From Prochlorococcus sp. AG-670-O17 (GTDB lineage: Bacteria > Cyanobacteriota > Cyanobacteriia > PCC-6307 > Cyanobiaceae), in contig QCTC01000008.1 in NCBI GenBank assembly GCA_003211315.1, forward strand, positions 1 through 44,047: a stretch of 44,047 nucleotides of DNA, read 5' to 3'. Positions 1-44,047 of the stretch are shown here, piece after piece. Below the pieces are notes generated by a model, which did no database searches, was not told the DNA's origin, and saw nothing but the letters and a program-made list of their open reading frames with translations. Each line of letters starts with the position of its first letter. Within the stretch, counting starts at the first letter, position 1. Position numbers and translations under genes: made by a program.

Positions 1-202
1 CAAATTTAGATGCATATAAAAAGGATAATTCTTCTTTAAATTTTTTGAAAATATCTTCATCGCAGAATTTTGACTTTAATAGGCATCTTAATTCTCTTTT
101 ATCTTCTATTGCCCCTTTAAAATCTCCCTCCTTAAATTTTCTTTCGCTAGATCTTATCTGATTAACAATTTTCTCAATAAACAATTTATCTGAATTTGGC
201 AT
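1..202 (-). CDS. Hypothetical protein, N-terminal part (runs off left edge)
   Basis: An open frame begins at an ATG at 202-200 on the minus strand and continues past base 1, giving about 67 residues. It starts MPNSDKLFIEKIV and contains KFKEGDFKGAIEDKRE, a pattern like one helix pair of a tetratricopeptide-type repeat (GDFKGAIED). It is rich in Lys and Glu with no signal peptide. It lies downstream of the ligase-like gene on the same strand, with a 53-bp gap. Function is unknown. The missing C-terminus decides whether there are more repeats. Confidence 0.6.
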   Translation of the reverse strand, partial: MPNSDKLFIEKIVNQIRSSERKFKEGDFKGAIEDKRELRCLLKSKFCDEDIFKKFKEELSFLYASKF

Positions 203-255
203 TTTCTTGACTTTTGAATTAGCTGAAAAAAAACTTATCTATATTAGATTTATTT

Positions 256-1005
256 TTAATACTTAATTGCGTATTGCCATGCATTATATTTTGAAAAATT
301 TGTTTCTCTAACTAACTGCAATTTTCTGCTATTTATTTTGATAACAATTCCATCAGTTGGGTATTTAGAAAATATTTTTCCATCTAACCATCTTTTTCTA
401 AATAACTCGACTTGGCTTGTGAAATTTGTGAAGTAACTGTGAGGGGTGTTAAAGCCACATTTTTTAAGATAGTTAAGGGTTTCATACTGGTTAAGTCTTC
501 CATTAAGTATTTGGAAACAGCAAAAGCTGAAACTTTCTGCAATCCTTTTTTTATTGTTGAGGAATTCGCTTGTAATTTTTTGGGAAAAATAGGGAGTTTC
601 GTTTGGGGCATAAAGCTCACCTCTAACTTGAAAATCTCGTTGGATAGGAAGGCTATTGGGGACATCTTTAATCTTTTCAATTTTGCTTGAGACATCAAAT
701 CCTTTTCTTGTAATAGCTTTATTAAACTTGCCATTTTTATAATTAATTGCAATAGCACAACCATCGATTTTTGGTTCAATACTCAATCTTGTCTTTTTTA
801 ATAAGCTAGCTAAAAACTCTTTATAATTATCCTTAGCCAATGAGGGTAATAATAAATTACTTCTTTGATTAAAATAATTACATTGTGGATCTGTACGAAG
901 TAAGTTTCTTTCAAGTTGATCAAATGCTTTATCAGATATAAGTGCATTTCCTATTCGATATTCTTCATCAAGATATTTAACATTTTTTTCTAATAATGAA
1001 CCCAT
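256..1005 (-). CDS. NAD+-dependent DNA ligase, adenylation-domain-only protein
   Basis: 249 aa. It matches the nucleotidyltransferase core of LigA: the adenylated lysine motif EPKIDG (Lys near residue 79), TRKGFDVS in the place of TRGDG, VRGE near 127, PTDGIVIKIN near 218, and a C-terminal NAWQYAIKY like the LigA WAIAYK motif. A full LigA is about 670 aa; the OB, zinc-finger, HhH and BRCT domains are all missing here. The Ia domain that binds NMN may remain in the first 50 residues. The frame is intact and starts at an ATG, so it does not look decayed. It probably forms a ligase-adenylate but may seal nicks poorly on its own. Single-domain ligases of this kind occur in phage and mobile DNA, which fits the island location. 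Confidence 0.8.
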   Translation of the reverse strand: MGSLLEKNVKYLDEEYRIGNALISDKAFDQLERNLLRTDPQCNYFNQRSNLLLPSLAKDNYKEFLASLLKKTRLSIEPKIDGCAIAINYKNGKFNKAITRKGFDVSSKIEKIKDVPNSLPIQRDFQVRGELYAPNETPYFSQKITSEFLNNKKRIAESFSFCCFQILNGRLNQYETLNYLKKCGFNTPHSYFTNFTSQVELFRKRWLDGKIFSKYPTDGIVIKINSRKLQLVRETNFSKYNAWQYAIKY

Positions 1006-1858
1006 AATATTTTTTGAATAATTATGAAAATATTTTTGAGGAGAATTTTTACTTAAGTCAAAGATTTATAGATACAAATTTGACTTTAGGAGTAAAAAAA
1101 GAGTTTCTCCATATATATTTTCCTATGAGGAGTTCACATGAAAAGTATAAAATTAACTGATTGAGTGTTAAAAAAAAAACACTTTGATAAAACATTTTTT
1201 CAGAAGTTAATTAAAAATAAGGTGTCTAATTCCAGTACTAAAAATTAAGCTATAGCTTGCTCTTACTTGCACCTATTGGTGCTCCTTTTGCCTTCCTATT
1301 AAGTTATTTGTTGGTGTTAATGCACAAGCAAAAGAGTGTTTTAACTGGAGTAATTTACAACCTTTGTGGACGAAGAAAATCGTAGAAAGTCAGATAAATA
1401 TTGAGGTTAAGTGGAGCTTTAACGTAATCAATAAAGCCCCCAGATAAAATAGATCTCCGCCGCTTTATGCACAAAGAAGTGGTTATTCCCATACCACCCT
1501 CCCATTACATCTATTTAGCTTTTATCTGATGAAGATGGAGCTTCAGCCGTAATCACCTACGCTCCTAGTAAAGCCACCGCCGCCGCCGCTCAACTTCCGC
1601 AAACTTAATTGCTCGAGAGAGGTTGAAATGCCCGACCCTCGCCCACTATTTCAGAGCTTCCCTACCATTACGACGTGTCAGTACCACCACTCTTTTAATT
1701 TAGATATTTTAAAAATTATCCGCACCGTCTCGGAATTGAGGTCACTTATAAAAAGTGTCTACTGCCATTTCTTCAGCTACTCCTGTATAAGTAGGTGATC
1801 TTAATTTCAACCTGTCCTTATTGGGTGATATTTTATATTAAAACCTTATAAATTAAAA
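1006..1858. other. 853-bp region without an intact gene, locally GC-rich
   Basis: No convincing intact gene is seen. The stretch 1430-1750 is much less AT-rich than its surroundings and has a short GCC repeat (1573-1590). Fragments open in both directions there: on plus a frame with GASAVITYAPSKATAAAA, on minus one ending GGGGGFTRSVGDYG. Neither has a start. A short frame at 1138 (MKSIKLTD) follows a good ribosome site (AGGAG) but stops after 8 codons. The region may hold decayed genes or a structured RNA. Confidence 0.4.
1257..1447 (+). pseudogene. Possible remnant of a small secreted protein (frameshifted)
   Basis: A hydrophobic signal-like stretch (LLLLAPIGAPFAFLLSYLLV, from 1257) is followed, in a frame shifted by two bases from 1316, by VNAQAKECFNWSNLQPLW and on to a TAA at 1447. 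Joined, they would read as signal peptide, Ala-x-Ala cleavage site and a short mature part with one Cys. There is no start codon in frame. This looks like a decayed small exported protein, but chance cannot be excluded. Confidence 0.3.
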
Positions 1859-2401
1859 ATGAATATAAAACTTAAATTAGAAGGTTACCTCAAAGGTGGA
1901 TATCCAGTTAATGAAGAAGATATCGATATGATTTCAGAATTAGATTTTTATGATGAGTTAATTGATTTAATTTCAAATAGCGAAGAGGAAGAAGCAATAG
2001 ATTTAGCTAGTAAGAACTTTACAGCAGATTATATGATTGATGAAGTGGCGATTTTGGAGCAAAAAGGCTTCAAATTTCTTGAAACCGAGGGGAGTGTTTT
2101 CTTAAATGGACCTTTTATCGAAGAACTCAATGGAGTAAAAATACCACTTTTTAGATGGATCGGAGCAGGTTTTATTCTTGAAGGTCCAAAAGAAACTATT
2201 AGCAACTGGATGGATAACGAGGGAGGTATATATGAATTCAATAAAGGTCTTTTCGATGATTGGAAGGACGATAATGATGTATGGGGTCTCCAAGATGGCA
2301 CCAGATATTACTTAGCGGGGGCAAATTACGACCTAGAGGGTTTTGGAGATAATGGTTGCATTATTGATAAAGAATTCTTAGAGGAATCTTTTAATAACTG
2401 A
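1859..2401 (+). CDS. Acidic hypothetical protein
   Basis: 180 aa, starting at an ATG. It is very acidic (runs such as NSEEEEAIDL and FDDWKDDNDVW), with no membrane segment, signal peptide or recognised catalytic motif. The middle is aromatic and Gly-rich (PLFRWIGAGFILEGP; YYLAGANYDLEGFGDNG). It is the last gene before the first tRNA-Pro fragment, so it belongs to the cassette that also carries the ligase-like gene. The acidic composition resembles the other unknown proteins of this island. Function unknown. Confidence 0.7.
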   Translation: MNIKLKLEGYLKGGYPVNEEDIDMISELDFYDELIDLISNSEEEEAIDLASKNFTADYMIDEVAILEQKGFKFLETEGSVFLNGPFIEELNGVKIPLFRWIGAGFILEGPKETISNWMDNEGGIYEFNKGLFDDWKDDNDVWGLQDGTRYYLAGANYDLEGFGDNGCIIDKEFLEESFNN

Positions 2402-2462
2402 AGATATTTTTGTGATACAAAATCTTTTTAAAAGAGGATAAGTTAAATCCCAATTTCGTAGA

Positions 2463-2474
2463 GGCACTAGGTCG
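2463..2474 (+). repeat. 11-bp remnant of the tRNA-Pro core
   Basis: GCACTAGGTCG at 2464-2474 is identical to the junction of anticodon stem and variable loop in the five tRNA-Pro fragments, then diverges. It lies 5 bp before the AGAGCCCCTCC repeat. It may be the edge of an older, eroded attachment copy. Confidence 0.35.
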
Positions 2475-2478
2475 TTGA

Positions 2479-2501
2479 AGAGCCCCTCCGAGAGCCCCTC
2501 C
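2479..2501 (+). repeat. Right-arm direct repeat of unit 0 (AGAGCCCCTCC x2)
   Basis: Two identical 11-mers AGAGCCCCTCC start at 2479 and 2491 (period 12). They lie about 120 bp before tRNA-Pro fragment 1, the same spacing seen for the repeats before fragments 2-5 (about 85-130 bp). The partner at the left end of this unit is outside the window. Interpreted as arm-type recombinase sites. Confidence 0.55.
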
Positions 2502-2624
2502 CAATTAATATCATGCAATTTCAAGTAATATCAAGCCCTCTTTTCTTATCTCAAAAATGATCAACTATTAGATAATTAATCTGTCATATCAATAGTTCTT
2601 ACAAATCTCTTAAAAAACATCTCT

Positions 2625-2671
2625 AGTGCTTTGGGAGCACTAGGTCGCAGGTTCGAATCCTGTCGCCCCGA
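2625..2671 (+). repeat. tRNA-Pro(UGG) 3' fragment, attachment copy 1
   Basis: 47 bp made of a perfect anticodon arm (AGTGC, loop TTTGGGA with anticodon TGG, GCACT), variable loop, T arm (GCAGG, TTCGAAT, CCTGT), the 3' acceptor strand CGCCCCG and discriminator A. The D arm and 5' acceptor strand are absent, so it cannot be a working tRNA. It is one of five near-identical copies in the same orientation and marks a cassette junction. Confidence 0.9.
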
Positions 2672-2699
2672 TTGACTTCTCACGATTCTTAAATATCCT

Positions 2700-2720
2700 C
2701 TGGGCGATCTCTGGGCGATC
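2700..2720 (+). repeat. Left-arm direct repeat of unit 1 (CTGGGCGATC x2)
   Basis: CTGGGCGATC at 2700-2709 and again at 2711-2720 (period 11), followed by ATTTGC, ATACC and TTGC. It begins 29 bp after tRNA-Pro fragment 1. The same motif recurs at the other end of the cassette (4710-4729). Confidence 0.65.
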
Positions 2721-2844
2721 ATTTGCTATACCTTGCATAGCTTTGATTAACGCATCTCCTTTTAAAAAAAATTATAACTTTTAAGACTCTAGGAAATTTT
2801 CAAGAGGCATTTAATTCAGCTAATTTAGTTTCGTATTTTTAAAG

Positions 2845-3711
2845 TTATGATTCATATAATAATTCATCATCTTTACCCACAATTTTAAAATAATCATTTT
2901 CCGATTCTTCCTTTCCTTCACAATAGATGCATTCTATTTGATAATTTATTAATAACTTTTTTAAAAAATAATCATTCCTGTCAAATTGTCCATCATCTAC
3001 CATCATTTTTATTAACTTATTCAAACATTCCTTATCTTTTAGTTCATCTTCTTCCAAATAATCCTCTTTTAATTCTTGAATTGTTAGATCTGGTTCATCT
3101 TCTTTAACGCTCTCAATGTAAAAATTTATTATTGATTCGTATTTCATACTAGGAATATAAAAAAAATGCTCCAAAACAATATTCCCATTTTGGCATGGAT
3201 CAATCACTTCATTTAAATCTGAATGTGAAAATAAAATATTTTTTCTATCAAAAACTTCATTCTCATTAACTTTTAATTGGTAAACAGAAACTATGTTTTT
3301 TTCAACTTTTTGCGAAAAAATCATAAGTTCCTCTTCTGAGCACTCAAAGTATGAATCTGAACTTATAAAAGTTTTTATTCCACTCTTATCAACAAATCCA
3401 TTTAGAAAATCTAATCTTCCAGAATAAATTTCTTTATAATCAGGATTTTGTTCATCTGAACTTGATTTAATAAATGCTTCCTCAATAAAAATATTTGCAT
3501 TACAAATTAATGGTCCAAAAACATTAATTTTATTATTAAAGTTTTCAACGTCAAATTCAACATCTCTTTCAAGAATACAATCGGAGGAAATTTCACCATT
3601 TGAAATTGCACCCTTTATTAAATTTACTAGGTTAAAATCATCAATTAACCCTGAAGAAAATTTTCCTCCTTGATTTGCTATTGTTATTCGAATTAACTTG
3701 TAATTATCCAT
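2845..3711 (-). CDS. Acidic hypothetical protein, GGKF family
   Basis: 288 aa from an ATG. It starts with a short beta-like segment, YKLIRITIANQGGKFSSGLI, resembling the start of the protein at 14638-15297 (YKFKIIGYGGKFTIGTI). Both also share a later V(F/C)GP segment, so they look like distant members of one island family. The C-terminal third is strongly acidic (KEDEPDLTIQELKEDYLEEDEL). It contains Cys-x2-Cys-like features (ECIYCEG) but no recognised active site. It is followed on the same strand after 105 bp... upstream by the WSCxxCWEW gene, and both lie in unit 1. Function unknown. Confidence 0.7.
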   Translation of the reverse strand: MDNYKLIRITIANQGGKFSSGLIDDFNLVNLIKGAISNGEISSDCILERDVEFDVENFNNKINVFGPLICNANIFIEEAFIKSSSDEQNPDYKEIYSGRLDFLNGFVDKSGIKTFISSDSYFECSEEELMIFSQKVEKNIVSVYQLKVNENEVFDRKNILFSHSDLNEVIDPCQNGNIVLEHFFYIPSMKYESIINFYIESVKEDEPDLTIQELKEDYLEEDELKDKECLNKLIKMMVDDGQFDRNDYFLKKLLINYQIECIYCEGKEESENDYFKIVGKDDELLYES

Positions 3712-3816
3712 TAAAATTTAAATGATTTATATCTCTTAAAGGAAAAAATTAATTTATAATATAACAGATCTTTAATAAGAGATAATAACTTATCATAAAT
3801 TTTAAAAAATTAATTA

Positions 3817-4572
3817 TTAATTATAAATTAATTCAAAAAATTCATCATTTTCTCCTATCAGATCATCAACTAATTCTGCATTCTCAAACCATTCTTCTGG
3901 ATCCTCCTCATGGACTAAATTACCACTTTCCAAACTTTTGAGTATTTTATTAATGGATTTATGTCCTTTGAAATAATCATTTCCAGAAAAGAATTCTACT
4001 TCTTGAAATCTTTTATTAATAAGAACTATTAATTCTCCTACTCCACCAATTACTCTAAAAAGGTATCTGGCTTTCTCATCTTTTTCAAGTAAAGTTATTT
4101 CTACATCTCTGCCAAAAGTTTGCGACTCTTCATTTTTCAAATCATATGCAGAAATTAATCCAAAAATTTCAGGCCAACTTGACTTGAGTTTAGTATGGCT
4201 ATATCTTTTAAACTTCGAAGAACCTTCTATCTTATATACTCTATCCCTATATTTTGCACCATATTCATATGAACCTCCACTTATTAAGGAATTTATAAGA
4301 AGAATTTTTGCTTCTGGCATTAATTCTTTAGAATTTTTTTTATCTGACATTTCATTTTCAAACCATTCCCAGCACAAATCACAAGACCATTTGCCGTTAA
4401 AAATTAAATCAATTGTTCTATTCTTCTCGGAATAACTTCCATTACATTCGCCGGCATATATGAAGAGATTATTAGACTCTAAATTTTGAATTATATGTTC
4501 AACAATTGTTTTATTAATTCTTGAATTTTTATTTAAATTTATAGTTAAAAATCCATTAGCAATGTTAGCCAC
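3817..4572 (-). CDS. Hypothetical protein with WSCxxCWEW motif (copy A)
   Basis: 251 aa from an ATG. It is clearly paralogous along its length to the protein at 7343-8140 in unit 3. Shared landmarks are the N-terminus (MA.IA.G.L.I.L.K.S), GKWSCDLCWEWFENEMSD near residue 60, the KEL-PEA--LLINS stretch, the HTKLKS segment and an acidic tail ending EFFEL. The Cys-x2-Cys-Trp-Glu-Trp core could bind a metal or form a disulfide. No signal peptide or membrane segment is visible. Its presence in two neighbouring cassettes suggests the cargo itself is useful or helps the element, but the role is unknown. Confidence 0.7.
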   Translation of the reverse strand: MANIANGFLTINLNKNSRINKTIVEHIIQNLESNNLFIYAGECNGSYSEKNRTIDLIFNGKWSCDLCWEWFENEMSDKKNSKELMPEAKILLINSLISGGSYEYGAKYRDRVYKIEGSSKFKRYSHTKLKSSWPEIFGLISAYDLKNEESQTFGRDVEITLLEKDEKARYLFRVIGGVGELIVLINKRFQEVEFFSGNDYFKGHKSINKILKSLESGNLVHEEDPEEWFENAELVDDLIGENDEFFELIYN

Positions 4573-4709
4573 AATTACCTTTAAATTCCTTAATTAATAT
4601 ACTCGAAAGTATTAATTTTAAGAACATTTCAAGCCAGACAATTCCTCTCCATTCCTTCTTTTCTGGCTAAAAAAGAGAAAATGGTGTCTTATTGACACTA
4701 GATCTTAGG

Positions 4710-4729
4710 CGGGCGATCCTCGGGCGATC
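4710..4729 (+). repeat. Right-arm direct repeat of unit 1 (CGGGCGATC x2)
   Basis: CGGGCGATC at 4710 and 4721 (period 11), then ATTTGC. This repeats the left-end motif of the same cassette (2700-2720) and sits about 130 bp before tRNA-Pro fragment 2. A small inverted repeat GTGTC/GACAC (4684-4698) lies just upstream. Confidence 0.65.
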
Positions 4730-4858
4730 ATTTGCTTAAGTATGCAATACTTTGCTCTATTTAAAGCGTTTTTTGAGACTCATTATGGCTACATATATTG
4801 CAAACTAGAGTTACAGCCTCACTTCGTTCTCATGGGTACTGTCGCATTTTGCTGATCG

Positions 4859-4905
4859 AGTGCTTTGGGAGCACTAGGTCGCAGGTTCGAATCCTGTCGC
4901 CCCGA
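4859..4905 (+). repeat. tRNA-Pro(UGG) 3' fragment, attachment copy 2
   Basis: Same 47-bp anticodon arm, T arm and acceptor 3' strand as copy 1. It is followed by an imperfect hairpin and T run (4926-4951), closely related in sequence to the terminators after copies 4 and 5. The 40 bp upstream (GCCTCACTT, TGTCGCATTTTGC) are shared with copy 3. Confidence 0.9.
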
Positions 4906-4979
4906 CTCTTAGAATCCAAGTTATAGAAAGGTTTCCCAGCCTATCTTTTTTATTGGTTACATTTTAGATTAATGAGACT

Positions 4980-4998
4980 GAGCGAGCTTTGAGCGAGG
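4980..4998 (+). repeat. Left-arm direct repeat of unit 2 (GAGCGAG x2)
   Basis: GAGCGAGCTTT followed directly by GAGCGAGG (4980 and 4991, period 11), then ATTTGCAATACCTTGC. The same motif closes the cassette at 6888-6906. It lies 75 bp after tRNA-Pro fragment 2, beyond the terminator. Confidence 0.65.
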
Positions 4999-5278
4999 AT
5001 TTGCAATACCTTGCACAACCTTGCTTTATTAAATTCTCGAATATTTTTAAATAGCTAATTAATCAAATACTTCAAAATACTTTATTACCAAGCCAGTCTT
5101 CGCTTAGTAATACATTTGGAATAGTAATAATAAAATTCCTAATCTCAGAGAATCAAGTTACTGAAAATAAGAATATTACAAGGCTAGATGACAATTGCCT
5201 TACTTAAAATATAGAACAGATGTAACTATCTCCAAAGTTAAATTTATACCAAATATACTATCTTATTCCATTTAAAAA

Positions 5279-5302
5279 CCTCTCTAATATTAAAAAGAGA
5301 GG
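5279..5302. terminator. Rho-independent terminator after pcb
   Basis: Inverted repeat CCTCTCT (5279-5285) with AGAGAGG (5296-5302), loop of about 10, and A/T runs on both sides. It lies 20 bp past the pcb stop and would end pcb transcription on the minus strand. The flanks allow it to work in both directions. Confidence 0.75.
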
Positions 5303-5321
5303 CTTTTATTTTTAACGTTTT

Positions 5322-6380
5322 TTATTTCTGGGTTATTTTTACATTTTCCATACTGTCAAATGCCTGACCAATCTTCTTGAAATCAAATCCCATAGCTCTT
5401 AACGCATGCCATAAATGACCTTGTAAGAAAAAGAATCCTAAATAGAAGTGCGTATTGGCAAGCCAAGCTCTTGAACTATATGCTCCAGAACCTAAATCAA
5501 CAGTGTCAGTAAAATAAGGGGCAAATTCAAATGAAAGCTTTAATGGTTCCCCATAAAGATCAACTGGATAAATAGTAGTATTTGAAGCACACCAAAATGC
5601 TGCTACAAAAGCCATATAAGAAACTCCTACTACTGAGTAAGAGAGAATCGCCTCAGCACCTAGTAATCCTTTACCTTTGAATTCTGTATATTCTCCAAAT
5701 TGTTTTGTACATATATGAAAAACGCCTCCAATAATTTCTAAGAAGGCTAAGAAAGCATGACCACCCATAATGTCTTCTAAACTATCAATTTTAAGAAAAT
5801 CAAACTGATGATTCCAAATAGCAGCGATATCCAGATTGTAAATTACTTGTCTTGTGGAACCTAAAGCAGGGTCATAAATACCATGGATCCTAGCCCATTC
5901 AACAAACATTATTGCTCCAAGACCTAAGAAAATAAGATGATGCCCCAGGATGAAAGTTAACTTATCTGGATCATCCCATTCAAAATCAAAACTTCTTGGT
6001 TTACTATTTTCAGGATAATCTCCAAGATCACCTGCAAATTTATTGGAATGTAATAGTCCTCCAGCACCTAATACTGCTGAGAAGATTAAATGCAATGTGC
6101 AAATTACAACGATTCCATATGGTTCTGTAATGACTCCATTTTCAATCCCTCCAATCCCAATGCCGGCTAGGTGAGGCAAAACAATTGCTTTCTGGGCACC
6201 CATTGGAATACTGGCGTCATAACGAGCTAATTCAAATAATCCAAAAGCCCCTGCCCAAAACATCATTAGACCAGCGTGAGCAGCATGAGCTGCGATGAAC
6301 TTACCGGAACGACCTACAACACCAGAATTACCTGCGTACCAGTCATAGGTAACATCAGAATTTCCGTAATTTTGTAACAC
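5322..6380 (-). CDS. Pcb chlorophyll a/b-binding antenna protein (CP43/IsiA family)
   Basis: 352 aa, full length for Pcb and clearly shorter than PsbC because it lacks the large lumenal loop. It has six predicted transmembrane helices. Chlorophyll-ligand regions typical of the family are present: GKFIAAHAAHAGLMMFWAGA near 26-45, ILGHHLIFLGL, IDSLEDIMGGHAFLAFLEIIGG, and FFLQGHLWHALRAMGF at the C-terminus. It binds divinyl-chlorophylls and feeds a photosystem in the thylakoid membrane. The gene lies between two tRNA-Pro fragments, so it is carried on a cassette and may be an extra copy besides the core pcbA. Several Pcb/IsiA proteins respond to iron shortage, but which photosystem this one serves cannot be read from the sequence. 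Confidence 0.93.
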   Translation of the reverse strand: MLQNYGNSDVTYDWYAGNSGVVGRSGKFIAAHAAHAGLMMFWAGAFGLFELARYDASIPMGAQKAIVLPHLAGIGIGGIENGVITEPYGIVVICTLHLIFSAVLGAGGLLHSNKFAGDLGDYPENSKPRSFDFEWDDPDKLTFILGHHLIFLGLGAIMFVEWARIHGIYDPALGSTRQVIYNLDIAAIWNHQFDFLKIDSLEDIMGGHAFLAFLEIIGGVFHICTKQFGEYTEFKGKGLLGAEAILSYSVVGVSYMAFVAAFWCASNTTIYPVDLYGEPLKLSFEFAPYFTDTVDLGSGAYSSRAWLANTHFYLGFFFLQGHLWHALRAMGFDFKKIGQAFDSMENVKITQK

Positions 6381-6631
6381 TTGTTTTTAAGATAAAAATC
6401 AAAATTAAACTAAATTATCTTTTGGACCTTTTTTATAGAACTTTACAGAATTTATCGCAAATGTTTATTAAGACATAATTTGTAAATCATTTAATACCCT
6501 TGTTTAAATTAATAATTACTTTTTACTATTCAAAATGTACCTTTAACCCTTTTTATGTATTTTTCTGCTTAATAGTTAACAAAATAAACTTAACATGAAT
6601 CTAATATTTTATTTTAATTACAAATAAATTC

Positions 6632-6766
6632 ATGTTTTCTTTTTCATTTAATTCATTAGCCGCAATTTGCGGAATATCTGGAATTATAGGATTTTATTTT
6701 TATGTATCAGCAGCAAGAGGTGAGTCATATATCAATACTCGTGCAAAGAATAATCTGGATAAATAA
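6632..6766 (+). CDS. 44-aa single-helix membrane peptide
   Basis: ATG at 6632, stop at 6764-6766. It starts MFSFSFNSLAAICG, has one hydrophobic helix (residues about 8-27) and a polar tail ending RAKNNLDK. Size and shape are those of the small single-helix subunits of photosystems, but I cannot match it to a named Psb or Psa peptide. It is divergent from the pcb gene with 250 bp between them and shares the same cassette, so a link to antenna assembly is possible but only inferred. Confidence 0.55.
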   Translation: MFSFSFNSLAAICGISGIIGFYFYVSAARGESYINTRAKNNLDK

Positions 6767-6887
6767 TATAAAATTCGATTAACTTCCCTTAGTAAAATTA
6801 GTGATTTGGAATTATTAATTATTTAAATAACTGTGATCAATATAATTTCTTCAAACCTGAACGTAAACATTTAATTTTTTAATTGTT

Positions 6888-6906
6888 GAGCGAGATTTGA
6901 GCGAGC
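6888..6906 (+). repeat. Right-arm direct repeat of unit 2 (GAGCGAG x2)
   Basis: GAGCGAGATTT followed by GAGCGAGC (6888 and 6899, period 11), then TTTTGCATACC, and a second ATACCTTGC. It mirrors the left end of unit 2 and stands about 130 bp before tRNA-Pro fragment 3. Confidence 0.65.
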
Positions 6907-7037
6907 TTTTGCATACCTATGCTATACCTTGCTACATATGGATGCAATATTGAGACTCATATTAATCCTAGTCATACCAACTCATAAGCTATAGCCTCAC
7001 TTGTTTCTCATGTGGGCTGTCGCATTTTGCGTAGCGG

Positions 7038-7083
7038 GTGCTTTGGGAGCACTAGGTCGCAGGTTCGAATCCTGTCGCCCCGA
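7038..7083 (+). repeat. tRNA-Pro(UGG) 3' fragment, attachment copy 3
   Basis: 46 bp identical to the other copies from GTGC of the anticodon stem to the discriminator A. The base before it is G instead of A, so the first stem pair is weakened. It is not followed by the hairpin found after copies 2, 4 and 5. Confidence 0.9.
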
Positions 7084-7121
7084 TTCAGTTATAGCAGTAA
7101 GTCTCAGCTAATAATAATTTT

Positions 7122-7157
7122 CCCTCAAAAAAGCGCTCCCTCAAAATTCCCTCAAAA
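7122..7157 (+). repeat. Left-arm direct repeat of unit 3 (CCCTCA x3)
   Basis: CCCTCA starts at 7122, 7138 and 7149 (steps of 16 and 11). The same three-copy layout with the same steps is found at the right end of the cassette at 8470-8503. It begins 39 bp after tRNA-Pro fragment 3. Confidence 0.65.
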
Positions 7158-7342
7158 AGTCTTTTGCCTAAATATTAAATACTGAAAGGCGATCTAAAAT
7201 AAAAGGAATTAGTTTCTTGTGGAAAGGTTCTCAAAACACCACAACTTCTCTTTTTGATATGAGGTTGTAAATATAATTATGAATATGAATAGACAGGTAA
7301 AAAGGCTTGCCTTAGAAGAATAAGGATAAGCCCCCATTTTTT

Positions 7343-8140
7343 CTATTCTTCACTCAACTCTTCCTCCTCCAATTCAAAAAATTCATCAATATCTCCTATA
7401 AGATCATATATTAATTCTCCAGTGCCATGAAAAGACTCTGGAAGATCATCTAGCTCTTCTAAATCTCCACTCTCTAAACCTTCGATTATTTCTTTAATAG
7501 ATAATTCTTCCAACTTATCTGAAAAGCCACTTTCGCCAAAAAATACAGGCTGAGGATGATCCTCTTTATCAGATTTATCATACAAAACAATAAAACCACC
7601 TACACCTCCTTCTATCTTAAATAAATATTGTTCTGACTCTGACTTCTCACTGAGAGTTACCTCTACATTATTTCCAAAATTTTGTGAAACGCCTTCATTT
7701 AGATTGTATGCATTAATTATCTCTAGTACTTCCCACCATTCTGATTTTAATTTTGTGTGATAATAAATATCTAATTTCTTGGCGCCTTTTTTTTTGGTTA
7801 CCCTATCCATATATGAATAAACTGCATCAAAAGAGCCTCCAATGATTTCAGAATTTATCAAAAGAGTCCTAGCTTCAGGATTTAGTTCTTTATTATCCTT
7901 AGCATCTGACAATTCATTTTCAATCCATTCCCAACATGAATTGCATGACCATCTTCCGCAGAAGTCTAAATCAAGGGTTTTATCTTTCTCATTAAAATGT
8001 GCATCGAAACCATCTGGCCCGCAATATGTGAAGTGATTATTGTTCTCTAAATTGTTTATGATTTCATCAACTGCACTTATATTTAATTCAGAATCTTTGT
8101 CTAAACTTATAGATAAATAACCAGTTGCAATATCTGCCAT
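7343..8140 (-). CDS. Hypothetical protein with WSCxxCWEW motif (copy B)
   Basis: 265 aa from an ATG, paralogue of the gene at 3817-4572. The conserved core GRWSCNSCWEWIENELSD is near residue 62, followed by KELNPEARTLLINSEIIGGS, HTKLKSEWWEVLEIINAYNL and FKIEGGVGGFIVL. The tail is longer and more acidic than in copy A (DEFFELEEEELSEE). There is no signal peptide or membrane segment. The two copies lie in different cassettes with different end repeats, so they probably arrived separately rather than by local duplication. Function unknown. Confidence 0.72.
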   Translation of the reverse strand: MADIATGYLSISLDKDSELNISAVDEIINNLENNNHFTYCGPDGFDAHFNEKDKTLDLDFCGRWSCNSCWEWIENELSDAKDNKELNPEARTLLINSEIIGGSFDAVYSYMDRVTKKKGAKKLDIYYHTKLKSEWWEVLEIINAYNLNEGVSQNFGNNVEVTLSEKSESEQYLFKIEGGVGGFIVLYDKSDKEDHPQPVFFGESGFSDKLEELSIKEIIEGLESGDLEELDDLPESFHGTGELIYDLIGDIDEFFELEEEELSEE

Positions 8141-8295
8141 TAAATTAGTTTTATTTAAATTAAAAAAATATATTAACCTAAGTTTAATAGATTAAAAAAA
8201 TGCATTTAAGATTTATTTAAAACTAAAGCACTTGTTAAATTTTAAAAAGAAAGTAGTTTTTACGTCTATGCTTAAAAAAATTTTTTGTAATTTAA

Positions 8296-8436
8296 ATGAC
8301 AGCATATACTGTATCAGCAATCCTTGAGGGTTATAGAGTTGAAGAAACGATCCATGCTGTATCTATACATCATGCTATTAAAATAATGAAGGCAAAATAT
8401 GGAAACTCAGCTAGGAATATTTATGTTCTTAATTAG
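8296..8436 (+). CDS. 46-aa conserved-looking small protein
   Basis: ATG at 8296, TAG at 8434-8436. The sequence starts MTAYTVSAILEGYRVEET and continues with an HH-containing helix (VSIHHAIKIMKAKYGN), ending in a short beta-like NIYVLN. It has a normal codon pattern and a compact alpha/beta feel, with no ribosome site of note. It lies divergent from the WSCxxCWEW gene in unit 3. Function unknown. Confidence 0.6.
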   Translation: MTAYTVSAILEGYRVEETIHAVSIHHAIKIMKAKYGNSARNIYVLN

Positions 8437-8469
8437 TTAGTAATAGATAATCTCCTTAAAAATATTTTT

Positions 8470-8503
8470 CCCTCAAAAAAGCATTCCCTCATATTTCCCT
8501 CAT
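8470..8503 (+). repeat. Right-arm direct repeat of unit 3 (CCCTCA x3)
   Basis: CCCTCA at 8470, 8486 and 8497 (steps 16 and 11), the same geometry as the left end of this cassette. It ends about 90 bp before tRNA-Pro fragment 4. Confidence 0.65.
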
Positions 8504-8594
8504 CACATACCAAACTAGTCCGAATTAGTCCACACTTATTCTCTCAAAAATCCTGATATAGCTATAAGTCTCAATTATAGCCTTGTTGGTGCGG

Positions 8595-8640
8595 GTTCTT
8601 TGGGAGCACTAGGTCGCAGGTTCGAATCCTGTCGCCCCGA
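8595..8640 (+). repeat. tRNA-Pro(UGG) 3' fragment, attachment copy 4
   Basis: The same 3' fragment, but the 5' anticodon strand reads GTTC instead of GTGC, which breaks one stem pair. The conserved part thus effectively runs from CTTTGGG to the discriminator A. Confidence 0.9.
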
Positions 8641-8663
8641 CTCTTAAAAACCAAGTTATAGTA

Positions 8664-8688
8664 GCGAGTTTCCCAGACTCGCTTTTTT
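8664..8688 (+). terminator. Terminator hairpin after tRNA-Pro fragment 4
   Basis: GCGAGT (8664-8669) pairs with ACTCGC (8677-8682) across a TTTCCCA-type loop and is followed by six T. The loop and flanking bases match the hairpins after copies 2 and 5, while the stems carry compensating changes, so the structure itself seems to be kept. Confidence 0.75.
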
Positions 8689-8699
8689 ATTGAAAAATC

Positions 8700-8735
8700 T
8701 GACGGCAGAGAAAGCCGTCAAAATGCCGTCAAATA
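8700..8735 (+). repeat. Left-arm repeat of unit 4 (inverted copy + GCCGTCAAA x2)
   Basis: GACGGC at 8701 is an inverted half-copy; direct copies GCCGTC start at 8714 and 8725. The start-to-start steps are 13 and 11. The left arm after fragment 5 (12465-12498) has the same steps with a different sequence. Confidence 0.65.
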
Positions 8736-8818
8736 TGATTTCTAGTATTTAAAAATAGATTTATGTTTTAAAAACTTTTTATAGGGATAAAGTACAATTT
8801 CTAAATAAAGATTTAATA

Positions 8819-11800
8819 ATGGAAGATACTTATAAAAAGTTAGAAGAGTCAAAACAATACATCAGGGAATCAAATGAGTTTCTCTATATTTCTATGGCAT
8901 GGTGGTGGGATGACTATGTAGGCAGAGAATTATTTAAAGAAGTAGAAAAAGCTCATAAAAGGAATATTGATATAAGAGTCGAAATGCGTCCTGATCCTAA
9001 GAATCAACAAATAGAAAGAAAGTTATCACAACTAAATATAAAAGTCACTGAAATAGTCGAATTTCACGCAAAAGCAATTTGCAATGAAAAAAGTCTCTTA
9101 ATAATGAATGGAAATTATTTTGAAAAAGATATGCTGAGAAATATAAATTTTTCAGCAGTAGAGAAGGACCAAGAAAAAATTAATGATCACAAAAAAGAAT
9201 TTATTGAAAGATCATTTAATAAAACAATCCAATTCGATGGACCTGAACTATATACACAAAAATCAAAATTAATTAAGGAGAAAAATATATGCGATTTACT
9301 AAAGTGGGAAAAACTTAATCCATTACAAAGCAAGGTTTGTAGACATGTTTTATATGGAGATGAAAATTTATTAGTTATTGCTCCTACTGCTTCAGGGAAA
9401 ACCTTAATTGGTGAATTAGCGCTTTATAGATCAATTTTATTAGAGGGGAAAAGAGCCGTTTGGATCGTTCCATCAAGAGCTCTAGCTGACGAAATAACGC
9501 AGTCACTTTATAGAGTTAGATCTCCAGAGATTAGGCCTTTAAAATGCTTAGGCAATGATGAAGTTAGTAATAGCTCTTTAAGAGACAATAATATATGGAT
9601 TTGCACTATTGAAAAATTTGAATCCCTCCTTAGAAAGAAATCCATTGATGGAATAACTTATGAAATAGAGTCAGTAATAGTTGACGAGATTCATCTTCTT
9701 GGAGATCAAGGAAGAGGGCAGATTTTAGAGTCAATTATTGCACGATATAAAGATCGCATTAATACAAAAAGAATTGTCGGATTATCCGCGACATTGGAAA
9801 ACGCTGAGGAATTTTCAGGATGGTTAAATGCTCGACTATTAAAAAGTAAATGGGTTCCAAATACAGTTCATAAGGAAGTTATTACCTTCGAAGCGACTGA
9901 AAATGAGTCTCCAAAATATATCACTAAAAAGAAAAATGAGATTCTTACAAAAATCATTCGGAGTATTAAAAATGATAAGAATAAGTCTGGCCCAATAATT
10001 ATCTTTTGCGGTTCAAAAAATAAATGTAGAAATCGCGCATTCCATATTATCTCCGGTAAAGATAATGCAGAATCATCATATGATTTTAAATCTACATTTA
10101 ATGAAGAAGATTTTGTATATCTAAAGGACCATAGAGTTGGGATTCACTATAGTAATTTTCAATTTGCCAATGAATTTAAAAATTTGTATTTAAAAAAAGA
10201 AATTGATGTTCTTTTCGCAACTACAGGTTTAGCCCAAGGAGTAAATCTCCCCGCAAAACATGTAATTATTTTAGATACTATTCTCGGCAAAGATTCAAAC
10301 TTGGATCTAAATCAAGCAGAACAAATGCTTGGGAGAGCAGGTAGAACACATGACAGTGAGGGATGGGGATATTTAGTTTGTCCTTCATATGAATACAATA
10401 AATGGAAAGATGATATAGGAGTTAAAACATCTAATGTAAATAGTGTTATTGATAAACATTTACCAGATGTTTTATTAGCAGAATTTTTTCTAGAGAATAT
10501 AAATTGCGAAAGAGATGCCTTTGACTTTTATAAGAGATCATTTAGAACCTACCAATCGAAAAAAGATGAAACAACCATTTTAAAAGAGGTTTCTAATTCA
10601 ATTGATTTTCTTTTAAGTAATGACTTCTTAGAAAGGGGGAAAGATGATGATCGACTCATACCTACTGAAGTAGGTAAAGCCTCTATTCAATTTATGGTTG
10701 ATACTAATATTGCTGTCTCTTTGATAAATTCATGTTCAAAGATTGTTTTTCCAAATAGTTATAAAGAAGCAGAGAAACAACTTATTAAAATTCTTGCTGA
10801 TGCATTACCTAAGGCAACTATTTATGACATTGATTATGATCTTGAAAAATACATAACAGAAGTACTTAACAATATCGGAATTTCTATTAAGGAAGATCAA
10901 GCAATTGATTATATTTCTCTATTTGCAATTCATTTAGCTTTAAATGACCCAGAAGAAATTAGTAAGATTTCAGCTAAAAACAAAGAATTAAGAAGTTTTT
11001 TCCAACTTCTATTGGAGGATCAATGTCCAAGATATTTTGGCTGGTTATCAAGAATAGGGAAATATACAAGATCTCCATGGGTAGTTTTTTGCACATTTGA
11101 TTTATCCAAAAGATTGAAATGGCATAAGCTCTCTCCAAATAATTACAAGGGTTCAAGCAAACTAATAAGTTTTTTAGAGCAATTAATAAATCCAGAGGAA
11201 GTTAACAATGAACTACCTAAAACCTGGCAGGCTGCAATAAATAAAAGATTCACCTCTCCAACAAAATTAGATAGAGAGACGAAAGAGCTTAGTTGTTCAA
11301 AAAATGCTGATGCAATTCAAAGAAGACTTTCATCCTTAATTAGAAAATCTGATGTCAAATTAAATTATGATGACAAAATTAAACAAATTAGAATAAGTGG
11401 TCTACCTACAGATACCAGAACAGTCTTTGCAGAAGTTTTTAAACCAAACTCAGTTAAAGGTCTTATTACATACATCACCGATGGGAGAGAATTTCTTATT
11501 TCAGTACCTTTTGGATCAAATCCAACGAATACATATAAGATCCTTATAAGTATCGAAACGCGAACAGATAGAGACCTGCTTGCTTTTGAAAAATCAATAA
11601 CTTCTACTGATAATAAAAACCAAGCTGAGGCCTTTTACCAAAACATAATTACAAAAATAACTGATCTTCCAGATATTCAAAAGATATCTAAAAAAAAGGG
11701 ACTACTTGGAAAAATAAAGAAGAAGTTACATATTGGTGATTTCGATGAAAGTGAATTAAAAGAATGGGTCCTAGCAAAAAAGCAATATTTTGTTGAATTG

Positions 11801-12235
11801 GTTGACTTAATTAATCAGGATTACGTTTCACCAGTAGACAAATGTATGAACATTAATACAGAAATAAATAAAATTATCAGACTAAAGCCAAGTTTAGATA
11901 ATGATGATGAATTTAGTTTTAGAAGTATGACCTCAGTTTTAAAATCAGGAGTTGCCACTAAATTTGAAAGAGAACTTTGTAAATTGTGTTTAGCTTCTAA
12001 TGCGGGTCTAAATTTTGGCGTAATTATGGGGTCAGGAAGAGGCGCATTTTATTCAGTTTGTGAGATAAATAATAAGTGGTTTGCCTTTGAAAATATCTCG
12101 CACATAATCCCAATTCCTCTATATCCAAATCCTCTCGGATCATCAAGAATTGAGCTTATAAGAAAAAATTCAAAAAACTTTGCATATGAGAATGCCGATA
12201 TTAATTGGGTTGAAGAATTTCAGGAATTTAATTAA
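8819..12235 (+). CDS. PLD-like domain + Ski2/Hel308-type superfamily 2 helicase
   Basis: 1138 aa from an ATG. Residues about 1-145 resemble a phospholipase-D-like domain with one HxK motif (HAK, 83-85) and a weak GN-x-F follow-up; the classic Asp is replaced, so nuclease activity is uncertain. A superfamily 2 helicase follows: motif I APTASGKT near 188-195, motif II DEIH 289-292, motif III SAT 323-325, and motif VI QMLGRAGRT near 501-509. The GRAGR form with DEIH fits the Ski2/Hel308 group. About 600 residues of C-terminal sequence include a likely winged-helix part and an unrecognised end domain. It is the only gene in its cassette. PLD plus helicase architecture is common in anti-phage genes, so a single-gene defence role is plausible but not shown. 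DNA repair is the main alternative. Confidence 0.85.
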   Translation: MEDTYKKLEESKQYIRESNEFLYISMAWWWDDYVGRELFKEVEKAHKRNIDIRVEMRPDPKNQQIERKLSQLNIKVTEIVEFHAKAICNEKSLLIMNGNYFEKDMLRNINFSAVEKDQEKINDHKKEFIERSFNKTIQFDGPELYTQKSKLIKEKNICDLLKWEKLNPLQSKVCRHVLYGDENLLVIAPTASGKTLIGELALYRSILLEGKRAVWIVPSRALADEITQSLYRVRSPEIRPLKCLGNDEVSNSSLRDNNIWICTIEKFESLLRKKSIDGITYEIESVIVDEIHLLGDQGRGQILESIIARYKDRINTKRIVGLSATLENAEEFSGWLNARLLKSKWVPNTVHKEVITFEATENESPKYITKKKNEILTKIIRSIKNDKNKSGPIIIFCGSKNKCRNRAFHIISGKDNAESSYDFKSTFNEEDFVYLKDHRVGIHYSNFQFANEFKNLYLKKEIDVLFATTGLAQGVNLPAKHVIILDTILGKDSNLDLNQAEQMLGRAGRTHDSEGWGYLVCPSYEYNKWKDDIGVKTSNVNSVIDKHLPDVLLAEFFLENINCERDAFDFYKRSFRTYQSKKDETTILKEVSNSIDFLLSNDFLERGKDDDRLIPTEVGKASIQFMVDTNIAVSLINSCSKIVFPNSYKEAEKQLIKILADALPKATIYDIDYDLEKYITEVLNNIGISIKEDQAIDYISLFAIHLALNDPEEISKISAKNKELRSFFQLLLEDQCPRYFGWLSRIGKYTRSPWVVFCTFDLSKRLKWHKLSPNNYKGSSKLISFLEQLINPEEVNNELPKTWQAAINKRFTSPTKLDRETKELSCSKNADAIQRRLSSLIRKSDVKLNYDDKIKQIRISGLPTDTRTVFAEVFKPNSVKGLITYITDGREFLISVPFGSNPTNTYKILISIETRTDRDLLAFEKSITSTDNKNQAEAFYQNIITKITDLPDIQKISKKKGLLGKIKKKLHIGDFDESELKEWVLAKKQYFVELVDLINQDYVSPVDKCMNINTEINKIIRLKPSLDNDDEFSFRSMTSVLKSGVATKFERELCKLCLASNAGLNFGVIMGSGRGAFYSVCEINNKWFAFENISHIIPIPLYPNPLGSSRIELIRKNSKNFAYENADINWVEEFQEFN

Positions 12236-12249
12236 TTTTTTAGATCTAT

Positions 12250-12272
12250 GCCGTCAAATGGCCGTCAAATGA
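12250..12272 (+). repeat. Right-arm direct repeat of unit 4 (GCCGTCAAATG x2)
   Basis: GCCGTCAAATG at 12250-12260 and 12261-12271 (period 11), only 15 bp after the helicase stop codon. It matches the left end of the cassette and precedes fragment 5 by about 85 bp. GCAATACC, related to the element beside other arms, occurs at 12298-12305. Confidence 0.65.
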
Positions 12273-12357
12273 TTCATTCTTTGTCATGTCAAATTAAGCA
12301 ATACCCCGCATTTATTTAGTCATGGCTTGTAGACATAGTGCTCTACTAGGGTTGTTA

Positions 12358-12404
12358 AGTGCTTTGGGAGCACTAGGTCGCAGGTTCGAATCCTGTCGCC
12401 CCGA
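12358..12404 (+). repeat. tRNA-Pro(UGG) 3' fragment, attachment copy 5
   Basis: 47 bp identical to copies 1 and 2 (perfect anticodon arm, T arm, acceptor strand). It is the last copy in the window; no further tRNA-Pro fragment is seen to the right. Confidence 0.9.
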
Positions 12405-12424
12405 CTCTTAGAATCCAAGTTATA

Positions 12425-12450
12425 GACAGGTTTCCCAGCCTGTCTTTTTT
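12425..12450 (+). terminator. Terminator hairpin after tRNA-Pro fragment 5
   Basis: GACAGG (12425-12430) pairs with CCTGTC (12439-12444), loop TTTCCCAG, followed by six T. This is the best-preserved of the three related terminators that follow tRNA-Pro fragments. Confidence 0.78.
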
Positions 12451-12464
12451 ATTGGATAAAATCT

Positions 12465-12498
12465 GTCCGCAGAAAAAGCGGACAAAAAGCGGACAAAT
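12465..12498 (+). repeat. Left-arm repeat of the unit right of fragment 5 (inverted copy + GCGGACAAA x2)
   Basis: GTCCGC at 12465 is an inverted half-copy; GCGGACAAA follows at 12478 and 12489. The steps of 13 and 11 equal those of the left arm of unit 4. No matching right arm was found downstream, so this unit is truncated, rearranged, or its far end has eroded. Confidence 0.6.
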
Positions 12499-12785
12499 GT
12501 AATCTTATCAAGCTAATTGCGTGGTTCTGCGTAGTTTGTCGTGATGCCAGATGCAGACTTCAAAAAGTCGGTTTACAAAAATAAAATCTACCTTTATATT
12601 TTAGGAAGTTATCAGCAGATAACTCTTCGATAAAGGTTGTCTTAGACCAATTTCCAAGAGTTAATATCTTGGTTACGTCTGCTCCGCTAACTTTTTAAGT
12701 TATGGGTCGAAGTGGGTAAACAGTAACGGCTATAAGGCGTTTCATTTATAAGAATAAAAAGAATCCCAAAAACCTTTTCAAATAA
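12499..12785. other. Intergenic region with hairpins, no gene seen
   Basis: Contains AGTTATC/GATAACT (12608-12625) with a 4-base loop and several other short pairings, and is slightly less AT-rich than its flanks. No open frame with a start is convincing. A small RNA is possible but not supported by any motif I recognise. Confidence 0.3.
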
Positions 12786-13223
12786 TTAATTAAATAAATC
12801 TTCTATATCTAAATATTTACCCCATTCTTGAGAAGCAGCTTGAACATTAGGGTGACTAATTATTTTATTAGATGATGCTCTCGAGACAATTCCAAATGCA
12901 GTTATTAAACTACGCTCACCTTCGTAATCTAATGCCTTTCTTGCTAGAGGTCTGCATCTATCTAAGAGAAGACTACTTACTAAACTTCCAATTTGTTTAT
13001 CTAAATTTATTGTTGACGATTGATCCAACTTGACTATGTCAACACTAGGATGTTCGCCGAATAGACGTACAGCCCACTTAACTAGATTAACTTTTTCAGA
13101 AATAGTGGTCTCTTCGATCATACATTTGGCTAAATCATTCGTATAAGTTTCTGCATTTAAAACATTTGGTTTAAATATAAGAATAGGAGTTATCAAGATT
13201 ATGCTTTTAAAAAATTTCCTCAA
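12786..13223 (-). CDS. Small secreted hypothetical protein
   Basis: 145 aa with a TTG start at 13223, supported by GGAGG four bases upstream. Residues 1-24 form a signal peptide (KFFKSIILITPILIF, then LNA-ET cleavage). The mature part has two Cys (KCMIEE and LDRCRPLA) and is mostly helical. It is probably periplasmic. It lies beyond the last tRNA-Pro fragment and is divergent from another small secreted protein. Function unknown. Confidence 0.7.
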   Translation of the reverse strand: MRKFFKSIILITPILIFKPNVLNAETYTNDLAKCMIEETTISEKVNLVKWAVRLFGEHPSVDIVKLDQSSTINLDKQIGSLVSSLLLDRCRPLARKALDYEGERSLITAFGIVSRASSNKIISHPNVQAASQEWGKYLDIEDLFN

Positions 13224-13324
13224 TTTTCCTCCAAAATTCTTCCTTACTATAGTTGTATTTTTTTAAAGAATAACTTAAGTTTTTCGATAATAAATTATAT
13301 AGTATTCTAATGAAGTAAAGATTC

Positions 13325-13678
13325 TTGTCTAAATTATTAATTTTGAAAAATTTTTTTAATTTAATAATAATAACTTTACTAACGCCACTACAAGTAGAGG
13401 CAAATATATTTGGAAAATATAATTCTTTCTATCAAGCAAGTGAAGCCTGTACAAAATGGAAAGACAAAGGTATTAAATATTCAATATTAAAATATGATTA
13501 TCAATATGGTGGATACATAAAAGCAGATTATGAATCTAACAACAGGAGTTGCAGAAACGAAGCAGCAACAAAACAAATTTTAGGTATGGAAGAATTTGAA
13601 GTAAAGAGTGGTAAATCTTATAATATGGAAGAAATAATGTCTTTTACAAAAAAAGTAAAGAAGAATTTTAGGTACTAA
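13325..13678 (+). CDS. Small secreted hypothetical protein
   Basis: 117 aa with a TTG start. The N-terminus is a signal peptide (FFNLIIITLLTPLQVEAN, cleavage near residue 26). The mature part has two Cys (EACTKW and RSCRNE), likely a disulfide, and is rich in Tyr, Lys and Asn. There is no strong ribosome site. It lies divergent from the secreted protein at 12786-13223, 101 bp away. Function unknown. Confidence 0.6.
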   Translation: MSKLLILKNFFNLIIITLLTPLQVEANIFGKYNSFYQASEACTKWKDKGIKYSILKYDYQYGGYIKADYESNNRSCRNEAATKQILGMEEFEVKSGKSYNMEEIMSFTKKVKKNFRY

Positions 13679-13718
13679 ATATTTACCGCTCCCATAGCCC
13701 TCTTGAGTCTAAATAGAA

Positions 13719-13913
13719 TTAAAAATATTGCCTATAAATATTTCCATTTTTACTTCGTCTTTCATTATATCTTCCACCTCTTTTGCCATATCTTTCTCCA
13801 TAATTACCTTGACCAGATCCCAAATTCTTGAGATGCTCCCCCCGATTTTTTACCGATTTTCTTGCTTTTTTCTTATTTGTTCGTAAGTATGCGTATATAG
13901 GCTCTAATTTGCT
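13719..13913 (-). pseudogene. Start-less open frame ending in a Gly/Arg/Tyr-rich tail
   Basis: A minus-strand frame open from 13913 to a TAA at 13719 has no Met. It ends with a tail such as GQGNYGERYGKRGGRYNERR, the kind of tail found on cyanobacterial RNA-binding (RRM) proteins, preceded by a Lys/Arg-rich part. The RRM itself is missing, so if real this is the stump of a broken gene. The two repeat clusters at 13842 and 13901 fall inside it. Confidence 0.3.
13842..13865 (+). repeat. Orphan arm-like direct repeat (CCGATTTT x2)
   Basis: CCGATTTT at 13842 and 13853 (period 11), followed by CTTGC. The period and trailing TTGC match the cassette arms, but no tRNA fragment is next to it. Confidence 0.45.
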
Positions 13914-13934
13914 CTAAATAGCTCTATTATTTGC
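13901..13934 (+). repeat. Orphan arm-like direct repeat (GCTCTA x3)
   Basis: GCTCTA at 13901, 13911 and 13921 (period 10), followed by TTATTTGC, as behind the arms of units 1 and 2. There is no tRNA core nearby. It lies 35 bp after the CCGATTTT repeat, so two arms of different specificity stand side by side. Confidence 0.45.
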
Positions 13935-13985
13935 TTATTTAGGCTTATTTTCCTCTAAAAAACTCTCACATAGGGGTTGAAGATT

Positions 13986-14258
13986 ATGAAAATTCCAATC
14001 GAAATGTTGAAAGAAATTAGAGAAAGTGGGTACGATAAACAGCTTGTATATAACTACATAAGAGAGCTATTAGACAGCGAGAAAAGAAAATTTCCTGAAG
14101 AAAATAACAATCTAGAGCTTTTAGACAACTACTTATTAGACAAAGATATAAAAGAACCTGATGCTGAGATACTTTTGGCAGCAGACCTTATAGACGATTA
14201 CTTAGGAGATAAAAGATTTATGAGAGAGCTTGAAGATATGGATTATGATGCGGCTTAA
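13986..14258 (+). CDS. Small hypothetical protein
   Basis: I choose the ATG at 13986 (90 aa) because AGGGG stands 9 bases before it; a TTG at 13977 would add three residues. The protein is helical and charged (EIRESGYDKQLVYNYIRELL), ends in an acidic stretch (ELEDMDYDAA), and has no Cys, signal peptide or membrane segment. It is followed by a hairpin and terminator region. Function unknown. Confidence 0.65.
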   Translation: MKIPIEMLKEIRESGYDKQLVYNYIRELLDSEKRKFPEENNNLELLDNYLLDKDIKEPDAEILLAADLIDDYLGDKRFMRELEDMDYDAA

Positions 14259-14280
14259 TTTTCGACTTTATCTACATAAA

Positions 14281-14328
14281 AGGGTACAGGGGTTAAATCT
14301 ATGTAGATTAAGTAGTTTCCCGTAACCC
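14281..14328 (+). ncRNA. Possible structured RNA or 3' UTR hairpin
   Basis: GGGT and GGG (14281-14290 region) can pair with CCC and ACCC (14318-14328) around an A/T-rich loop. Together with the terminator that follows, this could be a small RNA or just the end of the upstream mRNA. No family motif is recognised. Confidence 0.25.
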
Positions 14329-14374
14329 TGATGTAGGAAAAGTCAAAAGATACGATTGACACTCGATCTAATAT

Positions 14375-14397
14375 AGAGGGATAAAACCCTCTTTTTT
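14375..14397 (+). terminator. Rho-independent terminator
   Basis: AGAGGG (14375-14380), loop ATAAAA, CCCTCT (14387-14392), then a T run to 14397. It would end transcription of the 90-aa gene and anything in the structured stretch after it. Confidence 0.75.
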
Positions 14398-14458
14398 AAT
14401 GGATAAAAGATTTATCGCTGAAAAGATAATGACCCTAATTATTTCTTTGATTGGTTAA

Positions 14459-14713
14459 ATGGGAGCAGTTGCAATACTAATTATTTCCATAGCAGGTTTA
14501 ACCTTATTAGTTATTGCAGTTGTAAGTGTTATTTCTAATTTTGATAAGCAAAATATATCTGTTAAAAAAACAAATAATAATAGTTTTCAAAAACCTAATA
14601 AAAGCATCTTTGAACGCCTTTTTAAAAGTACTTTATATTATGACTCCCAACTAATTTCTCCACCTCTTTCCTTATTATCTGTATCGTCATCTTCCTCGAT
14701 ACTTATATTTTGA
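14459..14713 (+). CDS. Small single-helix membrane protein (C-terminus doubtful)
   Basis: 84 aa from an ATG. The first 27 residues form one transmembrane helix (AVAILIISIAGLTLLVIAVVSVI), followed by a polar Lys/Asn-rich part. The last 25 codons overlap the end of the convergent gene at 14638 and read as a Ser/Leu-rich shadow, so the original stop may have been lost. Only the N-terminal 55-60 residues look genuine. Confidence 0.4.
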   Translation: MGAVAILIISIAGLTLLVIAVVSVISNFDKQNISVKKTNNNSFQKPNKSIFERLFKSTLYYDSQLISPPLSLLSVSSSSSILIF

Positions 14714-15297
14714 TCACCATATTCTATTTCTTCGATTATTTCACGTTCTTGTCCCGTTGCTTCCCAAATACATGTTGATATTTTTAACTTAGTAGGATCA
14801 AAGGCTTCTTCCATCTCTGCAATATCTTCATAATCTAACTTTAGATTGTAATTGGCATCATCAAGTTCAAATCCATATACGAATTTTTTATTAGGAAAAA
14901 TAATACCTTTATCGGGAAGTTTTCTTGACTCGATCATATCTTCTGTAATTTGTATAGAAGCAATCGGTTCATCTGAATCGTTGTATCCATCATAAACCTC
15001 TATCTTAGATGCTCCAATTTCAACAAAAGGTCCGCAAACATCTGATACATCTGAAAAATCTGTCCAGCTCCACCCTAATTCTTCATGAAATTTATCAGGT
15101 ATATTATACCTTTCGATAATTTCTTCTTTATCATCTGTAGATATATATTCTTCCAATACGCCTTCTCCTAATTTAGACCAATAAGTTGCTATTTCATTGC
15201 TGATAGTGCCTATTGTGAACTTACCCCCATAACCGATTATTTTAAATTTATATGCATAAGTGGTTTTACTTTTGGTGGACGATTTAATTGAGCTCAT
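14638..15297 (-). CDS. Acidic hypothetical protein, GYGGK family
   Basis: 219 aa from the ATG at 15297 (a TTG at 15306 would add three residues). The start YKFKIIGYGGKFTIGTISNE and the later WTDFSDVSDVCGPFVE segment give it the look of an island protein family; the protein at 2845-3711 shares the first motif in weaker form. It is very acidic overall (IEEIEYGDQNISIEEDDDTD), with no signal peptide or membrane helix. Function unknown. Confidence 0.65.
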   Translation of the reverse strand: MSSIKSSTKSKTTYAYKFKIIGYGGKFTIGTISNEIATYWSKLGEGVLEEYISTDDKEEIIERYNIPDKFHEELGWSWTDFSDVSDVCGPFVEIGASKIEVYDGYNDSDEPIASIQITEDMIESRKLPDKGIIFPNKKFVYGFELDDANYNLKLDYEDIAEMEEAFDPTKLKISTCIWEATGQEREIIEEIEYGDQNISIEEDDDTDNKERGGEISWES

Positions 15298-15571
15298 TAT
15301 TAACAAATGATGAAAAAATTTTTTAAATATTTAATGACAATAACAAAAAATGGTTTTAAAAGGGATAATTAATAAGTTAAGAATTAATACCTAAAATTTT
15401 TAAAAAACAATTGTCTTTTTTAAAGCTATTTAATGCGTTTTTATTACTTTTAAAGAACTTTTTTATTTCTAAATATTATAAGGTTATTAATACTACCGAT
15501 TTTTTAATAGAAAACTGTATTCAAAAATAAGTTAAGTAAAAAAATTTTTCTAAATAATAAATCATTTTTAA

Positions 15572-15940
15572 TTATGTTTCTATTCCCTCTACAAGAGCTA
15601 TTGCTTCTAACTTGTCTTTACTATTAGACATAAGATGAACATTAGTTGGGGCATTAATACGAACCTTAGGTGTATTAATCACTTTGAATAAATACATCTT
15701 GTCTTCTTGTCTATAAGAATCAAATTCCGAGTCAAAAACACAAAGATCTCTTGTATTATCAGTATTTTTTCTAATAAAAAGTGTTTTGCGAATTGTAGAA
15801 TTCTCATCAGTGAATGACTTCTTACCAGACCAGCAAAAGTCACCTCTATTAATTGGAAGATTACTATCATTGCCTTGGATGATGCGAATTTTCTGTTTTT
15901 TGAAAGAAAGTTTTTCCAAGTTATCATTAAAATTTTTCAT
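15572..15940 (-). CDS. Hypothetical protein
   Basis: 122 aa from an ATG. The sequence alternates short beta-like stretches with charged residues (KKQKIRIIQGNDSNLPINRGDFCWSGKKSF) and has no signal peptide, membrane segment or recognised motif. It stands alone between long AT-rich gaps (265 bp to the left, over 500 bp to the right). Function unknown. Confidence 0.55.
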   Translation of the reverse strand: MKNFNDNLEKLSFKKQKIRIIQGNDSNLPINRGDFCWSGKKSFTDENSTIRKTLFIRKNTDNTRDLCVFDSEFDSYRQEDKMYLFKVINTPKVRINAPTNVHLMSNSKDKLEAIALVEGIET

Positions 15941-16241
15941 TTGAAAATAGATTGTTGTAAGGTTAATTCAATTAATAAATAAATGAACAAAGAGCAATTT
16001 TTGCTCTAAATTATTTATTACTTTATTAATTATTTAAAGAGACTTAAACTTTAAGTTAAAAGAGTTGAACTTTAATGATTTAAAAGCATCCTAACAATTA
16101 TATATTCAGCAAAAAATTATTTCCATAAAAAAATTTTTAGTCTTAGGGCCAGCTTATTAATGATGGATCTTAAGGCATCCCAAACTATAAACTTTGCACA
16201 TCCAATATTCCCCGATTCAAACAATTAGAGTCCCACGTAAT

Positions 16242-16259
16242 CCCCCCCCCCCCCCCCCC
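16242..16259 (+). repeat. Poly-C tract of 18 bases
   Basis: Eighteen consecutive C bases in an otherwise very AT-rich, non-coding setting. No gene start lies near enough to make it an obvious phase-variation switch. Tract length is likely to vary between cells, or to be a sequencing or assembly product. Confidence 0.9.
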
Positions 16260-16461
16260 ACGCAAAAATTTAAGCTTGCTATGGAAAAAGGGGGAACTAT
16301 CAGGGGCTAAATCCCCTCAATAATAGTTTTAAAACTAATTATTTCAACCTAGCTAGGACTTCTAAAAAACACAAAAAAACGGAGAAGTTGGACTACGAGT
16401 TCAACCTCAGAGAAAACTATAGAATAATCCTGAAGAGGTTTTTCATATCGAAAAAAAATTT

Positions 16462-16484
16462 CCCGCCAACAAACCCGCCAACAA
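16462..16484 (+). repeat. Left arm-like repeat of the tRNA-Ser-side unit (CCCGCCAACA x2)
   Basis: CCCGCCAACA at 16462 and 16474 (period 12). A closely related pair, TCCACCAACACA x2 with the same period, stands at 18271-18294 on the other side of the oxygenase block and close to tRNA-Ser. The two pairs differ mainly by G to A in the motif. Confidence 0.5.
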
Positions 16485-16501
16485 GAAAAAAGTTAACAGG
16501 A

Positions 16502-17140
16502 TTACTTGACCTTTGAGAAAGTTCTATTTAATTTAAAATTAAAAGAAAGACTTATCCTTTCTTCATCAGATAAATTAATCTCAACTGCGTGAGGTACCCA
16601 GGCAGGAAAAACAACTAGCATATTTTCTTTTGGTGAAATTGTATTGATGGGATAGTCATATCCTTGCATTTGGTAGCCTTCTTTAAAATGCCCCATATAT
16701 TCTGTGGAGATTAAGTCAGCTTCATTAAAATTCCTATAAAAAAGAAATCTTCCTCCTTTCATTTCTTTTGGTACTTTAATGAAAAACACGCCTGAATAAG
16801 TTAAGCCTGAATGAGTGTGAGGCGTATTAGAAGAACCTTTTCCACTTATATTTATCCAAAAATTTGTTAATTGAAGGTCACCTTGTCTACTGATTTGATG
16901 AATTGCATTAGCAGCATTAATAATTTGCTTTAATAATTGATTAGTTCCTGGAAGATTATTTAAATCTCTTATATCTTTTGAATGATATCCCTGAAAACCC
17001 GAATTACTTTTAATAACACCATCCTTATCATTTTTTCTTATCAAATAAGCTTCTTTTTGTAATTGCTCTATATTTTCATTTAGTTCAGCAGTCCAAAACT
17101 GTGTTGGGAATAAAAAACCAGGTTTAATCTGAACTTTCAT
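16502..17140 (-). CDS. Putative 2OG-Fe(II) oxygenase
   Basis: 212 aa from an ATG. The iron-binding His-x-His region is NTPHTHSGLTYSGVFFI near residue 107, and the distal His and cosubstrate region is VFPAWVPHAVE...ERISLSFNFKL near 183-205. This arrangement fits the family of putative 2-oxoglutarate/iron oxygenases (TIGR02466 type) also found in cyanophages. It should hydroxylate an unknown substrate in the cytoplasm. It is the main gene between two related arm-like repeats next to tRNA-Ser, so it is probably cassette cargo. Confidence 0.82.
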   Translation of the reverse strand: MKVQIKPGFLFPTQFWTAELNENIEQLQKEAYLIRKNDKDGVIKSNSGFQGYHSKDIRDLNNLPGTNQLLKQIINAANAIHQISRQGDLQLTNFWINISGKGSSNTPHTHSGLTYSGVFFIKVPKEMKGGRFLFYRNFNEADLISTEYMGHFKEGYQMQGYDYPINTISPKENMLVVFPAWVPHAVEINLSDEERISLSFNFKLNRTFSKVK

Positions 17141-17592
17141 ATTTTAAAAAATTCATAAAATGTTATCACAACTTTAAATTATAAAAGGTCTCAATAAAAA
17201 ACAACTTAAATTTCAAAATTATTATCTCCTCTTTTTGAAATGGGTAAGGTAAAGATTAGAGTAGTTAGCCAGAACTAAAAGCAATAATAAAAAAGTATTT
17301 AAATAGTTCAAATTAATTTTAAGAATTTGATTACTCTTTAATTTATCGTCAAATAATTAGAGAGGGAACCGTGATTGTGAGAAAGATGGATTTGAATCTC
17401 TTGCTTGCTCAGTAAGGAGGAGTCAGAAATCTTTCAAGACTTACTATCAAACTGAATGCACTTGGAATATGTATGGTGTAATGTATATTTACTGCGAAAT
17501 GATGCTCAAAAAAGATAGGTTAAAATGGTTAGATAAGATTCTTAGATATTAGGGTAATTATCGATGCAGTTATTAAGTAGAAAAATTAAATT
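17141..17592. other. 450-bp region, no gene seen
   Basis: AT-rich, with no open frame having a good start on either strand and no recognised motif. It serves as the upstream region of the two small plus-strand genes and of the minus-strand oxygenase. Confidence 0.4.
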
Positions 17593-17787
17593 ATGATTAC
17601 TAATAAGAGATACCAAACTTTATTAATGCTTGCGACTACGGGCAAACCTTTAAATAAAGAAGCCACAGAACAAGAAAAGAAATTCTATGAAAAATGCAAA
17701 CATGACTATAAAGTTATGCAAGAAACCGCAAAGAAACATGGCATAAAGAATCCAATTTTAGAAATACCAATGGAAGTAGATTTTTAG
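17593..17787 (+). CDS. Small hypothetical protein
   Basis: 64 aa from an ATG. It is helical and Lys/Glu-rich (TEQEKKFYEKCKHDYKVMQETAKKHGIK), ends PILEIPMEVDF, and has one Cys. It lies 7 bp before another small gene on the same strand, so the two probably form an operon. Function unknown. Confidence 0.6.
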   Translation: MITNKRYQTLLMLATTGKPLNKEATEQEKKFYEKCKHDYKVMQETAKKHGIKNPILEIPMEVDF

Positions 17788-17794
17788 AGGAATA

Positions 17795-17986
17795 ATGCAA
17801 CCACCAAAGACCTCTGAAGAATTAGCAGAAATGTATCCAGATCTAGAACCTTGGAAAAGGGATGAACTAGAAGTTTGGCACAGAGGATGGATTACTAAAT
17901 TGATGACAGGAGAAGTAACATTTGAAGAATATAATGCTGCTATGCCTCCTCATCCAGACCCTCATCATCCTGAAAATGATGAATAA
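17795..17986 (+). CDS. Small hypothetical protein
   Basis: 63 aa from an ATG with AGAGG a few bases upstream. It contains SEELAEMYPDLEPWKRDELEVWHRGW and a Pro/His-rich tail (MPPHPDPHHPENDE) that could bind metal. It is soluble with no signal peptide. It follows the 64-aa gene by 7 bp. Function unknown. Confidence 0.6.
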   Translation: MQPPKTSEELAEMYPDLEPWKRDELEVWHRGWITKLMTGEVTFEEYNAAMPPHPDPHHPENDE

Positions 17987-18188
17987 AATAAGACTTGAAA
18001 ATTATTTGGATCTCTTAAAAACCTAGAGACTTTTAAAAAATAACCCTGAGACAACACAGAGACATAAGTGGTCATTGGGGTAAATTATAAAAGTCTAACG
18101 GGTTAAAGAATACCTAAAAAACCTCAGTCATAAAAGTCAATCTGGACATTCTGACCAATTCTGAATACATCTTATTTGTATAGAGATA

Positions 18189-18205
18189 CGGAGAGGGTGA
18201 AATTC
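18189..18205 (-). repeat. Short partial copy of the tRNA-Ser 3' end
   Basis: CGGAGAGGGTG at 18189-18199 is identical to the discriminator, acceptor strand and start of the T stem of tRNA-Ser at 18404, in the same orientation. The next two bases differ and ATTC then matches again. It is 215 bp from the intact gene. Suggests an eroded attachment copy. Confidence 0.5.
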
Positions 18206-18270
18206 ACTTTTTTGTTATAACGGCAGATACAGGAACATCTGGGTTGGTTAAAGTGATGTAGAGGTAAATA

Positions 18271-18294
18271 TCCACCAACACATCCACCAACACA
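18271..18294 (+). repeat. Right arm-like repeat of the tRNA-Ser-side unit (TCCACCAACACA x2)
   Basis: TCCACCAACACA at 18271 and 18283 (period 12), 110 bp from the tRNA-Ser gene, inside the 85-130 bp range between right arms and cores in the tRNA-Pro array. Confidence 0.5.
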
Positions 18295-18403
18295 TTCAGG
18301 CAGACACTGGTAAATATTGGACTATATAGGACAAGCAACTTCTTTAAAATCCGATTTTGACTACATTATTGCCCACATAGCACTTTACTGGAAGATAATT
18401 AAA

Positions 18404-18488
18404 CGGAGAGGGTGGGATTCGAACCCACGAACAGTTTCCTGTTAAACGATTTCGAGTCGTTCGCTTTCGACCACTCAGCCACCTCTCC
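18404..18488 (-). tRNA. tRNA-Ser(CGA)
   Basis: 85 nt on the minus strand. Acceptor GGAGAGG pairs with CCTCTCC, discriminator G; the anticodon loop CTCGAAA gives anticodon CGA; a long variable arm (AACAGGAAACTGTT) is typical of class II tRNA-Ser; the T arm is GTGGG-TTCGAAT-CCCAC. CCA is not encoded. The gene is complete and marks the boundary between the island and the conserved chromosome, with its 3' end facing the island. Confidence 0.95.
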
Positions 18489-18547
18489 GTAATTAAACAA
18501 TATATATAAAAATATATAAATTTATTTTATGTTTTATATCTTAAGCT

Positions 18548-19570
18548 TCAATACCAACCAGCTTCTTTCATCATTCTTATCGCCATTGAGTTCTTATTTC
18601 CAAGATCCTCCACTGTAACTTCATCAGGTGTAAATTCTCCAAAGTTTTTAACAACCTCATTTTGATTAACCTCTTTTAATGGATGTTCAAAAGTAGGAGC
18701 TGCTAATCCCTTACTTCCTTCCGGAGAAGCTAGAAACTCAAGAAGTTTAATAGCATCAGCTTTATTTGTGGCATATTTAGCAACCCCTCCAGCACTAATA
18801 TTCACATGAGCTGGACTGGGAGTAAGAACAGTTGTTCTTTTTGCATATAAACGATCTCTATTCCCATTTATCCCAGCAAGCATTCTTGCAACGTAATAAT
18901 GATTAACAATACCTATGCCACACTTTTTCTTTGCAACTGCTCTCACTATTGAAATATCTCCCGGAAAGAAAGGTTTAGAAACATTTGATATCATTCCATT
19001 TAGCCAAGTTTTAGTTGCTTCTTGTCCTTTATTTACAATTTGATTAGCTACCAAAGATTGATTGTAAGGACTCTTTCTATTCCTTAAACACACTTTGCCT
19101 TTCAAGGATGGATCAGCTAAGTCTGCATAGTCATTGATTTTTTTTATATCTACAACTTTTGGATTGGCGACCATAACTCTGACTCTTCTAGTTAATGCAT
19201 ACCATTTTTTATCAGGGTCTTTTAATCCATTAGGAACATCATTCTCTAAACTGGATGATTCAATTGATTGCAATAAATCTGCCTTTGCCGCATTTGTTAT
19301 TCTTGCTGCATCAACAAGTAAAATTAAATCTGCTTGAGAATTTTTTCCTTCTCTTCTTAATCTCTCAAGGAGAGATATACCTGCAGCTTCAATCAATCTT
19401 ACTTTTATACCAGTTTTATCTGCAAATTTTTTATATACACCTCTATCCGTATTGTAATGCCTTCCTGAAAAAACCTTAACTTCTCTTTGAGAAGAATTTG
19501 AAGGTATATTAAGGTTAAACAAAAAAGGTAATGTTAATGCTGAAAAGATTAACTTCTTTAAATTTGCCAC
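18548..19570 (-). CDS. futA: Iron(III) ABC transporter, periplasmic binding protein (FutA/IdiA type)
   Basis: 340 aa from an ATG, usual length for the family. Residues 1-26 form a signal peptide. The mature start EVKVFSGRHYNTDRGVYKKF contains the iron-binding Tyr region, and VNHYYVARM near residue 222 gives the paired Tyr residues that bind ferric iron. It captures Fe(III) in the periplasm for an ABC permease encoded elsewhere. It is divergent from the PiuC-like gene across 103 bp, so the two may share an iron-responsive promoter. Related proteins rise strongly in iron-starved cyanobacteria. Confidence 0.93.
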   Translation of the reverse strand: MANLKKLIFSALTLPFLFNLNIPSNSSQREVKVFSGRHYNTDRGVYKKFADKTGIKVRLIEAAGISLLERLRREGKNSQADLILLVDAARITNAAKADLLQSIESSSLENDVPNGLKDPDKKWYALTRRVRVMVANPKVVDIKKINDYADLADPSLKGKVCLRNRKSPYNQSLVANQIVNKGQEATKTWLNGMISNVSKPFFPGDISIVRAVAKKKCGIGIVNHYYVARMLAGINGNRDRLYAKRTTVLTPSPAHVNISAGGVAKYATNKADAIKLLEFLASPEGSKGLAAPTFEHPLKEVNQNEVVKNFGEFTPDEVTVEDLGNKNSMAIRMMKEAGWY

Positions 19571-19673
19571 AATTTAATTATAAGTATCTTTCGTTACTTT
19601 ATATATAACCTGATCACAAAGTATCTAAAAGAAATTTTAATTACATTATCTTGTATCATTTTAACTACAAAAA
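19571..19673. promoter_or_regulatory. Divergent promoter region of futA and the PiuC-like gene
   Basis: This 103-bp AT-rich spacer must carry both promoters. TTGTA (19651-19655) and TACAA (19666-19670) form an inverted repeat three bases before the ATG at 19674. It does not match the classic Fur box well, so assignment to Fur is only a guess. Confidence 0.35.
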
Positions 19674-20339
19674 ATGAATTATTTAACTCAAAAGTTACTA
19701 AACAAAGAAGAATTAGAAATTCTTAAACTAAATTTAGATAAAAAGAATGTGATCTGGGAAGACGGTAGAAAAACAGCTGGATCACAAGCTGCAAAAGTAA
19801 AAAACAACTTACAACTTAGTCGGAATAATGAAATCTCAAAAAAATATAGTCATCTAATAACAAATAAAATTCTTGATAATTCTTTAATAAAAAGTTTTTT
19901 TCTACCTAAACATATACATGGAACAATGTTTACTAAATCAAAGAAAGGTATGAAATATGGAAGGCACATTGATAATGTACTAATGTCATCAGGTAGAGCG
20001 GATCTTTCATTTACGCTTTTTATCAACAAATCTGATGAATATGAAGGAGGGGAATTAATAGTGGAAGATATTAATTCTGAAAATAAATTCAAACTTAATG
20101 AGGGCGAAATTATAATTTATCCCAGTACATATTTACACTCAGTGAAAGAAGTCTTATCAGGGGAAAGATTGGTTTTTATTGGTTGGATAGAAAGTTACAT
20201 TAAGAGTATTGAAATTAGAGAATATTTATTTGATCTTGATGCTGGAGCAAGAGGAATCCTTGCAAAACATGGCAACTCAAATGAGCTTAATTTAATTTTC
20301 AAATCCTACAGCAATTTTCTAAGACTATTAGGCAACTAA
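19674..20339 (+). CDS. PKHD-type 2OG-Fe(II) hydroxylase, PiuC/YbiX-like
   Basis: 221 aa from an ATG, the usual PiuC/YbiX length. The iron ligands are HID (GRHIDNVLM, near residue 100) and the distal His in STYLHSVKEV near 159; the 2-oxoglutarate Arg is in SGERLVFIGW near 169. A small C-terminal domain (FDLDAGARGILAKHG) is family-typical. Members are linked to iron uptake in Proteobacteria, where they lie beside siderophore receptors. Here the gene is divergent from futA, which supports a role in iron nutrition. The substrate is unknown. Confidence 0.9.
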   Translation: MNYLTQKLLNKEELEILKLNLDKKNVIWEDGRKTAGSQAAKVKNNLQLSRNNEISKKYSHLITNKILDNSLIKSFFLPKHIHGTMFTKSKKGMKYGRHIDNVLMSSGRADLSFTLFINKSDEYEGGELIVEDINSENKFKLNEGEIIIYPSTYLHSVKEVLSGERLVFIGWIESYIKSIEIREYLFDLDAGARGILAKHGNSNELNLIFKSYSNFLRLLGN

Positions 20340-20415
20340 AAAGAGAATCATTTTATACAGACAATAGAAAAATAAATGTAGAATTATTAGAATTGGTATT
20401 AATAAATTTTTATTA

Positions 20416-20655
20416 ATGAATAAAAGAAGTTCAATTTCATTATTTCTTGCAGCCACAAGTGCTTTAACCATAACAGCAACAAATAATTCCCGATTAAAAG
20501 CAGGGGAAAATGATTTAGGCGGACTTAAAGAATGGAATACAGATATGGCCATAGAAGAGGATTTTATACTAGATGATGAAGCTCAAAGGTTGGCAGATGA
20601 AGCCAAGAAATCAAGTATTTGCATTCCCATTGGAGAAGGAGAAAATTGCTGGTAA
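20416..20655 (+). CDS. Small exported hypothetical protein
   Basis: 79 aa from an ATG. The first 28 residues look like a signal peptide (SISLFLAATSALTITATNNS). The mature part is acidic (DLGGLKEWNTDMAIEEDFILDDEAQRLADEAKK) and ends with two Cys (SICIPIGEGENCW) that could form a disulfide. It follows the PiuC-like gene by 76 bp, so it may share its transcript, and is closed by the terminator at 20703. Function unknown. Confidence 0.65.
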   Translation: MNKRSSISLFLAATSALTITATNNSRLKAGENDLGGLKEWNTDMAIEEDFILDDEAQRLADEAKKSSICIPIGEGENCW

Positions 20656-20702
20656 TTAATTTTTTATAAAAATTATTTTTTTCGTTTTTTAAATAAAAAA
20701 AA

Positions 20703-20725
20703 GGGGCACTTAAGTGCCCCTTTTT
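20703..20725. terminator. Strong bidirectional terminator between 20655 and the porin gene
   Basis: Perfect palindrome GGGGCACTTAAGTGCCCC (20703-20720) with an A run on the left and T run on the right. It ends both the rightward 79-aa gene and the leftward porin gene. Confidence 0.92.
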
Positions 20726-20747
20726 ATGATAAGTAAGTTTAAGTTTT

Positions 20748-22073
20748 TTAAAATTTAAACTTAGTTGTAATTGCTACTCCAGAAAGATCTTGATCAGTTG
20801 AACTTTGGATATCAGATGCACCAAAGATTGCAGGAATCATTGTCACTGAATCATTAAGTTTGAATGAATAGCTTAGTTCCCATAGCAGAGGATCAAGAGC
20901 TGCGTCATCAGCAGCTGCGCCAGTATTTGTTTCTGTAACTTTCAAAGGCTGACCAATACCTAAACCAATATAGTCACTATCTCTGAACATATCAGGCCAT
21001 CCTAAACCTACAAAGTAACTAGTTGCTTCTTTGACTTGATTACCTGTATTACCAGTATGAGAGATTATATCGTAGCCTACGGAAATCTCAGGTACAGCAG
21101 TCCCTGATTCTTCTGGTCTCCAATAAGCTCTGGCAGCATAAGCTGTTGCATTTGAATCAGCAGTAACTGTATGAGCTGCAGTAGTAGCATAGTACTCAAA
21201 AGATGTCCAATCATGATGTTGATTAGATACTGTTAGCGATACATGTTTACGATCATCTGTGTAAGCAACCATGGTATCCCACTTATGAGAATCAGTTTTG
21301 GTTAAGAAACCATCAGTACTAGCAGCACCACCAGAAACAATATTTGTACTAGCAGCGAAGCCGTTATCACCCTGATATTTAATACCAGCCCCTGTCTTTG
21401 TACTTGCGCCAAAAGCTCCACTCAAACTTCCTAATTTAAAGGCTTTATGGAAACCAGGCCTATAAATAGAAACTGGTGCTGCATACATATAATAGTTTTC
21501 TATCTTGGGACCAATAAATGCAGTAAATTTCTCACTATCAGCAATTGGGAATGAATACCAAATCTTATCAACCTTAAAGTTATCAGCAGTACTAGAGAAG
21601 GTATCTGTATGATAAGAAGCAGTCTTTTCAAAGAAAGAACTATTAGCGTTCTCAGTAGCATTACCAGTCCTAAGACGAACATACAAGTTATCGTCACCAG
21701 TAAAACTAGTATTCAAATCCATAGTATATGTATACATGGTTTGAACTGATTCAGTAGCACTAGCATTAACTTTAGTTAAACCATCTACAGCTGTAGCCGC
21801 AAAAACAGCGCTTCCACTTAAGACTGTTGTATCTGAGAAGCTACCAGCTTGAAAATCATTTTGTTGAGCTTCTTGCTCATTAATGGATGCTAGATCATCA
21901 TTAACAACGTTAATGAATGTTTTACTATCAAACCTTTTGGATGATTTCTTACTCTTACTCTTACGAGAGTAGTTATTCATTCCTTCAAGATTAACGTCGG
22001 AAGCTTGTGCTGCTAAAGGAGCAATAAAGCTCAAAGCTGCACCTGCAACCAACAGTTGTTGGAAGAGTTTCAT
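20748..22073 (-). CDS. Som-type outer-membrane porin
   Basis: 441 aa from an ATG. Signal peptide MKLFQQLLVAGAALSFIAPLAAQA, then a Ser/Lys-rich linker (NNYSRKSKSKKSSKRF) and many amphipathic beta strands rich in Gly, Thr and Asn, ending in a typical outer-membrane barrel terminus with Phe (ITTKFKF). This is the layout of the picocyanobacterial Som porins. No SLH domain is clearly visible, unlike many longer cyanobacterial porins. It should let ions and small solutes cross the outer membrane. The mRNA leader holds a nested inverted repeat next to the ribosome site. Confidence 0.88.
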   Translation of the reverse strand: MKLFQQLLVAGAALSFIAPLAAQASDVNLEGMNNYSRKSKSKKSSKRFDSKTFINVVNDDLASINEQEAQQNDFQAGSFSDTTVLSGSAVFAATAVDGLTKVNASATESVQTMYTYTMDLNTSFTGDDNLYVRLRTGNATENANSSFFEKTASYHTDTFSSTADNFKVDKIWYSFPIADSEKFTAFIGPKIENYYMYAAPVSIYRPGFHKAFKLGSLSGAFGASTKTGAGIKYQGDNGFAASTNIVSGGAASTDGFLTKTDSHKWDTMVAYTDDRKHVSLTVSNQHHDWTSFEYYATTAAHTVTADSNATAYAARAYWRPEESGTAVPEISVGYDIISHTGNTGNQVKEATSYFVGLGWPDMFRDSDYIGLGIGQPLKVTETNTGAAADDAALDPLLWELSYSFKLNDSVTMIPAIFGASDIQSSTDQDLSGVAITTKFKF

Positions 22074-22080
22074 TTTACCT

Positions 22081-22129
22081 CACACGAAAAATGCCCATAC
22101 GAATGGGTATCTATACTGTATCGGGTGTG
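22081..22129 (-). promoter_or_regulatory. Nested inverted repeat in the porin leader
   Basis: CACAC (22081-22085) pairs with GTGTG (22125-22129), and inside it CCCAT (22094-22098) pairs with ATGGG (22103-22107). On the mRNA the outer stem adjoins the ribosome site (GAGG, five bases before the ATG). Folding could limit translation of the porin or stabilise its mRNA. Confidence 0.45.
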
Positions 22130-22193
22130 ACTATAAATAAAAGTTAATCTGAAACATCTCTTTGTATCCTTTTATACATTTAATTCTTATTGG

Positions 22194-23072
22194 TTAATCT
22201 TTTTTGTTCTTAATCAATGGATAACCTAAAAGTTCTCTCTCTTCAATCCATGAAGAGGCAACTCCTCTAGCTAATTTTCTTATTTTTTCTATATATTGGG
22301 CACGATCAGTTACTGAGATAACTCCTCTTGCATCAAGTAAATTAAAGCAGTGACTACATTTAAGAACAAAATCTAGTGCAGGATAAGTAAGTTTTTTTTC
22401 AATGAGAGAATTTGCTTCTTCCTGATAAATAGAAAATAATCTCCTCATATTTTCAGGGTTTGACTCACTAAAATTAAATGAGCATTGATTCTTTTCAAAT
22501 TGGAGCCAAATATCACTGTAATTTAAATCTTTATTCCAATCCAAATCCCAAATACTTTCTTTATCTTGTAAAAACATAGCTATTCTCTCAAGCCCATAAG
22601 TTATTTCAATAGGAATTGGATTACAATCAACTCCCCCACACTGTTGAAAATATGTAAATTGGGTTACTTCCATTCCATCTAACCAAACTTCCCAACCGAC
22701 TCCCCATGCACCAAGGGTGGGGGATTCCCAATTATCTTCTACAAATCTTATGTCGTGACTCTCAGGCTTGATTCCCAAAAATTCTAAAGAAGATAAATAC
22801 TTTTCTTGAATTTCATTTGGAGATGGTTTAATAATTACTTGGTATTGAAAATAATGTTGAGCCCTATTTGGATTATCTCCAAATCTTCCATCAGTAGGTC
22901 TTCTGCATGGTTCAGCATAAGCAACACTCCATGGTTCTGGTCCAATAGCTCTAAGGAAAGTATTAGGATTCATAGTTCCTGCACCTTTTTCTGTGTCATA
23001 AGGCTGCATAATCAAACAACCTTCTTCAGACCAGAATTTGTTTAAGTTTTGAATTATATCCTGAAAAAACAT
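22194..23072 (-). CDS. glyQ: Glycyl-tRNA synthetase alpha subunit
   Basis: 292 aa from an ATG, normal length. It charges tRNA-Gly together with the beta subunit GlyS, encoded elsewhere (alpha2-beta2 enzyme). Family signatures: [19 protein letters not shown] near residue 18, [20 protein letters not shown] near 57, [29 protein letters not shown] near 140-170. The gene is a single unit between the porin and a DUF1824-like gene. Confidence 0.97.
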
Positions 23073-23169
23073 CGAATTAAAATTTTTTTAAAATCAGATC
23101 ACCACCAATGAACATAATAACAAAGCTACATCAAAAGAATTTATTTTTGACAATGACCTAAATAAGAAT

Positions 23170-23559
23170 TTAATAAGAGAAAAAATCTAAGGGTAATGGT
23201 CCAAAAGTTCTAGATTCGGCAGAATCTATTTCATATTGACATGTTAATAAAATGCCTTCCCCAAGACCATTTTCTGACCTTATATAAACATTTCCAGTTT
23301 TTTGATTACCTTTTAAAAAAACACTTCCATCAGCACGAAGTGAATCTAAATTCTTAAATTTTATTGAGGAATATTTTTTAGAAAGTGATTGCAAAACCCT
23401 AATAGCATCAAAATCAGAATGTGCCATTATTCCTATTGTTATCCAATCAGCATTAAAAATATTTCCTTCTAACTCATCTAATAGTTTTTTTATTTGTGTT
23501 TTACTTAATTGAGGAGCTGATCTAAGACTGTTTAAATCAACTAAATAATTTATTTCCAT
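23170..23559 (-). CDS. DUF1824-like cyanobacterial protein
   Basis: 129 aa from an ATG. It is soluble and alpha/beta, with GNIFNADWITIGIMAHSDFDAIRVLQSL in the middle and GEGILLTCQYEIDSAESRTFGPLPLDFF at the end. This fits a conserved cyanobacterial protein family that I believe is DUF1824. Function unknown. It lies upstream of glyQ on the same strand with a 97-bp gap. Confidence 0.7.
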   Translation of the reverse strand: MEINYLVDLNSLRSAPQLSKTQIKKLLDELEGNIFNADWITIGIMAHSDFDAIRVLQSLSKKYSSIKFKNLDSLRADGSVFLKGNQKTGNVYIRSENGLGEGILLTCQYEIDSAESRTFGPLPLDFFSY

Positions 23560-23730
23560 TAATTAAAATTATTAGAACTATGTATGAACCTTTTCCAAAT
23601 GTTCTAGCATCCAATATCCACATTGAAGCGGGTACATCCAAGAAAGAAATATAAAACTTATCTATTGGTATTCCATTTTCTCATAATACTAAATTAGATA
23701 TTGGCGGGAAATAATTATTATCATTATCAA

Positions 23731-24135
23731 TTAATGAAAATACTCCTCTTCTTCATCACTTAGAGAATTTGAATCAACCTCATCAAAACTTTTAGTTCGT
23801 TTATTCCATTCAAAATATTCAACATCACTTCCTTCATATTCCAATAATTCTCCAAGTTTTAATGTCTCAGGATTTATTTGGTATATACAAGTTTTTAAAG
23901 TATCAAAACGAATATCTAATTTTTCAAATTCTTTATCTTCAAGATATTTTTTTAGGTAATCAAAAATATCTTCAGTTTCTTTAAAATTCCCAAATTTAGG
24001 AGTGAAAGTAAAACCATCATCATATCCAAGTGCTACATTTATACATTTTTCTTTAAAGAATGAAAACTCTGGTGGATGAATGTCAGGGTATAAATTCCCT
24101 ACTCCAAATTTCTCTATTTTCCTTTGTTCAGTCAT
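23731..24135 (-). CDS. Hypothetical protein
   Basis: I take the ATG at 24135 (134 aa, MTEQRKIEKFG...). A longer frame starting at 24243 would add 36 basic residues and overlap the small gene upstream, which is unlikely. The protein is soluble, with GNLYPDIHPPEFSFFKEKCINVALGYDDGF near the start and an acidic tail (SLSDEEEEYFH). It forms a likely operon with the 41-aa gene at 24194-24319. Function unknown. Confidence 0.65.
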   Translation of the reverse strand: MTEQRKIEKFGVGNLYPDIHPPEFSFFKEKCINVALGYDDGFTFTPKFGNFKETEDIFDYLKKYLEDKEFEKLDIRFDTLKTCIYQINPETLKLGELLEYEGSDVEYFEWNKRTKSFDEVDSNSLSDEEEEYFH

Positions 24136-24193
24136 ATTTAATTTTTGATTTTTTTTAATTTTAAAGAACCTGTCAATAAATTTTCTAACGCTC

Positions 24194-24319
24194 TTAATAA
24201 TGTGGCGGTTCTGATTCTTCTGGAGGAAAATAGGTATCATCATTACCTTTTTTCTTCTTTCTTAAATATTCTTCTGATAGATCTAATCCATCATTATCAT
24301 AATTGCGTTCCTTCTCCAT
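24194..24319 (-). CDS. 41-aa charged small protein
   Basis: ATG at 24319, TAA at 24194. It begins MEKERNYDNDGLDLSEEYL, has a basic run (RKKKKG), and ends with an acidic, Pro-rich tail (PPEESEPPHY). It lies 58 bp upstream of the 134-aa gene on the same strand. The ordered charge pattern suggests a real peptide; function unknown. Confidence 0.5.
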   Translation of the reverse strand: MEKERNYDNDGLDLSEEYLRKKKKGNDDTYFPPEESEPPHY

Positions 24320-24560
24320 TAGTTGTCCAATTCTCTTTTTTTACTTTATATTATTATCTTATAAATTTGAAAATTGATTTTCCTAGTATTATTATTGAAA
24401 GTTAATTAGATAAATTCAAGAATTTTTTAAATGAGATTTGTATTTTATTTATTTATATTATGCCAATGCAGTCGGTATACAGGATATTGGACAACTTCTT
24501 TAAGATAAAGAATATCGAATTAGTCTTAAATTGAATTTTTTATATTAAAGAATTTATTAT

Positions 24561-24812
24561 TTAATTTCCCCAAAAAGGATCTTTAGTAAAAGTAACGCTT
24601 AATGAACAATCTTTTGTACTTTTAATATTACTTATACAAGCTCTTACAGTTTCTCCATTAACATCTATTTCACATGCTCCACAACTTCCGGTTAAACATC
24701 CAGTGGGAATTTCTAAACCTACCTTTTCAGCAATTGAGAACCAATCATCTCCTTCTGAGGCGTATGTCTCAATATTATTTGGCCATATAATTTTAATTTT
24801 TGATTGTTTCAA
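24561..24812 (-). CDS. Plant-type [2Fe-2S] ferredoxin
   Basis: 83 aa from an ATG. The cluster ligands are in GCLTGSCGACEIDVNG (Cys 39, 44 and 47) and VRACIS (Cys near 59), the C-x4-C-x2-C-xn-C pattern. It is shorter than photosynthetic PetF, so it is a divergent ferredoxin. Its start overlaps the end of cobQ by four bases, so the two are translated together; a link to cobalamin synthesis or another redox step is possible. Confidence 0.9.
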   Translation of the reverse strand: MKQSKIKIIWPNNIETYASEGDDWFSIAEKVGLEIPTGCLTGSCGACEIDVNGETVRACISNIKSTKDCSLSVTFTKDPFWGN

Positions 24813-26338
24813 TTTAATAGCGAAGAAATATTAAAGTTTTTATTAAATTCATTTGCGAGATTATTAATAATCGATTCTCTTTTTATTTTATAAGATCTTG
24901 TTTTTTTGTCTAATAAGGGCAGATTTTTACTCTTTCTAATTAAATTTATATAGTGATCTCTCCATTCATCATTTTCAAATATCCCATGAATATATGTACC
25001 TGCAATAGTCCCTCCTTGACTATTTTCTTTATACCAACCAAGATCTAAATCTTTAAAAATAGGCTTTATTTTTAAGGTATCTTGACTCCTATCTAGTTCA
25101 GTCACTCCATTATGTATCTCAAACCCATTGATTTTGGTTGATTGAGGCCATATTGATTCACAATTAATTTGTCTTGTGATCTTATTTTCTAAAAAAGTTG
25201 TTTTTATAGGCAGTAATCCAATTCCTTTAATTGAGTGATCTAAATTATCTTTTGTCCCCTCTTTAAATAATGGGTCTTCAAGAATTATTCCTAACATTTG
25301 TAGGCCTCCACAAATCCCAAAAATATTCCCATTAGTTTTTGCATAATCTTTTATGTTTTTTGAGAGGCCAGAAGATTCAAGAAATAGTTGATCCTTAATA
25401 GTTTGCTTACTTCCTGGAAGAATGAGAAAGTCAAATTGATTCAGGTTTTGGGATTCTTTTATCCATACAATTAATGTTGATTCTTCATTTTCTAATGGGT
25501 CAAAATCTGAAAAGTTACTTATTGAGGGTAATTTTATAATCCCAACTTTTATTTCTGGATTAATAATATTGGGTTTTCTTTCTAACAAATCTAAGGAATC
25601 TTCTGGAGGGAATTTATCATCCAACCAGGGAATTATTCCTAAGACAGGAATTTGAGTTTTATTTTCAATCCATTTTTTTCCTTCTTCGAATAGTGAAAGG
25701 TCACCTCTAAATCTATTTATTATGATCCCTTTAATAAGTTTTTTTTCCTCTGGTTTCATTAATTCAAGTGTCCCAATTATCTGAGCAAATACCCCTCCTC
25801 TCTCAATATCCGTGACTAGAATGCAGTTTGCTTCTAAGTACTTTGCAACTTTTAAGTTAGTAAGGTCTCTATGAATTAAATTCATCTCAACAGGACTCCC
25901 AGCTCCTTCGATAATTAAACGACAATTGGGGTGTCGTTCATATATTGAATTTAAACTCTTTTTTATTAATTCCCAACCTGGGAAAAACCAATCCTTATAG
26001 TAATTTTTTGCCGTTGTAATTCCTGTACTTTTACCAAGATGGATTACCTCACTTATTGAATTACCTTGAGGCTTTAATAAAATGGGATTCATTTCTGAAG
26101 AAGGAATTATCCCGCAAGCAAAAGCTTGAAGTGCTTGTGAATATGCCATCTCCCCCCCATTACAATCAACCCAAGCATTGTTACTCATATTTTGTCCTTT
26201 AAAAGGTATAGGTTCTTCCCCTAGATTTTTAAGAATCCTGCCGATTGCAGTAACTGTTAAAGATTTTCCCGCCCCACTAGATGTACCCAAAACCATCAAG
26301 GGCTTTTTAATAGGTTGCAGTTTTTCTATTAATTCCAT
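24809..26338 (-). CDS. cobQ: Cobyric acid synthase
   Basis: 509 aa from an ATG, normal length. It amidates four carboxylates of adenosyl-cobyrinic acid diamide in cobalamin synthesis, using ATP and glutamine. Domain 1 is a dethiobiotin-synthase-like ATPase with P loop GTSSGAGKS (residues 18-26). Domain 2 is a glutamine amidotransferase with nucleophile Cys in FGICGGLQMLG near 345 and the catalytic His in GTYIHGIFEN near 448. It is followed by the overlapping ferredoxin gene. Confidence 0.97.
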   Translation of the reverse strand: MELIEKLQPIKKPLMVLGTSSGAGKSLTVTAIGRILKNLGEEPIPFKGQNMSNNAWVDCNGGEMAYSQALQAFACGIIPSSEMNPILLKPQGNSISEVIHLGKSTGITTAKNYYKDWFFPGWELIKKSLNSIYERHPNCRLIIEGAGSPVEMNLIHRDLTNLKVAKYLEANCILVTDIERGGVFAQIIGTLELMKPEEKKLIKGIIINRFRGDLSLFEEGKKWIENKTQIPVLGIIPWLDDKFPPEDSLDLLERKPNIINPEIKVGIIKLPSISNFSDFDPLENEESTLIVWIKESQNLNQFDFLILPGSKQTIKDQLFLESSGLSKNIKDYAKTNGNIFGICGGLQMLGIILEDPLFKEGTKDNLDHSIKGIGLLPIKTTFLENKITRQINCESIWPQSTKINGFEIHNGVTELDRSQDTLKIKPIFKDLDLGWYKENSQGGTIAGTYIHGIFENDEWRDHYINLIRKSKNLPLLDKKTRSYKIKRESIINNLANEFNKNFNISSLLN

Positions 26339-26404
26339 TAGTAATCTATATTAATCTTGAAATTTATTAATACATAAATTGGATTATAATTCGATAAAAA
26401 ATTT

Positions 26405-27031
26405 GTGTTAATTCTAGCCTCTGCTTCCCTATCTAGAAAGAAATTACTAGAAAACTGTCAAATTGAATTTATTCAAATTTCAAGTAACTTTGATGAATCT
26501 TCAATAAAAGCAAACAATATATCTAATTTAGCTAAGGAGTTATCTTTTCAAAAGGCTAAAAGTTTGTCAGAACATTTTCAGAAAATATCATTACCAAGAG
26601 GATTTAATAATAATTCGGTAAAGATTCTTGGATGCGATTCAATATTTGAATTTCAAGGAGTAGCTTTTGGGAAACCATTAAATAAAAAAGAGGCGTTCAA
26701 TAGATGGAAGCAAATGTCAGGAGGATTTGGTTCTCTACATACTGGCCATACATTACTAATTGGGACTTTTGATTCAACTTCCAAAGTACTAAAAGTGACA
26801 AAGAAAATTAAAAAAACAGTAAGTTCTAAAGTTTATTTTTCTGAATTACACAATGAAGAGATAAAAAATTATGTAGATTCACTTGAACCTTTAAATTGCG
26901 CGGGAGGATTTGCCTTAGAAGGCAAAGGGGGCAAATATATAGAGAAGATAGAAGGTTGTTTTAGTAATGTCATGGGTTTGAGTTTGCCTTGGCTTAGAAA
27001 GAGTTTAATTAATGAAGGAATTTTCACATAA
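26405..27031 (+). CDS. maf: Maf-family nucleotide pyrophosphatase
   Basis: 208 aa with a GTG start at 26405, which puts the conserved [15 protein letters not shown] right at the N-terminus. Other Maf motifs are [10 protein letters not shown] near residue 76 (catalytic Asp), [17 protein letters not shown] and [14 protein letters not shown]. The enzyme hydrolyses non-canonical or canonical dNTP/UTP to the monophosphate. It is divergent from cobQ, with 66 bp between them, and ends at a shared terminator facing psbC. Confidence 0.93.
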
Positions 27032-27058
27032 AAAAAGCCCTACAAATAAGTAGGACTT
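27032..27058. terminator. Bidirectional terminator between maf and psbC
   Basis: GCCCTAC (27038-27044 region) pairs with GTAGGAC across an AAATAA loop with one mismatch, with an A run on the left and TTTT on the right. It serves both convergent genes. Confidence 0.75.
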
Positions 27059-27077
27059 TTAATTGATTGATTTAGAA

Positions 27078-28460
27078 TTAATCTAGATCAGACATTTCTA
27101 GAGCTGGTTCACTCTTTCTGTCGATTCCTTTTTCGAAACCGGCGGCGGCGGCTCTAGCACGACCAGCATGCCAAAGGTGACCGATGAATGTAAACCATCC
27201 TAGGAAGAATTGAGCTGCAGCTAACCATTGTCTTAAGTTAACAAAATTAACAGCGTTAGGCTCAGTAATAATACCTCCAACAGAGTTGATAGAAGCATTA
27301 GGTGCATGAGTCATATATTCAGCTGCTCTTCTTACTTGCCAAGGCTGAATATCATTTTGGATTTTCTCTAGACTCAATCCGTTAGGTCCTCTTAAAGGCT
27401 CTAACCATGGTCCTCTAAAGTCCCAAAATCTCATTGTTTCACCACCAAATATAATTTCTCCTGTAGGAGATCTCATGAGGTACTTACCTAATCCCGTTGG
27501 TCCCATTGTTGAACCTACATTAGCTCCAATTCTTTGATCTCTCACAAGGAAAGTGAAACTTTGGGCTTGTGAAGCTTCAGCATTTGTTGGGCCATAGAAT
27601 TCTGAAGGATAAGCTGTATTGTTAAACCAGATGAAAGTTGATGCAATAAAACTTGCAACACAAATTCCACCAAGTGCATAACTCAAAAGTCCTTCTCCAT
27701 TCCAAATGAATGCTCTTCTAGCCCATCCAAAAGGTTTGGTGAAAATGTGAAATATACCTCCAATAATTGCAGTTACACCCACATAGACATGGCCACCAAC
27801 AATATCTTCTATTGAGTTAACACCGATTATTGAACCAGCACCCCCCCAAGGAGATCTAAAGAGATAACCAAGAATTACTCTTGGATCAAGTGTTGGATTA
27901 ACAAGTCTAACTTCTCCTCCTCCAGGAGCCCAAGTATCATAAGCACCGCCAATAAAACACCAGTTTACTGACCATGCTAATGCACCTACTCCTAATACAA
28001 TCAAATGATAACCAAGTATGTTGGTCATTTGATTTTTGTCTCTCCAATCAGTTGAAAAGAAAGGAAAATCTTCTTCAAGCTTTTCAGGTCCAGCCAACGA
28101 GTGGTAAATCCCACCGAAGCCAAGAACTGCTGAAGCTATTAAATGAACTACACCAGCCTGGAAGAAAGGCATGATATCAGTTACTTCACCACCAGGGCCA
28201 ATTCCGTAACCAAACATCGCAACGTGTGGCATACAGATTAAACCTTGCTCCCACATTGGTTTATCAAAAGTAAAATGATTAACCTCAAAGAGCATCATTG
28301 CTCCAGCCCAAAAGACTATAAGTCCAGAGTGTGCAATGTGTGCTCCAAGTAAACGACCAGATAAATTGATTAATCTGGCGTTACCTACGTACCAAGCGTA
28401 ACCAGTTTCTTCAATACTCTGGTTAGGAGCTCTTAGTAAATTATTAAAGGGCGTTTCCAC
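27078..28460 (-). CDS. psbC: Photosystem II CP43 core antenna protein
   Basis: 460 aa if started at the GTG at 28460. I choose this start because GAGGAGG lies 9 bases upstream and the N-terminus then reads METPFNN..., like other PsbC. An upstream ATG would add nine residues. It is a six-helix chlorophyll-binding protein with a large lumenal loop; the [32 protein letters not shown] segment holds the conserved Glu and Arg near the Mn cluster. It overlaps psbD by 17 bp, the classic cyanobacterial and plastid arrangement, so translation is coupled. Confidence 0.98.
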
Positions 28461-29520
28461 GCGGAAGAACCTCCTCAGGGAATACAAAATTTTCGTGTGG
28501 TTGATCCACAGAAGACATCCATGCTCTCATACCTTCGTTCAAAAGTATATTCTTTGTGTAGAAAGTTTCAAATTCTGGATCTTCTGCAGCACGGATCTCT
28601 TGGCTCACAAAATCGTAAGCTCTTAAGTTGAGTGCTAAGCCAACAATACCAATTGAAGATGTCCACATACCCATGACAGGTACAAATAACATCAAGAAGT
28701 GAAGAAAACGCTTGTTAGAGAAAGCGATACCAAAAATTTGGCTCCAAAATCTATTCGCTGTAATCATTGAATAGGTTTCTTCTTCTTGGGTAGGATCGAA
28801 AGCTCTAAATGTTGAGCTTTGTACTTTACCGTCAGTGTAAATACTTGTATCTTCATACAATGTATTTTGTACTGTAGCTCCATGGATAGCGCAAAGAAGA
28901 GCACCACCAAGAATTCCAGCAACACCCATCATGTGAAAAGGGTTTAAAGTAATGTTATGAAAACCTTGAATAAACAGGATATAGCGGAATATAGCTGCAA
29001 CACCAAATGATGGAGCAAAAAACCAGCTATGCTGTCCTAATGGATAGATAAGAAAAATACTTGTAAAAACTGCAATTACAGCTGAAAAAGCGAGCGCGTT
29101 GTAAGGTCTAATACCTACAAGACCAGCGATTTCAAATTGACGAAGCATAAATCCAATTAGACCAAATACTCCATGTAATGCAACAAAGTTCCAAAGACCA
29201 CCAAGTTGTAGCCATCTTACGAAACTACCTTGGGCTTCAGGACCCCATAAGAATAGAAGACTGTGTCCCATGGCATCTCCAGGGGTACTAACAGCTGCTG
29301 TCAAAAAGTTTGCACCTTCAAGATATGAAGACGCAATTCCGTGTGTGTACCAAGAGGTAACAAATGTTGTTCCGACAAACCATCCACCTATTGCAAGATA
29401 TGCACAAGGTAAAAGTAGTAGACCGGACCAACCAATAAATACAAACCTGTCGCGCTTTAACCAATCATCAAGGACATCAAACCATCCTCTCTGTGGGGCG
29501 CTTCCAACGGCGATCGTCAT
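28444..29520 (-). CDS. psbD: Photosystem II reaction-centre protein D2
   Basis: 358 aa from an ATG. Five-helix reaction-centre protein that binds P680, pheophytin, QA and the non-haem iron. Visible landmarks: [34 protein letters not shown]-type segment ([14 protein letters not shown]), and [16 protein letters not shown] with iron and quinone ligands. The sequence is intact and of normal length. It is the first gene of the psbD-psbC operon, and its promoter lies in the 182-bp gap to the divergent ycf4. Confidence 0.98.
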
Positions 29521-29702
29521 GAGAAATCGTTTTTAGCTTCGGGATACGCTGAGACTGTAACAAAGATTGAGAGTAAAGTGGGGAAATATTTGTATATATG
29601 AAATGCCTTGTAAAGCTTTCCTAACTTTTAGGTTAAAAATTAGGTATTAATACTCTATATTAATGGATAAATTATTTGGAATAAGCCTCTAATATATATA
29701 TT

Positions 29703-30260
29703 ATGCAATCAAATCTTTCTTCTTTTAACAAAATTGAACAAACAATCAATGGTTCTAGAAAAATATCGAATTACCTCATTGGAGGAATGTTAACTATTGG
29801 TGGTATAGGTTTTGTTTTAGCTGCAATATCAAGCTACACAGGAAGAGATTTACTTCCTTTAGGCAATCCTTCGACCTTACTTTTTATTCCTCAAGGAATA
29901 ATAATGGGTGCTTATGGAGTAATAGCCAATTTGCTAAATATATATTTGTGGTACTTAGTTTTTATAAATTTCGGCTCAGGTTATAACTTTTTTGATAAAG
30001 ATTCACAATCTGTGGAAATTAAAAGAAAAGGGCTGTTTAAGGATATTGAAGTTAAAATTAATTTTGATGAAATCAAGTCTGTAAAACTTGATATAAGTGA
30101 AGGATTTAATCCAAGAAGAAGAATTGCATTAGTTCTTAAAGGTAGAAAAAAAGCCCTCCCTTTAAGTGGAGCAGGAGAACTTAAACCGTTGCTTCAAGTG
30201 GAAGAGGAAGGAGCACGATTAGCTAAATTTTTAAATGTAAATTTGGAGGGTTTAAAATAA
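29703..30260 (+). CDS. ycf4: Photosystem I assembly protein Ycf4
   Basis: 185 aa from an ATG, normal length. Two transmembrane helices (residues about 22-45 and 63-86) are followed by a soluble domain with RRKGLFKDIEVKINFDEIKSVKL-type and SGAGELKPLLQVEEEGARLAKFL segments typical of Ycf4. It scaffolds the assembly of PSI subunits on the thylakoid. It stands back to back with psbD and directly before a lipoprotein-like cyclophilin; its TAA overlaps the likely start of that gene. Confidence 0.94.
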   Translation: MQSNLSSFNKIEQTINGSRKISNYLIGGMLTIGGIGFVLAAISSYTGRDLLPLGNPSTLLFIPQGIIMGAYGVIANLLNIYLWYLVFINFGSGYNFFDKDSQSVEIKRKGLFKDIEVKINFDEIKSVKLDISEGFNPRRRIALVLKGRKKALPLSGAGELKPLLQVEEEGARLAKFLNVNLEGLK

Positions 30261-30916
30261 GAAGATTTTATTTATTTAAACCATTTTTATTTTTTAAGAT
30301 ATTTTTATTGTTAATTACAGGTTGTAGTTATAAGAATGTTCTTGATTCTAATTATTATTGCAAAAAGCTTGATCTTAATTGTATAAAAAAGAATCAAAGG
30401 GTAGTTTTTAAAACTTCAAAAGGTAATATTGACGTGCAATTATATGGAGAAAATAATCCAGTTACAGTAAGTAATTTTATTCAAAATGTAAAAAATAATA
30501 TTTACAAAAATAAAAGATTTTATAAGATAATTAATTTCCCTCAGGTTCAATTAATTCATTCTGGAACTTTTCCAGAAAATAATTATTACAAAAAAGAAAA
30601 TCAAAACCTAAATAAACTTAAAAGAAATATTCCCTTGGAAATAAAATTACAAAAAGAAATTGAACCAAAATATCGATACCAAATTTTAGATCCTTCAGAA
30701 ATTGTAAATCTTACTAATTTTTTTGAAAAGGGATCATTAGCTATGGTAAAAAGTGGAGAAAGGAGTTCTTCTTCTACTGAGTTTTTTTTTGTAACTAATA
30801 AATTTCCTGAATTAGATGGCAGGTATTCAATATTTGGAAAAGTTGTAAAAGGAATAGAAATATTGAAAAAAATAGATAAAGAAGACTTGATTTATCAAGT
30901 CATAATTTCTAATTAA
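30257..30916 (+). CDS. Cyclophilin-type peptidyl-prolyl isomerase, lipoprotein-like
   Basis: The domain from residue about 45 on ([68 protein letters not shown]) is cyclophilin-like, though active-site residues are partly replaced. A TTG at 30308 would cut the signal sequence. Starting instead at an ATA at 30257, with GGAGG exactly seven bases upstream, gives a basic start, a hydrophobic helix and the lipobox LITGC. The start overlaps the ycf4 stop (ATAA). I prefer this non-AUG start, giving about 219 aa. It should be a membrane-anchored foldase outside the cytoplasm. Confidence 0.78.
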
Positions 30917-31437
30917 ATATCTAAAGAATATTTATTTATTTTTAACATTTCAGTATTTACTCCCGAGGATCGCTTGAGGGCAACCTTCCCTGTTCTGGCA
31001 ATCTCAAGTATTCCATATGGTTCAAGAAGCTTTTCCAATGCAACTAATTTCCCTGGATCTCCCACAACTTCGAGGGTTAAAGCTATATCTGACACATCTA
31101 CTACTTTTGCTCTAAATATTTGAACGATATCCAAAATATTACTTCTTGTATCTTCTTTAGAAGATACTTTAAGAAGCATTAATTCCCTTTCAACTGCAGC
31201 GAGGTTAGTAAAATCTACAACTCCAAGGACATTAAATAATTTATTAAGTTGTTTAGTCATTTGTTGGAGGGTTTCATTATCACCTTCTACTACCATTGTT
31301 AATCTAGAAATTCCTTTAGTTTCGGCAGGCCCAACAGCAAGACTATCGATATTAAAACCTCTTCTAGCAAAGAGACCTGAGATTCTACTTAATGCTCCTG
31401 ATTCGTCTTCAACAAGTACTGATAATGTATGTTTCAT
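30913..31437 (-). CDS. ilvN: Acetolactate synthase small (regulatory) subunit
   Basis: 174 aa from an ATG, normal length. It starts with an ACT domain ([32 protein letters not shown], residues 4-35) that binds valine and mediates feedback inhibition, followed by a second ACT-like C-terminal part ([20 protein letters not shown]). It activates the catalytic subunit IlvB/IlvI, encoded elsewhere, for branched-chain amino-acid synthesis. Its end overlaps the end of the convergent cyclophilin gene by four bases. Confidence 0.96.
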
Positions 31438-31443
31438 ATTTAA

Positions 31444-32385
31444 TTAAGTTATTAAGTCTCTAATCCATTCATAAGAAATTTTATTGAATAATGAAGGATC
31501 TTCATCATGAACGCAATGGCCTGAATTGGGTATTATTTTTAATTCTACCCATCTATGGAATTTTGCAATCTTTTTGCCAAGAAATAAAGGTATGAAATTA
31601 TCTTTTTCTCCCCACAACAATAAAAAAGGAATTTTTTTTGAAAGACTAAGTTGTTCCAAAAGGTAAGAGGCCTTTAACTTATCTCCCCTTGTCGTCATGC
31701 CAATACACATTGCTCTTAGTGCTCTTGCTGAAGTCTTTCTTAAAACTGGTTTTTTTACAATATTTATTAATTCTTTATCTAGTTTATCTTTTTTGAAATA
31801 AGCATAATTAAGTCCTAATTTTATTATTCCTAATTTATTTATTAAGAATAGAATTATCTCTAATGGTAATAATCTAAAAAATATTTTTATAAGTTTGATT
31901 TTGAATTTTTTAAAAATCGAATTAAGTTTTGATTCCCTTTTCATAATTACTATAGGATCCGGGAGAGGAGATGCAATAACAGATAATATTTCATTCTTTA
32001 AATAGACTGCGCATGTTAAAGCTACTAAAGAACCTAAAGAATTACCTATTAAAATAATCTTTTTAGAAGTCTTTGGCCTGATTACTTGTTTAATAAAATC
32101 ACTGACTTGATTACACCAAACTCCATTATCTAATTTACCTATATCTCTAATTCCCGGCTGTGCTGAATTTCCAAATCCAATTAAATCTATTGAGTAAACA
32201 GAATATCCTTTTTTTGCAAAGTAGTAAGAATTATTTCTCCAATGTTTACTGCTTGCTCCGAAACCGTGAAGTAAAATCATGGGATTTTTATTTTCTTTTC
32301 CAGTAACACTCCAAAAAATTTTGAATCCATTCCAATTCCAGTAATTAGATTCTTCTCCTTTTTCTGATTTATCGATAGAAATCAT
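31444..32385 (-). CDS. Alpha/beta-fold hydrolase
   Basis: 313 aa from an ATG. The oxyanion segment is LLHGFGASSKHW near residue 40, the nucleophile elbow GNSLGS near 113-118, an acid candidate in WGEKDNFIP near 259, and the His in NSGHCVHDEDP near 287. The lid region is basic and hydrophobic (KIKLIKIFFRLLPLEIILFLI), suggesting contact with a membrane or lipid. It ends 6 bp before ilvN on the same strand, so they may be cotranscribed. Substrate unknown. Confidence 0.88.
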   Translation of the reverse strand: MISIDKSEKGEESNYWNWNGFKIFWSVTGKENKNPMILLHGFGASSKHWRNNSYYFAKKGYSVYSIDLIGFGNSAQPGIRDIGKLDNGVWCNQVSDFIKQVIRPKTSKKIILIGNSLGSLVALTCAVYLKNEILSVIASPLPDPIVIMKRESKLNSIFKKFKIKLIKIFFRLLPLEIILFLINKLGIIKLGLNYAYFKKDKLDKELINIVKKPVLRKTSARALRAMCIGMTTRGDKLKASYLLEQLSLSKKIPFLLLWGEKDNFIPLFLGKKIAKFHRWVELKIIPNSGHCVHDEDPSLFNKISYEWIRDLIT

Positions 32386-32497
32386 TTAAACAATCCTTTA
32401 TCCCTCTTTAAAATAATTTAAAGATATTTGCATTAGTTATATTTTTTACAAAAAAATGCTTATAAACGTTAAATTATAATAATTGATTAAGTTTCCT

Positions 32498-32596
32498 ATG
32501 GCTAAAGAAATTTTTAGTATTGCTGCTGTTTTTTGGATATTGATACCAATTGGATTGGTTGGTGGTGCATTATTATTAAAATTTCAAGGAGATTAA
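32498..32596 (+). CDS. petM: Cytochrome b6-f complex subunit 7
   Basis: 32 aa from an [23 protein letters not shown] and on to a TAA at 32594-32596. One transmembrane helix and the length match PetM, a small subunit that stabilises the cytochrome b6-f complex in thylakoids. It lies alone between a divergent hydrolase gene and ycf39, 61 bp before the latter. Confidence 0.9.
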
Positions 32597-32657
32597 TTCT
32601 CACGAATACTATAGAAAGTGAGTTAATCTCGACAGGTTAAGTAGTACATCCTTAAGT

Positions 32658-33620
32658 ATGAAGATTCTCTTAGTAGGTGCAACTGGAACTCTTGGAAGGC
32701 AGATAGCAAAGCAGGCTATTGAAGAGGGACATGAAGTTAGATGCTTTGTTAGGAATCCAAGGAAAGCTTCTTTCCTCCAAGAATGGGGTTGTGAACTTAC
32801 AAAAGGGAATTTACTTATCTCTGGGGATATAGATTATGCTCTGCAAGATATTGAGGTAGTTATTGATTGTGCGACTGGTAGACCTGAAGATTCCAAAAGT
32901 ATATATGAGACTGATTGGGATGGAAAACTTAATCTTTTTAATGCTTGTGAATCGAAAAAAATAAAAAGGGTTATTTTTCTCTCAATATTATTAACAGAAA
33001 AGTTTAGAAATGTACCTTTAATGGATGTTAAATATTGCACTGAAAAACTTATAGAGAAATCTAACTTCGACTACACGATATTTAAATGTGCTGCTTTTAT
33101 GCAGGGAGTTATTAGTCAATTTGCTATTCCGGTGTTAGACAGTCAAGCCGTATGGATGAGTGGCACTCCAACTAAAATTGCGTATATGAACACGCAAGAT
33201 ATGGCTAGAATTATTGTTTCCTCAATAAGTAATCCTAAATCTTACAAGCTTTCACTTCCTTTAGTTGGTCCAAAGGCATGGGATTCTGATGAAGTAATTT
33301 CATTATGCGAAAAATATAGTAATAAGAAAGCAAAGATTTTTAGAGTTTCGCCTTTTCTAATAAAATTAACTCAGAACGTGGTTTCATTTTTTCAAGACGC
33401 ACTAAATGTTTCTGAGAGATTAGCCTTCGCTGAAGTTACTAGTAGTGGAGTCCCCTTAGACGCCGATATGAGTAATACTTATGAAGTGTTAGATCTTAAA
33501 AAAGAAGATTCTACTTCTCTAGAAAGTTACATTAGAGAATATTATCAGCAAATTTTAAAAAGACTTAAAGAAATGGAAGCTGATCTTAACATTGAAGAAA
33601 AAAAGAGACTTCCATTCTAA
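32658..33620 (+). CDS. ycf39: Ycf39-type NAD(P)-binding protein
   Basis: 320 aa from an ATG, normal length. Atypical short-chain reductase with the Rossmann start KILLVGATGTLGRQIAKQAIEEGHEVRCFVRNPRKA (residues 2-38). Ycf39/HCF244 acts with high-light-inducible proteins in D1 synthesis and early photosystem II assembly, probably delivering chlorophyll. It follows petM in the same direction, and its end overlaps a longer frame of the next small gene. Confidence 0.94.
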   Translation: MKILLVGATGTLGRQIAKQAIEEGHEVRCFVRNPRKASFLQEWGCELTKGNLLISGDIDYALQDIEVVIDCATGRPEDSKSIYETDWDGKLNLFNACESKKIKRVIFLSILLTEKFRNVPLMDVKYCTEKLIEKSNFDYTIFKCAAFMQGVISQFAIPVLDSQAVWMSGTPTKIAYMNTQDMARIIVSSISNPKSYKLSLPLVGPKAWDSDEVISLCEKYSNKKAKIFRVSPFLIKLTQNVVSFFQDALNVSERLAFAEVTSSGVPLDADMSNTYEVLDLKKEDSTSLESYIREYYQQILKRLKEMEADLNIEEKKRLPF

Positions 33621-33660
33621 AGTTGCATTAAATAATTCTTATAGTATATTTGTACTATAT

Positions 33661-33885
33661 ATGAATTCAGCTATGTCTATTTCTAAATCTAAAAATCTGG
33701 AACGTAAATTAAATAATATTGCTCAAGAAGCAACTAATGAACTTAATAATGTTTGCGGATCATCTTTATGGGAGAGTTTAGGATTCGTGTTTTTCGATCA
33801 ATTAGAGGATCCTGATAAAATTGCAAAGGCAAATTTTTATTATGGTCAGCTACAAATAATTAATGAGATTAAATTTTCTATGTAA
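33661..33885 (+). CDS. Small hypothetical protein
   Basis: I take the ATG at 33661 (74 aa). A frame from 33592 would overlap ycf39 and add residues without family character; an ATG at 33673 is also possible. The protein is helical and soluble (NLERKLNNIAQEATNELNNVCGSSLWESLGFVFFDQLEDPDKIAKANFYYGQ). Function unknown. It could be in one transcript with ycf39. Confidence 0.6.
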   Translation: MNSAMSISKSKNLERKLNNIAQEATNELNNVCGSSLWESLGFVFFDQLEDPDKIAKANFYYGQLQIINEIKFSM

Positions 33886-33988
33886 ATTAAAATCTTTGAA
33901 ATTAACTTAATTCATCTGATGTAATTATGTTGAGGTAAATTTTGTTTATTATTTTCTGATAATATGAATCTAGAAAATAAATTATTTA

Positions 33989-34249
33989 ATGATAGAAACA
34001 TCTGGTGTAATAGAAAAGGAACAAGGAAATGGTTTTTATTTGGTTACTTTAGAACAACCCGAAGGTCACCAATGCTTATGCAGAGCAGCAGGTAAGTTAA
34101 CTAAATTTAGAATTAAATTGTTAGCAGGAGATAAAGTACTTGTGGAAATAAGCCCTTATGATCTAACAAGAGGAAGGATTACCTATCGTGAGAGAAATGC
34201 AGGCGGCCCTAGGTCTGGAAATTCTAAAAATAACGTAAGAAAGAAATAA
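33989..34249 (+). CDS. IF-1-like S1-domain protein
   Basis: 86 aa from an ATG. The S1/OB fold of translation initiation factor IF-1 is visible: ETSGVIEKEQGNGFYLVTLE, then AAGKLTKFRIKLLAGDKVLVEISPYDLTRGRITYRERN. It departs from canonical IF-1 by QCLCRAAGKL in place of ..VTAHISGKM.. and by a Gly/Asn/Lys-rich tail. The main infA is normally in the ribosomal-protein cluster, so this is probably a second, cyanobacterial-type copy with a modified RNA-binding face. Confidence 0.8.
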   Translation: MIETSGVIEKEQGNGFYLVTLEQPEGHQCLCRAAGKLTKFRIKLLAGDKVLVEISPYDLTRGRITYRERNAGGPRSGNSKNNVRKK

Positions 34250-34265
34250 GTAATAAAAAGTTTAC

Positions 34266-35636
34266 TTAGATGATATTTTGTATTGCTTCTTTGAATTCAC
34301 TGCGTTGTTTAACCCCTTGCCATTGTTTTTTAAGTAATTTATCTTTAAATAGTTGTATTGTAGGAGTTCCATTTATTCCTGCTTGTTTAGCGATTTCTTG
34401 ATCTTTATCGATATCAATTTCTATACCTTGTACAGCTCCATTAAATTCCTTAATCACTCTTTTAAGTTGTGGTTTTAATACATGGCATGGTCCACAACTT
34501 GGAGAGCTAAAAATAACTAATATTGGTTTATTGCTCTCATGATAAAGCTTCCTCAGTGCATAACTACCTTTTTGCCATTCAGAGTTTAAATCGAAAGTTT
34601 CTTCATTTGTCTCTTCTTCATTAAAACTTGAAGAAGACAATGTTTTTTCTGGTTCAGTTTTTTCTCTAACAATTATTTTTGATAAATTCTTCTCTGCTAA
34701 CCATCTCTCAGCAGCTAGTGCTGCCATGCATCCTGTTCCTGCAGCTGTAACTCCTTGCCGCCACTCAGAATCTACAACATCTCCAGCGGCAAATATGCCT
34801 TCTATAGAAGTTTCTGGTCTTCCTGAGTTACAAGCAATATATCCTTTTTTATCTAATTCAATTTTATTATCTAAAAACTTTGTATTAGGTGTGTGTCCAA
34901 TAGCATAAAAAAGTCCTTTAACTTTAATTTCCACGTTACCTTTTTGTGAATTAATAGTTTCAACATTTTCAAGCCAATCAGTACCATTTGCTTTCTCTAC
35001 TTTTGTGTTCCAGTGTATTTCAATCTTTGAATTAGCTTTTACTCTATCTATCATTGCGGCACTAGCCTTTAATTTTTCCGATCTAACGAGTAAATGAACC
35101 TTGCTGCCATATTTTGTGAGATATGCCGCTTCTTCACAGGCAGAATCTCCGCCTCCAATAACTGCTAATTCTTCATCTCTAAACTGTGGAGTTGCTCCAT
35201 CACAAATGGCGCAAGCACTTATCCCTTTGCTCCAAAATTTATCTTCATTTATAACACCTAACCTATTAGCACTTGCGCCAGTTGCGATAATAATTGAATT
35301 AGTTTTAATACTCCCCTCTAAAGTTTTTAGCTCAAAAGGACTTTTGCTGGTATCAATTGAAACTACATCACTTTCATATAAATTTGTGCCCCACCTTTCC
35401 GCTTGAGCTTTCATTAAGTCCATTAATTCAGGTCCTAATACTCCATCAGGAAAACCTGGATAGTTTTCAACGAACGTAGTTGTCATTAATTGGCCGCCTG
35501 GAATTCCACCAGAATTAAATCCAGTTACTAAAAGAGGTTGAAGGTTTGCACGAGCTGCATATATTGCAGCTGTATAACCTGCTGGTCCAGAACCTATTAT
35601 TACTAAATTTTCAATGTTGTTTTCTTTTATTCCCAT
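34266..35636 (-). CDS. NADPH-thioredoxin reductase fused to thioredoxin (NTRC type)
   Basis: 456 aa from an ATG. Residues 1-310 are a thioredoxin reductase: FAD-binding [16 protein letters not shown] (14-29), redox pair CAICDG near 139-144, NADPH-binding [13 protein letters not shown], and [14 protein letters not shown]. After a linker, residues 345-456 form a thioredoxin domain with active site [12 protein letters not shown] near 382. This fusion is NTRC, which reduces 2-Cys peroxiredoxins with NADPH and supports redox control in the dark. It is convergent to the IF-1-like gene with 16 bp between. Confidence 0.94.
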
Positions 35637-35694
35637 TTAAATATTGATTTATTTCTAATATTAATCAATAAGCCTTACTTATGAAGGTCGGATT

Positions 35695-35931
35695 TCACTC
35701 GATTAATTTCTCATTTATCTTTTGATTTAATAATTCTTTTAATTCGTTAGGGAAATTTAATACAGAATTTTTTAGGTTTTCATTTTCTTCACCAATATGC
35801 AATATCCATTCTCTGAATTCCTCTGCGATTGCGTAACTATCTTCATATTTTTCAAGAGTATCCATTACAGATATTCTGTTGGTCGCCCAACAGGTTGCTA
35901 CATCAATTCTTTTTCTTATAAAATTAGACAT
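35695..35931 (-). CDS. Small hypothetical protein
   Basis: 78 aa from an ATG. It is helical and soluble, starting MSNFIRKRIDVATCWATNRISVMDTLEKYEDSY, with a Glu/Asn-rich second half and no motif. It lies 59 bp upstream of NTRC on the same strand. Function unknown. Confidence 0.6.
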   Translation of the reverse strand: MSNFIRKRIDVATCWATNRISVMDTLEKYEDSYAIAEEFREWILHIGEENENLKNSVLNFPNELKELLNQKINEKLIE

Positions 35932-36085
35932 TACTAACTTGGAATTGACTATAGATAAGCATATGGATCGCTTTAGTCATTGTCTAATAAGTTACAACTT
36001 TGTACTTTCAAACAATAATTTAATATTTAGTTAATATTTGACTCTTTGTTTGCTGTGAATATAAAGAAAATGTAAAGAATTAGGT

Positions 36086-36664
36086 CTAAACTGCCTCTGT
36101 ATGATTTACGAGTAACCTTTCAACTTCATCAAATCCCTCTTTTGCTGAATTTATTGCAAGTTCCTCGCTAACTTTTTCTTCAGAAACTAATTTTGATGAT
36201 ATTTTTCTTAAAAGAATTTCTTTTTTATCTCTTAATGAAATAACTATTTCCTCTTCAATAATAGACTTTATAGCTTTAGAAATTATTTTTTTATCATTCG
36301 CTTCTTCAAACGTACCCTGTACAAGTTCTTTTATGAATAATCTATGCACCTCACTGCTTCTAAGAAAACTTTCAGTAGCATTTATGATTCCTTCAACAAG
36401 AGCTTCATCAGGTTCAGAGTCATTTTCGGCTAATTTAAATTCCCAATCTAGATGTCTTCTTTGCCATCCTGATGAATGAAGGCTAGGCATTACTGTTTGA
36501 GAATAGGTATCAACTGACATTTCATAAATTCTTTCAGCTAGCTTTTCACACCAGTCTTTACCATGTTTTTCTAAGTTTCTCTGCATGGTTTGTCTTGGAA
36601 CAGCATGGCCTCCATGATGACTATGACAAACTCCATCTGGGCATTCGATAGCTTTTATGCTCAT
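36086..36664 (-). CDS. Conserved-looking picocyanobacterial hypothetical protein
   Basis: 192 aa from an ATG. The N-terminus is rich in His and Cys (ECPDGVCHSHHGGHAVPRQ, residues 7-25) and could bind a metal. A long helical part follows (WCEKLAERIYEMSVDTYSQTVMPSLHSSGWQRRHLDWEFKLAEND...). No membrane segment or signal peptide. It is divergent from the transhydrogenase operon, 132 bp away. Function unknown. Confidence 0.75.
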   Translation of the reverse strand: MSIKAIECPDGVCHSHHGGHAVPRQTMQRNLEKHGKDWCEKLAERIYEMSVDTYSQTVMPSLHSSGWQRRHLDWEFKLAENDSEPDEALVEGIINATESFLRSSEVHRLFIKELVQGTFEEANDKKIISKAIKSIIEEEIVISLRDKKEILLRKISSKLVSEEKVSEELAINSAKEGFDEVERLLVNHTEAV

Positions 36665-36796
36665 TAGATTTTTAATACTTATATATTTTTCATAGCCATG
36701 ATTTAAAGAAAAGAAAATATATTTTTAACAAAACTCAAACTCCAAGACTTTTGACTTTATTCAAATTATCTTTAGTATGTTTAAAACTACTATAAA

Positions 36797-37927
36797 TTGA
36801 CAAAGATACTCATTCCTATTGAAACAGCCTCTGGAGAGAGAAGAGTTTCAGCTACTCCCTCAGCTGTAAAAAAATTAAAGGGTCTTGGATGCGAAGTTTT
36901 TGTAGAAGGTTCAGCTGGAGAACTATCAGGGTTTAGCGACACTTTATACAAAGAATCTGGAGGTGAAATTGTTAGTAAATCTAATATAAATATTTGGGAG
37001 AATGCCGATGTTGTTTTTTGTGTTCAACCTCCTTCTGAATCTAATTTAAGCAAGTTAAAAAAAGGTGCTATTCTGCTAGGCCTTTTAAATCCATATGCTA
37101 ATGAAAAACTTCAAAAAACTATTACTAGTAAAAAGATCTCAGCTTTATCAATGGAATTACTTCCAAGGATTAGTAGAGCTCAATCATCGGATGTACTTTC
37201 TTCTCAAGCCAATATCGCAGGATATAAAGCAGTTCTTTTAGCAGCAAGTGAACTTGATAGATATTTTCCGATGCTTATGACTGCAGCAGGAACTGTACAG
37301 CCTGCGAAAGTTGTTGTTCTTGGTGGAGGAGTTGCAGGATTGCAGGCAGTTGCCACTGCAAAAAGACTTGGAGCTATTGTTTTCGTGTCAGATATTAGGC
37401 CAGCTGTAAAAGAGCAAGTTGAATCTCTTGGAGCAAGATTTATAGAACTTCCTGAAATTGACGAAAAACCAAGCGAATCAGGTGGTTATGCAAAAGCAGT
37501 TACGCCTGAATTCCTTTCTAAACAAAAGGCTACCTTAACTAAATATTTATCCGAAGCTGATGTTGCTGTTTGTACTGCACAAGTCTTAGGTAAAAAAGCT
37601 CCTGTTTTAATCGATTCTCATATGATTGAAAAGATGCGACCTGGAGCAGTAGTTATTGATTTGGCCGTATCTCAAGGAGGTAATTGCGAAGGCACAAAAT
37701 CTAATGAAACTATTATTAGGAATGGAGTAAAGCTAATAGGAGCTGGCGAGTTGCCATCATCTGTTCCTTATGATGCAAGTACACTTTATGCTAAGAACCT
37801 CACATCTTTGATTACACCTTTCATAAAAGATGGTGTAATTAATCTAGATAAAGAGGATGAATTAATCTCTGGCTGTTTATTAAGTAATGAAGGAGTTATC
37901 CTTCAAAATAAAGTTTTTGAAAAATGA
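36797..37927 (+). CDS. pntA1: NAD(P) transhydrogenase alpha subunit, part 1
   Basis: 376 aa with a TTG start. This is domain I of transhydrogenase, which binds NAD(H): KILIPIETASGERRVSATPSAVKKL at the start, VVVLGGGVAGLQAVATAKRLGAIVFVSDIRPAV near 172-204, and RPGAVVIDLAVSQGGNCE near 290. It works with PntA2 and PntB in the membrane to pass hydride from NADH to NADP+ driven by the proton gradient. It is first gene of a three-gene operon. Confidence 0.95.
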   Translation: MTKILIPIETASGERRVSATPSAVKKLKGLGCEVFVEGSAGELSGFSDTLYKESGGEIVSKSNINIWENADVVFCVQPPSESNLSKLKKGAILLGLLNPYANEKLQKTITSKKISALSMELLPRISRAQSSDVLSSQANIAGYKAVLLAASELDRYFPMLMTAAGTVQPAKVVVLGGGVAGLQAVATAKRLGAIVFVSDIRPAVKEQVESLGARFIELPEIDEKPSESGGYAKAVTPEFLSKQKATLTKYLSEADVAVCTAQVLGKKAPVLIDSHMIEKMRPGAVVIDLAVSQGGNCEGTKSNETIIRNGVKLIGAGELPSSVPYDASTLYAKNLTSLITPFIKDGVINLDKEDELISGCLLSNEGVILQNKVFEK

Positions 37928-37942
37928 GGTCTTATTTTAATT

Positions 37943-38239
37943 ATGAATTTTGATAGCTTGCTCTGGGTTTTATTGCTTGGAAGTTTATTAGGACTGGAGT
38001 TAATAGGTAAAGTACCTCCAACACTTCATACACCCTTAATGAGTGGAGCAAATGCCATCTCAGGAATAACAATGTTGGCAGCATTAACTGCAATTATAAA
38101 AGCAGAGCCAAATAGTCCATTATTAATAATCGGATCAATATCTCTAGGATTTGCTCTTTTTAACGTTGTAGGCGGGTTTTTTGTCACGGACAGAATGCTT
38201 GCCATGTTTAGTCGTAAACCTACAAAAAAAAATAAATAA
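37943..38239 (+). CDS. pntA2: NAD(P) transhydrogenase alpha subunit, part 2
   Basis: 98 aa from an ATG. It contains three transmembrane helices and the family stretch IGKVPPTLHTPLMSGANAISGITMLAAL. It forms the proton channel with PntB. The split of PntA into two polypeptides is usual in cyanobacteria. It lies 15 bp after pntA1 and 17 bp before pntB. Confidence 0.94.
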   Translation: MNFDSLLWVLLLGSLLGLELIGKVPPTLHTPLMSGANAISGITMLAALTAIIKAEPNSPLLIIGSISLGFALFNVVGGFFVTDRMLAMFSRKPTKKNK

Positions 38240-38256
38240 TTAATCAACTTATTAAA

Positions 38257-39693
38257 ATGAATCTTCCTGATATTATTAAATTCGTTATAGATCTTCTAGC
38301 AGTGCTGTTGTTAGCACTTGGGATAAAAGGTTTATCAAAAGTTAGGTCTGCTAGAGAAGCGAATATATTAGCAGCATTCGCTATGCTCCTTTCTGTTTTA
38401 GGTTTACTCTTTTACTATTTAGGTACTTCTGGAATCCCAGCTCAATCATGGGCTTGGATCATTGTTGGATCTTTATTGGGAAGTTTTTTTGGAACTTTAC
38501 TTGCTAAGAAAGTCCCAATGACATCAATGCCAGAGACGGTAGCCTTGTTCAATGGTTTTGGAGGAATGTCTTCTCTATTAGTAGCTATTGGTGCATTTTT
38601 ATTTCCTTTTAATGTTGTAGCAAAAGCAGGATCTTTAGAACCTTTTATTAATGATGTTTCAATTTCAGTTTCAATATTTGTTGGGGCCATTACTTTTTCA
38701 GGTTCAATCGTGGCCATGGCAAAACTACAAGGTTGGCTGTCCACCCCTGGATGGACTCAGGTTAAAGCTAGGCATTTTGTAAATATTGTTTTTGGTGTCA
38801 CTTCATTAATAGCCTTTATATACCTAATAAGTGGGAATATTAGTTCGATTTGGCTTTTAGTTATAGCCTCTACTCTTTTAGGAATAGGGGTAACTTTGCC
38901 AATAGGTGGAGCAGATATGCCTGTTGTTATATCTCTTTTAAATAGCTATTCAGGAATTGCAGCTGCAGCTGCAGGCTTCGTTGTGGACAGCCAGCTTTTA
39001 ATTGTAGCCGGTGCAATGGTGGGAGCAGCAGGCTTGATATTAACTCAGGTAATGTGCAAAGGAATGAACAGATCTCTGATTTCTGTTCTTTTTGGAGGCT
39101 CTTTATCTGCACAAACTACTACATCTTCTGGGTCAGGGGAATATACAAATATAACTTCCTGTAGTGTTGAAGAATGTGCATTAACATTAGAGGCAGCAAA
39201 TAGGGTAATCGTTGTTCCTGGATATGGTCTTGCTGTGGCTCAAGCACAACATACTTTGAGAGAAGTAACAAAAAAACTAGAACAAAATGGTATTGAAGTT
39301 GTATATGCGATTCATCCTGTAGCAGGCAGGATGCCAGGACATATGAATGTTCTTTTGGCAGAAGCAGATGTTCCTTATGAACAACTCAAAGAAATGGATG
39401 TTATTAATCCTGAATTCCCAGCAACAGATGTTGTTTTGGTCTTAGGGGCAAATGATGTTGTTAATCCTCAAGCAAAAAATGATAAGAGTTCTCCTTTATA
39501 CGGAATGCCTGTTCTTGATGTCCAAGAAGCAAGAACAGTCTTTGTAATAAAAAGAGGAATGAGCGCTGGTTATTCGGGCATAAAGAATGATTTGTTTGAC
39601 CTGCCAAATACCTCTATGGTTTTTGGTGATGCCAAGAAAGTTTTAAGTGAGTTAATTGGAGAATTAAAGGATCTAGGAGTTGGCGATAAATAG
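38257..39693 (+). CDS. pntB: NAD(P) transhydrogenase beta subunit
   Basis: 478 aa from an ATG, normal length. Eight or nine transmembrane helices (residues 5-280) are followed by the NADP(H)-binding domain III with VIVVPGYGLAVAQAQHTLREV, AIHPVAGRMPGHMNVLLAEA and LVLGANDVVNPQAKNDKSSPLYGMPVLDV. It binds NADP(H) and forms most of the proton path. Its end overlaps the next gene by a few bases, so the hydrolase that follows is probably translated with it. Confidence 0.97.
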   Translation: MNLPDIIKFVIDLLAVLLLALGIKGLSKVRSAREANILAAFAMLLSVLGLLFYYLGTSGIPAQSWAWIIVGSLLGSFFGTLLAKKVPMTSMPETVALFNGFGGMSSLLVAIGAFLFPFNVVAKAGSLEPFINDVSISVSIFVGAITFSGSIVAMAKLQGWLSTPGWTQVKARHFVNIVFGVTSLIAFIYLISGNISSIWLLVIASTLLGIGVTLPIGGADMPVVISLLNSYSGIAAAAAGFVVDSQLLIVAGAMVGAAGLILTQVMCKGMNRSLISVLFGGSLSAQTTTSSGSGEYTNITSCSVEECALTLEAANRVIVVPGYGLAVAQAQHTLREVTKKLEQNGIEVVYAIHPVAGRMPGHMNVLLAEADVPYEQLKEMDVINPEFPATDVVLVLGANDVVNPQAKNDKSSPLYGMPVLDVQEARTVFVIKRGMSAGYSGIKNDLFDLPNTSMVFGDAKKVLSELIGELKDLGVGDK

Positions 39694-40774
39694 TAATCTC
39701 TCATTTAAGTTCTCAGATTATATAAACAAAAGACCTTTTAATCAGGCTTTTCCTTGGATTGGAGGGGATCTTCAAACTTTAAGGGATACATTTGTTTTTG
39801 ATCTTCTCCAAGCTAAAACAAATAAAAAAATACTTTTACCAATAAATAATATTCTTTCAGAAAAATTTGATGGTGATTATCTTTTAGGGTTCTTAGAGTT
39901 CCCAGAGAACTTAGATTGTTTAAAAGGAATTGTTCTTATTACTCATGGATTAGGAGGATCTACTAGGCGTTTTGGGTTAAAACGAATTGCTAGAAAGTTA
40001 GTTAATAATGGATTTGGAGTTCTTAAATTAAATCTTAGAGGGGCTGGTTCAGCTAGATATTTGGCGAAAGGGAATTATTCCGCAAGATGTTCGAATGATG
40101 TTATTTTGGGGCTTAAAATTTTTAGACAACTTCTTAATTCTGAATTAAAAGATTCTTTAAAAAATAAAGAAGATTTACCTATATTTGGAGTTGGATTATC
40201 TTTAGGAGGAACTATTCTTCTTAATGCCTGCTTAGACCACAGCTCAAAAAATAATAGTAGAAAATTATTAGATGGTTTGGCTTGCGTTAGTAGCCCTTTA
40301 GATTTATTATCTTGCAGCAATTGTATAGAAAGACCTCGAAATTTTTTATATCAAAAATGGTTAATGCAACGTTTGAAAAGGCAATTATGGGATGGATTTA
40401 AAAACGAAGGGATTTTATTGCCTAAAAGTATCTTGAGTAAAAAAATTAAAGGTTTAAAAACGATAGGAGAATTTGATGCAAATTTCACTGCACCTAGTTG
40501 GGGATTCAAATCTTTAGAGGATTATTATTATCAATCTTCACCTATTTTTAGGATTCAAAATTTAATTAAGAATCTTCCCCCTACTCTTTTAATCCACGCT
40601 AAGGATGATCCTTGGGTTCCATATCAATCTACTTTAAATTTAAAAAATTCTTTGAATGAATCATTTGATAAATTAACTATTCTAATAACTGATAAAGGGG
40701 GGCATAATGGTTTTCATTCAAATAATGGTTGTTGGTCTGATGAAGCAGTTAAGAATTGGCTTTTAAGTCTTTAA
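39680..40774 (+). CDS. YheT-type alpha/beta hydrolase
   Basis: 364 aa if started at a TTG at 39680. AGGAG ends right before this TTG with no spacing, whereas an ATA at 39686 would have a normal 6-base spacing, so the true start is uncertain by two codons. Typical YheT features: QAFPWIGGDLQTLRD near residue 24, LITHGLGGSTRRF near 93, nucleophile elbow GVGLSLGG near 174, the Asp in HAKDDPWVP near 311, and His in DKGGHNGFHSNNG near 340. The substrate is probably an ester or lipid. It overlaps the pntB end. Confidence 0.9.
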   Translation: MAINSNLSFKFSDYINKRPFNQAFPWIGGDLQTLRDTFVFDLLQAKTNKKILLPINNILSEKFDGDYLLGFLEFPENLDCLKGIVLITHGLGGSTRRFGLKRIARKLVNNGFGVLKLNLRGAGSARYLAKGNYSARCSNDVILGLKIFRQLLNSELKDSLKNKEDLPIFGVGLSLGGTILLNACLDHSSKNNSRKLLDGLACVSSPLDLLSCSNCIERPRNFLYQKWLMQRLKRQLWDGFKNEGILLPKSILSKKIKGLKTIGEFDANFTAPSWGFKSLEDYYYQSSPIFRIQNLIKNLPPTLLIHAKDDPWVPYQSTLNLKNSLNESFDKLTILITDKGGHNGFHSNNGCWSDEAVKNWLLSL

Positions 40775-40796
40775 GAAATATATGTTTTTTTTAAAA

Positions 40797-41144
40797 TTAT
40801 TTTTCAAAAGGAGTTTTTTTGAAAATCCACTTTTCGATTGGATTACCATTAATTACATGAGAGGTGAAAATTTCTGATACTTTTTCTGGAGAAACTTTTT
40901 CATACCAGATGCCTTCAGGCCAAATAAGAAGAATTGGTCCATTTTTACATATCCTTAAACAATCAACTTTAGATCTCATTATTTGTATATTTCTTGAAGA
41001 AGAATCATTCTCATAATTTTTTAAAGTCTTTTTAAGACATTCCCAAGTCTTATTACCTTCATCGCCTTTAAAACACTTTTGTTTTGTAGGAGTTGCACAA
41101 AGTAATAAGTGCTTTGAAACCCATTTACTCTTTTTTAAATTAAT
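40797..41144 (-). CDS. Thioredoxin-like [2Fe-2S] ferredoxin
   Basis: A frame from an ATG at 40979 gives only 60 aa and lacks half of the cluster ligands. The frame is open upstream to 41144, where an ATT codon would give NLKKSKWVSKHLLLCATPTK, the usual start of such proteins. The full protein is about 115 aa with Cys at 16 and 24 and the pair in VDCLRICKNGP, the C-x7-C...C-x3-C pattern of thioredoxin-like ferredoxins. There is no ATG, GTG or TTG between 41144 and 40979 at a sensible place, so a non-AUG start or a start lost by mutation are the two options. Confidence 0.72.
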   Translation of the reverse strand: MNLKKSKWVSKHLLLCATPTKQKCFKGDEGNKTWECLKKTLKNYENDSSSRNIQIMRSKVDCLRICKNGPILLIWPEGIWYEKVSPEKVSEIFTSHVINGNPIEKWIFKKTPFEK

Positions 41145-41344
41145 TTGTAGTAATGCGATTAAGATAATTCTAAGTCATGGTAAAAACATCCTTCAAAAAT
41201 TTTATTTCAAAGGGTCAATGAACTGAAATTGTTTAAAACTTGCTATGTCTTATTTTTGTTTAAATAGTGCAAAAAATGCAAAATAGGGCAAGACGGAAAT
41301 TGGAAGATCAGAGATAATATCAAAGATTGCCTTTACCTTTTGTT

Positions 41345-42130
41345 TTATTTTACCGAAAAAGTTACTCCCATAACAGCAGTAATATCTTTTCTTATACTTG
41401 TTGTATCGTAAGATCCCCAACTACTTACTTTGGTTGAATTAGGTACTGTTATTTGAAAAACACCAGTATTAACATTCTTCAAACCTCCAACTTCAGATCC
41501 AGCTTGTATCGATATTGCTTCAGCTCTTATCCTTGCGTCCTTGGCAGCTTTAGCAAGCATATCTATTCTTTTATCTGCCAATTTTGAATAAGTAAACTTT
41601 GGAGCGCTAGGTTTAACTAATACCCCTTGCCCTAGGAGGTCAGTTACTTGACTATGAGTCTCCCTAATTTTGTAAACATCCCTACTGGCTATTCTAATAT
41701 CTTGATAAGTTATCCACTCAGTTCTTATTATTTCGTTTGTTTTAGGATTCTTTGTTTCGTATTCCCTAATGCTAGCTGGCCCTTTATAGATTGTAGTTTT
41801 CTTTTTATCATCCTCTATGCCATTAGCTTTCAAAAATTGTATTGTTTTTTCAAGTGATAACTTATGATTATTAAAAGAATCAATTTGGGAATCACCAGAA
41901 GTTCTAACTTGAACCGTCCACCTTGCAATATCGCTTATAATTGTTTCAGTACTTGTACCAGTAACTGTTATATAATTATCTGCCATACTAATTCCTCTAA
42001 CTAGGACAGTTGAAGCTCCTATAAATCCACCAAGAGATAGTACACCCATCGCAAAAACTAAAGAGGGAGTTCGACGTAGTATGTTAATTGATTCTTTTGG
42101 TAAGGATTTAAGAAGAGAAATAATTTTCAT
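41345..42130 (-). CDS. SIMPL-domain (DUF541) protein, membrane-anchored
   Basis: 261 aa from an ATG. One N-terminal transmembrane helix (PSLVFAMGVLSLGGFIGASTVLV, residues 23-45) anchors a periplasmic SIMPL domain: ITVTGTSTETIISDIARWTVQV, then the regular DUF541 core with KLADKRIDMLAKAAKDARIRAEAISIQAGSEVGGLKNV and an ending VTFSVK. The family forms ring-shaped oligomers and has no firm enzymatic role. It lies as a single gene. Confidence 0.9.
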   Translation of the reverse strand: MKIISLLKSLPKESINILRRTPSLVFAMGVLSLGGFIGASTVLVRGISMADNYITVTGTSTETIISDIARWTVQVRTSGDSQIDSFNNHKLSLEKTIQFLKANGIEDDKKKTTIYKGPASIREYETKNPKTNEIIRTEWITYQDIRIASRDVYKIRETHSQVTDLLGQGVLVKPSAPKFTYSKLADKRIDMLAKAAKDARIRAEAISIQAGSEVGGLKNVNTGVFQITVPNSTKVSSWGSYDTTSIRKDITAVMGVTFSVK

Positions 42131-42412
42131 TTTTTAAATTTTAAATAGAACTTTCAAAAGTTACACCAAATATAGTGTGACAATTATTTAGTTGGTTTTT
42201 TATTATTACAGAGTATTTTTTGTATGCAATAGTTAATTTTTTATTTTAAAAAATTAACATACCAAAAACTTCTCAATTTAACTATAGATAGGGAAAACAT
42301 TTTTAATTGATTCAAACAACTTTGGAAAATCACAGTTTTATTCGATAGAGAAAATTTAAATTATAATGGAAAAATTAATACTATTTAGATTTATTTATTT
42401 CAGGATATAGTT

Positions 42413-42814
42413 ATGAAATTCTCTTTTAATAAACTACCAAAATCGTTAAAAAAGGTCTTGACTAAGACTGGCAATACACAAGGAATAAAAGTTAAAGATT
42501 ATTTTAAGAAAGTTGAAAGAGATGGTCAAATAGTTATTCAAATAGATTATAAGTTTGAACACAATTATCATATGTACCAGAGTTTTTTTGAAGAAGAACT
42601 GAAAAACATAATAAATAAAAAAACCTTTGAATTCCCAAAATTAATTCATAGGGTTGGAACTTTTCTATTTGGAGATAATGTAGAAAATTTTTATAATATT
42701 CATGAAAATGATAATGGAGATGGAAACTGGGAAATTATTATTGAAAATCCTTCGATTAAAGACTGGTTAAGTGTTGACGTTTATCTAATTCCTAAAAAGT
42801 TTCAAATTGAATAG
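42413..42814 (+). CDS. Hypothetical protein
   Basis: 133 aa from an ATG. It is alpha/beta and soluble with no signal peptide: KFSFNKLPKSLKKVLTKTGNTQGIKVKDYF near the start, YHMYQSFFEEELKNIINKKTFEFPKLIHRVGTFLFGDN in the middle. The codon use is like the core genome. It is the last native-looking gene before the GC-rich segment. Function unknown. Confidence 0.65.
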   Translation: MKFSFNKLPKSLKKVLTKTGNTQGIKVKDYFKKVERDGQIVIQIDYKFEHNYHMYQSFFEEELKNIINKKTFEFPKLIHRVGTFLFGDNVENFYNIHENDNGDGNWEIIIENPSIKDWLSVDVYLIPKKFQIE

Positions 42815-43178
42815 AAATAGTTAAAAATAAAAAATTATTAAAATATTCAAAAATAAAAAGATATAAATATGTAAATATAAATTTTGATGATTTATCTAAA
42901 AAAGCAAAAGCTCTGAATATAAGTGCATGCAGTGGTTACAGAGATCTAAAAATACTGATGTGCTATAGCCACTTTCAACTTTCCATATGAATAACCCCGC
43001 CCTAGGGGGGACTTGCTAAATGATGTGACGTATAAAACGTAAAGCAAAATCTGTAGTAGATTTTGAGATCAAGACTTTCAAATGTTGCAATTCTCTGGCC
43101 TAAAGATGAAAAAATATTTATCGCATCTATCATTTATTAACGCTTTATGTAGTGTCTTAAAAAGATTTAAACACAGCC
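42815..43178. other. 364-bp gap before the GC-rich gene, no gene seen
   Basis: The first part is AT-rich like the host; a GC-rich patch with CCCTAGGG lies at 43000. There is no open frame with a good start and no tRNA fragment or arm repeat. The change of base composition happens close to 43170, near the start of the next gene. Confidence 0.4.
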
Positions 43179-44047
43179 ATGACACCACTTAAATGGATAG
43201 GGACACCATCTCTGGGTCAGGGTAGATCCAGTGGAGGTAATGCTGCGAGCGAAATATTTGAGGCAGGTGCTTCTCAGAGAAAACGTTCTCTACTCGAGAC
43301 CCTTGTAAGAGAGATATGTCAGAACAGTCTCGATCAGAGAAAGGATAAAAAGGTGAAAATATTTTTTGATCTGATAATCCTCAAGGGAGAGAAAAAAGAG
43401 GAATTTCTCAAATCAATAAACAGTGAAACTCTTATACCTCATCTTTCTTCAGTAAAAGGTTCAAGTGGAACTGCTCTTACTCTTAAAGCAGGATTGGAAT
43501 CGATCAAATCCTCAGACCTCGTCTGTCTGAGAATCAGTGATTATGGTACTGACGGCCTCACAGGTGATGACTGGGATGAGAAAGGAAATTTTCGAAAGCT
43601 CTGTGTACAGAATTTCTCCACTGGGAAAGAGTCAGGTTTAGGGGGCAGTTTTGGTCTTGGAAAGGCAGTCAGCTGGATGCATTCCAGAATATTCACTGTT
43701 CTTTTCTCTTCCAGAATTGAAGGTAGAAAGGATCTGAGAATTTTTGGGAGAAGCGAACTTCCAGCTCATGAAATGAATGGCAAGTCATGGCTTGATGGTG
43801 CCTATATGGGTTCTGAAATTAAGAAAGATGGAATACCTGTAGCAGAATCAACATGGCTGAAAGATAGAGATGCAAAAAAAATTCTTCTTAATCGCGATAA
43901 TGAAACTGAGTGCGGAACAACTATTCTCATCCCAACTTTTCATGAACCGGATCGTGATGATACAGGTTTCTCAGGGATAAGAGATCCTGAGGAACTCTGC
44001 AGAGATTTCACAAAAGCTGCATCAAAATGGTTTTGGCCTGCAATCAG
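43179..44047 (+). CDS. GHKL-type ATPase, partial (runs off right edge)
   Basis: An ATG at 43179 opens a frame that stays open to the last base (289 codons). The GHKL (Hsp90/MutL/histidine-kinase) ATP site is visible: N-box ETLVREICQNSLDQ with Glu 45 and Asn 49, G1 box ISDYGTDGL with Asp 121, and G2 box GLGGSFGLGKAV at 153-163. The rest is not recognised. The gene is much richer in G and C and uses CTG and CTC codons that its neighbours avoid. It could be a phage-defence or DNA-linked ATPase brought in from another lineage. An assembly join is the other explanation. Confidence 0.85.
   Translation, partial: MTPLKWIGTPSLGQGRSSGGNAASEIFEAGASQRKRSLLETLVREICQNSLDQRKDKKVKIFFDLIILKGEKKEEFLKSINSETLIPHLSSVKGSSGTALTLKAGLESIKSSDLVCLRISDYGTDGLTGDDWDEKGNFRKLCVQNFSTGKESGLGGSFGLGKAVSWMHSRIFTVLFSSRIEGRKDLRIFGRSELPAHEMNGKSWLDGAYMGSEIKKDGIPVAESTWLKDRDAKKILLNRDNETECGTTILIPTFHEPDRDDTGFSGIRDPEELCRDFTKAASKWFWPAI

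What the first reader, a model, noticed from the sequence alone, without database searches (positions are those of the whole stretch)
2700..12272. Each cassette has its own matching repeat at both ends: putative arm-type sites with private specificity
Just outside the shared tRNA core, each unit carries a short direct repeat that matches between its two ends but differs from the neighbours: GGGCGATC (2700 and 4710), GAGCGAG (4980 and 6888), CCCTCA (7122 and 8470), GCCGTCAAA (8714 and 12250). The period is mostly 11 bp, about one helical turn. In an excised circle the two ends would flank the core as P and P' arms, as in lambda-type attP. This points to a system in which many cassettes share a core but answer to different recombinases, possibly acting in trans, which I have not seen described.
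Basis: partly seen in the sequence, partly recalled or inferred. Interest (0 to 1): 0.92.

Follow-up and report, generated by a model that had tools for sequence, protein, structure and literature searches.

The report
Private address tags on mobile cassettes
In the ocean cyanobacterium Prochlorococcus, small gene cassettes stacked behind one tRNA gene each carry a matching pair of short tags at both ends, and the tag changes together with the tip of the recombinase enzyme that probably moves them, so many separately addressed mobile elements appear to share one docking site.

Summary
All four window cassettes carry a private tandem word at both ends; the left-by-right match matrix is diagonal and 0 of 1000 shuffles gave a match. 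In relatives, 104 of 189 cassettes share a tandem 7-mer at both ends, against 2.6% of 35,532 mismatched pairings, with equal spacing at both ends in 103 of 104.

Complete elements in relatives carry 389-475-aa tyrosine recombinases beside the same core, with such words at class-typical distances. The word tracks the recombinase N-terminal domain after control for the rest of the protein. One pair is 97% identical in the body but 35% in the N-domain, with different words.

163 of 189 cassettes lack an integrase, yet 91 of them have matched arms. Tandem GAGCGAG occurs in 54 of 266 genomes; its integrase was seen in one.

Best reading: lambda-type arm sites of private specificity on tycheposon/CIME-like cassettes moved in trans. 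Binding, excision and trans action are inferred. Similar co-change was noted in a few mycobacteriophages (PMC3203893); the main tycheposon paper could not be read.

The parts
2629..2671 (+). shared core 1: 3' half of tRNA-Pro(TGG)
   Evidence: 43 nt identical in five copies; intact tRNA-Pro in 12 of 18 array loci of relatives
4863..4905 (+). shared core 2
7041..7083 (+). shared core 3
8598..8640 (+). shared core 4
12362..12404 (+). shared core 5
2479..2501 (+). right arms (AGAGCCCCTCC x2, 12-bp period) of a cassette cut by the contig start
   Evidence: same word beside the integrase of L104, right ends alike 51/60
2702..2720 (+). cassette 1 left arms GGGCGATC x2
4711..4729 (+). cassette 1 right arms GGGCGATC x2
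   Evidence: same position in relatives
2845..4572 (-). cassette 1 cargo: ORFs 2845-3711 and 3817-4572, function unknown
   Evidence: no Pfam or PADLOC match
4980..4997 (+). cassette 2 left arms GAGCGAG x2
6888..6905 (+). cassette 2 right arms GAGCGAG x2
   Evidence: right end 154/160 identical to that of integrase element L108/L191
5322..6380 (-). cassette 2 cargo: chlorophyll a/b-binding light-harvesting (Pcb-type) protein
   Evidence: TIGR03041, E 9.8e-162
7122..7154 (+). cassette 3 left arms CCCTCA x3 (spacing 16, 11)
8470..8502 (+). cassette 3 right arms CCCTCA x3 (spacing 16, 11)
   Evidence: end alike 97/117 to integrase element L058
7343..8140 (-). cassette 3 cargo, function unknown; shares a DNA repeat with cassette 1 ORF 3817-4572 (86% over 51 nt)
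8700..8731 (+). cassette 4 left arms: inverted TGACGGC + GCCGTCA x2
12250..12267 (+). cassette 4 right arms GCCGTCA x2
   Evidence: end alike 97/109 to integrase element L134
8819..12235 (+). cassette 4 cargo: 1138-aa DEAD-box helicase
   Evidence: PF00270; HamB-type and, below their cut-offs, Hel308 profiles
12464..12495 (+). left arms (inverted TGTCCGC + GCGGACA x2) of a further element; right end not found

Best explanation
The repeats are arm-type binding sites of lambda-type tyrosine integrases. Each cassette is an integrated circle. When it excises by recombination between its two tRNA-Pro cores, the right-end arms and the left-end arms come to flank the single core, as P and P' do in attP. 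Every element uses the same core (3' half of tRNA-Pro), so all stack behind one tRNA gene, but each arm word is read by a different N-terminal domain, so each element answers only to an integrase of its own type. Most cassettes sampled carry no integrase and would be moved in trans by complete elements that bear the same word. Shown: matched arms, fixed geometry, integrase genes beside the same kind of arms, co-variation with the N-terminal domain, integrase-less majority in the sample. Inferred: DNA binding by that domain, excision, circle formation, trans action.
For: Diagonal window matrix, 0/1000 shuffles. Match in 104/189 cassettes versus 2.6% of mismatched pairs; spacing the same at both ends in 103/104. 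Of 76 distinct integrases with a core near the start codon, 69 show a tandem repeat 60-230 bp from the core, mostly at class-typical distances. Partial Mantel on 40 non-redundant integrases: arm~N-domain given body 0.41 (0/2000), arm~body given N-domain 0.25 (0/2000). In a sliding scan the highest partial correlations fall at residues 31-60 and 61-90 (max 0.28, 0/500); the rest is 0.09 or less, down to -0.31, except 21-40, 51-70 and 181-200 (0.15 each). Natural swap L037/L144: body 97%, N-domain 35%, words ATTCCGTCAAA and TTGCGGACAAA. L102 (integrase) and L111 (RmuC fusion) have N-domains 80% alike and the GGGGCGCT word but unrelated bodies. 163/189 cassettes have no integrase, 91 of them with matched arms. 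GAGCGAG tandem in 54/266 genomes, its integrase in one. Same word on many cargo flanks, e.g. 17 among 28 GAGCGAG left ends.
Against: No binding, excision or circle data. 85 of 189 cassettes fail the strict test (58 of 189 also the loose one); failures concentrate where cores have decayed (10/30 loose matches with 3 or more core mismatches, 91/113 with none), which fits decay but is not proof. Only 13 of 26 integrase-bearing cassettes pass the strict test, no better than the 91 of 163 without. Arm similarity also keeps some correlation with the body. Some pairs share 8 or more arm letters with N-domains only 15-30% alike, e.g. L139 with L132 and L141, L034 with L139, L108 with L146. 22 of 91 strictly matched integrase-less cassettes have a word not seen among sampled integrases. 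2 of 76 integrases show no tandem repeat and 5 only core-proximal ones. The N-domain model is modest (pLDDT 72) and fold searches were inconclusive.
Confidence: 0.82

Rival explanations
1. The repeats are arm sites, but the integrase-less cassettes are dead relics of complete elements, not mobilised in trans.
For: Distal cores tend to be more decayed and arm matches drop with core decay. Deletion debris exists: N-domain stubs in 2 of 163 integrase-less cassettes, a stub in L216 and an internally deleted integrase in L227.
Against: 91 of 163 keep strictly matched arms. One word sits on many different cargo flanks and in 54 of 266 genomes while its integrase was seen in one. Only 2 of 163 show a stub (frames of 18 aa or more, last 900 bp; control 0), so decay in place is not visible in most.
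Confidence: 0.15
2. The repeats are iterons or operators (replication initiator, partition or integrase repressor sites), not recombinase sites.
For: Direct repeats at helical-turn spacing also occur in iterons (general knowledge); in the ..CAAA class the right arms lie just upstream of the integrase start codon.
Against: They occur at both ends at fixed distances from the core, persist in cassettes without an integrase, and co-vary with the integrase N-domain.
Confidence: 0.05
3. Ends match only because ends are inherited as blocks from common ancestral elements; the repeats have no separate role.
For: Whole right ends are homologous, e.g. cassette 2 and L108 154/160.
Against: Left and right ends of one cassette share the arm word while other left-right pairings rarely do. 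In right ends with different cargo the two arm bins are 0.95-1.0 alike and the stretch towards the core 0.34-0.91 (four words; flanks were chosen to differ). In GGGCGATC left ends the core-side bins, which include the core, are about as conserved as the arms.
Confidence: 0.05
4. The repeats bind an excisionase/RDF rather than the integrase.
For: The complete element L049 carries a 90-aa HTH-like protein beside the integrase (HTH_17 and DUF1233 below their cut-offs); L191 has a protein like it by eye (no Pfam hit).
Against: The words track the integrase N-domain; RDF sites usually lie in one arm only (general knowledge).
Confidence: 0.08

Closest known systems
Lambda-type attP with arm-binding-domain tyrosine integrases (lambda, PMC4880445; classes of PMC8138268; passages read)
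   Same: Arm sites on both sides of a core; integrase with a separate N-terminal domain; core in a tRNA 3' half is common for such systems (general knowledge)
   Different: Many private arm words on one core within one genus; most carriers sampled lack an integrase
Cluster K mycobacteriophage attP (PMC3203893, passages read)
   Same: Pairs of 11-bp arm sites flank a tmRNA core; the arm consensus differs together with N-terminal residues 17 and 19; related phages share a core but not arms
   Different: A handful of phages with their own integrases; the passages mention no integrase-less cassettes or tandem arrays
Tycheposons of Prochlorococcus (Hackl et al. 2023, recalled; not held; described second-hand in PMC10872708, passages read)
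   Same: Same genus, tRNA sites, tyrosine recombinase, cargo-carrying or satellite-like elements
   Different: I recall no report of private arm words; could not check
CIMEs and tandem accretion (PMC5704250, passage read)
   Same: Elements without integration genes that keep attL and attR, stacked in tandem, also at a tRNA 3' end
   Different: Described as decayed ICEs or IMEs; here many arm words, and conjugation genes were not searched for
CALINs, integrase-less integron arrays (PMC11389934, passage read)
   Same: Arrays of cassettes that depend on an integrase from elsewhere
   Different: CALINs use attC sites of integrons; here tRNA halves plus private arms

Membership tests
Lambda-type (arm-binding) tyrosine recombinase system | tyrosine recombinase catalytic residues | tested here: met
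   18-sequence alignment: R298, K321, R393, H417, Y426 of the first sequence invariant; the usual first histidine of the HxxR box is not conserved (motif assignment recalled). No Pfam hit for the large integrases of L049 and L191; L058 matches PHROG 1 integrase, E 5.3e-11
Lambda-type (arm-binding) tyrosine recombinase system | arm sites on both sides of the core in the circle | tested here: met
   window 4 of 4; 104 of 189 cassettes strict
Lambda-type (arm-binding) tyrosine recombinase system | N-terminal domain with the known three-strand-plus-helix arm-binding fold | tested here: inconclusive
   predicted helix, three strands, two helices, pLDDT 72; fold comparison inconclusive
Lambda-type (arm-binding) tyrosine recombinase system | N-terminal domain binds the arm sites | not testable with these tools
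   co-variation only
Tycheposon | integration at a tRNA gene in Prochlorococcus with an associated tyrosine recombinase | tested here: met
   intact tRNA-Pro part seen in 21 of 50 array loci, the first core in 19 of those 21; integrases beside cores; seven named relatives are Prochlorococcus. The window's own cassettes carry no integrase
Tycheposon | hallmark gene set and the deep-branching recombinase of Hackl et al. (recalled) | not tested
   paper not held; no comparison with their sequences
CIME | lacks integration genes but keeps attL and attR | tested here: met
   163 of 189 cassettes without an integrase hit; 91 of them with strictly matched arms
CIME | derived from an ICE or IME by loss of integration and transfer genes | tested here: inconclusive
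   2 of 163 carry an integrase N-domain stub; conjugation genes not searched
Integron / CALIN | attC-type cassette sites | not tested
   the repeated core is a tRNA-Pro 3' half; no attC model was run

The most novel reading that the evidence does not exclude
One lock, many keys: a genus-wide addressing system in which some two to three dozen arm words define separate mobilisation channels at a single tRNA gene. In the excised circle the N-domain coding region, right arms, core and left arms would be contiguous within roughly 0.5 kb, so an address can be exchanged as one block without touching the catalytic body. Integrase-less cassettes with a given word outnumber their helpers and move only when a matching element enters the cell. 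A readable code may sit in a predicted beta hairpin: Met at residue 37 goes with GGGGT, Arg or Ala with GGGGG arms in the few cases seen, with L109 (Arg, GGGGAGCGC) fitting only if its register is shifted.
Probability: 0.5. Interest if true: 0.85.

Novelty: new variant of a known kind. Interest (0 to 1): 0.74.

Why it matters
If right, it explains how many unrelated cassettes can share one tRNA site without being moved by every recombinase that recognises the core, and how cargo such as light-harvesting genes can travel without its own integrase in one of the most abundant phototrophs. It gives a rule for pairing orphan cassettes with helper elements from sequence alone, and a natural data set (40 non-redundant integrases with their words) from which an arm-recognition code could be worked out and used to make orthogonal integrases.

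Tried and rejected
Random origin: rejected. Random genomic positions: rejected for the two words searched genome-wide, GGGCGATC and GAGCGAG; the other two window words were not searched genome-wide. Iterons, operators, block inheritance, RDF sites: see rivals; Rep and HTH co-variation were not tested.

Fold searches of the N-domain: Foldseek gave no match at E<=0.001 and the best VIA Z was 4.9, to chains with no known link to integrases; an AP2-domain chain (6sy0) appears at Z 2.9. The full-length model was poor (pLDDT 57). Sequence search of solved structures hit the catalytic part only (4a8e, XerC-like, E 1.2e-08). No Pfam or NCBIfam family was matched by the L049- and L108/L191-type integrases. 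Paper searches on tycheposon, arm-type sites, CIME, Prochlorococcus islands, chimeric integrases and satellites showed no listed title or abstract start about private arm words in tycheposons; passages were read only where cited.

Dropped rows: cassettes under 400 bp or with more than 3 core mismatches, and duplicates; integrases under 380 aa, E above 1e-30, too little upstream DNA, or no core nearby; 76 integrases reduced to 69 with a usable repeat, then 40 non-redundant. Regions fetched were chosen by me from truncated hit lists, so the sample is not random. One search failed by a script error and was redone.
Full report
What is there. The window lies in a Prochlorococcus-type genome (seven relatives of the integrases are in named Prochlorococcus genomes). 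Five identical 43-nt copies of the 3' half of tRNA-Pro(TGG) stand in tandem at 2629-12404 and, by a 35-nt pattern, nowhere else in the 82%-complete assembly. Between them lie four cassettes of 1.5-3.7 kb with cargo: two proteins of unknown function, a Pcb-type light-harvesting protein, another unknown protein, and a 1138-aa helicase. None has an integrase among these genes. In relatives ARAGORN finds intact tRNA-Pro in 12 of 18 array loci. By pattern the tRNA 5' part is seen in 21 of 50 array loci (the others are partial arrays or show none), and it is the first core in 19 of the 21; L040 and L175 have a core before it. Cores near it are mostly perfect and distal ones tend to be decayed, as expected for serial insertion at the tRNA.

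The observation. Each cassette has its own tandem word, with the same spacing, at both ends: 31-75 bp after the left core and 112-153 bp before the right core. The matrix of shared tandem 7-mers between four left and four right ends is diagonal, and 1000 dinucleotide shuffles gave no match at all.

Genus-wide test. A 29-nt core pattern (up to 3 mismatches) is in 175 of 200 sampled genus genomes and in 66 of 66 good-quality ones, with up to 18 copies; one copy is expected from the tRNA gene itself, so it is the multiple copies that mark arrays. From 34 array stretches and the window, 61 of 116 distinct cassettes had the strict match, against 338 of 13,340 mismatched pairings. With later stretches added, 104 of 189, against 2.6% of 35,532; the looser test gave 131 of 189 against 12.9%. 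Looser matches fall from 91 of 113 where both cores are perfect to 10 of 30 with three or more mismatches. Of the 104, 70 have 11-bp spacing at both ends, 33 have 12-bp, and one differs. The 91 strict integrase-less cassettes give 58 distinct word strings, many being trimmed or one-base variants of one another; I read them as some two to three dozen words. The added stretches were fetched because they hold integrases, so the integrase fraction is if anything overstated.

Where the words occur. Tandem GGGCGATC is in 50 of 266 genomes, with the letter-reversed control absent from all. Of 32 occurrences in 30 loci, 30 start 59 bp after, or 166, 167 or 171 bp before, the start of a core motif; two have no core within about 1.5 kb. 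For tandem GAGCGAG (54 of 266 genomes), 31 of 34 occurrences in 30 loci are at end positions, two have no core and one is 1.5 kb off. This word reads the same backwards, so its reversed control (one hit in each of two genomes) is weak. Its left ends come at two offsets, 59 or 102-105, probably depending on whether a terminator-like hairpin after the tRNA is included (by eye).

The integrases. A 9-kb cassette in L049 carries a 454-aa integrase whose start codon is close to its right arms. A protein search and an iterated profile gave 87 distinct proteins. For 76 a core was found near the start codon, and 69 of these have a usable tandem repeat. Words fall into classes by distance and period: GGGG-type, 12 bp, 150-153 from the core..CAAA-type, 11 bp, 113-116; a third class 123-127; GTGCAGTCT, 10 bp, 71-82; TGTACGCAA, 11 bp, 219-221, beside the intact tRNA. 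The classification is mine.

Co-variation. On 40 non-redundant integrases, arm similarity correlates with N-domain identity when the body is held constant (0.41, 0 of 2000 permutations) and less with the body when the N-domain is held constant (0.25, also 0 of 2000). A sliding scan puts the highest partial correlations at residues 31-60 and 61-90; elsewhere values are 0.15 or less and go down to -0.31. Among 55 pairs with bodies at least 60% identical, N-domain identity and arm similarity correlate at 0.62; mean arm similarity is 0.66 for the 30 pairs with N-domains under 50% alike and 0.87 for the 7 pairs at 80% or more, with a background of 0.41 (661 pairs). Telling pairs: L037 and L144 (body 97%, N-domain 35%, different words); L049, L102 and L103 (92-93% identical to L049 overall, words GGGGTAGCTA, GGGGGCGCT, GGGGGAGCTAG); L103 and L106 share the hairpin letters and the word although the proteins are about half identical; L102 and L111 have N-domains 80% alike and the same word although L111 continues as an RmuC protein. 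Against: a few pairs share eight or more arm letters with unlike N-domains, such as L139 with L132 and L141 (26%). Permutation of labels does not remove shared ancestry, so the permutation counts are guides; the swaps are the stronger evidence.

A possible code. In the 12-bp class, Met at residue 37 goes with GGGGT (L049, L110 and a stub in L055), and Arg or Ala with GGGGG (L103, L106, L102, L105); L111 has Arg with a G run of uncertain register, and L109 has Arg with GGGGAGCGC, which fits only with a shifted register. The residue lies on the second strand of a predicted three-strand sheet (pLDDT 72). This is a lead, not a result.

Trans mobilisation. 163 of 189 cassettes lack an integrase by profile; 26 have one (median length 1.9 against 7.7 kb). 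Strict matches are 91 of 163 and 13 of 26. Of the 91, 69 share a 7-mer with a sampled integrase's arms, against 6.5% for shuffled words and 10.7% for random stretches of the same ends; some of these are near rather than exact words, so 69 is an upper figure. The window's own genome has, besides a conserved 389-393-aa recombinase, one distant 404-aa integrase beside tRNA-Ser; tandem GGGCGATC and GAGCGAG occur in it only in the window's contig. About 18% of the genome is missing. For cassette 2 a putative helper is at hand: the 8.4-kb element L191:6470-14922 has GAGCGAG arms at both ends, a 433-aa integrase, a primase/ATPase protein, a small recombinase and a 79-aa protein that looks HTH-like by eye but has no Pfam hit. 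Its right end is 154/160 identical to that of cassette 2. The word is in 54 of 266 genomes; that integrase was found in one, and ten other genomes have only 31-41% identical relatives at E<=1e-40. Incomplete assemblies may hide others. For GGGCGATC no intact integrase was seen within about 1.5 kb of the right ends scanned, but in L216 a 63-aa stub next to those right arms resembles the L108 N-domain by eye (weak profile hit 0.0013), and cassette 1's right end is most like L108's (130/189).

Comparison. Arm sites bound by the integrase N-domain are established (PMC4880445 and PMC8138268, passages read). Private arm consensus on a shared core, changing with N-terminal residues, was noted for Cluster K mycobacteriophages (PMC3203893, passages). 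Tandem integrase-less elements with att sites are CIMEs (PMC5704250, passage). Tycheposon is the likely name for these elements (recalled; second-hand in PMC10872708, passages). What I did not find in the searched library is a whole genus of shared-core cassettes with many private words tied to swappable N-domains. The key tycheposon paper could not be read, so this remains open.

Verdict. The arm-site reading is well supported, trans action is likely but unshown, and the system is a new variant of known kinds rather than a new kind.

Noticed in passing
L111:1390-2784 (same gene in L194 and L305, Prochlorococcus AG-347-E03): Integrase-type N-domain fused to an RmuC protein (PF02646, E 7.8e-76), with the start next to GGGGCGCT arms and a tRNA-Pro core: a possible non-integrase reader of the arm code, or a chimera.
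   Followed up: partly
L049:4120-4758 and L191:8602-9192: Both complete elements carry a second, short (about 200 aa) tyrosine recombinase consisting almost only of the catalytic domain.
   Followed up: no
window 16463-18489: tRNA-Ser(cga) at 18403-18489 (-) with arm-like repeats CCACCAACACA x2 near 18270 and CCGCCAACAAA x2 near 16463: probably another island end (by eye).
   Followed up: no
L307:1459-2673 (own genome, contig 33): 404-aa distant integrase beside intact tRNA-Ser(tga), with GTTCCGAAT repeated at about 11-bp spacing between gene and tRNA.
   Followed up: partly
L040, L112, L118-L125, L128, L131: Twelve distinct but highly similar integrases (462-470 aa) with TGTACGCAA arms sit on the 5' side of an intact tRNA-Pro, as if their element carries a whole tRNA.
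   Followed up: no
L216:2246-2437; L227:517-720; L055 and L037 right ends: Integrase stubs and an internally deleted integrase, showing how integrase-less cassettes can arise.
   Followed up: partly
L185, L189: Related integrases with tandem words whose neighbouring sequence looks like the 3' end of guaA (by eye): another target site.
   Followed up: no
window 8700 and 12464; L149: Left ends of the GTCAAA/GACAAA-type words carry an extra inverted copy of the word before the two direct copies (three cases seen by eye).
   Followed up: no
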